Below the pieces are notes generated by a model that was not told the DNA's origin, did not search any database, and worked only from the letters and a program-made list of their open reading frames with translations. From positions 1-37,456 of IMG/VR virus record IMGVR_UViG_3300043548_000155: DNA of 37,456 nucleotides. One strand, written 5' to 3'. The position numbers and the translations under genes are program-made. Source of the stretch: a virus. This document shows positions 1-37,456 of this stretch, piece after piece. Position 1 is the first letter of the stretch. Every line of letters starts with the position of its first letter.

Positions 1-343
1 CATCCTGTACTGTAGTGTCCTTCTTACCACGGGCCTTGATTGCTTCAAGGCTTGGCTTAGTTGCCTTAACCTTGACAGTGCCCTTGCTGGCTTCCTTTTC
101 CTTATCTTCTAGAGTATCAGTAATAGTTGCCTGATCCTCTGCTGACTGAAACTCCTTGCAAGTAAGCATATACTTGAGTGATTCAATCTTAGTCATCTCA
201 CTGGGTAGTTCGATGAAATCACAACGTGTTGCTCCGCCCTTCGTAAACTGCTTGACACGGCGAACCATGTCATCAGTGAAACGAACCTTAGCATTGCCAT
301 TGTGAACAGTAATACCAACAACCTTAAACGTTTGAGTAGTCAT
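1..343 (-). CDS. Hypothetical protein, Lys-rich C-terminus (3' end outside window)
   Basis: This minus-strand gene starts with ATG at 343-341, behind a good ribosome site (TAAGGAG about 7 nt upstream). It runs off the left edge, so only the first 114 residues are visible. The protein begins MTTQTFKVVGITVHNGNAKV. The N-terminal 70 residues look like a compact mixed alpha/beta domain. They are followed by an acidic stretch (about residues 72-84) and a Lys/Ala-rich tail with KVKATKP. I do not recognise the family and see no catalytic motif. It has its own sigma70-like promoter at 396-424. The open frame, ribosome site and promoter make the gene itself certain. Confidence 0.8.
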   Translation of the reverse strand, partial: MTTQTFKVVGITVHNGNAKVRFTDDMVRRVKQFTKGGATRCDFIELPSEMTKIESLKYMLTCKEFQSAEDQATITDTLEDKEKEASKGTVKVKATKPSLEAIKARGKKDTTVQD

Positions 344-395
344 ACAATTATCTCCTTAGAGAGTTAAACAAATCGTGCGATATTGCACAGTTATA

Positions 396-424
396 ATGAT
401 AACAAAAGGGAAAGATAAAGTCAA
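396..424 (-). promoter_or_regulatory. sigma70-type promoter for the gene ending at the left edge
   Basis: On the minus strand, TTGACT (424-419), a 17-nt spacer and TATCAT (401-396). The leader contains a small inverted repeat, GTGC-N6-GCAC (about 374-388), just after the expected start. It could be a leader hairpin or an operator. Confidence 0.7.
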
Positions 425-455
425 GTGTTTTTTACCCTTTTGTTACCCATTATTC

Positions 456-602
456 TTACATTAGATTCGCTGATTCCGAAATCAGTTGCGAACCATACAT
501 TGCGCGGGCCAATTCAATTGCCTTGTAGTTATTCTCAGCAAACACCGTAGTGCGAATTGGGGCACCACTAGAATTACGAATCCAAATCCAATATTCGTTC
601 AC
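456..602 (-). CDS. Small conserved phage-type protein (48 aa, GTG start)
   Basis: A longer frame opens at 653, but the strong ribosome site GGAGG at 613-609 sits 6 nt before a GTG at 602-600, so I choose that start. The product begins (V/M)NEYWIWIRNSSGAPIRTTV and ends near MYGSQLISESANLM. This reads like a small globular protein with one helix containing KAIELARAMYG. The GTG overlaps the TGA stop of the upstream 40-aa gene (GTGA), so translation is probably coupled. Proteins with this WIWI...ENNYKAIELA pattern are, as I recall, frequent unnamed phage proteins. No function can be assigned. Confidence 0.7.
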   Translation of the reverse strand: MNEYWIWIRNSSGAPIRTTVFAENNYKAIELARAMYGSQLISESANLM

Positions 603-721
603 TTCAAACCTCCAAATAGTAGAATACCTGATACAACAATCATCATAGACCAAAAAAGTAGTTCTCCGTATGATACTGTATAGAGAACCAATCTTTGATA
701 AAGTTCCTTAAGTTTATTCAT
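599..721 (-). CDS. Small membrane protein (40 aa)
   Basis: A very short gene. Its ATG (721-719) overlaps the TAA stop of the upstream 138-aa gene by one base (TAATG), and its TGA overlaps the GTG of the next gene. The product begins MNKLKELYQRLVLYTVSYGE and contains one hydrophobic segment, LLFWSMMIVVSGILLFGG (about residues 21-38). It is a predicted single-pass inner-membrane peptide. Stop/start overlaps at both ends make a chance frame unlikely. Function is unknown. Confidence 0.65.
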   Translation of the reverse strand: MNKLKELYQRLVLYTVSYGELLFWSMMIVVSGILLFGGLK

Positions 722-1137
722 TATGCCTCCACCACGTAATTCTTGTTCCACTTACCGATGTTAACATCAACATAGTAAGCAGTGTTAAAATAGTCAGTCA
801 TTGCGTCGGACTCATCGTACCAATCTGCACTCTTGAGGGCCTTGAAGGCCTCGGTCAGAAATGCCTTAGCATCGCCATCGTAGTGATCCTGAAACCAGTA
901 GGGGTTTACTTGATCGTAACCAGTAGTGTTCGGGCGGAAGCCACGCTGTACTTGATAGAAATCTTCACCACAAACACGGTTGCTGTTGGCGATAAAGTCG
1001 ATCTTACCTGACTTGAGGGTCAGACAGATAGTAGAATGATTACGCACAGACAAAGTACCCTTCACGCCATACTTCTTAAAGATGGGCTTGAGTGCGTTAG
1101 CGATAACTGCTTTGCGTTCCTGATTCATGTAAGCCAT
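721..1137 (-). CDS. Conserved phage protein, possibly LPD29-like domain
   Basis: 138 aa, start ATG 1137-1135 with GGAGAT upstream and a strong promoter at 1170-1198. The N-terminal half (KKYGVKGTLSVRNHSTICLT) is followed by an aromatic-rich region and a C-terminus ending GKWNKNYVVEA. This layout recalls the small polyvalent-protein-associated domain often annotated LPD29 in phages and plasmids. I assign that from memory of the motif style, so it is tentative. There are no catalytic residues I can name. It is first gene of a three-gene coupled cluster with the 40-aa and 48-aa proteins. Confidence 0.7.
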   Translation of the reverse strand: MAYMNQERKAVIANALKPIFKKYGVKGTLSVRNHSTICLTLKSGKIDFIANSNRVCGEDFYQVQRGFRPNTTGYDQVNPYWFQDHYDGDAKAFLTEAFKALKSADWYDESDAMTDYFNTAYYVDVNIGKWNKNYVVEA

Positions 1138-1169
1138 TTCGTATCTCCGTTTTCTCAGTCTATGTATGT

Positions 1170-1198
1170 ATTATATGCCCGTTTTGATTAAATGTCAA
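1170..1198 (-). promoter_or_regulatory. Strong early promoter (consensus type)
   Basis: TTGACA (1198-1193), 17-nt spacer and TATAAT (1175-1170), preceded by AAAAAAGGC. The leader contains ACTGAGAAA, seen again in several other leaders in this window. Confidence 0.9.
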
Positions 1199-1205
1199 GC
1201 CTTTT

Positions 1206-1388
1206 TTATCCAATTTTCTCATTTTCTTCAAGAATTTTAGACAGGCCCATTGCCATAATAACCAACCCTAGTAGCGAAAAAACAACAACTTCCCAAAGAG
1301 GCAGGGGTGCGGTACCGGACGCAAGTGCGTAATCATCAGTACCAGCAACCCCTGCTAGAATTAGTAAACCAATCATAAAGCGAATCAT
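1206..1388 (-). CDS. Small two-segment membrane protein (60 aa)
   Basis: Start ATG 1388-1386 with AAAGGA eight bases upstream and its own strong promoter at 1421-1449. The product begins MIRFMIGLLILAGVAG, a hydrophobic N-terminus. It has a second hydrophobic segment, LWEVVVFSLLGLVIMAMGL (about residues 31-49), then a short charged tail, SKILEENEKIG. Small proteins of this design are common in large phages. Function is unknown. The first segment could be a cleavable signal, but no clear signal-peptidase site follows it. Confidence 0.8.
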   Translation of the reverse strand: MIRFMIGLLILAGVAGTDDYALASGTAPLPLWEVVVFSLLGLVIMAMGLSKILEENEKIG

Positions 1389-1420
1389 TTGTTGTGTCCT
1401 TTAATTCAGTCTATACATGT

Positions 1421-1449
1421 ATTATATGCCCAAACTGATTAAATGTCAA
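1421..1449 (-). promoter_or_regulatory. Strong early promoter (consensus type)
   Basis: TTGACA (1449-1444), 17-nt spacer and TATAAT (1426-1421). The palindrome ATACATGTAT overlaps the -10/start region. Confidence 0.9.
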
Positions 1450-1487
1450 CCTTTTTTATCCACTTTTATCCATTAAAATTCAACAAC

Positions 1488-2108
1488 TTAGACACGCGGC
1501 CTATAGAAAATATGCGCCCCGATCTGTGCTAGTTTCTTTTTAGCCCTAGCCCAACTTGGCCTCACATAATCTGCGTGATAGAACAATGCATCATCCAATC
1601 CATGAATGCGCTTCCCTTCTACCAATACATCACGTGCAATATCTTTACTTTCTTCCCATCTATATCCTGAAGGAGTTGTCCAACGAATTCTATGGTTGTT
1701 AGCCCAAGAGAACTGATAGGGTTCTAAGACAACCTCACAGATTCCCTTTTCGAATCTTGGATCCTTCATTCTGTTAACTGTTACTTGTGCTACAGCATAC
1801 TTACCTAATTTACTTTCATGCGCGGCTTCGTGATAGATATTTTTTGCCATGCAGAAAATATCAGTCCTATTGTGCATGATCTTTTCATTAGTGTCCACAA
1901 TAGAAAGAAATTTAGGTTTTGGTTTAACGTATGCTGGTGCCAACGGGTCACTCGCAATAGGAACCACCGGCTTGGTTACAGTAACAGGTGTAGTCTTTGT
2001 ATGACCTACATTCGACAAAACTTGTACTGAAAATAATGCAACCACACCAAGTAACATGAGTTTCCAAGGTAGGATTGCTTGATTAAATTGTTGTTCTGAA
2101 TAATACAT
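1488..2108 (-). CDS. SleB-like cell wall hydrolase with N-terminal membrane anchor
   Basis: 206 aa from ATG 2108-2106, chosen because AAAAGGAA precedes it. The open frame extends further upstream without a ribosome site. An N-terminal hydrophobic segment (WKLMLLGVVALFSVQVL, about residues 15-31) acts as a signal anchor. A Pro/Lys/Val linker follows. The C-terminal 120 residues carry the cell-wall hydrolase SleB-family pattern: CMAKNIYHEAAHE with the putative catalytic Glu, then QVTVNRM, FSWANN, and ALFYHADYVRPSW near the end. The family cleaves peptidoglycan (lytic transglycosylase or amidase). The early-type location suggests a role in envelope remodelling or lysis, but it could also be a virion-associated enzyme. 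Confidence 0.88.
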   Translation of the reverse strand: MYYSEQQFNQAILPWKLMLLGVVALFSVQVLSNVGHTKTTPVTVTKPVVPIASDPLAPAYVKPKPKFLSIVDTNEKIMHNRTDIFCMAKNIYHEAAHESKLGKYAVAQVTVNRMKDPRFEKGICEVVLEPYQFSWANNHRIRWTTPSGYRWEESKDIARDVLVEGKRIHGLDDALFYHADYVRPSWARAKKKLAQIGAHIFYRPRV

Positions 2109-2201
2109 TTTATTTCCTTTTAATGGCCGCTCACAGTGGGTTAGGTCATTATTATAGTTTTTATTCCTAACTACGATGAGTAGCACTTCCCAAATGACAG
2201 G

Positions 2202-2232
2202 AAAAAGAATGGTCACCGAAGTGACCATTCTT
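2202..2232 (-). terminator. Intrinsic terminator
   Basis: On the minus strand a perfect 12-bp stem closed by a TTCG tetraloop is followed by a T-run. It lies just downstream of the 96-aa gene and ends that transcript. Confidence 0.92.
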
Positions 2233-2263
2233 GATTTGTTAGTCGTTGGGCTTTAGACTGTTT

Positions 2264-2554
2264 TTAAGCAGTCTCTAGCATGTTCGCAGGAACACGCCAG
2301 TTAGTAGCGAACAATGAATTACTATTCTGTTCGCGGACAATCACAAACTTGCGATTGATTTTAGTGACGGTACCGAGAACGGTACGACCATCACGTGAAC
2401 TGACAAACTTGACGGGCAGACCAACTGACAGACTACGCTTAGTCTCCTTGGTCAACTGCGTACGGGCAAACTTAAGGGCCATAGTGATCGAATTCAACTG
2501 ATCGTTCGTGAAGTTACCGAACATGATAGCCTTGTTAACTTGATCGATAGTCAT
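2264..2554 (-). CDS. Conserved phage protein, small beta-domain (96 aa)
   Basis: Start ATG 2554-2552, chosen from AGAGGA seven bases upstream. An ATG two codons earlier overlaps that site. An N-terminal helical part has NDQLNSITMALKFARTQL. It is followed by a beta-rich, KOW/SH3-like segment: VGLPVKFVSSRDGRTVLGTV, then VTKINRKFVIV, and a C-terminus NWRVPANMLETA. This combination is a familiar unnamed phage protein type. The beta part suggests nucleic-acid or protein binding, but that is inference. It is a single-gene transcription unit with its promoter at 2589-2617 and terminator at 2202-2232. Confidence 0.8.
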   Translation of the reverse strand: MTIDQVNKAIMFGNFTNDQLNSITMALKFARTQLTKETKRSLSVGLPVKFVSSRDGRTVLGTVTKINRKFVIVREQNSNSLFATNWRVPANMLETA

Positions 2555-2588
2555 ATGCATTTCCTCTTTCTCAGTTTCAATACTATGT

Positions 2589-2617
2589 AGTATATGCCCA
2601 AATTGATTAAATGTCAA
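2589..2617 (-). promoter_or_regulatory. Strong early promoter
   Basis: TTGACA (2617-2612), 17-nt spacer and TATACT (2594-2589). The leader has ACTGAGAAA before the ribosome site. Confidence 0.88.
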
Positions 2618-2624
2618 GCCTTTT

Positions 2625-2897
2625 TTATAACTTTTTTTCGGGGACAAATCCTTCAGGCATGTCAGCCCCGGCCCCAAATAAGAATGATTCGCATTGAGTC
2701 CTCAGATACTTACGTGCCTCAGGATCCAACGCATTAATACGGTTCTCATTGACTAGCATCGTTTGATGCTTAAGCCACGAGTCCCATGCTTCTTTACTCA
2801 CAGTTTCAAAGATACGTTTCCCAAACTCTCCGGGATAGGGAGGGAAATTTAATCCCTCTGTTTCCCTGTTTAGTACTACGCAATTAACAGTCCGCAT
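2625..2897 (-). CDS. yggX: YggX-family Fe(II)/oxidative damage protection protein
   Basis: 90 aa from ATG 2897-2895 (AAGGA upstream). It matches the bacterial YggX family along its length: N-terminal [15 protein letters not shown] with the conserved Cys6, then [39 protein letters not shown], and the C-terminal [16 protein letters not shown]. YggX is a small cytosolic protein that protects iron-sulfur clusters and limits iron-driven oxidative damage. The length equals the host family (about 90 aa), so it looks intact. It overlaps the upstream 55-aa gene by 14 nt. With AhpC and AhpD at the other end of the window it suggests a virus-carried oxidative-stress set. Family assignment is confident, and the role in infection is inference. 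Confidence 0.92.
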
Positions 2898-3051
2898 TAA
2901 GCCATTCCTTCTTTCCGAAACGAGGCTTACGGCGATACTGGTTCTTTGGCTCAACACGTTTGCACTTGAAGGGGCTGTCGTTTTCAAACAACACCTTATG
3001 TGCGCGGTGCTTGGGACGTTCGAACGTGAAATGAAGAGTTTCTTTTTTCAT
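2884..3051 (-). CDS. Small basic protein (55 aa)
   Basis: Start ATG 3051-3049 lies only 9 nt downstream of the promoter -10 (3066-3061), so its mRNA has almost no leader and no ribosome site. The product starts [20 protein letters not shown] and ends KKEWLNADC. It is rich in Lys, Arg and His. Its 3' end overlaps yggX by 14 nt, which argues that the two are co-translated. Unknown function, and small size and charge would fit a nucleic-acid or host-factor binder. Confidence 0.65.
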
Positions 3052-3060
3052 AATACGTGT

Positions 3061-3089
3061 ATCTTATACCCAAACTTATTAGTTGTCAA
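3061..3089 (-). promoter_or_regulatory. Early promoter for the 55-aa gene and yggX
   Basis: TTGACA (3089-3084), 17-nt spacer and TAAGAT (3066-3061). The -35 overlaps the stop codon of the upstream 71-aa gene. Confidence 0.8.
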
Positions 3090-3301
3090 GCCTTTTTCTT
3101 AAATTCTTTATCAACGTAATACATAATAAGTTCACGCTGAATCATAGTAATCAAGTCGCCATGGTCTTCATTGACAACAAATCTAACAGGGCATTCACCC
3201 CAAGACCTTGATTTGTTAAAATGTGCGAACCATCTGCGATGATCTTTATTTTTTGCATCAAAAACAACATAGGGTCTACCGTACAGTGCTAATTTTGACA
3301 T
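3086..3301 (-). CDS. Conserved small phage protein (71 aa)
   Basis: Start ATG 3301-3299. The product runs MSKLALYGRPYVVFDAKN, then HRRWFAHFNKSRSWGECPVR, HGDLITMIQRELIMYYV, and a Lys-rich end. The pattern GRPYV.FD...HR.WF...SWG.CPVRFV is one I associate with widespread unnamed proteins of large phages. No ribosome site is obvious, so the start rests on the pattern. It may be translated from upstream read-through. Function is unknown. Confidence 0.75.
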   Translation of the reverse strand: MSKLALYGRPYVVFDAKNKDHRRWFAHFNKSRSWGECPVRFVVNEDHGDLITMIQRELIMYYVDKEFKKKA

Positions 3302-3345
3302 AGATATTTAATTGTGTGTGTTAGGTTAAAAATACTTTGTTTTAC

Positions 3346-3666
3346 TCAGGTCAGCGTGAATTCTACACGTTTCACCGACTTAACAGTGAAACTACGCCAA
3401 CCTTTTGCCTCAACGTCATAGACTGGCATTACTGTATCAGTCTTTAGACGATCCGTACGATCTTCACCCTCTTTGATTTCCTGCTTAGGAAGTACAGTAG
3501 GGTCAAGAGTACACTTCATGACACGTTCAGTGCCATCCTTCTTAGTGAATGTAATGGTAACTTCTGGTGTAGATTGTAATACACCCTTTACCCATTCACG
3601 AAAAGTATTCCATTGAGTATCAGTCCAATCGGGTTGCGGACCGTTAACATTAATCTCGTTGCTCAT
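3346..3666 (-). CDS. SH3 beta-barrel-like phage protein (DUF2693-type)
   Basis: 106 aa, start ATG 3666-3664 behind GGAAGAG. N-terminal 30 residues are helical (WTDTQWNTFREWVKGVLQS). The rest is a beta-rich fold: VTITFTKKDGTERVMKCTLD, then VYDVEAKGWRSFTVKSVKRV. The KKDG.ERVM.CTLD and E.KGWRSF.V.S motifs fit the phage family described as SH3 beta-barrel-fold proteins (DUF2693). Function is unknown and a nucleic-acid or protein adaptor role is plausible. It overlaps the end of the upstream gene by 17 nt, so it belongs to the operon running from 4918. Confidence 0.8.
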   Translation of the reverse strand: MSNEINVNGPQPDWTDTQWNTFREWVKGVLQSTPEVTITFTKKDGTERVMKCTLDPTVLPKQEIKEGEDRTDRLKTDTVMPVYDVEAKGWRSFTVKSVKRVEFTLT

Positions 3667-4120
3667 TTTGCTCTTCCCAAGTTGTAAAAAAGTTTTTAAT
3701 CTTTAGTTCATCATCCCACTGAGTGGCATAATCATTATCGTTGTCGCACATAGTCATTGCTTCGTCCATTGAGACTATGCGATGCGAAACAATTTGTTCT
3801 CCCAGATGTTCTTGAGAGAATTCTTTTGCCTCTTGCATGGTAACAGTATCAAGCGCCCACTTAGACTTATCGTTACCATAATCATCAGTACCAACTGGTA
3901 CTTCAACCATATAACGTTGACGAAATGTAGATACTGCTTCTACCAATACCCACTGCGTTTCTGGCTTCTTAGTCAAAGTGTAACTCCCATCTTGGTTGTC
4001 AGTCCAAATTAAATCATCACCTTCTTTCCAACCAGTTGCTTCTAACATATCAGGTGGAAATTCTAAGATACTGTCTCCAGTCTCAGGATCTTCTTTAACT
4101 TCTAGTGTCCAACTTTTCAT
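3650..4120 (-). CDS. AbrB/SpoVT-like N-terminal domain protein (156 aa)
   Basis: Start ATG 4120-4118, overlapping the upstream TGA (ATGA), with AAGGAT before it. The first 55 residues resemble an AbrB/MazE swapped-hairpin domain: TGDSILEFPPDMLEATGWKE, then GDDLIWTDNQDGSYTLTKK. The rest is acidic and helical, ending in FFTTWEEQNEQRD, and carries VSHRIVSMDEAM. AbrB-type domains usually bind DNA, but this one has a large unrelated C-terminal part, so a transcription-regulator role is only possible. It lies in a coupled operon with the membrane protein upstream and the SH3-like protein downstream. Confidence 0.75.
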   Translation of the reverse strand: MKSWTLEVKEDPETGDSILEFPPDMLEATGWKEGDDLIWTDNQDGSYTLTKKPETQWVLVEAVSTFRQRYMVEVPVGTDDYGNDKSKWALDTVTMQEAKEFSQEHLGEQIVSHRIVSMDEAMTMCDNDNDYATQWDDELKIKNFFTTWEEQNEQRD

Positions 4121-4404
4121 GTCAATATCCTTACTAAACCAACTGTATCAATGGTGGTCAACAAAATATAATTAGCAAGCATACCAAAACTACGACGGCT
4201 ATAGGCACACCAACTGTATATAGCACAGCCAGTAATCCAAAGAGGATATAATAGAAGAAGAGGAGGATTAGGAACAGTAAAGGCCATAATAATAGAACAG
4301 CCAATGCTAAGAGCCCAAGCAACCACTTCGAGGGTGAATCTGACACGGTTGCTACTCCAATCCTCTTTTATCCAATTAAAGATTCCGCTGAGAATATCAT
4401 TCAT
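4117..4404 (-). CDS. Inner-membrane phage protein, 2-3 membrane segments
   Basis: 95 aa from ATG 4404-4402, chosen over an upstream in-frame Met because AAGGAA lies close by and the start overlaps the end of the previous gene. A short amphipathic N-terminus (MNDILSGIFNWIKEDW) precedes three hydrophobic stretches, around residues 25-45 (VVAWALSIGCSIIMAFTV), 48-64 (PPLLLLYPLWITGCAIY) and 72-92 (GMLANYILLTTIDTVGL). This is a compact polytopic membrane protein of a type seen in other large phages. The transport-like look is not enough to assign a substrate. Confidence 0.78.
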   Translation of the reverse strand: MNDILSGIFNWIKEDWSSNRVRFTLEVVAWALSIGCSIIMAFTVPNPPLLLLYPLWITGCAIYSWCAYSRRSFGMLANYILLTTIDTVGLVRILT

Positions 4405-4918
4405 TATTTTCCTTGTGCATATCAATTGCTTTCTGTAGAATGATTTCAAACATCTTGTTCAATGTAATGTCACGCTCATGTGCCATCATTGCTACCTTAA
4501 GCAATAGTTCATCCTCTAAATCAATTGGCAATTCAACACGTTGATCAAAGGTATCATCACCATTAAAGATTGCAGTAGCCTTCTCTAGGAAGTCTTCGGT
4601 AGTTTCAAGACCACACCACTTAATATCGTCCCACGCCTGACTCGGATCAATGTTGCGTGATTCTGCTTCATCCAAATATGCTTGCTTGTATTCAGGATTA
4701 AGCCAACGATATGGTCTGATATTAGGATTCCAAGTGTCAGTATCTACCGCAATGTTAACCTCATAAACCTCTTGTGTTTCAGTATTGAATACTGCACTAA
4801 CGTAGGCATAGTCGCTACGATATTCTAAAAATCGGGCATTTTCCCAACAAGACCATAGATAGTTGTCACCGCCTGAAATCTTATGGTCAAATGCTTCATT
4901 CAAATCATAAACGTACAT
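4397..4918 (-). CDS. Hypothetical protein with C-terminal ribbon-helix-helix-like domain
   Basis: 173 aa, start ATG 4918-4916 with TAGGAGA upstream. It is the first gene of the operon reading to 3346. The N-terminal 120 residues are an unrecognised Trp/Tyr-rich domain (NAVDTDTWNPN, RPYRWLNPEYKQAYL). The C-terminal 45 residues, VELPIDLEDELLLKVAMMAH then ITLNKMFEIILQKAI, follow the Arc/MetJ ribbon-helix-helix pattern: a short beta strand and two helices. This suggests dimeric DNA binding, possibly self-regulation from the adjacent promoter at 4944-4972. The DNA-binding role is inference. Confidence 0.75.
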   Translation of the reverse strand: MYVYDLNEAFDHKISGGDNYLWSCWENARFLEYRSDYAYVSAVFNTETQEVYEVNIAVDTDTWNPNIRPYRWLNPEYKQAYLDEAESRNIDPSQAWDDIKWCGLETTEDFLEKATAIFNGDDTFDQRVELPIDLEDELLLKVAMMAHERDITLNKMFEIILQKAIDMHKENNE

Positions 4919-4943
4919 TATAATCTCCTAATCAACTACAGTC

Positions 4944-4972
4944 ACTATACATCAAAATAGATATACAGTCAA
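4944..4972 (-). promoter_or_regulatory. Promoter for the 4918-3346 operon
   Basis: TTGACT (4972-4967), 17-nt spacer and TATAGT (4949-4944), about 30 nt before the ATG. It lacks the AAAGGC extension of the strongest promoters. Confidence 0.75.
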
Positions 4973-4985
4973 CATAAACGGACAC

Positions 4986-5315
4986 TTAACGTTTTGGTGC
5001 AATAGGCTTACGGATCTTGAGAATCTTGCGATCTTCTTCCGTCAACTTTTCCCAAGCCGCTTGCTTAATTTTATAGACACGCATTTTTTCACGATAAGTT
5101 TCAACAGCCGTAGATGCTGAGGTAACAATATTACCCCACCACTTACTAACTTCATCATCACGTAATAGAAGGAATTCAGCACGTCCTGCTTTAACCAACT
5201 CAACCATTACCTTACGTGCAATGCGCTGGTCACGATTGCCATAAAAGTCACCAGTGTTGCTCTTTTCAATATGATTGAGAATATCAATATCAATACCGTA
5301 TTCTTGTTCCGTCAT
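4986..5315 (-). CDS. Hypothetical protein (109 aa)
   Basis: ATG 5315-5313 lies inside the end of the upstream gene (26-nt overlap). Mainly helical and Lys-rich, with RDDEVSKWWGNIV and EKLTEEDRKILKIRKPI. The KWW element, the helical Lys-rich middle and the LTxEE ending recall the neighbouring 131-aa protein (DPEVKKWWVKH, KLTPEEIAAFGL). The two are therefore probably divergent paralogues. Unknown function. Confidence 0.75.
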   Translation of the reverse strand: MTEQEYGIDIDILNHIEKSNTGDFYGNRDQRIARKVMVELVKAGRAEFLLLRDDEVSKWWGNIVTSASTAVETYREKMRVYKIKQAAWEKLTEEDRKILKIRKPIAPKR

Positions 5316-5685
5316 CTTGTTTTACCTTTTTTGGTTTCTTGTCTAGACCAAACGCGGCAATTTCTTCCGGCGTTAGTTTAGCCATAATGTTTGCTTTTAC
5401 CTTAGCAAGTTCAGCGTCCTTAATACGTTGCTTTTCATCTTTGATACGTTGCTTTTCATCTAATGCCTGTTGCTTGATATCTTCTGCTTTATGTTTAACC
5501 CACCACTTTTTAACTTCGGGGTCTTTCATTAAAGTTTGATAATCCGTACCATTTTCTAGTGCATACATTGCCTTACATGCAACACGTGCAAGTGTATCGT
5601 TTCTATCTTTAAGGTCAGTAACAACACTAAGGGCTGAACTAGTAGTACGACTGAAACCATCAGACCAATAATCTCTACAAGGCAT
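5290..5685 (-). CDS. Hypothetical protein with duplicated coiled-coil repeat (131 aa)
   Basis: ATG 5685-5683 with GAGGAG upstream. The N-terminal part is NDTLARVACKAMYALENG, then DPEVKKWWVKHKAED. It is followed by a charged coiled coil containing a tandem repeat, DEKQRIK-DEKQRIKD, from an in-frame DNA duplication near 5428-5465. It ends with a KLTPEEIAAFGLDKKPKK tail. Probably a paralogue of the downstream 109-aa gene. Unknown function. Confidence 0.77.
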   Translation of the reverse strand: MPCRDYWSDGFSRTTSSALSVVTDLKDRNDTLARVACKAMYALENGTDYQTLMKDPEVKKWWVKHKAEDIKQQALDEKQRIKDEKQRIKDAELAKVKANIMAKLTPEEIAAFGLDKKPKKVKQDDGTRIRY

Positions 5686-5686
5686 A

Positions 5687-6136
5687 TTACTTCTCCTCTA
5701 ATCTTGCTTTGATTTCCATAAAAAACTGATGGTACTTTGCCATTCTAGCAATGTCCTTTTCAGAAACACCCTTGAGACGGCGAATATCAGTGTTGTGTCG
5801 CAAGTCAGCCATTTTCACTCGCATAGCATCTTGACTAGTAAACACAACTTCCTTGTACTCATCATACGTTTGACCGGGCATCTTAGTCAATGCACGAATG
5901 CCTTGGATAACTCTTTCGCTCATACCTGCTTCACGCAAGTCCTTGAACGTCACACTAGTGTCCTCAACAACATCATGACCAAGTGCCATGCACATCAGTT
6001 CCTCATCAGTAGTCTTGAGGTAATGCATAACCTTGAGGGGATGCAGAATGTAGGGATTGCCGCCCCGGTCAAATTGACCTGCATGTGCATTAGTAGCAAG
6101 TACTAACATCTTGCCTAGCATTTCACCTTTTCTCAT
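5687..6136 (-). CDS. HD-domain (p)ppGpp hydrolase-like protein
   Basis: 149 aa, ATG 6136-6134 with an AAAGGGG site. This matches the RelA/SpoT-type HD hydrolase domain alone: AHAGQFDRGGNPYILHPLKV (His32), then MALGHDVVEDTS (His54-Asp55 and Glu58-Asp59) and VKMADLRHNTD (Asp111, Asn115). Together these give the Mn-binding and catalytic set of Mesh1/SpoT hydrolases. The length fits a single-domain small alarmone hydrolase with no synthetase part. It would remove ppGpp in the host cytosol and lift stringent control during infection. Substrate assignment is by family, and a different nucleotide is possible. It has its own promoter at 6166-6194, with a palindrome overlapping the -10. Confidence 0.88.
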   Translation of the reverse strand: MRKGEMLGKMLVLATNAHAGQFDRGGNPYILHPLKVMHYLKTTDEELMCMALGHDVVEDTSVTFKDLREAGMSERVIQGIRALTKMPGQTYDEYKEVVFTSQDAMRVKMADLRHNTDIRRLKGVSEKDIARMAKYHQFFMEIKARLEEK

Positions 6137-6153
6137 TTTCTGCCCCTTTCTTT

Positions 6154-6194
6154 TACTGTACTTACAGTATACGACATATGGGAATTAAAGTCAA
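6154..6194 (-). promoter_or_regulatory. Promoter of the HD hydrolase gene with overlapping palindrome
   Basis: TTGACT (6194-6189), 17-nt spacer and TATACT (6171-6166). The perfect inverted repeat TACTGTA-CT-TACAGTA (6154-6169) overlaps the -10 and the start point, as an operator would. Confidence 0.75.
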
Positions 6195-6424
6195 GTAAAA
6201 AATTTAACTAGACCTATTCCCATAAAAATTAATGCCACAATGTTCACCGTCATTTGTGGTTTGTTTGAAACACGAATGGTCCAAACTAAGAATGCCAATG
6301 TACCTATAGCAAAGGCTCCAATATTCAAAACGTCATAATGATAGTCTACTCCTAAAGTGTTGAGTAGGTGTCCTATCATTATGAAGACGGCACCAAACCA
6401 TTGCAAGGCGTCATTAAATCTCAT
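6191..6424 (-). CDS. Three-segment small membrane protein (77 aa)
   Basis: ATG 6424-6422 overlaps the stop of the upstream gene (ATGA). Hydrophobic segments lie at about residues 8-25 (QWFGAVFIMIGHLLNTLG), 33-50 (LNIGAFAIGTLAFLVWTI) and 57-75 (MTVNIVALIFMGIGLVKFF), with short loops. It is a predicted inner-membrane protein of unknown function. Its end reaches into the -35 of the next promoter. Confidence 0.78.
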   Translation of the reverse strand: MRFNDALQWFGAVFIMIGHLLNTLGVDYHYDVLNIGAFAIGTLAFLVWTIRVSNKPQMTVNIVALIFMGIGLVKFFT

Positions 6425-6651
6425 TCAGCAACTCCGAAATGTTTCTTAATCTTTTCTTTAATGTGTATACCTCTAACTGTTTCGGGATTGTCCCAATACG
6501 CTTTGTAGGCAATTTCTCCACATTCCCTAACAATCAACTCGGCGAACTTTTCAGGATCAAAGTCCTGTGTATAAGTGAAATAATTTCCATCATTGTCAAC
6601 TTCAACATACCCGCCGGCTTGTTTAAAAAGAATTTCAATTTGTTCGTTCAT
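6421..6651 (-). CDS. Conserved small phage protein (76 aa)
   Basis: ATG 6651-6649, one base beyond the stop of the upstream gene. Sequence features are GGYVEVDNDGNYFTYTQDFD, then PEKFAELIVRECGEIAYKAY and a C-terminal IKEKIKKHFGVAE. The FAELIVREC...I...FGV pattern recurs in unnamed phage proteins. Acidic, soluble and of unknown function. Coupled to the membrane protein downstream by a 4-nt overlap. Confidence 0.78.
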   Translation of the reverse strand: MNEQIEILFKQAGGYVEVDNDGNYFTYTQDFDPEKFAELIVRECGEIAYKAYWDNPETVRGIHIKEKIKKHFGVAE

Positions 6652-6652
6652 A

Positions 6653-6982
6653 TTAGGATCCGGTTGTCATAAACAAAATTTCAGGGTCGATAGAACTTTG
6701 TGAAAAGTGTTCGATATACACATGGTGTTCATCACCGCTGTCACGAATCAATGCGTTACCTGCAACATACAATGCGGCCCAAGTACTACCATTGATAGCA
6801 ACTTCGTGATCACCGGAACCATATGCACGATAAATCACTTTCTTGACACCTTCAAAAGGATGACGTTCGCTAAGATTGTCAACTTCATAAATAGACCAAA
6901 CTGCATCAAGACCTAGTTCTTCACGTACTTGACGGAAGTATGCAAACTTAGTGTCAAAGTCATTATTTGCTAGTGTAATCAT
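6653..6982 (-). CDS. Conserved phage protein (109 aa)
   Basis: ATG 6982-6980 with AAAGGACAC upstream and promoter 7015-7043. N-terminal FDTKFAYFRQVREELGLDAV and WSIYEVDNLSERHPFEGVKK are followed by YGSGDHEVAINGSTWAALYV and a C-terminal HHVYIEHFSQSS. It appears to be a compact alpha/beta protein with no recognised catalytic site. First gene of a three-gene operon with the 76-aa and membrane proteins. Confidence 0.75.
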   Translation of the reverse strand: MITLANNDFDTKFAYFRQVREELGLDAVWSIYEVDNLSERHPFEGVKKVIYRAYGSGDHEVAINGSTWAALYVAGNALIRDSGDEHHVYIEHFSQSSIDPEILFMTTGS

Positions 6983-7014
6983 TTTGTGTCCTTTATCTAA
7001 CTGTCTAAGATTCT

Positions 7015-7043
7015 ATTGTATACCCAAACCCATTTAATGTCAA
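7015..7043 (-). promoter_or_regulatory. Early promoter
   Basis: TTGACA (7043-7038), 17-nt spacer and TACAAT (7020-7015). The -35 overlaps the stop codon of the GIY-YIG gene. Confidence 0.85.
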
Positions 7044-7381
7044 CCTTTTACACCAAACGTATTGAGTTTGGGTTGCATTGTGTTGATCAAATCAGTTTCA
7101 CGGGCATGGGCTTCTTTCTTACCACGTACCACCTCGATAACACCATAGACAAAAGCCTCAGGGCCAAAAGTGCGTAAAGCACGTGACAGACCCCAATCCT
7201 TGTTTTCTGTCATAGCACGTTGTAAGTGTTTTTGCATACGACGGTGTAAAGTACGCTTGACATTACCGTTGTAGTTTACAGCAGTAAGGCCCACGTAATA
7301 GTCACCCGACTCCACATGTTCAATGAAGTAGATAACCTGATTACGATCCGATCTGCGCTTACGTGTGTTTTTCGAGTTCAT
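7040..7381 (-). CDS. GIY-YIG nuclease family protein
   Basis: 113 aa. After a basic start (MNSKNTRKRRSDRN) comes a GIY-YIG-like core: QVIYFIEHVESGDYYVGLT corresponds to the GIY and YIG strands. It is followed by RTLHRRMQKHLQRA with the conserved Arg and His, a middle segment with FGPEAFVYGVIEVV, and Glu in ARETDLINTMQPKLNTFG. The family cuts DNA and includes homing and host-DNA-degrading enzymes. The ATG lies only 6 nt below the -10 of its promoter (7388-7416), so its mRNA should be leaderless. Nuclease family is confident, while the target is unknown. Confidence 0.82.
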   Translation of the reverse strand: MNSKNTRKRRSDRNQVIYFIEHVESGDYYVGLTAVNYNGNVKRTLHRRMQKHLQRAMTENKDWGLSRALRTFGPEAFVYGVIEVVRGKKEAHARETDLINTMQPKLNTFGVKG

Positions 7382-7387
7382 GCATGT

Positions 7388-7416
7388 ATTATATGCCCAA
7401 ACCCATTAAATGTCAA
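7388..7416 (-). promoter_or_regulatory. Strong early promoter placed directly on the start codon
   Basis: TTGACA (7416-7411), 17-nt spacer and TATAAT (7393-7388). The ATG at 7381 is where transcription should begin. Confidence 0.9.
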
Positions 7417-7437
7417 GCCTTTTTTAGGCTCTGTAAG

Positions 7438-7866
7438 TCATTGATTTTTAAGTAGAATTTTAAGCACTTTTTGTTGCTTTTGTGCAACATCCTGCTCCCA
7501 GGGCTGGGCCAGATACTCTTTATGAGTCATATTCTTATTAACTTTATAAGTCTTGTTTTCCCAGATAATATCACCAAAACGAGTATTGGATAATCGTTTT
7601 TGATATATCTGTTCTAAATGCAATAACTCATGGGTTAATGGAATAACAATATCATTAATAGATAAATCTAAATTAATCCTAATTCTATTAGGTTTTCGAT
7701 AATCGATTAATGTTTCTCCATAGTTATTGGGACCTAATTGAATAAATTCAATTTCTATTATATCAGGTAAATCCAAATAATCTCTAAGTCTGGCGCAAAC
7801 ATAATTTGCAACCTTCTCTTTTTGATTATCTGGACTTACGCCTTTATAATAATAGAATCTAATCAT
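7438..7866 (-). CDS. HExxH zinc metallopeptidase-like protein
   Basis: 142 aa, ATG 7866-7864. It contains VIPLTHELLHLEQ, a standard HExxH zinc site (HELLH), with a possible third ligand or Glu in YLAQPWEQDVAQKQQ about 45 residues later. The protein starts MIRFYYYKGVSPDNQKEKV. A late-promoter-like AATAAATA ends 4 nt before the ATG and there is no ribosome site. Probably a small phage zinc protease or SprT/ImmA-like protein. The substrate is unknown. It reads toward the GIY-YIG gene promoter. Confidence 0.75.
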   Translation of the reverse strand: MIRFYYYKGVSPDNQKEKVANYVCARLRDYLDLPDIIEIEFIQLGPNNYGETLIDYRKPNRIRINLDLSINDIVIPLTHELLHLEQIYQKRLSNTRFGDIIWENKTYKVNKNMTHKEYLAQPWEQDVAQKQQKVLKILLKNQ

Positions 7867-7869
7867 TGA

Positions 7870-8049
7870 CTATTTATTAGTCAATTTTTCAATTTCATTA
7901 GCCGCTTCTTCCAATAAGTCAGCAATACGATCAGGTTTGCCTTCTTGTACAGAAAGTCGCTCGGTGTTATTCCTGCGAATCTCTGCACGTTTGCGTAGGC
8001 GAAACACTAAACTTTGTTCACTTATTGGTAAATGTGATTCATCTTTCAT
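7870..8049 (-). CDS. Small helical phage protein (59 aa)
   Basis: Start ATG 8049-8047 overlaps the TGA of the upstream gene (ATGA). The product contains SLVFRLRKRAEIRRNNTERL and a C-terminal helix RIADLLEEAANEIEKLTNK. This is a familiar small phage helical protein pattern (RKRAEIRR...DRIADLLEEAA). The helical ends suggest a dimeric coiled coil. Unknown function. The last codons overlap the AATAAATA motif that precedes the zinc peptidase gene. Confidence 0.7.
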   Translation of the reverse strand: MKDESHLPISEQSLVFRLRKRAEIRRNNTERLSVQEGKPDRIADLLEEAANEIEKLTNK

Positions 8050-8249
8050 TTTGACCTCACACAGCGATAGTTTTCAGACTTTAATCCAAGTTGACGTGCG
8101 GCATCTTCACACATTTCTCGACCATTTTTACCCACATCAACGGAATTATAAAACTCGCCCAATGGTCGCCAATCGTATTTGATAACATCGGCCGACTTGG
8201 CAGAAGCGCCTGCGCCAACCACAGTCCAAATCATCAGTATGTAAATCAT
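8046..8249 (-). CDS. Small exported protein with signal peptide (67 aa)
   Basis: ATG 8249-8247 overlaps the stop of the RNA ligase gene. The N-terminus MIYILMIWTVVGAGASAKSA looks like a short signal peptide with cleavage after ASA. The mature part has two Cys (EMCEDAARQLGLKSENYRCV), possibly a disulfide in the periplasm. Function is unknown. Part of a tightly overlapping operon from the phosphoesterase to here. Confidence 0.7.
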   Translation of the reverse strand: MIYILMIWTVVGAGASAKSADVIKYDWRPLGEFYNSVDVGKNGREMCEDAARQLGLKSENYRCVRSK

Positions 8250-9127
8250 ATAGTCTCCATATAGTTACGCACCCATGCTAGGCGTGCTTGTTCATCTAAT
8301 GCAGTATACTCATCAATGTTTGCACGAATTGCATCTACCAGTGGATAGTACTCTTCATCCAAATTCTTCTTAATGTCATTCTGCATGTTAACCAACTTGT
8401 CAGTGCGAGGATTACGTGCAACCCACTTGTTAGTCAAGTACCAAGGACTCTTAATCTTTGATGAGATTCCTCCCATTGCATAGAATACGAATCCTTCATG
8501 TCGAACACTCTTCACTAACTCTTTTAGTTCACCCATAGACACATGCATATGTTCAGTGCCAAAGCAACCAAACATTGAAGCCATGTTCATGTCTACTTGT
8601 ACAGGGCTACCCCAAACCTTTAGTCGATGACCTAAGTAGTACATACCTTCAACTTCAGGAATGATGTGCGGATCATTACGATGCACACATTCAAACATGA
8701 AAGTATAGGTAGAATGCTTTTCGCATACACCGCGGAATCGTGACAAGTGAGGACGAATCAACTCCTTAGCCATAGTAACAAAGTCACTATCAGTTGAACC
8801 AGTAGTTGACACAAGGATATCATCATTATGCCAAGTTACTGCAACCATAAAGCCATTGACCTTACGATATGCGTCTACCATCACTGAGTCACCTAGTACA
8901 GGAGCCTTATCTTCAACACCATAGTTATACACTTTGGTGAATGGATACGACACAATATTGAATTCACTATCAACAATAGTGCCACGACATTCCTCTAGAT
9001 AAGTATTCCAAAGGTTGTCGTAGAATACACTCTTCTTGTACTTTAGTACATAGATGCCATCGCCAGCCGGACGCATGTTGACCAACTTTGGATTTTCTTC
9101 TACAAACTTACGCAAATCTTCCTTCAT
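8246..9127 (-). CDS. RNA ligase (T4 Rnl1-like, ATP-dependent)
   Basis: 293 aa, ATG 9127-9125 with TTAGGAAAG upstream. Nucleotidyltransferase motifs appear in order: motif I AYRKVNGFMVAV with the adenylated Lys89 (KxNG), RGTIVD upstream of it, motif III-like TYTFMFECVHRND, motif IV HEGFVFYAM, and motif V SSKIKSPWYLTNKWV. The length and order fit T4 Rnl1-type enzymes, which reseal cut tRNA anticodon loops. The kinase and metallophosphoesterase genes next to it support an RNA-repair operon, and the window carries 34 tRNA genes as substrates. DNA ligase is unlikely, because there is no OB-fold domain. Confidence 0.88.
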   Translation of the reverse strand: MKEDLRKFVEENPKLVNMRPAGDGIYVLKYKKSVFYDNLWNTYLEECRGTIVDSEFNIVSYPFTKVYNYGVEDKAPVLGDSVMVDAYRKVNGFMVAVTWHNDDILVSTTGSTDSDFVTMAKELIRPHLSRFRGVCEKHSTYTFMFECVHRNDPHIIPEVEGMYYLGHRLKVWGSPVQVDMNMASMFGCFGTEHMHVSMGELKELVKSVRHEGFVFYAMGGISSKIKSPWYLTNKWVARNPRTDKLVNMQNDIKKNLDEEYYPLVDAIRANIDEYTALDEQARLAWVRNYMETI

Positions 9128-9306
9128 GATACTTTCCTAATTCTTTTAAACTTCAATCGCCAAAAAAGTTGCCACCGTCTTGCTTGGGGAGTCTTATGAA
9201 GGCTTTGTGTGCCTGTCACAAACTTACCGTTAATCAGTTTGCCAAACGGTTTGGCTTTAGGCATCCCCTTGAGTAACTTTTCACTGACACGTTCATACTC
9301 ACTCAT
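9124..9306 (-). CDS. Small basic protein (60 aa)
   Basis: Start ATG 9306-9304 lies just after the stop of the kinase gene. The frame also extends 12 codons into that gene without a better start. Product MSEYERVSEKLLKGMPKAKP continues with FGKLINGKFVTGTQSLHKTP and ends in a strongly basic tail (FWRLKFKRIRKVS). It overlaps the RNA ligase start by 4 nt. Unknown, but its charge and position suggest an RNA-binding accessory of the repair genes. That is inference. Confidence 0.6.
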   Translation of the reverse strand: MSEYERVSEKLLKGMPKAKPFGKLINGKFVTGTQSLHKTPQARRWQLFWRLKFKRIRKVS

Positions 9307-9307
9307 T

Positions 9308-9772
9308 TTATGGTACATTCCAAATCTCCTTAAAGCCTTCATCAGTCGTTGGCATTTGAAAGCCCTTAATCATCTGTACCATTACATCTGAAGGAATATT
9401 CTTCCCAGGACGTGATGCTAGACGGCGATGCAATTCACTCAGTTCAGGTGTTGCAAAGACTACGGCAATATGCTCATAATCTCGCAACATCCTAAACTTA
9501 CGTTCACGGCTCTTGACACTCACTGACGTTTGGTCCCAAATAATGTCTCGACCTGCTTCACGGGCATTGACGACATCCTTAGCCATTAAGTCAACAGCAG
9601 TAGGCATATAGTCCTTGAACACTTCGTTGTAGGTCTTGCCTACACTCTTAGCATAGGCTTCAACATGGTTATCAGTCGAAACGATAACACAGTCTTTAGA
9701 CCATGCTTGATTTGCAATCCAAGTACTCTTGCCTGCTCCAGGCACACCAATTAATTGATAACACTTTGTCAT
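9308..9772 (-). CDS. P-loop polynucleotide kinase-like protein
   Basis: 154 aa, ATG 9772-9770 with AAGGAATAG upstream. Walker A QLIGVPGAGKSTW (Gly9-Thr17), IVSTDNHVEAYAKS following as in T4 Pnk/AAA_33 kinases, DIIWDQTSVSVKSRERKFRM with the DQT motif, and a lid region HRRLASRPGKNIPSDVM. It has only the kinase half, with no HAD phosphatase domain as in T4 Pnk. The neighbouring metallophosphoesterase might supply phosphatase activity. With the RNA ligase it would heal and seal broken RNA ends. Confidence 0.86.
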   Translation of the reverse strand: MTKCYQLIGVPGAGKSTWIANQAWSKDCVIVSTDNHVEAYAKSVGKTYNEVFKDYMPTAVDLMAKDVVNAREAGRDIIWDQTSVSVKSRERKFRMLRDYEHIAVVFATPELSELHRRLASRPGKNIPSDVMVQMIKGFQMPTTDEGFKEIWNVP

Positions 9773-9781
9773 AACTATTCC

Positions 9782-10336
9782 TTAATGATGAGGCTTAATC
9801 TCACCCTTCAATGCATCTTGAATCATATCGTCCAAACTTGACACTACCTTACCAGTAGCGTCAAATCCTGCATCACGGGCACGATACTTTTCAAGTCCTG
9901 TCTTATCACCGTGAACGTGTCCATAGAAGTGAACACTACCGCGATGCATTTGATCCCATTCGAGGATTGGGAAGTGAAACATTACGACCTTATGACCATC
10001 ATGATTTATACGCAGGTACTTGTGAATCTCCTTGAATCTTGACCTAAACAATTCACTCTTAGTCAATTTTTCATCGTGATTACCTTCGATCAATATCTTG
10101 TCGCCATTCAATTGGTCAAGAATAGCAACAGCCTTTTCTACGTTGCAGAAGGCAATGTCACCAAGAATGTACACTTCGTCACCTGATTGTACACTCTCGT
10201 TCCATTCTTTGATCATCATAGCATTCATGTGATCCACATCCGTAAAACGGCTACGGGTCACAGGACAAAATTTCATGATGTTAGTATGACCAAAATGCAG
10301 GTCACTTGTAATCCACTTTTTCATTTCTTCTCTCAT
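9782..10336 (-). CDS. Calcineurin-like metallophosphoesterase
   Basis: 184 aa from ATG 10336-10334 (AAGGA upstream; the frame is open further up without a site). All metal-binding motifs are present: SDLHFGH (Asp12, His14), LGDIAF, EGNHDE, FHFPI and YGHVHGD. The size fits the small phage YfcE-like or Pnkp-like phosphoesterases. Together with kinase and ligase genes downstream it may act in RNA end repair (removing 2',3'-cyclic or 3' phosphates). The family covers other phosphodiester substrates, so specificity is open. First gene of the repair operon, promoter 10350-10378. Confidence 0.9.
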   Translation of the reverse strand: MREEMKKWITSDLHFGHTNIMKFCPVTRSRFTDVDHMNAMMIKEWNESVQSGDEVYILGDIAFCNVEKAVAILDQLNGDKILIEGNHDEKLTKSELFRSRFKEIHKYLRINHDGHKVVMFHFPILEWDQMHRGSVHFYGHVHGDKTGLEKYRARDAGFDATGKVVSSLDDMIQDALKGEIKPHH

Positions 10337-10349
10337 TTTTATATTCCTT

Positions 10350-10378
10350 ATTATATACGTTTTGGGCATTATTGTCAA
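10350..10378 (-). promoter_or_regulatory. Strong promoter of the RNA-repair operon
   Basis: TTGACA (10378-10373), 17-nt spacer and TATAAT (10355-10350), preceded by AAAAAAGGGC. It is divergent from the late-type promoter of the plus-strand oxygenase. Confidence 0.9.
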
Positions 10379-10392
10379 GCCCTTTTTTAGCC

Positions 10393-10400
10393 AATAAATA
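10393..10400 (+). promoter_or_regulatory. T4-like late promoter motif (AATAAATA)
   Basis: AATAAATA ends 5 nt before the ATG at 10406 and no ribosome site is present. Transcription starting about 6 nt after the motif would begin at the ATG. Confidence 0.6.
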
Positions 10401-10405
10401 TCAAT

Positions 10406-11041
10406 ATGGCTACACTAACTGACTTCATTGTAAACTGGGGTGACGTTGTTGAACTAGATTTTCCTAAGATGGATTTAAATCATGTCAAAAACGTACTTGA
10501 TAAGCATCCGGGCTGGAAACCCTATCAGCCACATAAGACAGGCTATAATAGATTTGGCCTAAGTGTGACTAGCCTCGATGGTCAATATTCAGGAGAACCT
10601 GACTTATACTCGTTGCGTGAATGGCAAAAGATGACAGGCCAATCATACAATGAAATGAGTTTTAGAAAACGCACTAACATTGTACAGTTCATTCCTGAAC
10701 TTGATCAGTTCTTGAATTTTTGGGAGCCAAACTTAGGAAGAACACACTTCTTAAGACTTGACAAGGGAGGCTTCTTTCCTCCACATAGAGACAACGGAGC
10801 AATCGTAGCGGTACCTACATTCAGGATCATTGTGCCTATCTATAATTTTGGTATCAATGACATGAAATGGATACAAGATGAAAAGATTACTCGCTTAGAG
10901 TTAGGTGCTACTTATTTCATTAACACTAGTAGACTACATAGTGTATTCAGTTTTGTTGATAATTGTTTGATGTTAGTTTTAAACGTCAACACAGACGAAC
11001 ATATTCTTAGTAAGATGGTTAAAAGAATTGTCGCAATTTAA
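10406..11041 (+). CDS. 2OG-Fe(II)/Asp-Asn hydroxylase-like oxygenase
   Basis: 211 aa starting MATLTDFIVNWGDVVELDFP. The jelly-roll iron site is visible: FPPHRDNGA with His127-x-Asp129, a distal His178 in NTSRLHSVFSF, and RIIVPI and NDMKW strands between. This arrangement fits the aspartyl/asparaginyl beta-hydroxylase-like branch of 2-oxoglutarate oxygenases. In phages such proteins may modify proteins or DNA, but the substrate is unknown. It starts directly after a late promoter motif. Its end overlaps the PP-loop gene by 14 nt, so the two are likely co-expressed late. Confidence 0.82.
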   Translation: MATLTDFIVNWGDVVELDFPKMDLNHVKNVLDKHPGWKPYQPHKTGYNRFGLSVTSLDGQYSGEPDLYSLREWQKMTGQSYNEMSFRKRTNIVQFIPELDQFLNFWEPNLGRTHFLRLDKGGFFPPHRDNGAIVAVPTFRIIVPIYNFGINDMKWIQDEKITRLELGATYFINTSRLHSVFSFVDNCLMLVLNVNTDEHILSKMVKRIVAI

Positions 11042-12023
11042 AATATTCTACAATGATTGGTTAGATTGCAGTGGTATGATACATGGTACTGGTAAAGATC
11101 ATACAGTGAATTTACCGGTAGAGTTTTTTAATAACTTACAATTTGATCAAGAATCACTAACACAATATAGAATTGATGCTGCCAAACTATGTGCAGAGAC
11201 TTTAGGCGATAGGCCTGCATTATGCTTTAGTGGCGGTGCAGATAGTCAAGCAATGCTACAATGCTGGCATGAAGCCAAATTAAACTTTGACACATTCATT
11301 GTTGTGTTTAACGATGGATTAAACAGACAAGACAGTGATCATGCTATTTCATTTTGCAAAGAAAGAGGCTACCCTTATAAGGAGTTACATTTCAATGTAA
11401 TTCAATTCTTAAACAGAGACAACTATGAGTGTGGCATAAAGTACAATTCACATAGTCCACATTTCAACGTTCATTATAGAATCGTAGAGATGCTAAAAGA
11501 CATGGGATATACTGGAGTCTGTAACGGGGGCGATGCTCCTTATAATCACAATGAAGTATGGGGTGAGAATTTCTCTAAGAACCCCTTTCACTTTTTAAAG
11601 ATACAAGACAAATTAAGCATACCATTTCAAGGAAGTTTTTTGAGTTTTTATCCTCAATTGGCTTGGTCTATTGCATTGTTCACTAAATTTAATTCTGATG
11701 TATTTAAGGGAGTAGATACTGTTATTCGTGATTGGGAAGCGGAACAAGAAATCAGACATTATCGATATACTAAAAAGATATTTGCATATCAGAAAGTTGG
11801 GCTGAATATAATCCCACAAGAAACTAAATTTACAGGATTTGAACTTGTTAAAAAGTATTATGAAAATCTAACAGGGGATGGCTGGACGTTTGAAAGAAAA
11901 TTTAGACACCCCTTAGTAGCACTTTTAGATCATGAAAAGCATGTATATAAATTTGATCTGACAAAAGAACAACAATCTGTTATAACATCAATCCAACTCA
12001 ATAACCTCGGATCTACGTTCTAA
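11028..12023 (+). CDS. PP-loop ATP pyrophosphatase (asparagine synthase/adenylation-like)
   Basis: 331 aa if the TTG at 11028 is used. The first ATG (11076) would cut 16 residues that look genuine (FKIFYNDWLDCSG), so I keep the TTG start, with some doubt. The PP-loop ALCFSGGADSQAMLQCW (Ser68-Ser73) is followed by FIVVFNDGLNRQDSDHAI, a second ATP-site strand, and GVCNGGDAPYNHNE. The N-type ATP pyrophosphatase fold adenylates substrates in amidation, tRNA thiolation or NAD synthesis. This one has no recognised partner domain. Co-transcribed with the oxygenase, it may form a small modification pathway. Confidence 0.82.
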   Translation: MSQFKIFYNDWLDCSGMIHGTGKDHTVNLPVEFFNNLQFDQESLTQYRIDAAKLCAETLGDRPALCFSGGADSQAMLQCWHEAKLNFDTFIVVFNDGLNRQDSDHAISFCKERGYPYKELHFNVIQFLNRDNYECGIKYNSHSPHFNVHYRIVEMLKDMGYTGVCNGGDAPYNHNEVWGENFSKNPFHFLKIQDKLSIPFQGSFLSFYPQLAWSIALFTKFNSDVFKGVDTVIRDWEAEQEIRHYRYTKKIFAYQKVGLNIIPQETKFTGFELVKKYYENLTGDGWTFERKFRHPLVALLDHEKHVYKFDLTKEQQSVITSIQLNNLGSTF

Positions 12024-12806
12024 GCCTCTGCCTGGATTAGAATATAGTTTAGCACCCAAATAGTTTATATTTTTTACTCTATCGTGTGATGTTATCCAAA
12101 TTCGATTGTCTAAATGAATTTCATAAGGTGCTACCTTACAATTAGATAACCTAGAATCTTTGTATGGACTAAGATGCGTCACTAAAATTCCATAGTGCTG
12201 TAAACTAGATTCCCAACGTTTTAATTTTAGATTCATCTCATTATACTTTTCATTGACCCAGTCCATACTAGCCCATATGGGCAATCCGCCATATGATACG
12301 TAGGCTAGTTCCTTAGGCTTCTCTTCACCTTCAAGAAACTCATCCTTATGTCGGGCGCATATTGAATGGTTCTGATAAAAGAAAGTATCTTCCCAAGAAC
12401 CTTCATATGAATAGATTTTAGGAAATCCATATACGGGAAATACATCAACAGTTTGGCCAGTTCTTAACTTAATAAGTAACCCATTGTCTGTTCTAGGGTC
12501 TTTCCAATGAAGGTTTGGCAACCAGTCATTACTGTTATTGATTCGTACATTAAAGTTATCTTCACGTTCATACTCATATTTGGTAAACATTCTCCAATAA
12601 CGTTCGTAGGTGCCTAAGTTATATACAAATTGTACGTCTGGATACTTTTTAGCCATGTTATGTGCATAGAATATACTTCTTTTAGGATTTCCTAAATTTC
12701 CATTGAATACTACTAAATCTACGTCAGAGGGTATTGTTTCATCCGCAGGTTCAGTTGGTTCGTTGAACCCATAATTCAAATCGCTAATCACGTGTAGTTT
12801 AAACAT
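11988..12806 (-). CDS. Degenerate calcineurin-like phosphoesterase fold protein
   Basis: 272 aa from ATG 12806-12804. The open frame continues upstream for 39 codons, but ACTAAATA lies 5 nt before this ATG. The N-terminus MFKLHVISDLNYGFNEP and DVDLVVFNGNLGNPKRS follow the calcineurin-like pattern. However, the metal ligands are altered: DLN instead of DLH, and GN instead of GD. Later GILVTHLSPYKDS and IWITSHDRVKN stand where GNHD and GHxH motifs would be. It is thus probably a non-metal or altered-metal relative. It overlaps the PP-loop gene tail to tail by 36 nt. Function is unknown. Confidence 0.72.
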   Translation of the reverse strand: MFKLHVISDLNYGFNEPTEPADETIPSDVDLVVFNGNLGNPKRSIFYAHNMAKKYPDVQFVYNLGTYERYWRMFTKYEYEREDNFNVRINNSNDWLPNLHWKDPRTDNGLLIKLRTGQTVDVFPVYGFPKIYSYEGSWEDTFFYQNHSICARHKDEFLEGEEKPKELAYVSYGGLPIWASMDWVNEKYNEMNLKLKRWESSLQHYGILVTHLSPYKDSRLSNCKVAPYEIHLDNRIWITSHDRVKNINYLGAKLYSNPGRGLERRSEVIELD

Positions 12807-12811
12807 ATAAA

Positions 12812-12819
12812 TATTTAGT
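12812..12819 (-). promoter_or_regulatory. T4-like late promoter motif (ACTAAATA)
   Basis: ACTAAATA, 5 nt from the ATG at 12806 on the minus strand, with no ribosome site. Confidence 0.5.
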
Positions 12820-12858
12820 AAGTCAAAATCAATGCTTTTTTTAAAAAATGCTAGGAAT

Positions 12859-12866
12859 GATAAATA
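12859..12866 (+). promoter_or_regulatory. T4-like late promoter motif (GATAAATA)
   Basis: GATAAATA lies 28 nt before the ATG of the subtilisin gene, which here has a normal leader with TTGGAG. Confidence 0.55.
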
Positions 12867-12894
12867 CAATATAATAATTGGAGCCAAACGAACC

Positions 12895-14646
12895 ATGGAT
12901 ATTAGAGTAAATTTCACAAACACAGCACAAAGAGATGCATTTGCAAATCGTTGGAATCTATCGATTCCTGATGGTGTAGATCACTTGGATGTGCCATGGC
13001 ACTTAGCACATCATGCCATCAATGATACGTCTGCGGTTGGGCATACCCAATTAGATACTTCTGAGCAAGAATTCTTAGTCTCAGGTGATAAACTTTCTAT
13101 TGAGTCTGTAGCAACAATTGTACAAGATTTAGGATCAAACTGGTATCTTGTTAAGACAACTGACGGTGTTGCTTTAGGTAAATTAGTCAATTCAATTGAA
13201 CTTAATAGTGCTCCTTTACAGTTCGTTGAGAACGTTAGTACAATTACATCAATGAACAGTGATCCTACTACGTTAGATCCAACAAGTAGCGAAGGTCAAT
13301 GGGCACGTATTCGTGTTGTTTCACAGTATCGCCCACTAGCACCAAACTTTTCGATCCATGAAGTTAAGTATGCTTCAAAGCCAGAACTATATATCATGGA
13401 TACAGGTATTAACTTCTCACATGATGAATTCCAGTATAGTGATTTAGAAACTGTTGACTTCTATACATTACCTATTTTCAACGGTAACTATAGAGATGAC
13501 GTAGGTCACGGAACTGCGGTAGCAAGTATGGCAGTAGGTAAAAACTTAGGTGTTGCACGTTATGCTAAGGTCATGAACGTTAAGATTGGCGGCAAAGTAA
13601 ACGGCGAGACACATGCCGCTAATTTATTAGAAGTTGGTCAAGCAATCGATGCAATCGTTGCAGAAATCGCAAAAGACCCACTAAAGTCACGTGTAATTAA
13701 TATGTCTTGGGGTGTGGCACGTAGTGCTTGGTTAGATAGCAAAGTGCAGTCACTACTTGATGCAGGTGCATCAGTTATTGCGGCAGCAGGTAATTCAGGT
13801 ATCAGCGTTGAGGACGTAAGTCCTGCAGGCCTAGATACAGTAATTACAGTAGGTGCTATCGACAAGTATGATATCCCAGCAGGTTTCAATAACATTTCAC
13901 CTAGTGATTCAGGCTTAACAACTTCAACTGGTCTAAGTTTAGACTTGTTTGCACCCGGTGATAACGTCATGATTGCAGACGCAACAGTATCTAACGGTTA
14001 CGTAGTTGCATCAGGTACATCATTTGCGGCTCCGTTAGTTGCAGGTGTAGCACTAGAAATTGCAGGTATGAGTAATGACCCTGTATTCTACGGAGAAATG
14101 AAGTCAACTATTATGAGTACTGCAACAGAAAATGCATTGTTGTTTGAAGATGATCGTTTCTCTGAAAATCAAAATAGACTTGTATATTTGATTACTGCTG
14201 ACAATTTAGCGGCATATAAAGATTCAGAATCAGAATCAGTATCATATTTAGGCATTCACAATGAAGATGATGCTATTATTGCTGACTTGAATTCAAGTCT
14301 TAACACTGTACCATTCAAAACAACATACCCTACTGATGCTTTGACATATAGAGTTGAGATGCTCCCTGATTCAGTTGATTACGCGCCGTTCGTCACTTGC
14401 GACCCAGTTACCGGTATCGTAACAATTGATAAGCCAAATCTACCTTTACCACAAGAAACACGTTTAAAGATGGTTAACTTTATTGGTATTGCTGAATCAT
14501 CAAGAGTAAAAATGACAACAAATACTATTTTCTTCTTTGTGGCCAACCCGCTTTATGCAGACACATTAAGTTCTGACATTACACTGGCGCTAACTGATAT
14601 TAACAGTATTAGTTTCTTTGCATCTTGGGGTACAATCATTAAGTAA
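12895..14646 (+). CDS. Subtilisin-like (S8) serine protease
   Basis: 583 aa from ATG 12895, chosen for TTGGAG 10 nt upstream. The frame is open earlier. A 130-residue N-terminal region without signal peptide leads into a full S8 catalytic domain: YIMDTGIN (Asp169), DVGHGTAVASM (His205), AAAGNSG (oxyanion Asn300), and VASGTSFAAPLVAG (Ser376). About 150 C-terminal residues are beta-rich and end in SFFASWGTIIK, perhaps a virion-binding domain. No secretion signal is visible, so it is more likely a structural or virion-processing protease than an exported one. Late promoter motif upstream. Oxygenase and acetyltransferase follow within 3 nt, forming one operon. Confidence 0.93.
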   Translation: MDIRVNFTNTAQRDAFANRWNLSIPDGVDHLDVPWHLAHHAINDTSAVGHTQLDTSEQEFLVSGDKLSIESVATIVQDLGSNWYLVKTTDGVALGKLVNSIELNSAPLQFVENVSTITSMNSDPTTLDPTSSEGQWARIRVVSQYRPLAPNFSIHEVKYASKPELYIMDTGINFSHDEFQYSDLETVDFYTLPIFNGNYRDDVGHGTAVASMAVGKNLGVARYAKVMNVKIGGKVNGETHAANLLEVGQAIDAIVAEIAKDPLKSRVINMSWGVARSAWLDSKVQSLLDAGASVIAAAGNSGISVEDVSPAGLDTVITVGAIDKYDIPAGFNNISPSDSGLTTSTGLSLDLFAPGDNVMIADATVSNGYVVASGTSFAAPLVAGVALEIAGMSNDPVFYGEMKSTIMSTATENALLFEDDRFSENQNRLVYLITADNLAAYKDSESESVSYLGIHNEDDAIIADLNSSLNTVPFKTTYPTDALTYRVEMLPDSVDYAPFVTCDPVTGIVTIDKPNLPLPQETRLKMVNFIGIAESSRVKMTTNTIFFFVANPLYADTLSSDITLALTDINSISFFASWGTIIK

Positions 14647-14649
14647 TCC

Positions 14650-15426
14650 ATGACGTTAGAGATTGAGCATTATACTGATCCTGTCCGTTCAAAACACTGG
14701 AACAAAGACACTTTAGATGTTTATATTTTTAAAAACGTTTTTAGTGAACAAATTTATTCACAAATTGAACGGGCAGTATTACAGTTATTAAATCAACACA
14801 AAAAAGTAACTTTTGCTACACATAGAACTACGTTTACATATAACGGAGAATCTAAAAGAATAGTATCTCACAAACAAAATGATCGTGATCAAGAGGTCGT
14901 GTATGATATGACCTTTGAAAAAGAATGGTGGTATCAAACTAATGATACTGTAAAAGAATGGTCAGATAATTATTTAAAAAAGAATATTAATCCAATATTC
15001 TATAGATTTCTTAAGTTTTTTGAAGAGCAAGCCCCGTTCAATGAAGAACCTGGATGCTGGGTTCCCTTTAGATGGCACATAAATGTATTAGAGCATGGTA
15101 AGTTTCTACTCATGCATACTGACATGAATGACCAATACTTAAACACTCATAGTACCGCAGAAGCAAGAGCAAGAACCCTAACCTTTTATATGCAAGATCA
15201 TATTGAAGGATATGGCGGTGAGTTTTGGACTGACACTGGATTCGTGTACAAGCCAAAACGTAATAGCGTATTATCTATTAACGGCAATTCATGTTTGCAC
15301 GGTGTTAATGCTAACATGGACCCTGAAGGTAAACCTAGATTAGCATTCTCAACAAGATGGTGTCATAAAGATGATTTGTATCTTCCTGGACACCCGGACA
15401 AAGCATTATATAAACTAGAGTTTTGA
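14650..15426 (+). CDS. 2OG-Fe(II) oxygenase (prolyl 4-hydroxylase-like)
   Basis: 258 aa, ATG 14650, 3 nt after the protease stop. The iron site is complete: LLMHTDMND (His156, Asp158), SCLHGVN (His217), and KPRLAFSTRW with Arg230 as 2OG ligand, plus GGEFWTDTGF in the core. This layout is that of prolyl-4-hydroxylase-like phage oxygenases. The substrate could be a virion protein, given its place after the protease gene. Distinct in sequence from the oxygenase at 10406. Confidence 0.87.
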   Translation: MTLEIEHYTDPVRSKHWNKDTLDVYIFKNVFSEQIYSQIERAVLQLLNQHKKVTFATHRTTFTYNGESKRIVSHKQNDRDQEVVYDMTFEKEWWYQTNDTVKEWSDNYLKKNINPIFYRFLKFFEEQAPFNEEPGCWVPFRWHINVLEHGKFLLMHTDMNDQYLNTHSTAEARARTLTFYMQDHIEGYGGEFWTDTGFVYKPKRNSVLSINGNSCLHGVNANMDPEGKPRLAFSTRWCHKDDLYLPGHPDKALYKLEF

Positions 15427-15427
15427 C

Positions 15428-15880
15428 ATGAATCACACTATAGAAAAGATAAGTTTCGATGAGATCCTACCAATTTGGAGAGATCATTTATGGCCAAATA
15501 GAACAAGTCCTATTGAATCTAATAGTGCAATGGTGTATTTAAACGGAAGTTATGATATGTTCAACATGACTACTAATCCTACATTCTTTGCATACAAGAT
15601 TGACGGGAAGATTGCAGGAGTCAACAGCGGACACTTGTGTAATAGTGGACACTATCGTAGTCGTGGACTATATGTTTTTGAAGAGTTTAGGGGATTGGGT
15701 ATAGGCAAGAAATTGCTGTTAGCAACCATTGAACAAGGTCGCAAAGAGAATGCTGTTATATGTTGGAGTTATCCAAGAGATACTAGTTGGGAAACATATA
15801 ACAGTGCTGGGTTTGAATTGGCTACTAAATTTGTGCCTAGTGAGACTGGAACAAACGCATACTGCGTCTATCGTTATTGA
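15428..15880 (+). CDS. GNAT N-acetyltransferase
   Basis: 150 aa, ATG 15428 right after the oxygenase stop. GNAT features are present: GKIAGVNSGHLCNSGHYRSR, then LYVFEEFRGLGIGKKLLLAT containing the acetyl-CoA loop R-G-L-G-I-G-K, and the C-terminal SWETYNSAGFELATKFV. Likely transfers an acetyl group to an amine of a small molecule or protein. The target is unknown. Last gene of the plus-strand operon, ending 4 nt before the first tRNA gene on the other strand. Confidence 0.88.
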   Translation: MNHTIEKISFDEILPIWRDHLWPNRTSPIESNSAMVYLNGSYDMFNMTTNPTFFAYKIDGKIAGVNSGHLCNSGHYRSRGLYVFEEFRGLGIGKKLLLATIEQGRKENAVICWSYPRDTSWETYNSAGFELATKFVPSETGTNAYCVYRY

Positions 15881-15883
15881 AAA

Positions 15884-15958
15884 TGGAGCGGGTAGTCGGG
15901 TTCGAACCGACGACACTCACGTTGGCAACGTGATATTCTACCACTGAATTATACCCGC
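15884..15958 (-). tRNA. tRNA-Gly (GCC)
   Basis: Full cloverleaf with anticodon loop TTGCCAA, stem TCACG/CGTGA, T-arm GTCGG-TTCGAAC-CCGAC, U73 and encoded CCA. A CATAAATA motif (15967-15974) lies 8 nt upstream of the 5' end, so it may also be transcribed late. Confidence 0.95.
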
Positions 15959-15976
15959 AGTAAATCTATTTATGTT

Positions 15977-16050
15977 TGGAGCGGGGTAGGAGAATCGAAC
16001 TCCTCGCTTTAGATTGGAAATCTAAGGTATTGCCACTATACGAACCCCGC
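15977..16050 (-). tRNA. tRNA-Gly (TCC)
   Basis: Anticodon loop TTTCCAA on stem TTAGA/TCTAA, T-arm with loop TTCGATT, U73 and encoded CCA. The acceptor is GCGGGGT/ACCCCGC. Confidence 0.95.
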
Positions 16051-16057
16051 ATAGATT

Positions 16058-16132
16058 TGGTTGCAGAGGACGGATTCGAACCGCCGATCTTCAGGTTATG
16101 AGCCTGACGAGTTACCTCTTCTCCACCCTGCG
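16058..16132 (-). tRNA. Initiator tRNA-fMet (CAT)
   Basis: Anticodon loop CTCATAA. It has the bacterial initiator hallmarks: C1 opposite A72 (unpaired), A11:T24 in the D stem, and A73 plus CCA. One of the three G:C pairs that normally stack in the anticodon stem is A:T here (stem TCAGG/CCTGA). Confidence 0.93.
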
Positions 16133-16137
16133 TCAAT

Positions 16138-16145
16138 TATTTATT
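16138..16145 (-). promoter_or_regulatory. T4-like late promoter motif before initiator tRNA
   Basis: AATAAATA lies exactly 5 nt upstream of nucleotide 1 of the initiator tRNA, the same spacing as seen before late ATG codons. Confidence 0.5.
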
Positions 16146-16150
16146 TAAAA

Positions 16151-16359
16151 GCATTTTAAAATATACTAAAGGAACTACACTTAGTATATGAGACCGTCTC
16201 TCATACTTTCAGTTTCGTCATTACTGCCTAACTGCCCGTCACGTTCGGTACAATGTACTCATACGCTTCTTGCTGTAATTTTGGCGTGTATCCGTCGATA
16301 CCCTTTTAACCTTCATACACCCTAACGGATTAGGTAACCCTCAATATATTTTAAAATGC
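16151..16359 (-). ncRNA. Domain of the giant RNA closed by a perfect 15-bp helix
   Basis: The arms 16345-16359 and 16151-16165 are perfect complements (GCATTTTAAAATATA). Inside are small hairpins: CCTAA-TCCG-TTAGG, GTATC-GACG-GATAC, GTAC-ATT-GTAC, and ATGAGA-GACGG-TCTCAT. This is the 3'-most domain, next to the initiator tRNA. Confidence 0.65.
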
Positions 16360-16555
16360 TCTGCATCCCCCGGCGGTAATTATAGAGTATCAAGATATGA
16401 TGCTATCATACCCGTCACACACTCCTTCCACCCGCTTCCCGACAGGGACCGTTATCGCATTGCTAGCGGCCTTTCGGTTTAAAGACTACCACCCGTAACT
16501 ATCACGTTACTTCTCATCGTGCGGGTCACACTATCAGTTGATTAGACTGAACGTT

Positions 16556-16672
16556 CTTTATATTAAAACACACTTCGTATCTTAGTCACGATAAGTACCG
16601 GAGTTTTTATCTACAGACCCAAATAACTATCTTCGAATGATAGTCCAACCTAAAATGTGTTTTAATATAAAG
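16556..16672 (-). ncRNA. Domain of the giant RNA closed by a perfect 17-bp helix
   Basis: Arms 16656-16672 and 16556-16572 pair without mismatch over 17 bp (CTTTATATTAAAACACA). The 83-nt interior holds the hairpin ACTATC-ATTCGAA-GATAGT. It could be an independently excised RNA of about 117 nt. Confidence 0.65.
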
Positions 16673-16978
16673 TGGAGCACTGAGAATACATGCTTACCGA
16701 GTAACACCTCAGACATTATTGTAATCCTTGCGAGACTACTTTCTTCTGACTTCCACTAAGCCTCTTCCGAGTATCCTAGTCTGTTACCAACATCGCCGTT
16801 TTAAGTCAGGCATTAGACTTGACATTGTATGCTACTCTACGCTTTATTACCCGTTGACCTTGCGAGCCATTCACAGTCGCTAAACCGTTACGAATCTTCT
16901 AGCATAAACAGATTTCACCTTGCGAGTTACGTCTGACTGTATTACCTTGCGGCTACAGTATTAGATGCCTTTCACATA

Positions 16979-17105
16979 CAACCGAGGCAGACTTTGCGTT
17001 TTTAATCGAATGGTTGGAATTGAACCAACTGCCGACTCCTCATAAATGGAGTTGCTCTACCAGATGAGCTACATGTCAACCTACTATGATGTGCTGCCTC
17101 AGTTG
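16979..17105 (-). ncRNA. tRNA-like domain embedded in the giant RNA
   Basis: Nucleotides 17079-17006 fold as a cloverleaf: D-arm GCTC-ATCTGGTA-GAGC, anticodon-like stem ACTCC/GGAGT with an 8-nt loop ATTTATGA, 5-nt variable loop, and T-arm GTTGG-TTCAATT-CCAAC. The acceptor (TTGACATG with CATTCGA) pairs only with a bulged C, and no CCA follows. The whole cloverleaf is enclosed by a 12-bp helix (CAACTGAGGCAG with CTGCCTCGGTTG). It is therefore built into the larger RNA rather than being a free tRNA. Confidence 0.72.
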
Positions 17106-17547
17106 CTACATAATCTTTTGGATTACATAATACAACACACCACGTACCTTTTGTCTCGCGGACTACTCAGTAGTACTTCACGACCTGTGTATCTAATCTA
17201 ACGAATAGACCCACTAGCCATTGATACTGCGTACACGCCCTTAGGAGCGACCCTTCGGACAATATACACTACCCTTTCTCATACCAATTCACAAGTTGGT
17301 TTTGTGTTGAGGTCAGCACCACCTGTTACTCTCTGTCTACTTGTCTTACCCTTGCGGGGACTTAAGCAGACATTCTTTCCAACACACTTGCTTCATTGTT
17401 ACAACCACCGGTCTTATCAGTGATCGCACCCTCACGGGTGTGAGCAGGCTTGCATAGATGAACCATTGCTGGTGCAGTCCTGTAGGCGGATTCTGCTTTG
17501 GGCCTATCACTAGGCTTATTCTAACGAGGCTATGCCCCCAATCTTTA

Positions 17548-17800
17548 CAAATCTTTATATAACTGATAAGTACCCTGTTCCACCATCGTTATAGGAACCA
17601 TTCACCCAAGTATATTAAGCCGGCTGGGACTCGGTACGTTACTTGGGATACTTGTCCAGTCTGTACGCCACCATGTACCCTGATCTTCCGATCAGTCGGG
17701 CATCGAACCCGTAACCTTCTACTATTTTGGTCCTTCGAAGAAACCTAGATAGCGTGACTTTCTCTTGCTAACGGTTACTTAGCAGATATATAAAGACTTG
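17548..17800 (-). ncRNA. 5' domain of the giant RNA closed by a ~27-bp helix
   Basis: The strands 17783-17800 and 17548-17565 pair at 17 of 18 positions. The helix continues inward with TAAGTAACC/GGGTACTTA. The interior has CTGATC-GGAA-GATCAG, a CCCAAGTA/TACTTGGG helix, and a T-loop-like CGGG-TTCGATG-CCCG hairpin. The outer helix resembles the processing stems around rRNAs. Confidence 0.68.
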
Positions 17801-17821
17801 CTTTATATTTTTTACTAACAA

Positions 17822-17833
17822 TTTTAAAGAGCG
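17822..17833 (-). promoter_or_regulatory. boxA-like antitermination element
   Basis: CGCTCTTTAAAA in the leader of the giant RNA matches the rRNA boxA (TGCTCTTTAACA) at 10 of 12 bases. It is followed by TTGTT, as at the second copy (22709-22720). Confidence 0.65.
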
Positions 17834-17853
17834 TAACACCGATTTCTCAGTGT

Positions 17854-17892
17854 CAATACATGTATTGTACATGCATTTCGAATTAAAGTCAA
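17854..17892 (-). promoter_or_regulatory. Promoter of the giant RNA
   Basis: TTGACT (17892-17887), 17-nt spacer and TACAAT (17869-17864). The 14-bp palindrome CAATACATGTATTG (17854-17867) covers the start region. The identical palindrome occurs in the next promoter upstream. Confidence 0.85.
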
Positions 17893-17915
17893 GAACTTTT
17901 TTCAAATTATTGACC

Positions 17916-18039
17916 AAAATCTTTTTAATTCTACATACAGATAGCATTGAAACTATCCACCCTGCTCAGGTTTTGGGCAAGGCTGTGTCCACTCACGAGG
18001 CATGCGCTGTGCCTTAGTATGTAGAATTAAAAAGACTTT
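17916..18039 (-). ncRNA. Long-helix small RNA (~116-124 nt) with own promoter
   Basis: The ends 18017-18035 and 17920-17938 are perfect 19-nt complements, extended by G.T pairing to about 23 bp. The interior contains AAGGC/GCCTT pairing and a GATAG-CTATC hairpin. It begins about 25 nt after a strong promoter (18066-18094) and has no coding frame. Unknown RNA. Confidence 0.75.
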
Positions 18040-18055
18040 ATTGATTTCTCAGTGT

Positions 18056-18094
18056 CAATACATGTATTGTAACACCGAATTGAATTATTGTCAA
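18056..18094 (-). promoter_or_regulatory. Promoter of the long-helix small RNA
   Basis: TTGACA (18094-18089), 17-nt spacer and TACAAT (18071-18066). The palindrome CAATACATGTATTG (18056-18069) is shared with the giant-RNA promoter, as is the leader ACTGAGAAATC. Confidence 0.88.
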
Positions 18095-18099
18095 GAGAA

Positions 18100-18300
18100 A
18101 AATGTGTTTTGCTACTATCCCACTTAGCCCAAAACTGAGTTGTTACCCTGTCCATTCTATTTCCATTTAGACGGTAGAAGTCCGCCTTTGTGATTTCTCA
18201 AGTCGCTCCGAACAGAAGCCTTGCGGTAGATCCAATGCACCGTAGCGTCTATGGTTTGCTAATAACCCACTTTATATAACGTAAAAGTGTAAACCGGGGA
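18100..18300 (-). ncRNA. Probable structured RNA downstream of the 49-aa gene
   Basis: Non-coding 200 nt with hairpins CACTTT-N10-AAAGTG, ACC-GCAA-GG (GNRA) and GCTTC-TGTTC-GGAGC. No promoter is obvious, so it may be the 3' part of the transcript carrying the 49-aa gene. Only pairing supports it. Confidence 0.4.
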
Positions 18301-18302
18301 TA

Positions 18303-18452
18303 TTACTTCTCTTGGGTGTTTCCGCCTTCACTAGGCTTACCACCGCCTCCACCAACATTTGTTTGATCATTTACTGGTGCTGATTTTTTCTTGTAGATAA
18401 CAAACGCAATTACTGCTACTACAACGATTGGAATAAGAATTGTTAAATCCAT
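18303..18452 (-). CDS. Small membrane protein with Gly-rich tail (49 aa)
   Basis: ATG 18452-18450 with AAAAGGAGA upstream, stop TAA 18305-18303. The product starts MDLTILIPIVVVAVIAFVIY, a single membrane segment, then KKKSAP and a polar tail with VGGGGGKPSEGG. The strong ribosome site makes it a likely real gene despite its size. A bitopic inner-membrane peptide with its tail in the cytoplasm is predicted from the positive KKK after the segment. Function is unknown, and holin-like or envelope roles cannot be excluded. Confidence 0.75.
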   Translation of the reverse strand: MDLTILIPIVVVAVIAFVIYKKKSAPVNDQTNVGGGGGKPSEGGNTQEK

Positions 18453-18484
18453 AATATTAGTCTCCTTTTCAAATTAACTAACAC

Positions 18485-18777
18485 TAGTATTTAGTAAAAA
18501 ACAGAAGGAAAAAGAGTAAGTGATAGACTGTGCAAAAGACACTGATACCCCTACTGGGAATATCTATATGCAAGCAACAACTTACAAACTGCAAGGGCTT
18601 ACATACTTCCGGGGAACAAAGTGCATTCTATAATACCCCGGGACACGATAAGCAATTCGACTTTTCAAGAGTCTTGAGCGGTATGTTCCATGTATGAACA
18701 CGGAGAGTGTCTATTCTCGTCCCTCTTTTTCACTTCCGGGTAGTTTACAAGTTTCCTTGCATAACTACCAAAACTTG
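18485..18777 (-). ncRNA. Possible structured RNA between coil gene and 49-aa gene
   Basis: A 290-nt gene-free stretch with several hairpins: GGTAGTT/AACTACC enclosing CAAG-GAAA-CTTG (18739-18769), CCGGGG/CCCCGG (18609-18641), and GACAC-TCTCC-GTGTT. GNRA capping resembles the other ornate RNAs here. No promoter directly upstream was seen, so it may be cut from the 19341 transcript. Confidence 0.45.
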
Positions 18778-19341
18778 TTAAAGGATATTTTCCTTTGTCA
18801 GTGTTGCCACTGTCTGTTCGGACAGTGTAATTTCCGTACGAACATTTAGTTCTAGCAATTCATCCTGCAACTTCTGCTTCTGCTTCTTGCTGACGGCAAG
18901 AACGTTTTTGAAGTTATCGATCTCTTGGCTTGTAAAGATGGAAGTTGACACTTCCTCGTTACGGCCATAATAAGCATCTTCCTTACGGTTGCGGATCTTA
19001 TCCAACTTACCGTTGATAACTGCATCAGTTTCACGAACCTTAGCAGTTGCATACTTAGTGAAGAACTGAATGTCCTTCTCAAGGCGTGCTACTTCTGCTA
19101 ATCGTGAATCGATACTAGCATTAAAGTTAGCATTGCCCACTGCCTTACGAATTTCATACAGTGCAGTGGTTAGATCCAAACGGCGTGCTACGTTAGTAAT
19201 GAACTTAGTTGATGCGGCATCAAATGCCTCACCTACCTTTTGAAATTCATTGATACTCACAGTATCAGTGAACTCAAGACCCTTAAGAGTCTCGTTGATT
19301 GATGCTTGAATTGCATTTGCCTTACGTAGTGTTACTTGCAT
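18778..19341 (-). CDS. Coiled-coil protein of unknown function (187 aa)
   Basis: ATG 19341-19339 with AAAGGAAAC upstream and promoter 19381-19409. Almost entirely helical: RLAEVARLEKDIQFFTKYAT, then KLDKIRNRKEDAY, and NVLAVSKKQKQKLQDELLEL with heptad-like spacing. No membrane segments or catalytic motif. It might be a structural, tail-tube chaperone-like or host-interaction protein, but I cannot recognise a family. The structured non-coding stretch 18485-18777 begins directly after its stop. Confidence 0.8.
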   Translation of the reverse strand: MQVTLRKANAIQASINETLKGLEFTDTVSINEFQKVGEAFDAASTKFITNVARRLDLTTALYEIRKAVGNANFNASIDSRLAEVARLEKDIQFFTKYATAKVRETDAVINGKLDKIRNRKEDAYYGRNEEVSTSIFTSQEIDNFKNVLAVSKKQKQKLQDELLELNVRTEITLSEQTVATLTKENIL

Positions 19342-19380
19342 GTTTGTTTCCTTTGTTCTATTTCAATTTAATATGTCATC

Positions 19381-19409
19381 ATTATAACTAAACTTTACTC
19401 AAATGTAAA
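19381..19409 (-). promoter_or_regulatory. Promoter of the coiled-coil gene
   Basis: TTTACA (19409-19404), 17-nt spacer and TATAAT (19386-19381). Confidence 0.75.
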
Positions 19410-19425
19410 GTAGTTTGGGTAATCT

Positions 19426-19501
19426 TGGTAGCAGTAGTAGGACTCGAACCTACGATAAACACCGTATGAAGGTGCCGCATTAGCCGCTATGCTATACTGC
19501 C
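19426..19501 (-). tRNA. tRNA (CAT): elongator Met or Ile(k2C)
   Basis: Anticodon loop TTCATAC on stem GCACC/GGTGT, T-arm loop TTCGAGT, A73 and encoded CCA. It lacks initiator features. Met versus lysidine-modified Ile cannot be decided from sequence. Confidence 0.9.
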
Positions 19502-19507
19502 ATTAAT

Positions 19508-19612
19508 TGGTCTCGCAGGCTAGATTTTCACTAGCATGACTGTCCCCTGCCAACGCCGCGACAGTCTCCGCCGCCCATATCCTCGTAGATAGTTTCCCTA
19601 TCAGGCTGCGAG
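19508..19612 (-). ncRNA. tRNA-like RNA ending in CCA (105 nt)
   Basis: The 5' end CTCGCAG pairs with CTGCGAG (7 bp), followed by A and CCA exactly as in a tRNA. Before the 3' strand is a 5-bp stem with a 7-nt loop (GCTAG-TGAAAAT-CTAGC) in the T-arm position. Near the 5' end a GATAG-GGAAA-CTATC hairpin takes the D-arm place. The middle holds a 7-bp hairpin GACTGTC/GACAGTC with a 15-nt loop instead of an anticodon arm. It sits between tRNA genes and would be processed with them. No standard tRNA class has this layout. Confidence 0.75.
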
Positions 19613-19619
19613 ATATATC

Positions 19620-19695
19620 TGGTGAACCGTGTAGGGATCGAACCTACGACCTTCTGATTAAGAGTCAGATACTCTTCCAACTGAGTTAACGGTCC
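19620..19695 (-). tRNA. tRNA-Lys (CTT)
   Basis: Loop CTCTTAA on stem TCTGA/TCAGA, T-loop TTCGATC, A73, encoded CCA. Confidence 0.95.
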
Positions 19696-19698
19696 ATT

Positions 19699-19783
19699 CA
19701 AACTTATTAGAAGAACATACTAGATGCCTATTAACACGCATCTTAAGCGGGACTCATTCTAATATGCTCATCTAATAAGTTTG
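19699..19783 (-). ncRNA. Long-helix small RNA (85 nt) between tRNA-Lys genes
   Basis: The ends 19771-19783 and 19699-19711 are 13-bp perfect complements (CAAACTTATTAGA). Inside lie AGATGC-N10-GCATCT and a weaker GAGCATA/TATGTTC pairing. It fills the whole spacer between two tRNA-Lys genes, so RNase P and 3' tRNA processing would free it. Confidence 0.65.
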
Positions 19784-19857
19784 GTGGACGCACTGGGGTT
19801 CGAACCCAGGACCTACAGGTTAAAAGCCCGTTGCTCTACCTACTGAGCTATACGTCC
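19782..19857 (-). tRNA. tRNA-Lys (TTT)
   Basis: Loop CTTTTAA on stem ACGGG/CCTGT, T-loop TTCGAAC, A73, encoded CCA. Confidence 0.95.
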
Positions 19858-19915
19858 ATTGTATTAGTCTATTTGTTTACCGTGCCATACCTAGACCTAA
19901 CAATGGACTAAGCAT

Positions 19916-19995
19916 GACACTATCGTTTGCCTCGTTTCATATAGTGTCCTTTCATTCAATAGTGTAACTATAACTCATATTGGCTTTGTTGTCAA
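19916..19995 (-). promoter_or_regulatory. Promoter and leader hairpin of the Lys/Met tRNA operon
   Basis: TTGACA (19995-19990), 17-nt spacer and TATAGT (19972-19967). The leader has an 8-bp hairpin GACACTAT/ATAGTGTC (19941-19948 with 19916-19923) around a short 5-codon frame. Confidence 0.85.
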
Positions 19996-20015
19996 GCCTT
20001 TTTTTAAAATTATTT

Positions 20016-20090
20016 TGGTACCTGGAGGCAGGATCGAACTGCCGACCACCGCGTTATCAGCACGGTGCTCTACCACTGAGCTACCCAGGT
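20016..20090 (-). tRNA. tRNA-Ile (GAT)
   Basis: Loop CTGATAA on stem CCGTG/CGCGG (one T:G pair), T-loop TTCGATC, A73, encoded CCA. Confidence 0.95.
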
Positions 20091-20091
20091 A

Positions 20092-20292
20092 TTAAATTAA
20101 TTTGTCGATGTTTTGTCCTAGATCAGGACCTTGATTTTCTTTACCATTACTATCGTATACGGTAAATTCCTGAGAACGTTTTTCAACTACTGTTACATTG
20201 TTACCCTCATCATATTGATAAGTCTTTTCAACTAATGTAATTTTGTTGTTGTTTTCCCAACCCACAATGTGTGTAGATTGTTCTACCTTCAT
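20092..20292 (-). CDS. Small hypothetical protein (66 aa)
   Basis: ATG 20292-20290, one base after the stop of the upstream gene. Beta-rich and polar (STHIVGWENNNKITLVEKTY, NVTVVEKRSQEFTVYDSNG), ending with LGQNIDKLI. No family recognised. Its stop lies 2 nt before the tRNA-Ile gene. The tight junctions argue it is real. Confidence 0.6.
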   Translation of the reverse strand: MKVEQSTHIVGWENNNKITLVEKTYQYDEGNNVTVVEKRSQEFTVYDSNGKENQGPDLGQNIDKLI

Positions 20293-20293
20293 G

Positions 20294-20785
20294 TTAGTAC
20301 CAAGTACCTTCGTTTCTCATGCGTTTGATAAACGTGAGATACACACTGCATACGCCATAATTACGCAATTTTACAGTGCTGAATAATCCTCTGTCTACAA
20401 TCTCAGGAAGATAGACGATACTATTGTTGTCTACAGGAACATTACCTGGTACAATAGTTTGCCCACCGGTGCTAGTTGTTGTAGTTGATTCAGTTTCAAC
20501 ATTAGAAAATATAAACACATTTGGATATAATCTTCTAGGTTGTGCGAACAAATAGTCGTATGCATCTTGATTTTGACAATTAAGCCAAAAGCGATTACCC
20601 TGTAGATACTTGTCTGTAACTTCTATGGGTGCATTTTGCGTACCTAAATATAACTTATTGTTAAAACGCCAAACGTCAACCATGCAAGAGAAACCTCTAT
20701 TAAAGGCTTTGCCGATTTGATTTGGTGTATTGGCATCTTCAAAGTTTTGACCATCATAGATGCCTCGATAAGAAATATATAGCAT
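20294..20785 (-). CDS. GDPD-like TIM-barrel protein with altered active site
   Basis: 163 aa from ATG 20785-20783, which follows CATAAATA by 4 nt. The N-terminal 90 residues match the phage/bacterial glycerophosphodiester phosphodiesterase-like pattern: LYISYRGIYDGQN, NTPNQIGKAFNRGFSCMVDV, NNKLYLGTQNAPIEV, and NRFWLNCQNQDAYDYL. However, the usual catalytic residues are changed: the His of SHRG is Tyr, the E.D pair is V.D, and the HD loop is TQ. The rest has a Ser/Thr/Gly-rich linker (TESTTTTSTGGQ). Probably a non-enzymatic sugar or lipid-binding relative. Confidence 0.68.
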   Translation of the reverse strand: MLYISYRGIYDGQNFEDANTPNQIGKAFNRGFSCMVDVWRFNNKLYLGTQNAPIEVTDKYLQGNRFWLNCQNQDAYDYLFAQPRRLYPNVFIFSNVETESTTTTSTGGQTIVPGNVPVDNNSIVYLPEIVDRGLFSTVKLRNYGVCSVYLTFIKRMRNEGTWY

Positions 20786-20789
20786 CAAC

Positions 20790-20797
20790 TATTTATG
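20790..20797 (-). promoter_or_regulatory. T4-like late promoter motif (CATAAATA)
   Basis: CATAAATA, 4 nt before the ATG of the GDPD-like gene, with no ribosome site. Confidence 0.5.
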
Positions 20798-20801
20798 CAA
20801 T

Positions 20802-20879
20802 TGGAGTGACGGGTGTGATTCGAACACACGATTTTACTGCTTTGCAGGCAGTTGCATTGGGCCTCTCTGCCACCGTCAC
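20802..20879 (-). tRNA. tRNA-Cys (GCA)
   Basis: Loop CTGCAAA on stem ACTGC/GCAGT, T-loop TTCGAAT, U73 as in bacterial tRNA-Cys, encoded CCA. Confidence 0.95.
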
Positions 20880-20885
20880 ATTAAC

Positions 20886-21254
20886 TTATAAAAACGAAAT
20901 TGTCTTTCGTTTCTTTTTTCTTGCGTATGAAATAGAACCCTTCATGGCTCCTGCGCTAAGAAATTTATGTCCTTTACGTAGTATGAATCCATTCAACTTG
21001 AATGACTTCAATACTCTATCACCGTTCCACCAACCACGCTGACATTCAATGTAGCCTAATTCTTCAAGTTGGTTACGCAACTTAGTGAATTCATCGTGAT
21101 CTTTAGTGCTATGACTATAGCCCTTATCTTGTCCTTTGAGGATTTTGATAATATCATCGGGTGTAGGATTATTGCGATCCTTAACGAAATCGTACTCATT
21201 TTTTACCATAACATCAGTGATATAACTCTCATCAATGGTAAATTCACGTAACAT
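20886..21254 (-). CDS. H-NS-like small hypothetical protein (122 aa), unassigned
   Basis: ATG 21254-21252. The frame extends into the upstream tRNA-Ser, so I cut it here. The product begins MLREFTIDESYITDVMVKNE and continues with NNPTPDDIIKILKGQDKGYS, FTKLRNQLEELGYIECQRGW, and a strongly basic tail (KGSISYARKKKRKT). Helical with a winged-helix feel in the middle (LRNQLEELGYIECQRGWWNG), but no confident family. It could bind DNA given the basic tail. That is inference. It is flanked by tRNA genes on both sides. Confidence 0.65.
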   Translation of the reverse strand: MLREFTIDESYITDVMVKNEYDFVKDRNNPTPDDIIKILKGQDKGYSHSTKDHDEFTKLRNQLEELGYIECQRGWWNGDRVLKSFKLNGFILRKGHKFLSAGAMKGSISYARKKKRKTISFL

Positions 21255-21264
21255 AATAGTATCC

Positions 21265-21356
21265 TGGCGGTGAGAGTGGGATTCGAACCCACGGAACATA
21301 TTTCTACGTTCGACGGTTTAGCAAACCGCTACCTTCGGCCTCTCGGTCATCTCACC
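21265..21356 (-). tRNA. tRNA-Ser (GCT)
   Basis: Class II tRNA with long variable arm, loop TTGCTAA, T-loop TTCGAAT, G73, encoded CCA. Confidence 0.95.
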
Positions 21357-21358
21357 AA

Positions 21359-22093
21359 TTATTTTTCAACGAATGCTCGTTCAAGTACATAATCGCCCGG
21401 TTCACGTAATGAACCTTCACGCATGCCCTTATTCTCGCACCACTCAGCAACTTGATAGTTAAAATCTAAGTTACCGCATAACATAACTTTATCACTATTA
21501 ACATTAATTGTCAAGTCAGTGTCTAGTCGTGTTGTAATTCTTTGATCACCCTCACCAGTAACGATTGGCATGTAATTTAACACATTAGCAATCATTTCTG
21601 ATAGTTCAGGCAATTCAATTTTAAAATTTGTCATCAAATCATCATAGTATGCTAAATCTTTTCTATCACGCACACTATGTACAATGTTAATTTTTGACCA
21701 CGTTTCAAGTGTTTCAATATCACGAATCAAACTCATGAACGGAGCAAGCCCTGTGCCGGTTGCAAGCATCCATAACTCACCACCTTTAATAAGTGCATCA
21801 TTACGTAATGTGCCGGTTGGCTTTTCCATTAAGATGATTTCATCACCGACTTTAATGTTCTGTAGTTTACTAGTCAACTCACCGTCGGGCATCTTAATGC
21901 TTAGAAATTCTAATTCATCTGCCCAGGGAGGACTTACTACACTATATGCACGTAATACTTTACGACCGTCTATCATAAGACCGATCATAGCAAATTCACC
22001 TGCATTAAACTTAAAGCCTTGATTTCGTGTTGTCTTAAAACTAAATGTTCTATCACTCCAGTGATGAACCCATGTAACCGTTTCTGTGATCAT
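21359..22093 (-). CDS. fpr: Ferredoxin/flavodoxin-NADP+ reductase
   Basis: 244 aa, ATG 22093-22091 with GTAGGAACA upstream. It has the Fpr-family core: FAD site RAYSVVSPP, flavin-binding GELTSKLQNIKVGDEIIL, NADP site WMLATGTGLAPFMSLI, RDRKDLAYYDDL, and a C-terminus ending YVLERAFVEK, where bacterial Fpr ends in an aromatic residue. The length fits single-domain bacterial FPR. It passes electrons between NADPH and ferredoxin or flavodoxin, and could feed the radical SAM enzyme and oxygenases encoded nearby. That link is inference. Gene symbol used by analogy. Confidence 0.9.
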   Translation of the reverse strand: MITETVTWVHHWSDRTFSFKTTRNQGFKFNAGEFAMIGLMIDGRKVLRAYSVVSPPWADELEFLSIKMPDGELTSKLQNIKVGDEIILMEKPTGTLRNDALIKGGELWMLATGTGLAPFMSLIRDIETLETWSKINIVHSVRDRKDLAYYDDLMTNFKIELPELSEMIANVLNYMPIVTGEGDQRITTRLDTDLTINVNSDKVMLCGNLDFNYQVAEWCENKGMREGSLREPGDYVLERAFVEK

Positions 22094-22109
22094 TGTTCCT
22101 ACTTATGTC

Positions 22110-22197
<88 letters not shown>

Positions 22198-22348
22198 ATT
22201 AATTCTATTTACTTCCCTACAAATACTTCTAAAAATACTAAGGGGCGCAAGCCGCTGTGATTGCGATCATTGCTGTCGTTTAAGAATTAGGCGTTTAATA
22301 ACTACTATCCGCGCACTTCAAGTAGCCGCACTTTCCCCCATTCTAAAC
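22198..22348 (-). other. 150-nt spacer, weak structure only
   Basis: No gene. On the minus strand there is a TGAT-CGCA-ATCA hairpin and possible G-run/C-run pairing (GGGG with CCCC). Not enough to call an RNA. An AGTAAATA motif lies near the tRNA-Ser(TGA) 5' end. Confidence 0.3.
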
Positions 22349-22425
22349 TGGCGACTCGTAGGGGACTTGAACCCCTGGCCTCATGCGTGACAGGCATGCG
22401 ATCTAACCAACTGATCTAACGAGCC
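22349..22425 (-). tRNA. tRNA-Asp (GTC)
   Basis: Loop CTGTCAC on stem CATGC/GCATG, T-loop TTCAAGT, G73, encoded CCA. Confidence 0.95.
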
Positions 22426-22431
22426 ATAAAC

Positions 22432-22517
22432 TGGTGGAGAGAGTAGGATTCGAACCTACGTACTCAAAAGAGGGCAGATTTACAGTCTGCTGGTATTAAC
22501 CACTCACCCATCTCTCC
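22432..22517 (-). tRNA. tRNA-Tyr (GTA)
   Basis: Loop CTGTAAA on stem GCAGA/TCTGC, long variable arm as in bacterial tRNA-Tyr, T-loop TTCGAAT, A73, encoded CCA. Confidence 0.95.
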
Positions 22518-22522
22518 ATAAC

Positions 22523-22597
22523 TGGTACACCGTAGGAGAATCGAACTCCTCTTACATCCGTGAAAGGGATGTGTCCTAACCGATAGACGAACGGTGC
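22523..22597 (-). tRNA. tRNA-Glu (TTC), copy 1
   Basis: Loop CTTTCAC on stem CATCC/GGATG, T-loop TTCGATT, A73, encoded CCA. Very similar to the second Glu tRNA at 30830-30904. Confidence 0.95.
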
Positions 22598-22605
22598 ATA
22601 AAAAT

Positions 22606-22689
22606 TGGTACCCCGAGCCGGACTCGAACCGGCACGCCCGAAAGCGAGAGATTTTAAGTCTCTTGTGTCTACCATTCCACCATCGGGGC
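22606..22689 (-). tRNA. tRNA-Leu (TAA)
   Basis: Class II, loop CTTAAAA on stem AGAGA/TCTCT, T-loop TTCGAGT, A73, encoded CCA. First tRNA after the boxA promoter. Confidence 0.95.
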
Positions 22690-22708
22690 AAAATTTAGTG
22701 TTCAACAA

Positions 22709-22720
22709 TGTTAAAGAGCA
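22709..22720 (-). promoter_or_regulatory. boxA antitermination element (exact rRNA-type)
   Basis: TGCTCTTTAACA, identical to the core boxA of E. coli rRNA operon leaders, lies between the promoter and tRNA-Leu(TAA). It is the expected NusB/S10 binding sequence. Followed by TTGTT, as in the giant-RNA leader. Confidence 0.8.
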
Positions 22721-22746
22721 TCGCTGATTTCTCAGCGTATATATGT

Positions 22747-22775
22747 ATAATAACACCGCTCTTTATTAATGTCAA
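22747..22775 (-). promoter_or_regulatory. Promoter of the Leu-Glu-Tyr-Asp-Ser tRNA operon
   Basis: TTGACA (22775-22770), 17-nt spacer and TATTAT (22752-22747), with leader CTGAGAAATC then boxA. Confidence 0.88.
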
Positions 22776-22795
22776 GCACTTTTTTAAATTATTTT

Positions 22796-22870
22796 TGGCA
22801 TACCCTGAGGGATTTGAACCCCCACCCACGGTTTTGGAGACCGTCATGCTGCCGTTGACACCAAGGGTAT
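22796..22870 (-). tRNA. tRNA-Trp (CCA)
   Basis: Loop CTCCAAA on stem ACGGT/ACCGT, acceptor ATACCCT/AGGGTAT, G73 as in bacterial tRNA-Trp, encoded CCA. It lies upstream of the 22747-22775 promoter. Confidence 0.95.
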
Positions 22871-22875
22871 GTGGA

Positions 22876-23313
22876 TTATTCTGCTACTTTATATTCGTAG
22901 TTGATAGTACTTTCGTTTTCACGAAAGATACTAGCCCCATTTTTTAGATGAAAACGTTTCGCCATTGGAGTCTTTGGACTCAACGTTACAAAACGTGTTA
23001 CAGTTGGGAACTGCTTTTTGATTTCTTCTACAACTTCAAACAACAGGTCCGCAGCCTTACCAGGCACGTAACTCCAAATTGTATAGAAGATTGCAGTAGT
23101 AGGTTCTTCTGTTTCTTTACTCAAATCCTCAACTGATTCTGGAATGAAGTCATGTAGACTTACGCACACAATTGCTTGTGGCTTTTCATCTACTAAGGCT
23201 CCAACAAATCGTGTGCGTGTTACACGAAACTCAGTCGGGATTTCAGGGCGTACGGGATCGTCTTTGATGTAAGACAATAATGGATTATCTAGGTCTTTTA
23301 TTACGTTCAGCAT
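22876..23313 (-). CDS. GNAT-like acetyltransferase (145 aa)
   Basis: I use ATG 23313-23311, behind GAGAG. A TTG 14 codons earlier is also possible. The sequence shows VTRTRFVGALVDEKPQAIVC, then FYTIWSYVPGKAADLLFEVV (GNAT acetyl-CoA-loop position with PGKA), FVTLSPKTPMAKRFHLKNGA and a closing strand. This fits compact phage GNAT proteins, though the acetyl-CoA loop is weakly conserved. It follows the SpeD-like gene. A role in acetylating polyamines is attractive because of that neighbour, but is inference. Confidence 0.7.
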   Translation of the reverse strand: MLNVIKDLDNPLLSYIKDDPVRPEIPTEFRVTRTRFVGALVDEKPQAIVCVSLHDFIPESVEDLSKETEEPTTAIFYTIWSYVPGKAADLLFEVVEEIKKQFPTVTRFVTLSPKTPMAKRFHLKNGASIFRENESTINYEYKVAE

Positions 23314-23404
23314 GTTATATGGCACTCTCTTGTCACTATTTATTGTAGAGTGCAAAAAATCATGTTAAACTTTCGTTACTGTGATTCCGTACGCCCTGTG
23401 TGTG

Positions 23405-23779
23405 TTAATCTTTCAACGGTATTTCTACCAAATTGTGTTCTCTGTCTAGGTACTTCATTTCAATGCAGACCGGATCCATTTCCTGAATCGAATCTACAAC
23501 ATCATATGGATCAAGTGATCCACAAGTGTAAACATCTAGTTGCAATAGTGCAGGACTCATTTCATCCCAAATATGCAACGCAATGTGACTTGTTTCTATA
23601 ATCGTTACTGCTGTGAGTCCTTTGTTGCCGGGCATTTCGCAATACGTAGCATAAGGGCCCATCAATATCTTCATACCAATTCTGTCAATCAGTCTTGGCA
23701 TCCATTCTTCTGTAACCATCTTAGGATCCGTGAATGGATTATTGACTTCGGCCCTAATGATTAAGTGTTTGTGAAACAA
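23405..23779 (-). CDS. speD: S-adenosylmethionine decarboxylase-like (SpeD) pyruvoyl enzyme
   Basis: 124 aa. Start is a TTG (23779-23777) eight bases after AGAGGA. The nearby ATG is out of frame. It has the prokaryotic SpeD core: VTIIETSHIALHIWDE with the self-cleavage Ser64 and His69, and LDVYTCGSLDP with Cys86. In bacterial enzymes cleavage between Glu and Ser makes the pyruvoyl cofactor. Here the residue before Ser64 is Thr63. The length fits the small class. Recent work found phage SpeD relatives that decarboxylate arginine or ornithine instead of AdoMet, so the substrate is open. A GNAT gene lies downstream. Confidence 0.82.
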   Translation of the reverse strand: MFHKHLIIRAEVNNPFTDPKMVTEEWMPRLIDRIGMKILMGPYATYCEMPGNKGLTAVTIIETSHIALHIWDEMSPALLQLDVYTCGSLDPYDVVDSIQEMDPVCIEMKYLDREHNLVEIPLKD

Positions 23780-23802
23780 CCATGTATCCTCTTCGTGTTA
23801 TA

Positions 23803-23877
23803 TGGTACCTGGTGACGGGTTTGAACCGCCGACCCTCTCCGTGTAAAGGAGACGCTCTACCGCTGAGCTAACCAGGC
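23803..23877 (-). tRNA. tRNA-Val (TAC)
   Basis: Loop TTTACAC on stem TCTCC/GGAGA, T-loop TTCAAAC, A73, encoded CCA. Confidence 0.95.
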
Positions 23878-23881
23878 AAAG

Positions 23882-24577
23882 TTAATTTTCGAAACCAATA
23901 TTGGCTTCGTAATATTTACACCATTCAACAACCTGATCATAATTAATAAAAAACTTTTTCTTATAATCAGGTGTTTTCAATACAAACTCATTATGATCTG
24001 AAAACTTGAGAAACATGTTGAACTGAGGTAAGTCAATTCCTTCAAACAAATCTTCATAAACAATTACGCAGTTATCATAATTTTTACTAAACTGATTCCA
24101 ATAATCATCATTCTTTTTTAAAGAAAGCATTACTTTTTCTACTTGCTGTTTTAGTACTATGATAGGATTATTCAATGTTTCTAACAAATAATCATAACTT
24201 GTACTGTTGTCTGCAAATACATGATGAAACTTATGCTTATGAATATTGAAATAAAGCAAACTCATACAATGTTCTGCTTTGTTGCGTCTAGTAGTCCTTA
24301 TCAGATAAGGATTGTCTAAACGATCAATACTAGGCAAAACGTGAAAAAAGTGAGTAGAGTAAAATTTTGTTACATCACTCAATAAATTCACATTTTTTGT
24401 TAGAACAGATATCGGGTCTTGTTGCATACGGAAAAGATAAGAAATATTATCTTTGTCACTTTCTCGTTGAAAATGAACGCATTCACGTCCTGACAATTTT
24501 TCAAAAACTTTCCAAACCCAGTCGCTACCCGAACGCATTTCTCTAAACATCCAAATTTGTCTATCAGATATGCTCAT
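23882..24577 (-). CDS. Sulfotransferase-like P-loop protein, paralogue A
   Basis: 231 aa, ATG 24577-24575 with only a weak ribosome site. The N-terminal IWMFREMRSGSDWVWKV corresponds to the 5'-phosphosulfate loop PRTGSTW of sulfotransferases, but in altered form (MRSGSDW). PYLIRTTRRNKAEHCMSLLY matches the 3'-phosphate region. It is about 35-40% like the second copy at 29427-30083 by eye, with the same order of segments (YNFDQVVEWC end). Probably moves sulfate from PAPS to a small molecule, glycan or peptide. With a changed loop its activity is doubtful. Confidence 0.72.
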   Translation of the reverse strand: MSISDRQIWMFREMRSGSDWVWKVFEKLSGRECVHFQRESDKDNISYLFRMQQDPISVLTKNVNLLSDVTKFYSTHFFHVLPSIDRLDNPYLIRTTRRNKAEHCMSLLYFNIHKHKFHHVFADNSTSYDYLLETLNNPIIVLKQQVEKVMLSLKKNDDYWNQFSKNYDNCVIVYEDLFEGIDLPQFNMFLKFSDHNEFVLKTPDYKKKFFINYDQVVEWCKYYEANIGFEN

Positions 24578-24595
24578 GTTCTATTCACTTAAAAT

Positions 24596-24672
<77 letters not shown>

Positions 24673-24676
24673 AAAT

Positions 24677-24752
24677 TGGTGGAGGTGACAGGACTTGAAC
24701 CCGCTACCTTCTGAATGCAAATCAGACGCTCTCCCAGGTGAGCTACACCCCC
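24677..24752 (-). tRNA. tRNA-Ala (TGC)
   Basis: Loop TTTGCAT on stem TCTGA/TCAGA, G3:U70 pair that marks tRNA-Ala, T-loop TTCAAGT, A73, encoded CCA. Confidence 0.95.
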
Positions 24753-24753
24753 A

Positions 24754-24963
24754 TTAATCTTTCTTCCACTCTAACTTTTTCTCAAGTGCAAAATTTGCAC
24801 ATTCGATATAGTCTTTATCTTCATCACTCAGTACTGACCAAAACTTCGTTACGCTGTCAATACATTCTAACACTAATTCTGGATTACTTAAATGTTTTTG
24901 GTTACCCATCAACTGCTCTAAGTTGTCCAGTCTGTTATTTATTTTATTCTTCAAGTTACTCAT
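24754..24963 (-). CDS. Small hypothetical helical protein (69 aa)
   Basis: ATG 24963-24961, with the longer frame cut because it runs through the tRNA-Arg gene. AATAAATA ends 5 nt before it, with no ribosome site. Product MSNLKNKINNRLDNLEQLMG then LVLECIDSVTKFWSVLSDED and a C-terminal ANFALEKKLEWKKD. Two or three helices, acidic/basic mix. No recognised family. Its stop is 2 nt from tRNA-Ala. Confidence 0.6.
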   Translation of the reverse strand: MSNLKNKINNRLDNLEQLMGNQKHLSNPELVLECIDSVTKFWSVLSDEDKDYIECANFALEKKLEWKKD

Positions 24964-24968
24964 AATAT

Positions 24969-24976
24969 TATTTATT
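24969..24976 (-). promoter_or_regulatory. T4-like late promoter motif (AATAAATA)
   Basis: AATAAATA, 5 nt before the ATG at 24963. Confidence 0.5.
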
Positions 24977-24989
24977 AAGAGCAAAAAAC

Positions 24990-25067
24990 TGGCCTGCCCG
25001 GAGGGATTCGAACCCCCGACCCTGTGCTTAGAAGGCACATGCTCTAATCCGGCTGAGCTACGGGCAG
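24990..25067 (-). tRNA. tRNA-Arg (TCT)
   Basis: Loop CTTCTAA on stem TGTGC/GCACA, T-loop TTCGAAT, G73, encoded CCA. The promoter at 25078-25105 lies directly upstream. Confidence 0.95.
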
Positions 25068-25077
25068 ATATATGTTC

Positions 25078-25105
25078 ATTATACACAAATTGTAATTGTT
25101 GTCAA
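25078..25105 (-). promoter_or_regulatory. Promoter of the Arg-Ala-Pro tRNA operon
   Basis: TTGACA (25105-25100), 16-nt spacer and TATAAT (25083-25078), overlapping the stop of the radical SAM gene. Confidence 0.85.
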
Positions 25106-26259
25106 GTATATTGTTTAGAAAAGATTTCCGTTCCGCAAATCTTAGCACATACTTGCAATTTACCTTCTGCACAACTTGGTTTAGTCCAACTGTCAGAAAA
25201 CATTTTCTGAAAATAATCTCCCATAACAATAGTTTCGATAGAGTGATTTAATGCATTGAGGCTATCTTTGCCTACTACATTGATCAATTTCCATATCTGA
25301 CTACCTTTAGGAGTGTTGTACCAATTGTACATTTGCCCTGCTACCCAACAACAGGGTTGAAGTACACCCTCTGCCGTCACGTACAGACTTTTTTCCTCTT
25401 TTACCTTACACTTGATATCAGCACCATCTAACAATTTTTCAGTAGGAGACTTTCTAGCAGTGTCCTTGTAAAATATTTCTGGTCGTATCAAGTTCAAAAT
25501 CTCTTGTTTGGTAGTGGGTAGTTTAACATTTTGTTTAACTACACCCACTCCATTCAACTCTTCTACTGCCGCATTTCGATACTCTGGGTTTGTAGGTGCT
25601 TGGAGTACAAATCCCTGCTGTTTTCTGTCTACACCCGTAATCGTATCTTTAATTGAATTGCTAACACTAGAAAAGAACCTCGCTGACTTTTTAAGTTGAA
25701 ACTTAGTAAAACCCATAGTATCAGCGAGGTCTCTCGCCCTGTCTACCTGATGCTCATTGTGGGCAAATACCAAATATTCCCAATGAGCATTTCCTCCCGC
25801 TTTGATGAATGCTTCTGCATTCTTCATAATACGAATATAATTAGTATCCCTGCGATATAAATGATTAGTATCGTCTAATCCATCGATACTAAAAATTACA
25901 TGGCCGTTGTTACCTAATATACTCGCTAGTTCTACCCACCAATCTTCTTGACGGGCAGACCCATTAGTATTCATGCTTAACAAGATATCACTATTCACAT
26001 TTCTAAAGTGCCGAAAAATTTCTAGTGTATCTTTAGCAACAATAGGATCTCCAAAGTTACCACACATATACATGTGATTAAGTTGTTTAATGAAATCATC
26101 AGGAAATATCTTTTTGATATCTTCTAATGACAATTCATTATCATGAATCCATGGATTTTGTTCGCCGCCGTTGATATTTCTAGCACACATAGGACAGGAA
26201 GCATTGCATCTTTCCGTCACTTCTAAATGTATGGTTTTGATATCACGATAGTTGTACAT
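25102..26259 (-). CDS. Radical SAM protein with SPASM-like C-terminus
   Basis: 385 aa, ATG 26259-26257. Radical SAM motif EVTERCNASCPMCARN gives the [4Fe-4S] cysteines Cys18, Cys22, Cys25 (CxxxCxxC). MYMCGNFGDPIVAKD and ILLSMNTNGSARQEDWWVEL follow as in the SAM-binding barrel. The C-terminal 130 residues carry further cysteines (DIKCKVKEE, QPCCWVAG, CAEGKLQVCAKICGTEI), fitting a SPASM/twitch-type auxiliary cluster. Such enzymes modify peptides or other substrates by radical chemistry. The neighbouring oxygenase-like gene, 5 nt upstream, may be part of the same modification pathway. The peptide substrate is not visible. Confidence 0.88.
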   Translation of the reverse strand: MYNYRDIKTIHLEVTERCNASCPMCARNINGGEQNPWIHDNELSLEDIKKIFPDDFIKQLNHMYMCGNFGDPIVAKDTLEIFRHFRNVNSDILLSMNTNGSARQEDWWVELASILGNNGHVIFSIDGLDDTNHLYRRDTNYIRIMKNAEAFIKAGGNAHWEYLVFAHNEHQVDRARDLADTMGFTKFQLKKSARFFSSVSNSIKDTITGVDRKQQGFVLQAPTNPEYRNAAVEELNGVGVVKQNVKLPTTKQEILNLIRPEIFYKDTARKSPTEKLLDGADIKCKVKEEKSLYVTAEGVLQPCCWVAGQMYNWYNTPKGSQIWKLINVVGKDSLNALNHSIETIVMGDYFQKMFSDSWTKPSCAEGKLQVCAKICGTEIFSKQYT

Positions 26260-26264
26260 CTATG

Positions 26265-26819
26265 TCATGCTTTAATTTTAAATTGATCAGCAATGTCATC
26301 AACAAATTCAGTAAAACAGAAAAAACTATTCTTTCTCTCTACTGGCTTAGTTGGAACTACTTTATGTTCTAGTGTAACATTTACAAAATATGCGTTACCA
26401 TATTTTAAATCGTAAAAGTGTTCACCTAATTCATCCCTAATTACAAATTGACAATCAGAATCATCTAATGGAATGTGTATTCTTGGAAGATGATGCTTGA
26501 AATGATATTCTACTTGATGATTTTTTCCAAGTAGTGAATATCTAAACCTAATAATATCTTTTACAAACTTTTTAAAAAAGTTTTTAGTTATTAGTAGTTG
26601 ATCATTATCATTCCAATATGTCCACTTGTAATCACTAGGTTGATTAGGTGGAATAGAATCCTGTACATACCATTGTGTATAGTTGGGACTCATTGAACTA
26701 GGAACTTGTTTGCTTACATGATCGTAATAATTAGAAAGATTCCGTAACACATCTTCCGGCACTGTTGTCAGATGCCCAAAGTGTTTATAGTTACTGTAAT
26801 CTTTCTTTGTTATTATCAT
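26265..26819 (-). CDS. Asp/Asn beta-hydroxylase-like oxygenase (184 aa)
   Basis: Start ATG 26819-26817. The frame runs 9 codons further into the tRNA-Thr gene, so it is trimmed. The core has HHLPRIHIPLDDSDCQFVIR (His-containing strand), DLKYGNAYFVNVTLEHKVVP with the distal His, and ERKNSFFCFTEF. This follows the aspartyl/asparaginyl hydroxylase layout, although the first metal site reads PRIHIP without a clear acidic residue. It lies 5 nt before the radical SAM gene. Enzyme class likely, activity uncertain. Confidence 0.72.
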   Translation of the reverse strand: MIITKKDYSNYKHFGHLTTVPEDVLRNLSNYYDHVSKQVPSSMSPNYTQWYVQDSIPPNQPSDYKWTYWNDNDQLLITKNFFKKFVKDIIRFRYSLLGKNHQVEYHFKHHLPRIHIPLDDSDCQFVIRDELGEHFYDLKYGNAYFVNVTLEHKVVPTKPVERKNSFFCFTEFVDDIADQFKIKA

Positions 26820-26836
26820 TTGCACAGACAAAAGAA

Positions 26837-26911
26837 TGGTGCCCATTGAGAGATTCGAACTCCCGACCTATCGCTTACAAGGCGATTGCACTACCACTGT
26901 GCTAAATGGGC
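26837..26911 (-). tRNA. tRNA-Thr (TGT)
   Basis: Loop CTTGTAA on stem ATCGC/GCGAT, T-loop TTCGAAT, A73, encoded CCA. Confidence 0.95.
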
Positions 26912-26918
26912 ATTAATT

Positions 26919-26993
26919 TGGCTCCCCAGGATGGGTTCGAACCACCGACCAAGTGATTAACAGTCACCTACTCTACCACTGAGCTACTGGGGA
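26919..26993 (-). tRNA. tRNA-Asn (GTT)
   Basis: Loop CTGTTAA on stem GGTGA/TCACT, T-loop TTCGAAC, G73, encoded CCA. Confidence 0.95.
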
Positions 26994-27019
26994 ATAAATT
27001 ATAACTCTATTTAAGCCGT

Positions 27020-27048
27020 ATCATAACATGCTAGACTTTTTATGTCAA
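27020..27048 (-). promoter_or_regulatory. Promoter of the Asn-Thr tRNA operon
   Basis: TTGACA (27048-27043), 17-nt spacer and TATGAT (27025-27020). The HNH gene's stop codon is inside the -35. Confidence 0.85.
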
Positions 27049-27608
27049 GACATTTTTATGATACGGCTGTGTTTTGGAACACCTGTAAGCAAGTACTCCA
27101 TTTGATCTGCAAGAATGTTTCTATTCTGTAAGATCAAATTCTCGAAATGGTTTGGCTCATAAGGAACATAGATGAGTTCCATGCGTGATTCCTTAAGAGT
27201 CTTGCAACCTTTCTTTTGATTACATGCTTTACAAGCAGTGACTACGTTCATCCAATCATCAGTACCTCCGTGATATTTTGGTATGATGTGATCTCTGCTT
27301 AGGTGGGTGTGATTTGTGAAGTGACCTCCACAGTAAGCACACACATGTCGGTCTCTAGCAAATAATGTACGGTTTGTTAATGCAACTTTGTTATGTTTGC
27401 GAAAATCAAAACCATGTCCCTTAACAGCAATAATGCTAGGGGTTTCTAGGTAACTTTCAGTACCGTCATTTTGTACACCACCTCGATATCTAGCAACAAC
27501 GTCACCTAGTGTCCATGCTACTAATTCTTTGGCGTGATATGTTATTGCTTCATCGGTAGTCACCCATGCCCGGGGAATACCTGAAATGTCTAAGGCTAGA
27601 ACCGCCAT
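27045..27608 (-). CDS. HNH endonuclease
   Basis: 187 aa, ATG 27608-27606 with ATAGGAG upstream. HNH core: VCAYCGGHFTNHTHLSRDHI (Cys90, Cys93, Asp106-His107) then HGGTDDWMNVVTACKACNQK with Asn121 and Cys126/Cys129. This gives a complete zinc-stabilised HNH site. The N-terminal 80 residues, AWVTTDEAITYHAKELVAWT, look like the DNA-recognition part seen in the HNH proteins encoded next to phage and bacterial operons. A free-standing (possibly homing) nuclease is likely, given its position between tRNA genes. Confidence 0.88.
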   Translation of the reverse strand: MAVLALDISGIPRAWVTTDEAITYHAKELVAWTLGDVVARYRGGVQNDGTESYLETPSIIAVKGHGFDFRKHNKVALTNRTLFARDRHVCAYCGGHFTNHTHLSRDHIIPKYHGGTDDWMNVVTACKACNQKKGCKTLKESRMELIYVPYEPNHFENLILQNRNILADQMEYLLTGVPKHSRIIKMS

Positions 27609-27672
27609 GTTAACTCCTATTCTCTACATAAAAATATTTAGACCTTTGTCTTTGCGTAAATTATAAACTCTT

Positions 27673-27759
27673 TGGTGCCCAAGACTGGACTCGAACCAGC
27701 ATGCCTGTTATAGCACAACGACCTCAACGTTGCGTGTCTACCAATTCCACCACCCGGGC
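27673..27759 (-). tRNA. tRNA-Leu (GAG)
   Basis: Class II, loop TTGAGGT on stem CAACG/CGTTG, long variable arm, T-loop TTCGAGT, A73, encoded CCA. Its first 36 nt are also the 3' end of the upstream protein frame. Confidence 0.95.
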
Positions 27760-27981
27760 ACGTTTCACTCTACCGATTCGGCTTGCTTTGTCCCAATCAT
27801 AGGCAACGCCATCTGGGCATTTGCCATCTACTACACTATCAACTCCGAAATGACCTACAATCTCTGTCGTGCCATCTGTAATAACTACAAACTCATCAAC
27901 ATATTTTGCCATCTCCATAGCGATAGTTAGGTCAGAAGATTTACCTCTTACATGACCATCATTATCTTTTACTAGCCACAT
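27724..27981 (-). CDS. Small hypothetical protein ending inside tRNA-Leu (85 aa)
   Basis: ATG 27981-27979 with AAAGGA upstream. The product MWLVKDNDGHVRGKSSDLTI continues with AMEMAKYVDEFVVITDGTTE, then VGHFGVDSVVDGKCPDGVAY. The last 12 residues (RARVVELVDTQR) are the reading of the tRNA-Leu(GAG) gene, and the TGA stop is inside the anticodon region. The N-terminal 70 residues look like a genuine small globular protein. RNase P cutting at the tRNA 5' end would remove the stop codon. Unknown function. Confidence 0.68.
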   Translation of the reverse strand: MWLVKDNDGHVRGKSSDLTIAMEMAKYVDEFVVITDGTTEIVGHFGVDSVVDGKCPDGVAYDWDKASRIGRVKRARVVELVDTQR

Positions 27982-27998
27982 GACTATCCTTTAAAAAT

Positions 27999-28092
27999 TG
28001 GTACCCCCGGTAGGATTCGAACCTACGATGCTCTCTAATCTGGAGACGAAGCCGCGTATAAGGCGGGTGTTTTACCACTAAACTACAGGGGC
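27999..28092 (-). tRNA. Unusual tRNA with TAT anticodon and long variable arm
   Basis: Standard D-arm (GTTT-AGTGGTA-AAAC) and T-arm (GTAGG-TTCGAAT-CCTAC), G1:U72 acceptor, A73, CCA. The anticodon loop is CTTATAC, giving TAT (would read AUA) on a stem with 4 good pairs (CCGC/GCGG). The variable region is about 24 nt with a TCTC-CAGATTA-GAGA hairpin, which normal Ile tRNAs lack. It may be functional tRNA-Ile, or a diverged class II tRNA. Confidence 0.75.
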
Positions 28093-28099
28093 ATTGATC

Positions 28100-28183
28100 T
28101 GGTACCCCGAGCCGGACTCGAACCGGCACGCTGTTAGGCACTTGATTTTGAGTCAAGCGTGTCTACCATTCCACCATCGGGGC
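28100..28183 (-). tRNA. tRNA-Leu (CAA)
   Basis: Class II, loop CTCAAAA on stem CTTGA/TCAAG, T-loop TTCGAGT, A73, encoded CCA. Shares acceptor and D-arm with tRNA-Leu(TAA). Confidence 0.95.
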
Positions 28184-28249
28184 ATTTTAACTAGGCCCGG
28201 GATTGTTATACTGCATACGGGCGGCGCAGTATCAGTCATAGACTGAATT
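28184..28249 (-). ncRNA. Short structured spacer between tRNA-Leu genes
   Basis: Contains hairpin ATACTGC/GCAGTAT (7 bp, 11-nt loop) and TCAGT-CTATG-ACTGA. It fills the entire spacer, so it would be released by tRNA processing. May be only a spacer. Confidence 0.4.
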
Positions 28250-28333
28250 TGGTGCGGACGGAGAGACTCGAACTCTCAAGCCTTTCGGCAATGGCTTCTA
28301 AGACCATCGTGTATACCATTCCACCACGTCCGC
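28250..28333 (-). tRNA. tRNA-Leu (TAG)
   Basis: Class II, loop CTTAGAA on stem ATGGT/GCCAT, T-loop TTCGAGT, A73, encoded CCA. Confidence 0.95.
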
Positions 28334-28338
28334 ATAAC

Positions 28339-28557
<219 letters not shown>

Positions 28558-28568
<11 letters not shown>

Positions 28569-29250
28569 AATTGCTCCTGTATTTTTTATTCAATAATACA
28601 GCAAGTTTTTGATGGGTAAGATCATCTAAATGATTTATGTATAGTGAGGGTTCACTTAACATAGTCATAAAATTAGATGTGTAATTTACAAACTGATGCT
28701 TTTTAATGCAAAATGTTTTGTGACTGGTACAATCTTTTTCTTTACCATATCCACCCTTACAAACAAGAAACTTATCTGTAACTGTTGATAACTTTGCAAA
28801 TACACCCGTCAATAATAACCTATCTTCAACCTGCTGAATATCAACGTCAAACCAATCTCTATAATATTCTTTAGTTCTACCTTCATGATGTATCGTAGAT
28901 GCTATCAATCTAGGCTCTGAACTATAATTTATATTAATGTTAGGACGTTGTTCATTGTGTATAGAATGATACTCTAAAAGATGTTTTGTTTCATCTGTTT
29001 CAATATCTAAATTTACCAATGTTTTTCGATAATGATCTGTTAAGAACACTATCAAAAAGTCATCGGCAGTAATACGTTCAATGATCCATTCAATCTGCAA
29101 TGCAATAGAAAAATTACTAGCAGCCGGTCTAGCCACATTTACTAACTCAGCATTTAAGTTACTGGCTAATATTTCTGACCAACTGTTTCCTACAGGCTGA
29201 TCTTTTGCTAATGAAGCAAAACTATCACCCGCTACATATAATTTTTGCAT
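28558..29250 (-). CDS. SGNH hydrolase-like protein (230 aa)
   Basis: ATG 29250-29248, trimmed because the longer frame crosses tRNA-Val. The block I motif KLYVAGDSFASL gives the Gly-Asp-Ser, NVARPAASN is the block II Gly/Asn region, and the C-terminal HLDDLTHQKLA supplies the Asp...His pair in a form (DLTH) close to the usual DxxH. Such esterase/lipase-like proteins deacylate sugars or lipids. Its starting motif CATAAATA is 5 nt before the ATG, with no ribosome site. Substrate unknown. Confidence 0.75.
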
Positions 29251-29255
29251 AAAGT

Positions 29256-29263
29256 TATTTATG
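29256..29263 (-). promoter_or_regulatory. T4-like late promoter motif (CATAAATA)
   Basis: CATAAATA, 5 nt before the ATG of the SGNH-like gene. Confidence 0.5.
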
Positions 29264-29270
29264 AGGTATA

Positions 29271-29345
29271 TGGTGTTCGATAATGGAATTGAACCACTGA
29301 CCTCTTCCATGTCAAGGAAGCGTTCTACCTCTGAACTAATCGAAC
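29271..29345 (-). tRNA. tRNA-Val (GAC)
   Basis: Loop TTGACAT on stem CTTCC/GGAAG, T-loop TTCAATT, A73, encoded CCA. Confidence 0.95.
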
Positions 29346-29348
29346 GCC

Positions 29349-29425
29349 TGGGGTGACTTACGGGATTCGAACCCGTGCTTCAAGTGCCACAAACTTGTGT
29401 GCTAACCGCTAACACTAAGGTCACC
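29349..29425 (-). tRNA. tRNA-His (GTG)
   Basis: Loop TTGTGGC on stem CAAGT/ACTTG. It has the extra G-1 paired with C73 that marks tRNA-His. T-loop TTCGAAT, encoded CCA. Confidence 0.95.
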
Positions 29426-29426
29426 A

Positions 29427-30083
29427 TTAATATTGTATGAAATTCATTTTGGGTATGAAATCGTCACACCACTCAATGATTTGATCGTAATTAGCAAATG
29501 CTTTAGTTTTGTACTCAGGCATTCTATAACTAAAATTAGTTTCTTCTGAAAAACTCAATTTGATATCTAAATTAGATAGATATACTTCATCAAACAAATC
29601 TTCATAGACGATAACATCATTTGTGAAATGTTGGAAATTGTCTTCCCAAACTCTATCTCTTTTTTTAATTTTCACTAATATGTCAAACACACTTTCTTTA
29701 TTCACTGTAACAGGATTATCTAACGAACGAGTGAAATAATCCATATTAGCATTTCTCGATTCGTCTACAAAATAATGTTTGATGCTTTTCGGAAAATGAT
29801 TCCAATATAACATACTCAAACATTGTTCTGTTTTGTTTCTTCTAGCAGTGCGAATGATATAAGGATCAATCTCTTTAACTTTAGGAATCAGATTAAACAA
29901 GTGTGTTGAATACAATTTGCTATGATCTTGAAAATCTATTGCAGTTATATCTAACTCTAAGTTCTTGTCAAACTGCATTTCATAGTGACAAATAGTTTTG
30001 TTAAGTTTTTTGGCTAACGCATCAGTGATCCAAGTACTTCCTGTACGAGGCTCTCTCATTATCCAAATCAGTTTATCGTTCAT
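29427..30083 (-). CDS. Sulfotransferase-like P-loop protein, paralogue B
   Basis: 218 aa, ATG 30083-30081. IWIMREPRTGSTWITD holds the canonical sulfotransferase 5'-phosphosulfate loop (PRTGSTW, residues 12-18), and PYIIRTARRNKTEQCLSMLYW the 3'-phosphate region. It ends KAFANYDQIIEWCDDF, as in paralogue A (23882-24577). Its intact loop suggests the active copy. The full T4-type motif TATAAATA precedes the ATG by 5 nt. It may sulfate a host or virion glycan or small molecule. PAPS-using activity is by family. Confidence 0.82.
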   Translation of the reverse strand: MNDKLIWIMREPRTGSTWITDALAKKLNKTICHYEMQFDKNLELDITAIDFQDHSKLYSTHLFNLIPKVKEIDPYIIRTARRNKTEQCLSMLYWNHFPKSIKHYFVDESRNANMDYFTRSLDNPVTVNKESVFDILVKIKKRDRVWEDNFQHFTNDVIVYEDLFDEVYLSNLDIKLSFSEETNFSYRMPEYKTKAFANYDQIIEWCDDFIPKMNFIQY

Positions 30084-30088
30084 ATCAA

Positions 30089-30096
30089 TATTTATA
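30089..30096 (-). promoter_or_regulatory. T4-consensus late promoter motif (TATAAATA)
   Basis: TATAAATA, 5 nt before the ATG at 30083, exactly the T4 late consensus. Confidence 0.6.
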
Positions 30097-30103
30097 ACAC
30101 CTC

Positions 30104-30180
30104 TGGCGCTCCCGGAAGGATTCGAACCTCCGACTCCTGCGTTCGTAGCACAGTACTCTAATCCACTGAGTTACGGGAGC
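30104..30180 (-). tRNA. tRNA-Arg (ACG)
   Basis: Loop CTACGAA on stem CTGTG/CGCAG, T-loop TTCGAAT, G73, encoded CCA. A34 is normally edited to inosine by the host TadA. Confidence 0.95.
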
Positions 30181-30181
30181 A

Positions 30182-30646
30182 TTAGTATAGTTGACTACGC
30201 CATGAATCAGGATCATGTCTCTCATCCCGATCATACGTCCATCCTAATACTTGCATCATTTTATGCTTGACTAGTAAGTTGGGTTGACGAAACTTTTCAG
30301 TATCATCAAAGCCCATCATCACGCCAATCTCACAGACTGCACCACTGCGACAAATGCCTGCAAAGCAATGCACTACGACATTCATCTTATTAGCAAGTGC
30401 ATGCTGTAGTAGTCTGACAAGTTCTTGTGCTTGTTCGTTACTAATCTTCATTAGTTCATCATCAACGTGGTCATCACGTTCAACATCTAGAAATTCAAAC
30501 TTATGAATTTCTTTGAAGTTATGCTTAGGAGTAGGCCACCAACTAGTACCTGTATCCATGATCTGAATAAGCATACTATTCTCACCCGCATCATGATGGA
30601 AGCGAGTGGGTATATCTGCGGCTGCTACGTTTTCAATGAATGGCAT
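30182..30646 (-). CDS. Dual-specificity/tyrosine phosphatase-like protein
   Basis: 154 aa, ATG 30646-30644 with TTAGGAG upstream. The active-site loop VVHCFAGICRSGAV gives Cys94 and Arg100 (HCxxxxxRS). A probable general acid Asp lies about 30 residues before. Size fits a single-domain dual-specificity phosphatase. It may remove phosphates from host proteins or RNA ends. No partner kinase was seen nearby. The gene sits between tRNA-Arg genes. Confidence 0.85.
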   Translation of the reverse strand: MPFIENVAAADIPTRFHHDAGENSMLIQIMDTGTSWWPTPKHNFKEIHKFEFLDVERDDHVDDELMKISNEQAQELVRLLQHALANKMNVVVHCFAGICRSGAVCEIGVMMGFDDTEKFRQPNLLVKHKMMQVLGWTYDRDERHDPDSWRSQLY

Positions 30647-30660
30647 AATTAACTCCTAAA

Positions 30661-30737
30661 TGGTAGGCCCTAGAGGATTCGAACCCCCAACTTCCAGGTT
30701 CGAAGCCTGGCACTCTATCCAGTTGAGTTAAGGACCT
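30661..30737 (-). tRNA. tRNA-Arg (TCG)
   Basis: Loop CTTCGAA on stem CCAGG/CCTGG, T-loop TTCGAAT, A73, encoded CCA. Confidence 0.95.
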
Positions 30738-30747
30738 ATAATATGTA

Positions 30748-30823
30748 TGGTGCCCACTGCAGGAGTTGAACCCGCGACCTACTGATTACTAATCAGTTGC
30801 TCTACCAACTGAGCTAAGTGGGC
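30748..30823 (-). tRNA. tRNA-Thr (AGT)
   Basis: Loop TTAGTAA on stem ACTGA/TCAGT, T-loop TTCAACT, A73, encoded CCA. A34 is unusual in bacterial tRNA-Thr, which normally has GGT. Confidence 0.93.
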
Positions 30824-30829
30824 GTTAAC

Positions 30830-30904
30830 TGGTACAGCATAGGAGAATCGAACTCCTCTTAGCGGACTGAAAACCCGCGGTCCTAACCGATAGACGAATG
30901 CTGC
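30830..30904 (-). tRNA. tRNA-Glu (TTC), copy 2
   Basis: Loop TTTTCAG on stem GCGGG/TCCGC, T-arm same as Glu copy 1, A73, encoded CCA. Different acceptor and anticodon stem from copy 1, so it is a diverged duplicate. Confidence 0.9.
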
Positions 30905-30916
30905 CTGAAAACTGTT

Positions 30917-30991
30917 TGGCTGGGGTAAAAGGATTCGAACCTCTGAATGTCGGAATCAAAATCCGATGCCTTACCACTTGGCGATACCCCA
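30917..30991 (-). tRNA. tRNA-Gln (TTG), copy 1
   Basis: Loop TTTTGAT on stem TCGGA/TCCGA, U1:A72, G73 as in bacterial tRNA-Gln, encoded CCA. Confidence 0.95.
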
Positions 30992-31006
30992 ATATATTGT
31001 AACGTC

Positions 31007-31080
31007 TGGATGCCCCTCTAGGACTCGAACCTAGGTTGACGGATTCAAAGTCCGCTCTCTTACCACTAGAGGAAGGGGCA
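31007..31080 (-). tRNA. tRNA-Gln (TTG), copy 2
   Basis: Loop CTTTGAA on stem GCGGA/TCCGT, U1:A72, but discriminator U73 rather than G73. Encoded CCA. First tRNA after the ornate RNA at 31082-31603. Confidence 0.9.
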
Positions 31081-31081
31081 A

Positions 31082-31603
31082 TCAGACGGTTGACGGCTAT
31101 TGCTAGAATGCACGATAGCATGTGACTTCAACGATTAATCAGGATAATGGGACTGTTTTTAGGCTACCATGCATTCTAGGAATAGCCGGCTTTCGCCGAC
31201 TATGACAGGGTCGATACCCTGCCCAGGAGTCTTACTCGGGACGTTATCGCCATCCCTTTCATGTATCCTGTCCGCCCCTTCTTTTTTTATAGTGCTTTGC
31301 AGGCTCGTTCCGACATGCACTTCTAAATGGTTAACCCTGAGAGTCTTGCGATTCCCAGGGTTCAAATAAACTAGTTATGTATAAAACTGTTTACCGAGTC
31401 CCCGGGCCTCTTTGGTTATCAAATTCGCCGCGAATACTTGTTGTAGGATATACTGGCGCAACTGTTCCCATAGAGGTCTCTCTTGACCATAAGAGCGAAT
31501 GTTGTTTCAATATATTCATAGTTTTATTCATAGTAAGTTTATTTATTCCTGGTTGAAAAAAGAACAAATTAACTATCGTTTTTTCACACTTTCTTCAATT
31601 TAT
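31082..31603 (-). ncRNA. Second ornate structured RNA (about 0.5 kb)
   Basis: Gene-free and GC-rich relative to its surroundings, read from tandem promoters on the minus strand. Clear hairpins are AACCCTG/CAGGGTT around a GCAA tetraloop (31333-31362), CAGGGT-ATCG-ACCCTG (31206-31221), and GTCGGC-GAAA-GCCGGC (31185-31200). A long helix of about 24 bp pairs 31163-31187 with 31095-31119. It ends 1-2 nt before tRNA-Gln. By position and style it is a GOLLD/ROOL-type candidate. A 68-codon frame inside (31159-31365) has no start signal and is ignored. Confidence 0.72.
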
Positions 31604-31608
31604 GCCTC

Positions 31609-31637
31609 ATTGTACATCAAGTCAGAGTATTTGTCAA
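31609..31637 (-). promoter_or_regulatory. Downstream promoter (P2) of the ornate-RNA/tRNA operon
   Basis: TTGACA (31637-31632), 17-nt spacer and TACAAT (31614-31609), preceded by AAAAAAAGGC. Confidence 0.88.
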
Positions 31638-31695
31638 GCCTTTTTTTCGGCTTTCAAAAAATTCTTTTTCAACGCATCAACTCAACAATGATCTA

Positions 31696-31724
31696 ACTAT
31701 ATCACCAACTTCTTTTATTGTCAA
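31696..31724 (-). promoter_or_regulatory. Upstream promoter (P1) of the ornate-RNA/tRNA operon
   Basis: TTGACA (31724-31719), 17-nt spacer and TATAGT (31701-31696), with AAGGC upstream. The two promoters are 87 nt apart, an arrangement like the P1-P2 pairs of rRNA operons. Confidence 0.85.
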
Positions 31725-31737
31725 GCCTTAATTGCCC

Positions 31738-31745
31738 AATAAATA
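31738..31745 (+). promoter_or_regulatory. T4-like late promoter motif (AATAAATA)
   Basis: AATAAATA, 5 nt before the ATG at 31751 on the plus strand, divergent from P1. Confidence 0.5.
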
Positions 31746-31750
31746 AATTT

Positions 31751-32302
31751 ATGGACTATCTATCGTTTTCACATGGACAGATACAAAGCAAACTGTGGCT
31801 TTGCGAGAACCTTGAACCGTATCTACCTGATAATGCTATCGTAGCAAATTTAGGCAGTTGGTACAACGTACTCGGTTTCATGATGCTAACACGAAATCAA
31901 CATAAGATACAATCTATTTTGGGTATAGACATTGATCCTAATGCTAAAGAGATAGCAGATAAGGTTAATCAAGCATGGATGATCGGGTATGGTTGTAAAC
32001 TAAGAAACACCACTGATGATGCTACCACATACAACTTTCAAGGCTTCAATGTAATTATAAATTGTAGCACAGAACACATGGAAGATGGTTGGTTTGAAAA
32101 TGTTACCCCTGGAACGCTTGTATGTATACAAACAAGTGACGTTGACTTAAACGATGATGTATGGAAAGTCACTAACCCCAGCCTAACACTTGATGACTTC
32201 AAAAAGAAATATCCCCTCTCACATTATGTTTTTGCTGATACCAAAGATATCACATATAGTGAGTGGGGATTTAAAAGATTTATGATTATCGGTGTAAAGT
32301 AA
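31751..32302 (+). CDS. Class I SAM methyltransferase-like protein (183 aa)
   Basis: I start at ATG 31751 (late-type motif 5 nt upstream) rather than the TTG at 31718, which overlaps the divergent promoter. The Rossmann pattern is there: NAIVANLGSWYNVLGF (motif I position), ILGIDIDPNAKEIADKV (acidic ribose-binding strand, DIDP), and FNVIINCSTEHMEDGW (motif IV-like). It is short but complete. It may methylate a small molecule or nucleic acid. The catalytic type is not clear. Confidence 0.75.
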   Translation: MDYLSFSHGQIQSKLWLCENLEPYLPDNAIVANLGSWYNVLGFMMLTRNQHKIQSILGIDIDPNAKEIADKVNQAWMIGYGCKLRNTTDDATTYNFQGFNVIINCSTEHMEDGWFENVTPGTLVCIQTSDVDLNDDVWKVTNPSLTLDDFKKKYPLSHYVFADTKDITYSEWGFKRFMIIGVK

Positions 32303-32320
32303 CTTACAGTGCTACTTTAC
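32294..32320. terminator. Hairpin at the convergent gene ends, possible bidirectional terminator
   Basis: GTAAAGTA and TACTTTAC (8 bp, 11-nt loop) span the stop codons of the methyltransferase and AhpD genes, which end 1 nt apart. No long T-run, so termination is uncertain. Confidence 0.4.
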
Positions 32321-32819
32321 CTACTGCGGTAATCACAGCGGCAATACGACCAACTGCCATCAACTCTTGTGTAGTCATGCCTTCCTTCTTAAGAACATCA
32401 TAATGGTTCTTAACACAGAAATGACACTTACCGACAATACTCGCACAAAGAGCATACATTTCAAACTTCTTCTTTGAAACACCACCGTGTGTTGCATATG
32501 CGTTCATACGCAAGCCAGCAGGCAAACCCTTCATTGATTCATCGTCAGCCATTTCAACGAATGGATACCAAACGTTATTCATACCCATTAATGCGGCGGC
32601 TGTCTTTGCGGCTTCACGCTCTGGAGTACTTGCAAGAGGACCGTTCATTGAAATTTCAAATGCGAGGTCTCCGTTACCGGCTGCAATAGCGGCTGCGAAT
32701 GCACATGCATGTGCGTCTACTTCATCTAGACCACTGCGATTGATAACTGCATCAAGATTTAACTTGATATCTTTAGCATGATCTGGAATGCTTTCTTTTA
32801 CTTGATCTACCCAACTCAT
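32304..32819 (-). CDS. ahpD: AhpD-type alkylhydroperoxidase
   Basis: 171 aa, ATG 32819-32817 with AAGGAGAAT upstream. The AhpD fold motif is conserved: KKKFEMYALCASIVGKCHFC then VKNHYDVL. It gives Glu120, Cys132, Cys135 and His139, in the same relative arrangement as M. tuberculosis AhpD. AhpD reduces the peroxiredoxin AhpC (here encoded about 1.2 kb upstream in the same operon) and takes electrons from lipoyl or thioredoxin-type donors. It is a cytosolic peroxide-defence enzyme. The length fits the family. The lipoyl partners are not in this window and would be host proteins. Confidence 0.92.
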   Translation of the reverse strand: MSWVDQVKESIPDHAKDIKLNLDAVINRSGLDEVDAHACAFAAAIAAGNGDLAFEISMNGPLASTPEREAAKTAAALMGMNNVWYPFVEMADDESMKGLPAGLRMNAYATHGGVSKKKFEMYALCASIVGKCHFCVKNHYDVLKKEGMTTQELMAVGRIAAVITAVGKVAL

Positions 32820-32911
32820 TGTTTATTCTCCTTAGAATTTTGTTGTGATGCATTGCATGATGGGCAATGCCATGTTTTTAAATAATGTAACTGCTCATTG
32901 TAGTTGCTCAT
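32816..32911 (-). CDS. CxxC microprotein (31 aa)
   Basis: ATG 32911-32909 with GGAGAAAT upstream, stop overlapping the AhpD start (ATGA), and start overlapping the SGNH gene end by 4 nt. Product MSNYNEQLHYLKTWHCPSCN ends NKQ. The CPSC pair could bind zinc or act as a thiol redox centre, as in the electron transfer needed by AhpD. The coupling at both ends argues for a real gene, but it is very short. Confidence 0.5.
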   Translation of the reverse strand: MSNYNEQLHYLKTWHCPSCNASQQNSKENKQ

Positions 32912-33303
32912 TTTATAATTTCTCCTATTTTTTTATAACCCTGCCTAGTAGGATGAATTCCATCTTTTGAGAGATTTGGAATTCTAATGATCCAATCTCC
33001 GTAATGGTTTGCTACTTCTTCAACAATGTCTTGTATATTAGGCTTTATTGCAGGTATTACCCAATATACCTTTTTTGCTAAAACCTGAGAACGTAAATCT
33101 AACAACTCATTCTTTGTTTTGATTTGTGCATAATCATTTGAGCCTAAACTAATAAGCACTGTTTCAGCAACTAAGTCTTTACCAATGTATCTATTAACAA
33201 ACTCTCTACTGTTAATACCTACTTTTGCATAGACAGCACAATCTGGACGAGTAGAATGTACTCCTACAGCAATGCTATCGCCTAAAATTAAACACTCAAG
33301 CAT
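32908..33303 (-). CDS. SGNH/GDSL hydrolase (131 aa)
   Basis: ATG 33303-33301, overlapping the upstream HAD gene by 16 nt. Block I CLILGDSIAVG (Ser10), block III ISLGSNDYAQI (GSND), and block V LSKDGIHPTRQGY (Asp...His). All catalytic positions are present in a minimal-size protein. It removes acyl groups from small or sugar esters, or is a thioesterase. Substrate unknown. Independent from the larger SGNH-like protein at 28558-29250. Confidence 0.85.
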   Translation of the reverse strand: MLECLILGDSIAVGVHSTRPDCAVYAKVGINSREFVNRYIGKDLVAETVLISLGSNDYAQIKTKNELLDLRSQVLAKKVYWVIPAIKPNIQDIVEEVANHYGDWIIRIPNLSKDGIHPTRQGYKKIGEIIK

Positions 33304-33983
33304 GTATCATACTCCTTCTGCAAGATACTAAATGTATCTTCCCAACTATCTACTTTATAATACTTGCTAGCACGTAATGCAATAGAGTAATCATTGCCGC
33401 CAATCTCAATTTTGTCTCCAAAGAAAACAAATGGTGAGATTTCATCAGCAATTTGAGCCTTGTCTTTACCACATAGATAAATGTCAATACCTGTTTCGCC
33501 TGCAACTGTTGCTTCTAAACGCGGAAATCTCGCATTGATTAACTCTGCGAGATTTTTACGTTCATTAATTGCAGTATCATAATGAACATATGTGTTTCGT
33601 TGGTCACGTGTTGCACCACGACCCACAACACTAAAATTGCATAACCCTGTACGCATTTCGATATGCTGTCCAGTACGTTCAGGGTATGCACTTAGTTCTA
33701 AAAGTGTCTCTAAGAATTTATATTCTTCCTCAGTTAATTCAAATGAGTTAGAATAGATGTGTTGTCCTTTGACGTAGAGTGCATTACCTGCACAACTGTA
33801 AACACCCTTTACAGCGTGACAGATTGGATAGCCTAACTGTTCTAGTGTCTTTTGATAATCGCTACCGGACACTAGATACACGTTATTATTTTTGGCAAAT
33901 TCTAAAAACCATTCAGAGAACCTATGATTCATAGTATCTCTGCTTGGAGTTAGAGTTCCATCTACGTCAAAGACAAAGTTCAT
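33288..33983 (-). CDS. Phosphomannomutase-like HAD phosphatase
   Basis: 231 aa, ATG 33983-33981, overlapping the stop of the peroxiredoxin gene by one base. HAD motif I FVFDVDGTLTPSRDT (Asp6, Asp8), motif II YLVSGSD, cap region LCNFSVVGRGATRDQR, and motif IV FVFFGDKIEIGGNDYSI. The cap and GDK.E.GGND pattern resemble eukaryotic-type phosphomannomutase (HAD-IIB) more than ordinary bacterial phosphatases. It could act on a sugar phosphate or as a phosphatase. Members of this branch are rare in phages as far as I know. Confidence 0.85.
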   Translation of the reverse strand: MNFVFDVDGTLTPSRDTMNHRFSEWFLEFAKNNNVYLVSGSDYQKTLEQLGYPICHAVKGVYSCAGNALYVKGQHIYSNSFELTEEEYKFLETLLELSAYPERTGQHIEMRTGLCNFSVVGRGATRDQRNTYVHYDTAINERKNLAELINARFPRLEATVAGETGIDIYLCGKDKAQIADEISPFVFFGDKIEIGGNDYSIALRASKYYKVDSWEDTFSILQKEYDTCLSV

Positions 33984-34528
33984 TAGAGGGTCTCACCACC
34001 GATTGCACGATTGCATGGGCATAGTTCACCAGTTTGCAATGCGTCAAGAATACGCAATGTTTCTTCTGGGTTACGACCAACATCTAGATTGTTAACTGTA
34101 ACATGCTGAATGATGTTCTCAGGGTCAACAATGAATGTTGCACGTAGTGCGGCACCTGCTGGACCATAGAAAATACCTAACTGACCAGCAAGTGATAGTT
34201 CATCACGTGCAACGTCAGCGAATGACCAACTAGTAGTTTTCTTCAAATCTTCATGAGCATTGCGCCATGCTAGTTTACAGAATTCATTGTCAGTACTACC
34301 GATCAATAGAACTGCATCACGGTCAATAAATTCTTTGTTCAACTTATCGTATGCTACGATTTCAGTTGGACATACAAAAGTAAAGTCCTTAGGATAGTAT
34401 ACGATTACCTTCCACTTGCCTTCAAAACTCTTTTCTGTAATTGTTTCGAATGCACCATCAGGTGTCAATGCACCTGGCTTAACGCCTGTTACGGCAAACT
34501 GTTCAATCTTATCACCAATCGTTTTCAT
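33983..34528 (-). CDS. ahpC: AhpC-type 2-Cys peroxiredoxin
   Basis: 181 aa, ATG 34528-34526 with AAGGAGAT upstream. Peroxidatic motif KDFTFVCPTEIVAYDKLNKEF contains Cys53. The resolving end ELCPCNRAIGG has Cys170 and Cys172. FIVDPENIIQHVTVN and VGRNPEETLRILDALQTGE lie between. The pattern matches the AhpD-dependent AhpC (actinobacterial and proteobacterial) rather than the AhpF-dependent form. Reduces hydrogen and organic peroxides. In operon with phosphatase, SGNH hydrolase and AhpD. Confidence 0.94.
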   Translation of the reverse strand: MKTIGDKIEQFAVTGVKPGALTPDGAFETITEKSFEGKWKVIVYYPKDFTFVCPTEIVAYDKLNKEFIDRDAVLLIGSTDNEFCKLAWRNAHEDLKKTTSWSFADVARDELSLAGQLGIFYGPAGAALRATFIVDPENIIQHVTVNNLDVGRNPEETLRILDALQTGELCPCNRAIGGETL

Positions 34529-34558
34529 TTTAATCTCCTTCTGTGTGTTAAATGAAAT

Positions 34559-34903
34559 TTACTTCTGTGACCTACAATTGGGACAAATCAATTGTAAGTT
34601 TTCTTCTGCACTGTTATGACTATTGTTATCTAGGTAGTCTACGACCAATGGCGCCGGGTGGCCCAACCATTCTTCAAGACCACAAACTTCACACTTATGT
34701 CCACGTTCACTGATTAAGTACTTCTTAATCCAGTCAGGAACCTGACGCCATGCTTTTTGTTCTGGATGTTCTTTCCACTCGTTGATCAGCATTCTACTGC
34801 GGTGTTGCTGTTGGCAACTGTTATTACAGTATTTGTTAGTGTAAGAGTGTCCTTTGACTGGATTATTCTTACCACAATTTAAGCAAGTGAAACAACCATT
34901 CAT
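34559..34903 (-). CDS. HNH-like zinc-binding protein with altered catalytic site
   Basis: 114 aa, ATG 34903-34901. N-terminal zinc motif CFTCLNCGKNNPVKGHSYTN, then helical middle, then HKCEVCGLEEWLG (CxxC) and a beta-beta-alpha unit ending LICPNCRSQK. Where HNH enzymes have DH, this protein has DY (VVDYLDNN), and the final His is Arg. The zinc-binding frame is kept but the catalytic His is lost, so it may bind rather than cut DNA. The ribosome site is weak. Confidence 0.72.
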   Translation of the reverse strand: MNGCFTCLNCGKNNPVKGHSYTNKYCNNSCQQQHRSRMLINEWKEHPEQKAWRQVPDWIKKYLISERGHKCEVCGLEEWLGHPAPLVVDYLDNNSHNSAEENLQLICPNCRSQK

Positions 34904-34983
34904 AATTAATAGACCATATCGTAAAGCATAATGTATTTACATCATGCTCTACTTCTAAATATGCTACTATTTAGAAAAAGTAA
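34904..34983 (-). other. 80-nt spacer with two small hairpins
   Basis: TTCTAAATA/TATTTAGAA (34953-34976, 9 bp) and a GCATGATGTA/TACATTATGC palindrome. Possibly terminator or operator of the genes on each side. No promoter seen. Confidence 0.35.
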
Positions 34984-35199
34984 TTACTTTGGGCAACCTA
35001 GTTCGTAGTCCCAACCTTTGCCACCGAGTAGTTTCCAATTTTCATATTTACGTGCTTCATCTTTACACGATTGTGGCTGACCTATTGAACCGATTACTGC
35101 CATGCAATGTTCGCAACGGTAACTAATACCTGATGACTCATCAAAGTACGCTGTGCCTCCGCAAGGCAAATGTTGAGGGGGATAAGTGACTGTAAACAT
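34984..35199 (-). CDS. Small conserved zinc-type phage protein (71 aa)
   Basis: ATG 35199-35197, trimmed so it does not run through the upstream terminator. MFTVTYPPQHLPCGGTAYFD then SGISYRCEHCMAVIGSIGQP and CKDEARKYENWKLLGGKGWD, ending YELGCPK. Cysteines in pairs (RCEHC, plus others) suggest zinc. This TYPPQHLPCGGTAYFDESSG type is common in large phages. No ribosome site is visible, so its expression may need read-through of the terminator. Confidence 0.72.
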   Translation of the reverse strand: MFTVTYPPQHLPCGGTAYFDESSGISYRCEHCMAVIGSIGQPQSCKDEARKYENWKLLGGKGWDYELGCPK

Positions 35200-35228
35200 A
35201 AAAATAATGGGGACCGAAGTCCCCATTA
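35200..35228 (-). terminator. Intrinsic terminator of the AAA+ ATPase gene
   Basis: AATGGGGAC-TTCG-GTCCCCATT followed by an AT-rich T-run, same TTCG-loop design as the one at 2202-2232. Confidence 0.88.
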
Positions 35229-35229
35229 C

Positions 35230-36285
35230 TCAAAACGCATCGTAGTTGAAGTACTTGACTGGTGCCTTAGTAAGGGTCATCTTAATACCCTTATCTTCGA
35301 ACACAAACAGACCCTTCTGTGCGTCAACCTTAACGAGGGTATCAGCAGTGAAAACGATATGCTTGTATTCGGCATTGTCATCTTCGGGGTCAGGATCAAA
35401 ACCAATTCCAACACCCTCACGGCGTAGTGGGTTACCTTCGAACTCAGTCATGTTAGCATCTTCGGTAACATCACGACCATTAGCCATTAGTTTAACAGTG
35501 TACTTGGTACCGTTATCAAACTCAGGCTTGATGTTTAGCATACGTAATGCTTCCTGAGGTGTTTCGCCATAGCGATTCATTTCCTCAACAAGCGCCTTAA
35601 GCATGTCAAAGTTAAACTCACCAAACAGACCTGCAAGAGTTACAATCTTGTCAATGTAATTCTTTGCCTTAAGGGTATCATCACAGTATTCACGAATGAA
35701 TGTTGAATCAAGACCCTTAAAGTCTAGCATGTAGTAGATGCGTCCGGGACGATTACGCATGTGGTAATCAACACGGTACTTGTCATTACAAGTTAGTAGA
35801 AACAACTTCTTAGTTGGGAATACACCATCTAGTAGAGTTAGAATCTGCTCTTGTTCATCACGTTCATATACCTTTTCAAACTCATCAAACAAGATAGCAC
35901 AAGGCTGGTCGATGTTCTGAATGAACGTATTGAATGCATCACCGCACCAAGGAGCATTGATTACAATAGTAGGAATGTCTTGCTTTGCAAGTTCCATACA
36001 AACATTCTTAGTAAGCAATGTCTTGCCTGAACCCTTTTCACCGGTCATCATTACACCAGTGGTAGTTGGTCGTTCAAGAAAAGTATTGATGATACGATCA
36101 GTGTTCTTTAGACAATCACCATAAATTTTCGTTGGAGCAGTAAAGTTGCCAATATGCTCCAGGTACAAATTGCCAAAAGCATCCTTCTGAATCGTATAGT
36201 TACCTGCAGGAAGTTTCTCATGAAGGTCTAGTGCTTCATTCGTTGCTACCTTAAAAGTGTTACCGTTCTTTAGAAAATACGTCAT
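35230..36285 (-). CDS. AAA+ ATPase
   Basis: 351 aa, ATG 36285-36283 with a weak site and its own promoter at 36318-36346. Walker A VMMTGEKGSGKTLLTK (82-89), Walker B CAILFDEFEKVYE (131-137), sensor 1 FLLTCNDKYR, and the arginine-rich RNRPGRIYYMLDF that fits the second region of homology in BCS1/FtsH-like ATPases. The 55-residue N-terminus (LKNGNTFKVATNEALDLHEK) and the C-terminal 90 residues are unassigned. Probably remodels proteins or DNA-protein complexes. Not one of the standard phage replication ATPases. Confidence 0.88.
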   Translation of the reverse strand: MTYFLKNGNTFKVATNEALDLHEKLPAGNYTIQKDAFGNLYLEHIGNFTAPTKIYGDCLKNTDRIINTFLERPTTTGVMMTGEKGSGKTLLTKNVCMELAKQDIPTIVINAPWCGDAFNTFIQNIDQPCAILFDEFEKVYERDEQEQILTLLDGVFPTKKLFLLTCNDKYRVDYHMRNRPGRIYYMLDFKGLDSTFIREYCDDTLKAKNYIDKIVTLAGLFGEFNFDMLKALVEEMNRYGETPQEALRMLNIKPEFDNGTKYTVKLMANGRDVTEDANMTEFEGNPLRREGVGIGFDPDPEDDNAEYKHIVFTADTLVKVDAQKGLFVFEDKGIKMTLTKAPVKYFNYDAF

Positions 36286-36317
36286 TTTAAACTCACGAAT
36301 TGTTTAGTTAGATTGAT

Positions 36318-36346
36318 AGTATATGACCGTTGAACTTAAATGTCAA
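36318..36346 (-). promoter_or_regulatory. Early promoter of the AAA+ gene
   Basis: TTGACA (36346-36341), 17-nt spacer and TATACT (36323-36318). Confidence 0.87.
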
Positions 36347-37128
36347 GCAAAAATTTCAAGTGCTGTCCCGCATTCTGTGCAGAATTTAGCCGTTGCTTTG
36401 TTTTGCTTACCACATGTCACGCATTTGGGTTTGTGCTTGGTTGTAACGGGCTTGCGCACTTCTTTATTGTCAGGTGTCTCGCCTAGTAGTTTTAGCACGA
36501 TAGTATGCTTTTCAGTTTCAGTTGCGAACCAACTTGCTGTTGAAAACTTTTGTTCACTCTTTGAACCTGGAACAGTGATACCAACATCATTGATTGGTGC
36601 TGACACGTTCATTGATTGCGTAGACACTGTAGCAGAACCTACTGCATTAGTGGCACTAAAGGTAGTATGCGAATCATAGACTTGATTCAAAGTAGTACTA
36701 CGTAAGATACCGGTTGAATACAACGGTGTATTGGGTTGCCACTGATCGGTTTTCCAAATGATTCCATCCTGACGCTGATATATCTTTTCGAATTGGTATT
36801 CAATACGAACGATACCATCTTCTAGTTTGACACCTCGATGCTGTTCAATATTGCCGGTACGCTCAATGAACTTGAACTTGTTACCCTCAGTCATGTTGCC
36901 GTTCTTAATGCTACGTTCTAGATCAATCTCTTGACCAGGACTAACAACTAAACCACCAGGCACAGCATTTTCACCATCAATATAAACATTGACGATTGCA
37001 CGTACTGTATTGAGATTTTTGATTAATATGCTATATTCGCTACCAAATGGAATATAGACTGTATCCTTAAATTCACGTAAGATTTTTCCGTTAGCCTTAA
37101 GGCTGGCTACTAGTTTACTATTGTACAT
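36343..37128 (-). CDS. Phage protein with C-terminal zinc ribbon (261 aa)
   Basis: ATG 37128-37126 after AAGGAGAAT. The frame is open further upstream. N-terminal 110 residues are beta-rich (FKDTVYIPFGSEYSILIKNL, VVSPGQEIDLERSI, KFIERTGNIEQHRG) like a jelly-roll or Ig-like fold. A linker rich in Thr/Ser/Ala follows. The last 35 residues are a zinc ribbon: KCVTCGKQNKATAKFCTECG with four Cys. Unknown function. Zinc ribbons of this kind in phages are often in regulators or structural proteins. Confidence 0.78.
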   Translation of the reverse strand: MYNSKLVASLKANGKILREFKDTVYIPFGSEYSILIKNLNTVRAIVNVYIDGENAVPGGLVVSPGQEIDLERSIKNGNMTEGNKFKFIERTGNIEQHRGVKLEDGIVRIEYQFEKIYQRQDGIIWKTDQWQPNTPLYSTGILRSTTLNQVYDSHTTFSATNAVGSATVSTQSMNVSAPINDVGITVPGSKSEQKFSTASWFATETEKHTIVLKLLGETPDNKEVRKPVTTKHKPKCVTCGKQNKATAKFCTECGTALEIFA

Positions 37129-37210
37129 CACAATTATTCTCCTTGTTACGGTACACACTCTAAGTACCTAAAATTTAAAGAGTGTTGGGTGTGCCCTATG
37201 CACAAACATA

Positions 37211-37239
37211 TTTATACATGAAAAGCACACCCTTGTCAA
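37211..37239 (-). promoter_or_regulatory. Promoter of the zinc-ribbon gene
   Basis: TTGACA (37239-37234), 17-nt spacer and TATAAA (37216-37211). Confidence 0.8.
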
Positions 37240-37241
37240 AA

Positions 37242-37456
37242 TTATTGGTCGTCCTCATCATCGACCTCAGCATCCAAATCGATATCTGAGGTCTTTTGAT
37301 ACTTTGGGTCATCGTACAACCTATAATAACCTTCATTAGGCATAAGTTTTCTAAAGTCAGTGTCACTTAGCATAAGTGCTAAGTAGGTTACGTCTTTACC
37401 TTCATAGATATCAGTTACGTAGAATGTAGTTGAACATGCACCGCCAATACTTTTGA
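37242..37456 (-). CDS. Hypothetical protein, acidic C-terminus (5' end outside window)
   Basis: The stop TAA is at 37244-37242 and the frame is open to the right edge, so 71 residues are visible. It begins (after the edge) KSIGGACSTTFYVTDIYEGK, then YLALMLSDTDFRKLMPNEGY and RLYDDPKYQKTS, and ends in a strongly acidic DLDAEVDDEDDQ. No family recognised. The acidic tail could mimic DNA or bind a basic partner, as inference only. Confidence 0.7.
   Translation of the reverse strand, partial: KSIGGACSTTFYVTDIYEGKDVTYLALMLSDTDFRKLMPNEGYYRLYDDPKYQKTSDIDLDAEVDDEDDQ

Follow-up and report, generated by a model that had tools for sequence, protein, structure and literature searches.

A 105-nt tRNA-like RNA without an anticodon arm in a phage tRNA cluster, conserved in a second phage and laid out like T4 RNAC

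The tRNA cluster of a 37-kb virus record (the whole stretch analysed, 37,456 nt, is called the window here) carries a 105-nt tRNA-like gene on the minus strand, from 19612 to 19508, which was identified by direct reading of the sequence. The gene has a tRNA-like layout without an anticodon arm, stands in an operon-like context and is conserved in a related yet distinct phage (L070:778-885, minus strand). We consider it probable that its product is a stable, non-decoding phage RNA, which would be cut out together with the tRNAs and act in trans, in the manner of RNAC of phage T4; its expression, processing and trans action are inferred. ARAGORN reported 34 tRNAs in the window, every one of them on the minus strand, as is the tRNA-like RNA. 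The gene is framed by tRNA-Lys(CUU) upstream (19620-19695, minus strand, 7-nt spacer) and tRNA-Met(CAU) downstream (19426-19501, minus strand, 6-nt spacer), both called by ARAGORN, and neither this program nor Rfam, including the tRNA model RF00005, reported anything at the 105-nt RNA itself. The window also encodes a GOLLD RNA (16677-17143, minus strand, 213.5 bits), whose interior contains a tRNA-like segment (17010-17074).

Read on the minus strand, where nucleotide i of the RNA corresponds to window position 19613-i, the gene begins with CTCGCAG CCT GATAG GGAAA CTATC TACGAGGATATGGGCGGCGGA and continues with GACTGTC GCGGCGTTGGCAGGG GACAGTC AT GCTAG TGAAAAT CTAGC CTGCGAG A CCA. The two strands of the acceptor stem, CTCGCAG (19606-19612, invariant in the homologue) and CTGCGAG (19512-19518), form seven Watson-Crick pairs and are followed by A73 and the encoded CCA (19508-19511; GCCA in the aligned homologue). 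Directly abutting the acceptor is the T-position arm GCTAG-TGAAAAT-CTAGC (19519-19535), so that the two form a stack of 12 bp. The 7-bp acceptor, the NCCA end and the 5-bp T-arm with its 7-nt loop on the acceptor thus follow the tRNA pattern, just as the original prediction had described them. The D position is occupied by the hairpin GATAG-GGAAA-CTATC (19588-19602), which is invariant between the two members and has pair probabilities of about 0.87 and 1.0 in the two sequences; an alternative hairpin, UAUCU-ACGA-GGAUA, came out about 3 kcal/mol worse in both and was set aside. No anticodon arm is part of the proposed structure, and its place is taken by an unpaired, G-rich linker of 21 nt, TACGAGGATATGGGCGGCGGA (19567-19587), which contains the invariant GGATATGGG. 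The last element is the 7-bp hairpin GACTGTC-15 nt-GACAGTC (19538-19566), proposed earlier as the replacement of the anticodon arm. Its pairing and the lack of an anticodon arm were borne out, but the hairpin is misplaced in that proposal, because it lies 2 nt from the T-arm and hence at the variable-arm position of class II tRNAs. By eye, the GGA motifs are conserved in part only, and reading them as CsrA or Shine-Dalgarno sites was set aside.

The T-loop lacks TTC, in agreement with the original prediction, and reads TGAAAAT. In the RNA it starts with UGAAA, and UGAAAAU is compatible with the consensus UGNRA given in PMC2258182, although the canonical elbow bases are missing from both the T-loop and the D-loop. 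Despite the UGNRA-compatible loop, the T-arm reaches a pair probability of only about 0.4 when either sequence is folded freely, which leaves a tRNA-like elbow plausible rather than established. Folding z-scores against shuffles are modest, with -2.3 for the window RNA and -1.7 for the homologue. In first-order Markov shuffles of the window, searched on both strands, a descriptor made up of acceptor, T-arm and CCA occurred 0.03-0.07 times per window, a figure that does not yet demand the neat placement between two tRNAs.

The homologue, 108 nt long, was found by an exact-pattern scan in IMGVR_UViG_3300003375_000098 (record G001), a fragment of a phage that has a 30-tRNA cluster of its own and several genes in common with the window phage. 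The match has a BLASTN E-value of 6e-29 and an identity of 84-85%, while the 100-nt flanks of the two RNAs are about 50% identical and not alignable. At about 84% identity, the tRNA-like RNA is far better conserved than the same-anticodon tRNAs of the two phages, whose best pairs, compared for 25 types, lie between 53 and 91% with a median of 69%; a single type, tRNA-Thr(UGU), exceeds it. Both members retain every one of the 24 proposed base pairs, as the original prediction demanded of a relative, with a compensatory change from C-G to U-A in the T-stem and a wobble change from G-C to G-U in the 7-bp hairpin; in slid controls, pairing was found in 25-38% of cells. A shuffle control of pair conservation gave 257/500, a test that has no power with two sequences, and with two members the structural support is thin. 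The D-position hairpin, GGATATGGG and CAGGGGAC, the latter flanking the 7-bp hairpin, are invariant, and the changes cluster in the apical loop of that hairpin, which has 15 nt in the window RNA and 18 nt in the homologue.

This degree of conservation bears on two readings that would deny the RNA a function of its own. The order of acceptor, D-position hairpin, variable-position arm, T-arm and CCA is that of a tRNA and could be inherited from a tRNA, for instance one of class II, whose anticodon arm has disappeared; decay, however, would be expected to produce the opposite of about 84% identity against a tRNA median of 69%, with all pairs kept, and we regard a degenerate pseudogene as very improbable. 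Somewhat less so, yet still improbable, is a cis element, which would serve as a structured spacer within the precursor of the tRNAs and steer or insulate the processing of its neighbours. The very short spacers on both sides and the location between two tRNAs would suit such a role, but the homologue has other neighbours, with tRNA-Arg upstream and a protein gene downstream, the remaining tRNAs manage without a spacer of this kind, and single-stranded parts are invariant.

The reading we prefer, a stable RNA acting in trans, divides the molecule into two halves. The RNA would be transcribed as part of the tRNA operon, cut by RNase P at C1 under the guidance of the acceptor/T-arm stack and the RCCA motif, and trimmed at its 3' end down to the encoded CCA. 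RCCA matters for RNase P and is contacted by the RNase P RNA (PMC12710915). Base 73 is A in the window RNA and G in the homologue, so that ACCA and GCCA both retain RCCA. At the sequence level, both RNase P requirements, the acceptor/T stack and RCCA, are present in the window RNA, and with the 12-bp stack, RCCA in both members and spacers of 6-7 nt to real tRNAs, the processing as a tRNA envisaged in the original prediction is very likely. The tRNA-like half would then be a tag for processing and protection, whereas the working part would be the non-tRNA half, consisting of the GGGAAAC hairpin, the GGAUAUGGG linker and the CAGGGGAC flank of the 7-bp hairpin, and may have its target, a protein or an RNA, in the infected cell and act on it in trans, the mode of action presumed for T4 RNAC. 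We favour a trans-acting RNA because the non-tRNA half is conserved beyond the needs of processing, and these three invariant elements would be the first to mutate.

The main rival to this reading, raised in the original prediction with EF-Tu among the possible partners, is a decoy, which would sequester an enzyme of the host or a defence protein acting on the acceptor end, the CCA or the elbow of tRNAs, and thereby shield the 34 tRNAs of the phage. An RNA that kept the acceptor, T-arm and CCA end and lost the anticodon would offer no target to an anticodon nuclease and could bind proteins that read the acceptor or the elbow, and many other unusual tRNAs occur in related phages. Yet a pure acceptor or elbow decoy has no need of the non-tRNA half, which is conserved as well as the tRNA half, and the UUC read by elbow-binding proteins is absent from the T-loop; we therefore rate a decoy as rather unlikely. 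The least probable of the alternatives, and a highly improbable one, is an amino-acid carrier, aminoacylated and used outside decoding. SerRS reads long variable arms and not anticodons, and the long arm at the variable position would, together with the CCA end, fit such a use; base 73, on the other hand, differs between the members (A/G), an acceptor end with C1-G72 is unusual for Ser, and no partner enzyme was found among the proteins scanned.

No third member came out of pattern scans that covered 2.9 million viral contigs as well as genome contigs, with matches checked for structure or by eye, nor out of a two-sequence covariance model (R1) run on 150 virus records. Two weak matches, with E-values of 0.05 and 0.6, were not accepted, the former after its sequence had been read; a model built from two sequences is weak and may have overlooked distant members. 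BLAST against INPHARED returned chance-level matches only, and no cultivated relative was near enough to name a host. Other candidates in related phages that ARAGORN had missed proved to be other kinds of odd tRNA.

The tRNA-like RNAs of these related phages deserve a description of their own. Among about 1,280 distinct tRNA-like matches, position 55 of the T-loop covaries with the D-loop: U55 goes with GG in 1247 of 1254 cases, and 25 of the 27 sequences with G55 have AG and lack GG, although the sequences are related and a Fisher p-value overstates the case. The G55 tRNAs often also have positions 54/58 changed from U/A to A/U, and many of them were missed by ARAGORN (for example L081:280-353, minus strand, L217:4075-4148, L098:18645-18718, and L214:6636-6709); judged by these sequences, the tRNA elbow seems to have been recoded in a coordinated way. 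Among the related phages, five share a tRNA-like family of 118-123 nt with normal acceptor, D-, and T-arms and two anticodon-like hairpins in the middle (L192:591-709, L194:130-247, L206:3818-3940, L210:9207-9327, and L214:7395-7514), for which ARAGORN made no call and Rfam listed no tRNA in the four loci scanned. The phage of the homologue encodes a second odd tRNA-like RNA of about 100 nt (L070:1372-1471, minus strand), in which D- and T-arm are present and an elongated middle replaces the normal anticodon arm. Finally, some tRNA-like genes apparently have no D-arm and carry a D-loop-like motif, AACTGGAT or similar, in the variable region (L035:12253-12333, L035:13964-14044, L056:8573-8652, L031:13064-13141, L183:7427-7505, and L180:7779-7858).

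Several known RNAs resemble the window RNA in part. With class II tRNAs (Ser/Leu/Tyr) it shares the acceptor, a D-position hairpin, a long arm at the variable position, the T-arm and CCA, but it lacks the anticodon arm, TTC and a canonical D-loop, and ARAGORN and the Rfam tRNA model are silent on it. The human mascRNA and menRNA, from MALAT1 and NEAT1, are likewise tRNA mimics without a usable anticodon and are processed by RNase P (PMC11693755); however, they are eukaryotic and of other origin, their CCA is added after the cut, and their elbow is built from D-loop guanosines and the T-loop. In tmRNA, too, the acceptor and T-arm are kept and the anticodon part is replaced, but the window RNA is far shorter and has no conserved tag reading frame. 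A tmRNA or short-frame reading was rejected, as position 3-70 is C3-G70 instead of the Ala pair G3-U70 and the ATG frame in the linker ends after seven codons in the homologue; ARAGORN made no tmRNA call, and no Rfam tmRNA match overlapped the window RNA.

The closest parallels come from the tRNA cluster of T4, which encodes RNAC (species 1 RNA, rnaC, NC_000866 70908-71046, 139 nt) and RNAD (species 2 RNA). The expression of RNAC as a small RNA was validated by Northern blot (PMC9697503), and the function of both RNAs was stated as unknown from 2010 to 2025 (PMC3014915, PMC9697503, PMC12685909). RNAD is a stable small RNA of 119 nt whose locus ends in CACCA at its 3' end, but its predicted fold does not have the acceptor/T-arm layout. 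For RNAC, an alignment of 11 sequences from T-even relatives (L345-L355, alignment A3) and a covariance model were prepared. The alignment supports an acceptor of 7 bp, in which ten of the 11 sequences have two U-U mismatches, a stacked T-arm, a 7-bp hairpin directly 5' of it and a large D-position domain, which forms a 6-bp loop-loop pseudoknot with hairpin 2 (UUGACG/CGUCAA) that is paired in 11/11 and has two pairs changed on both sides. An acceptor and T-arm with an adjacent 5' hairpin and no anticodon arm had therefore been described in a phage RNA before, contrary to the original prediction, which knew of none with this layout.

RNAC and the window RNA are both genes of phage tRNA clusters that adjoin tRNAs, are similar in size, and have in common the 7-bp acceptor, the 5-bp stacked T-arm, the hairpin that directly precedes the T-arm and the absence of an anticodon arm, so that their layouts agree but for how large the D-position domain is. 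They differ in that RNAC has a mostly canonical T-loop (TTCGAAT), the large pseudoknotted D-position domain and a mostly UACA 3' end, whereas the D position of the window RNA holds a hairpin of 15 nt, for which inspection by eye showed no pseudoknot-type complementarity, and there is no detectable sequence homology between them. The RNAC model gave no match to the window RNA beyond a T-arm fragment, even with filters off, its top match in related phages was an ordinary tRNA-Ser, and R1 found no more than a generic T-arm/acceptor match in T4 RNAC. Homology through the common GGATATGG was also discarded, since in RNAC this stretch is part of a helix and covaries with the opposite strand, and the RNAC model misses the window RNA. 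As neither model recognises the other RNA, the likeness is one of layout, and membership in the RNAC family is not established by the sequences. It is possible, though we hold this only tentatively, that the window RNA represents a separate class of tRNA mimics, free of an anticodon, released by the tRNA machinery and equipped with a trans-acting module of their own, in which the layout of RNAC was reached independently; if so, this would point to a common target of phage tRNA-cluster RNAs. Because the layout of RNAC recurs without detectable homology in another phage group, the analogy suggests that tRNA mimics lacking an anticodon are of some use to phages that carry tRNA clusters, and it provides a second case in which to seek the job of RNAC.
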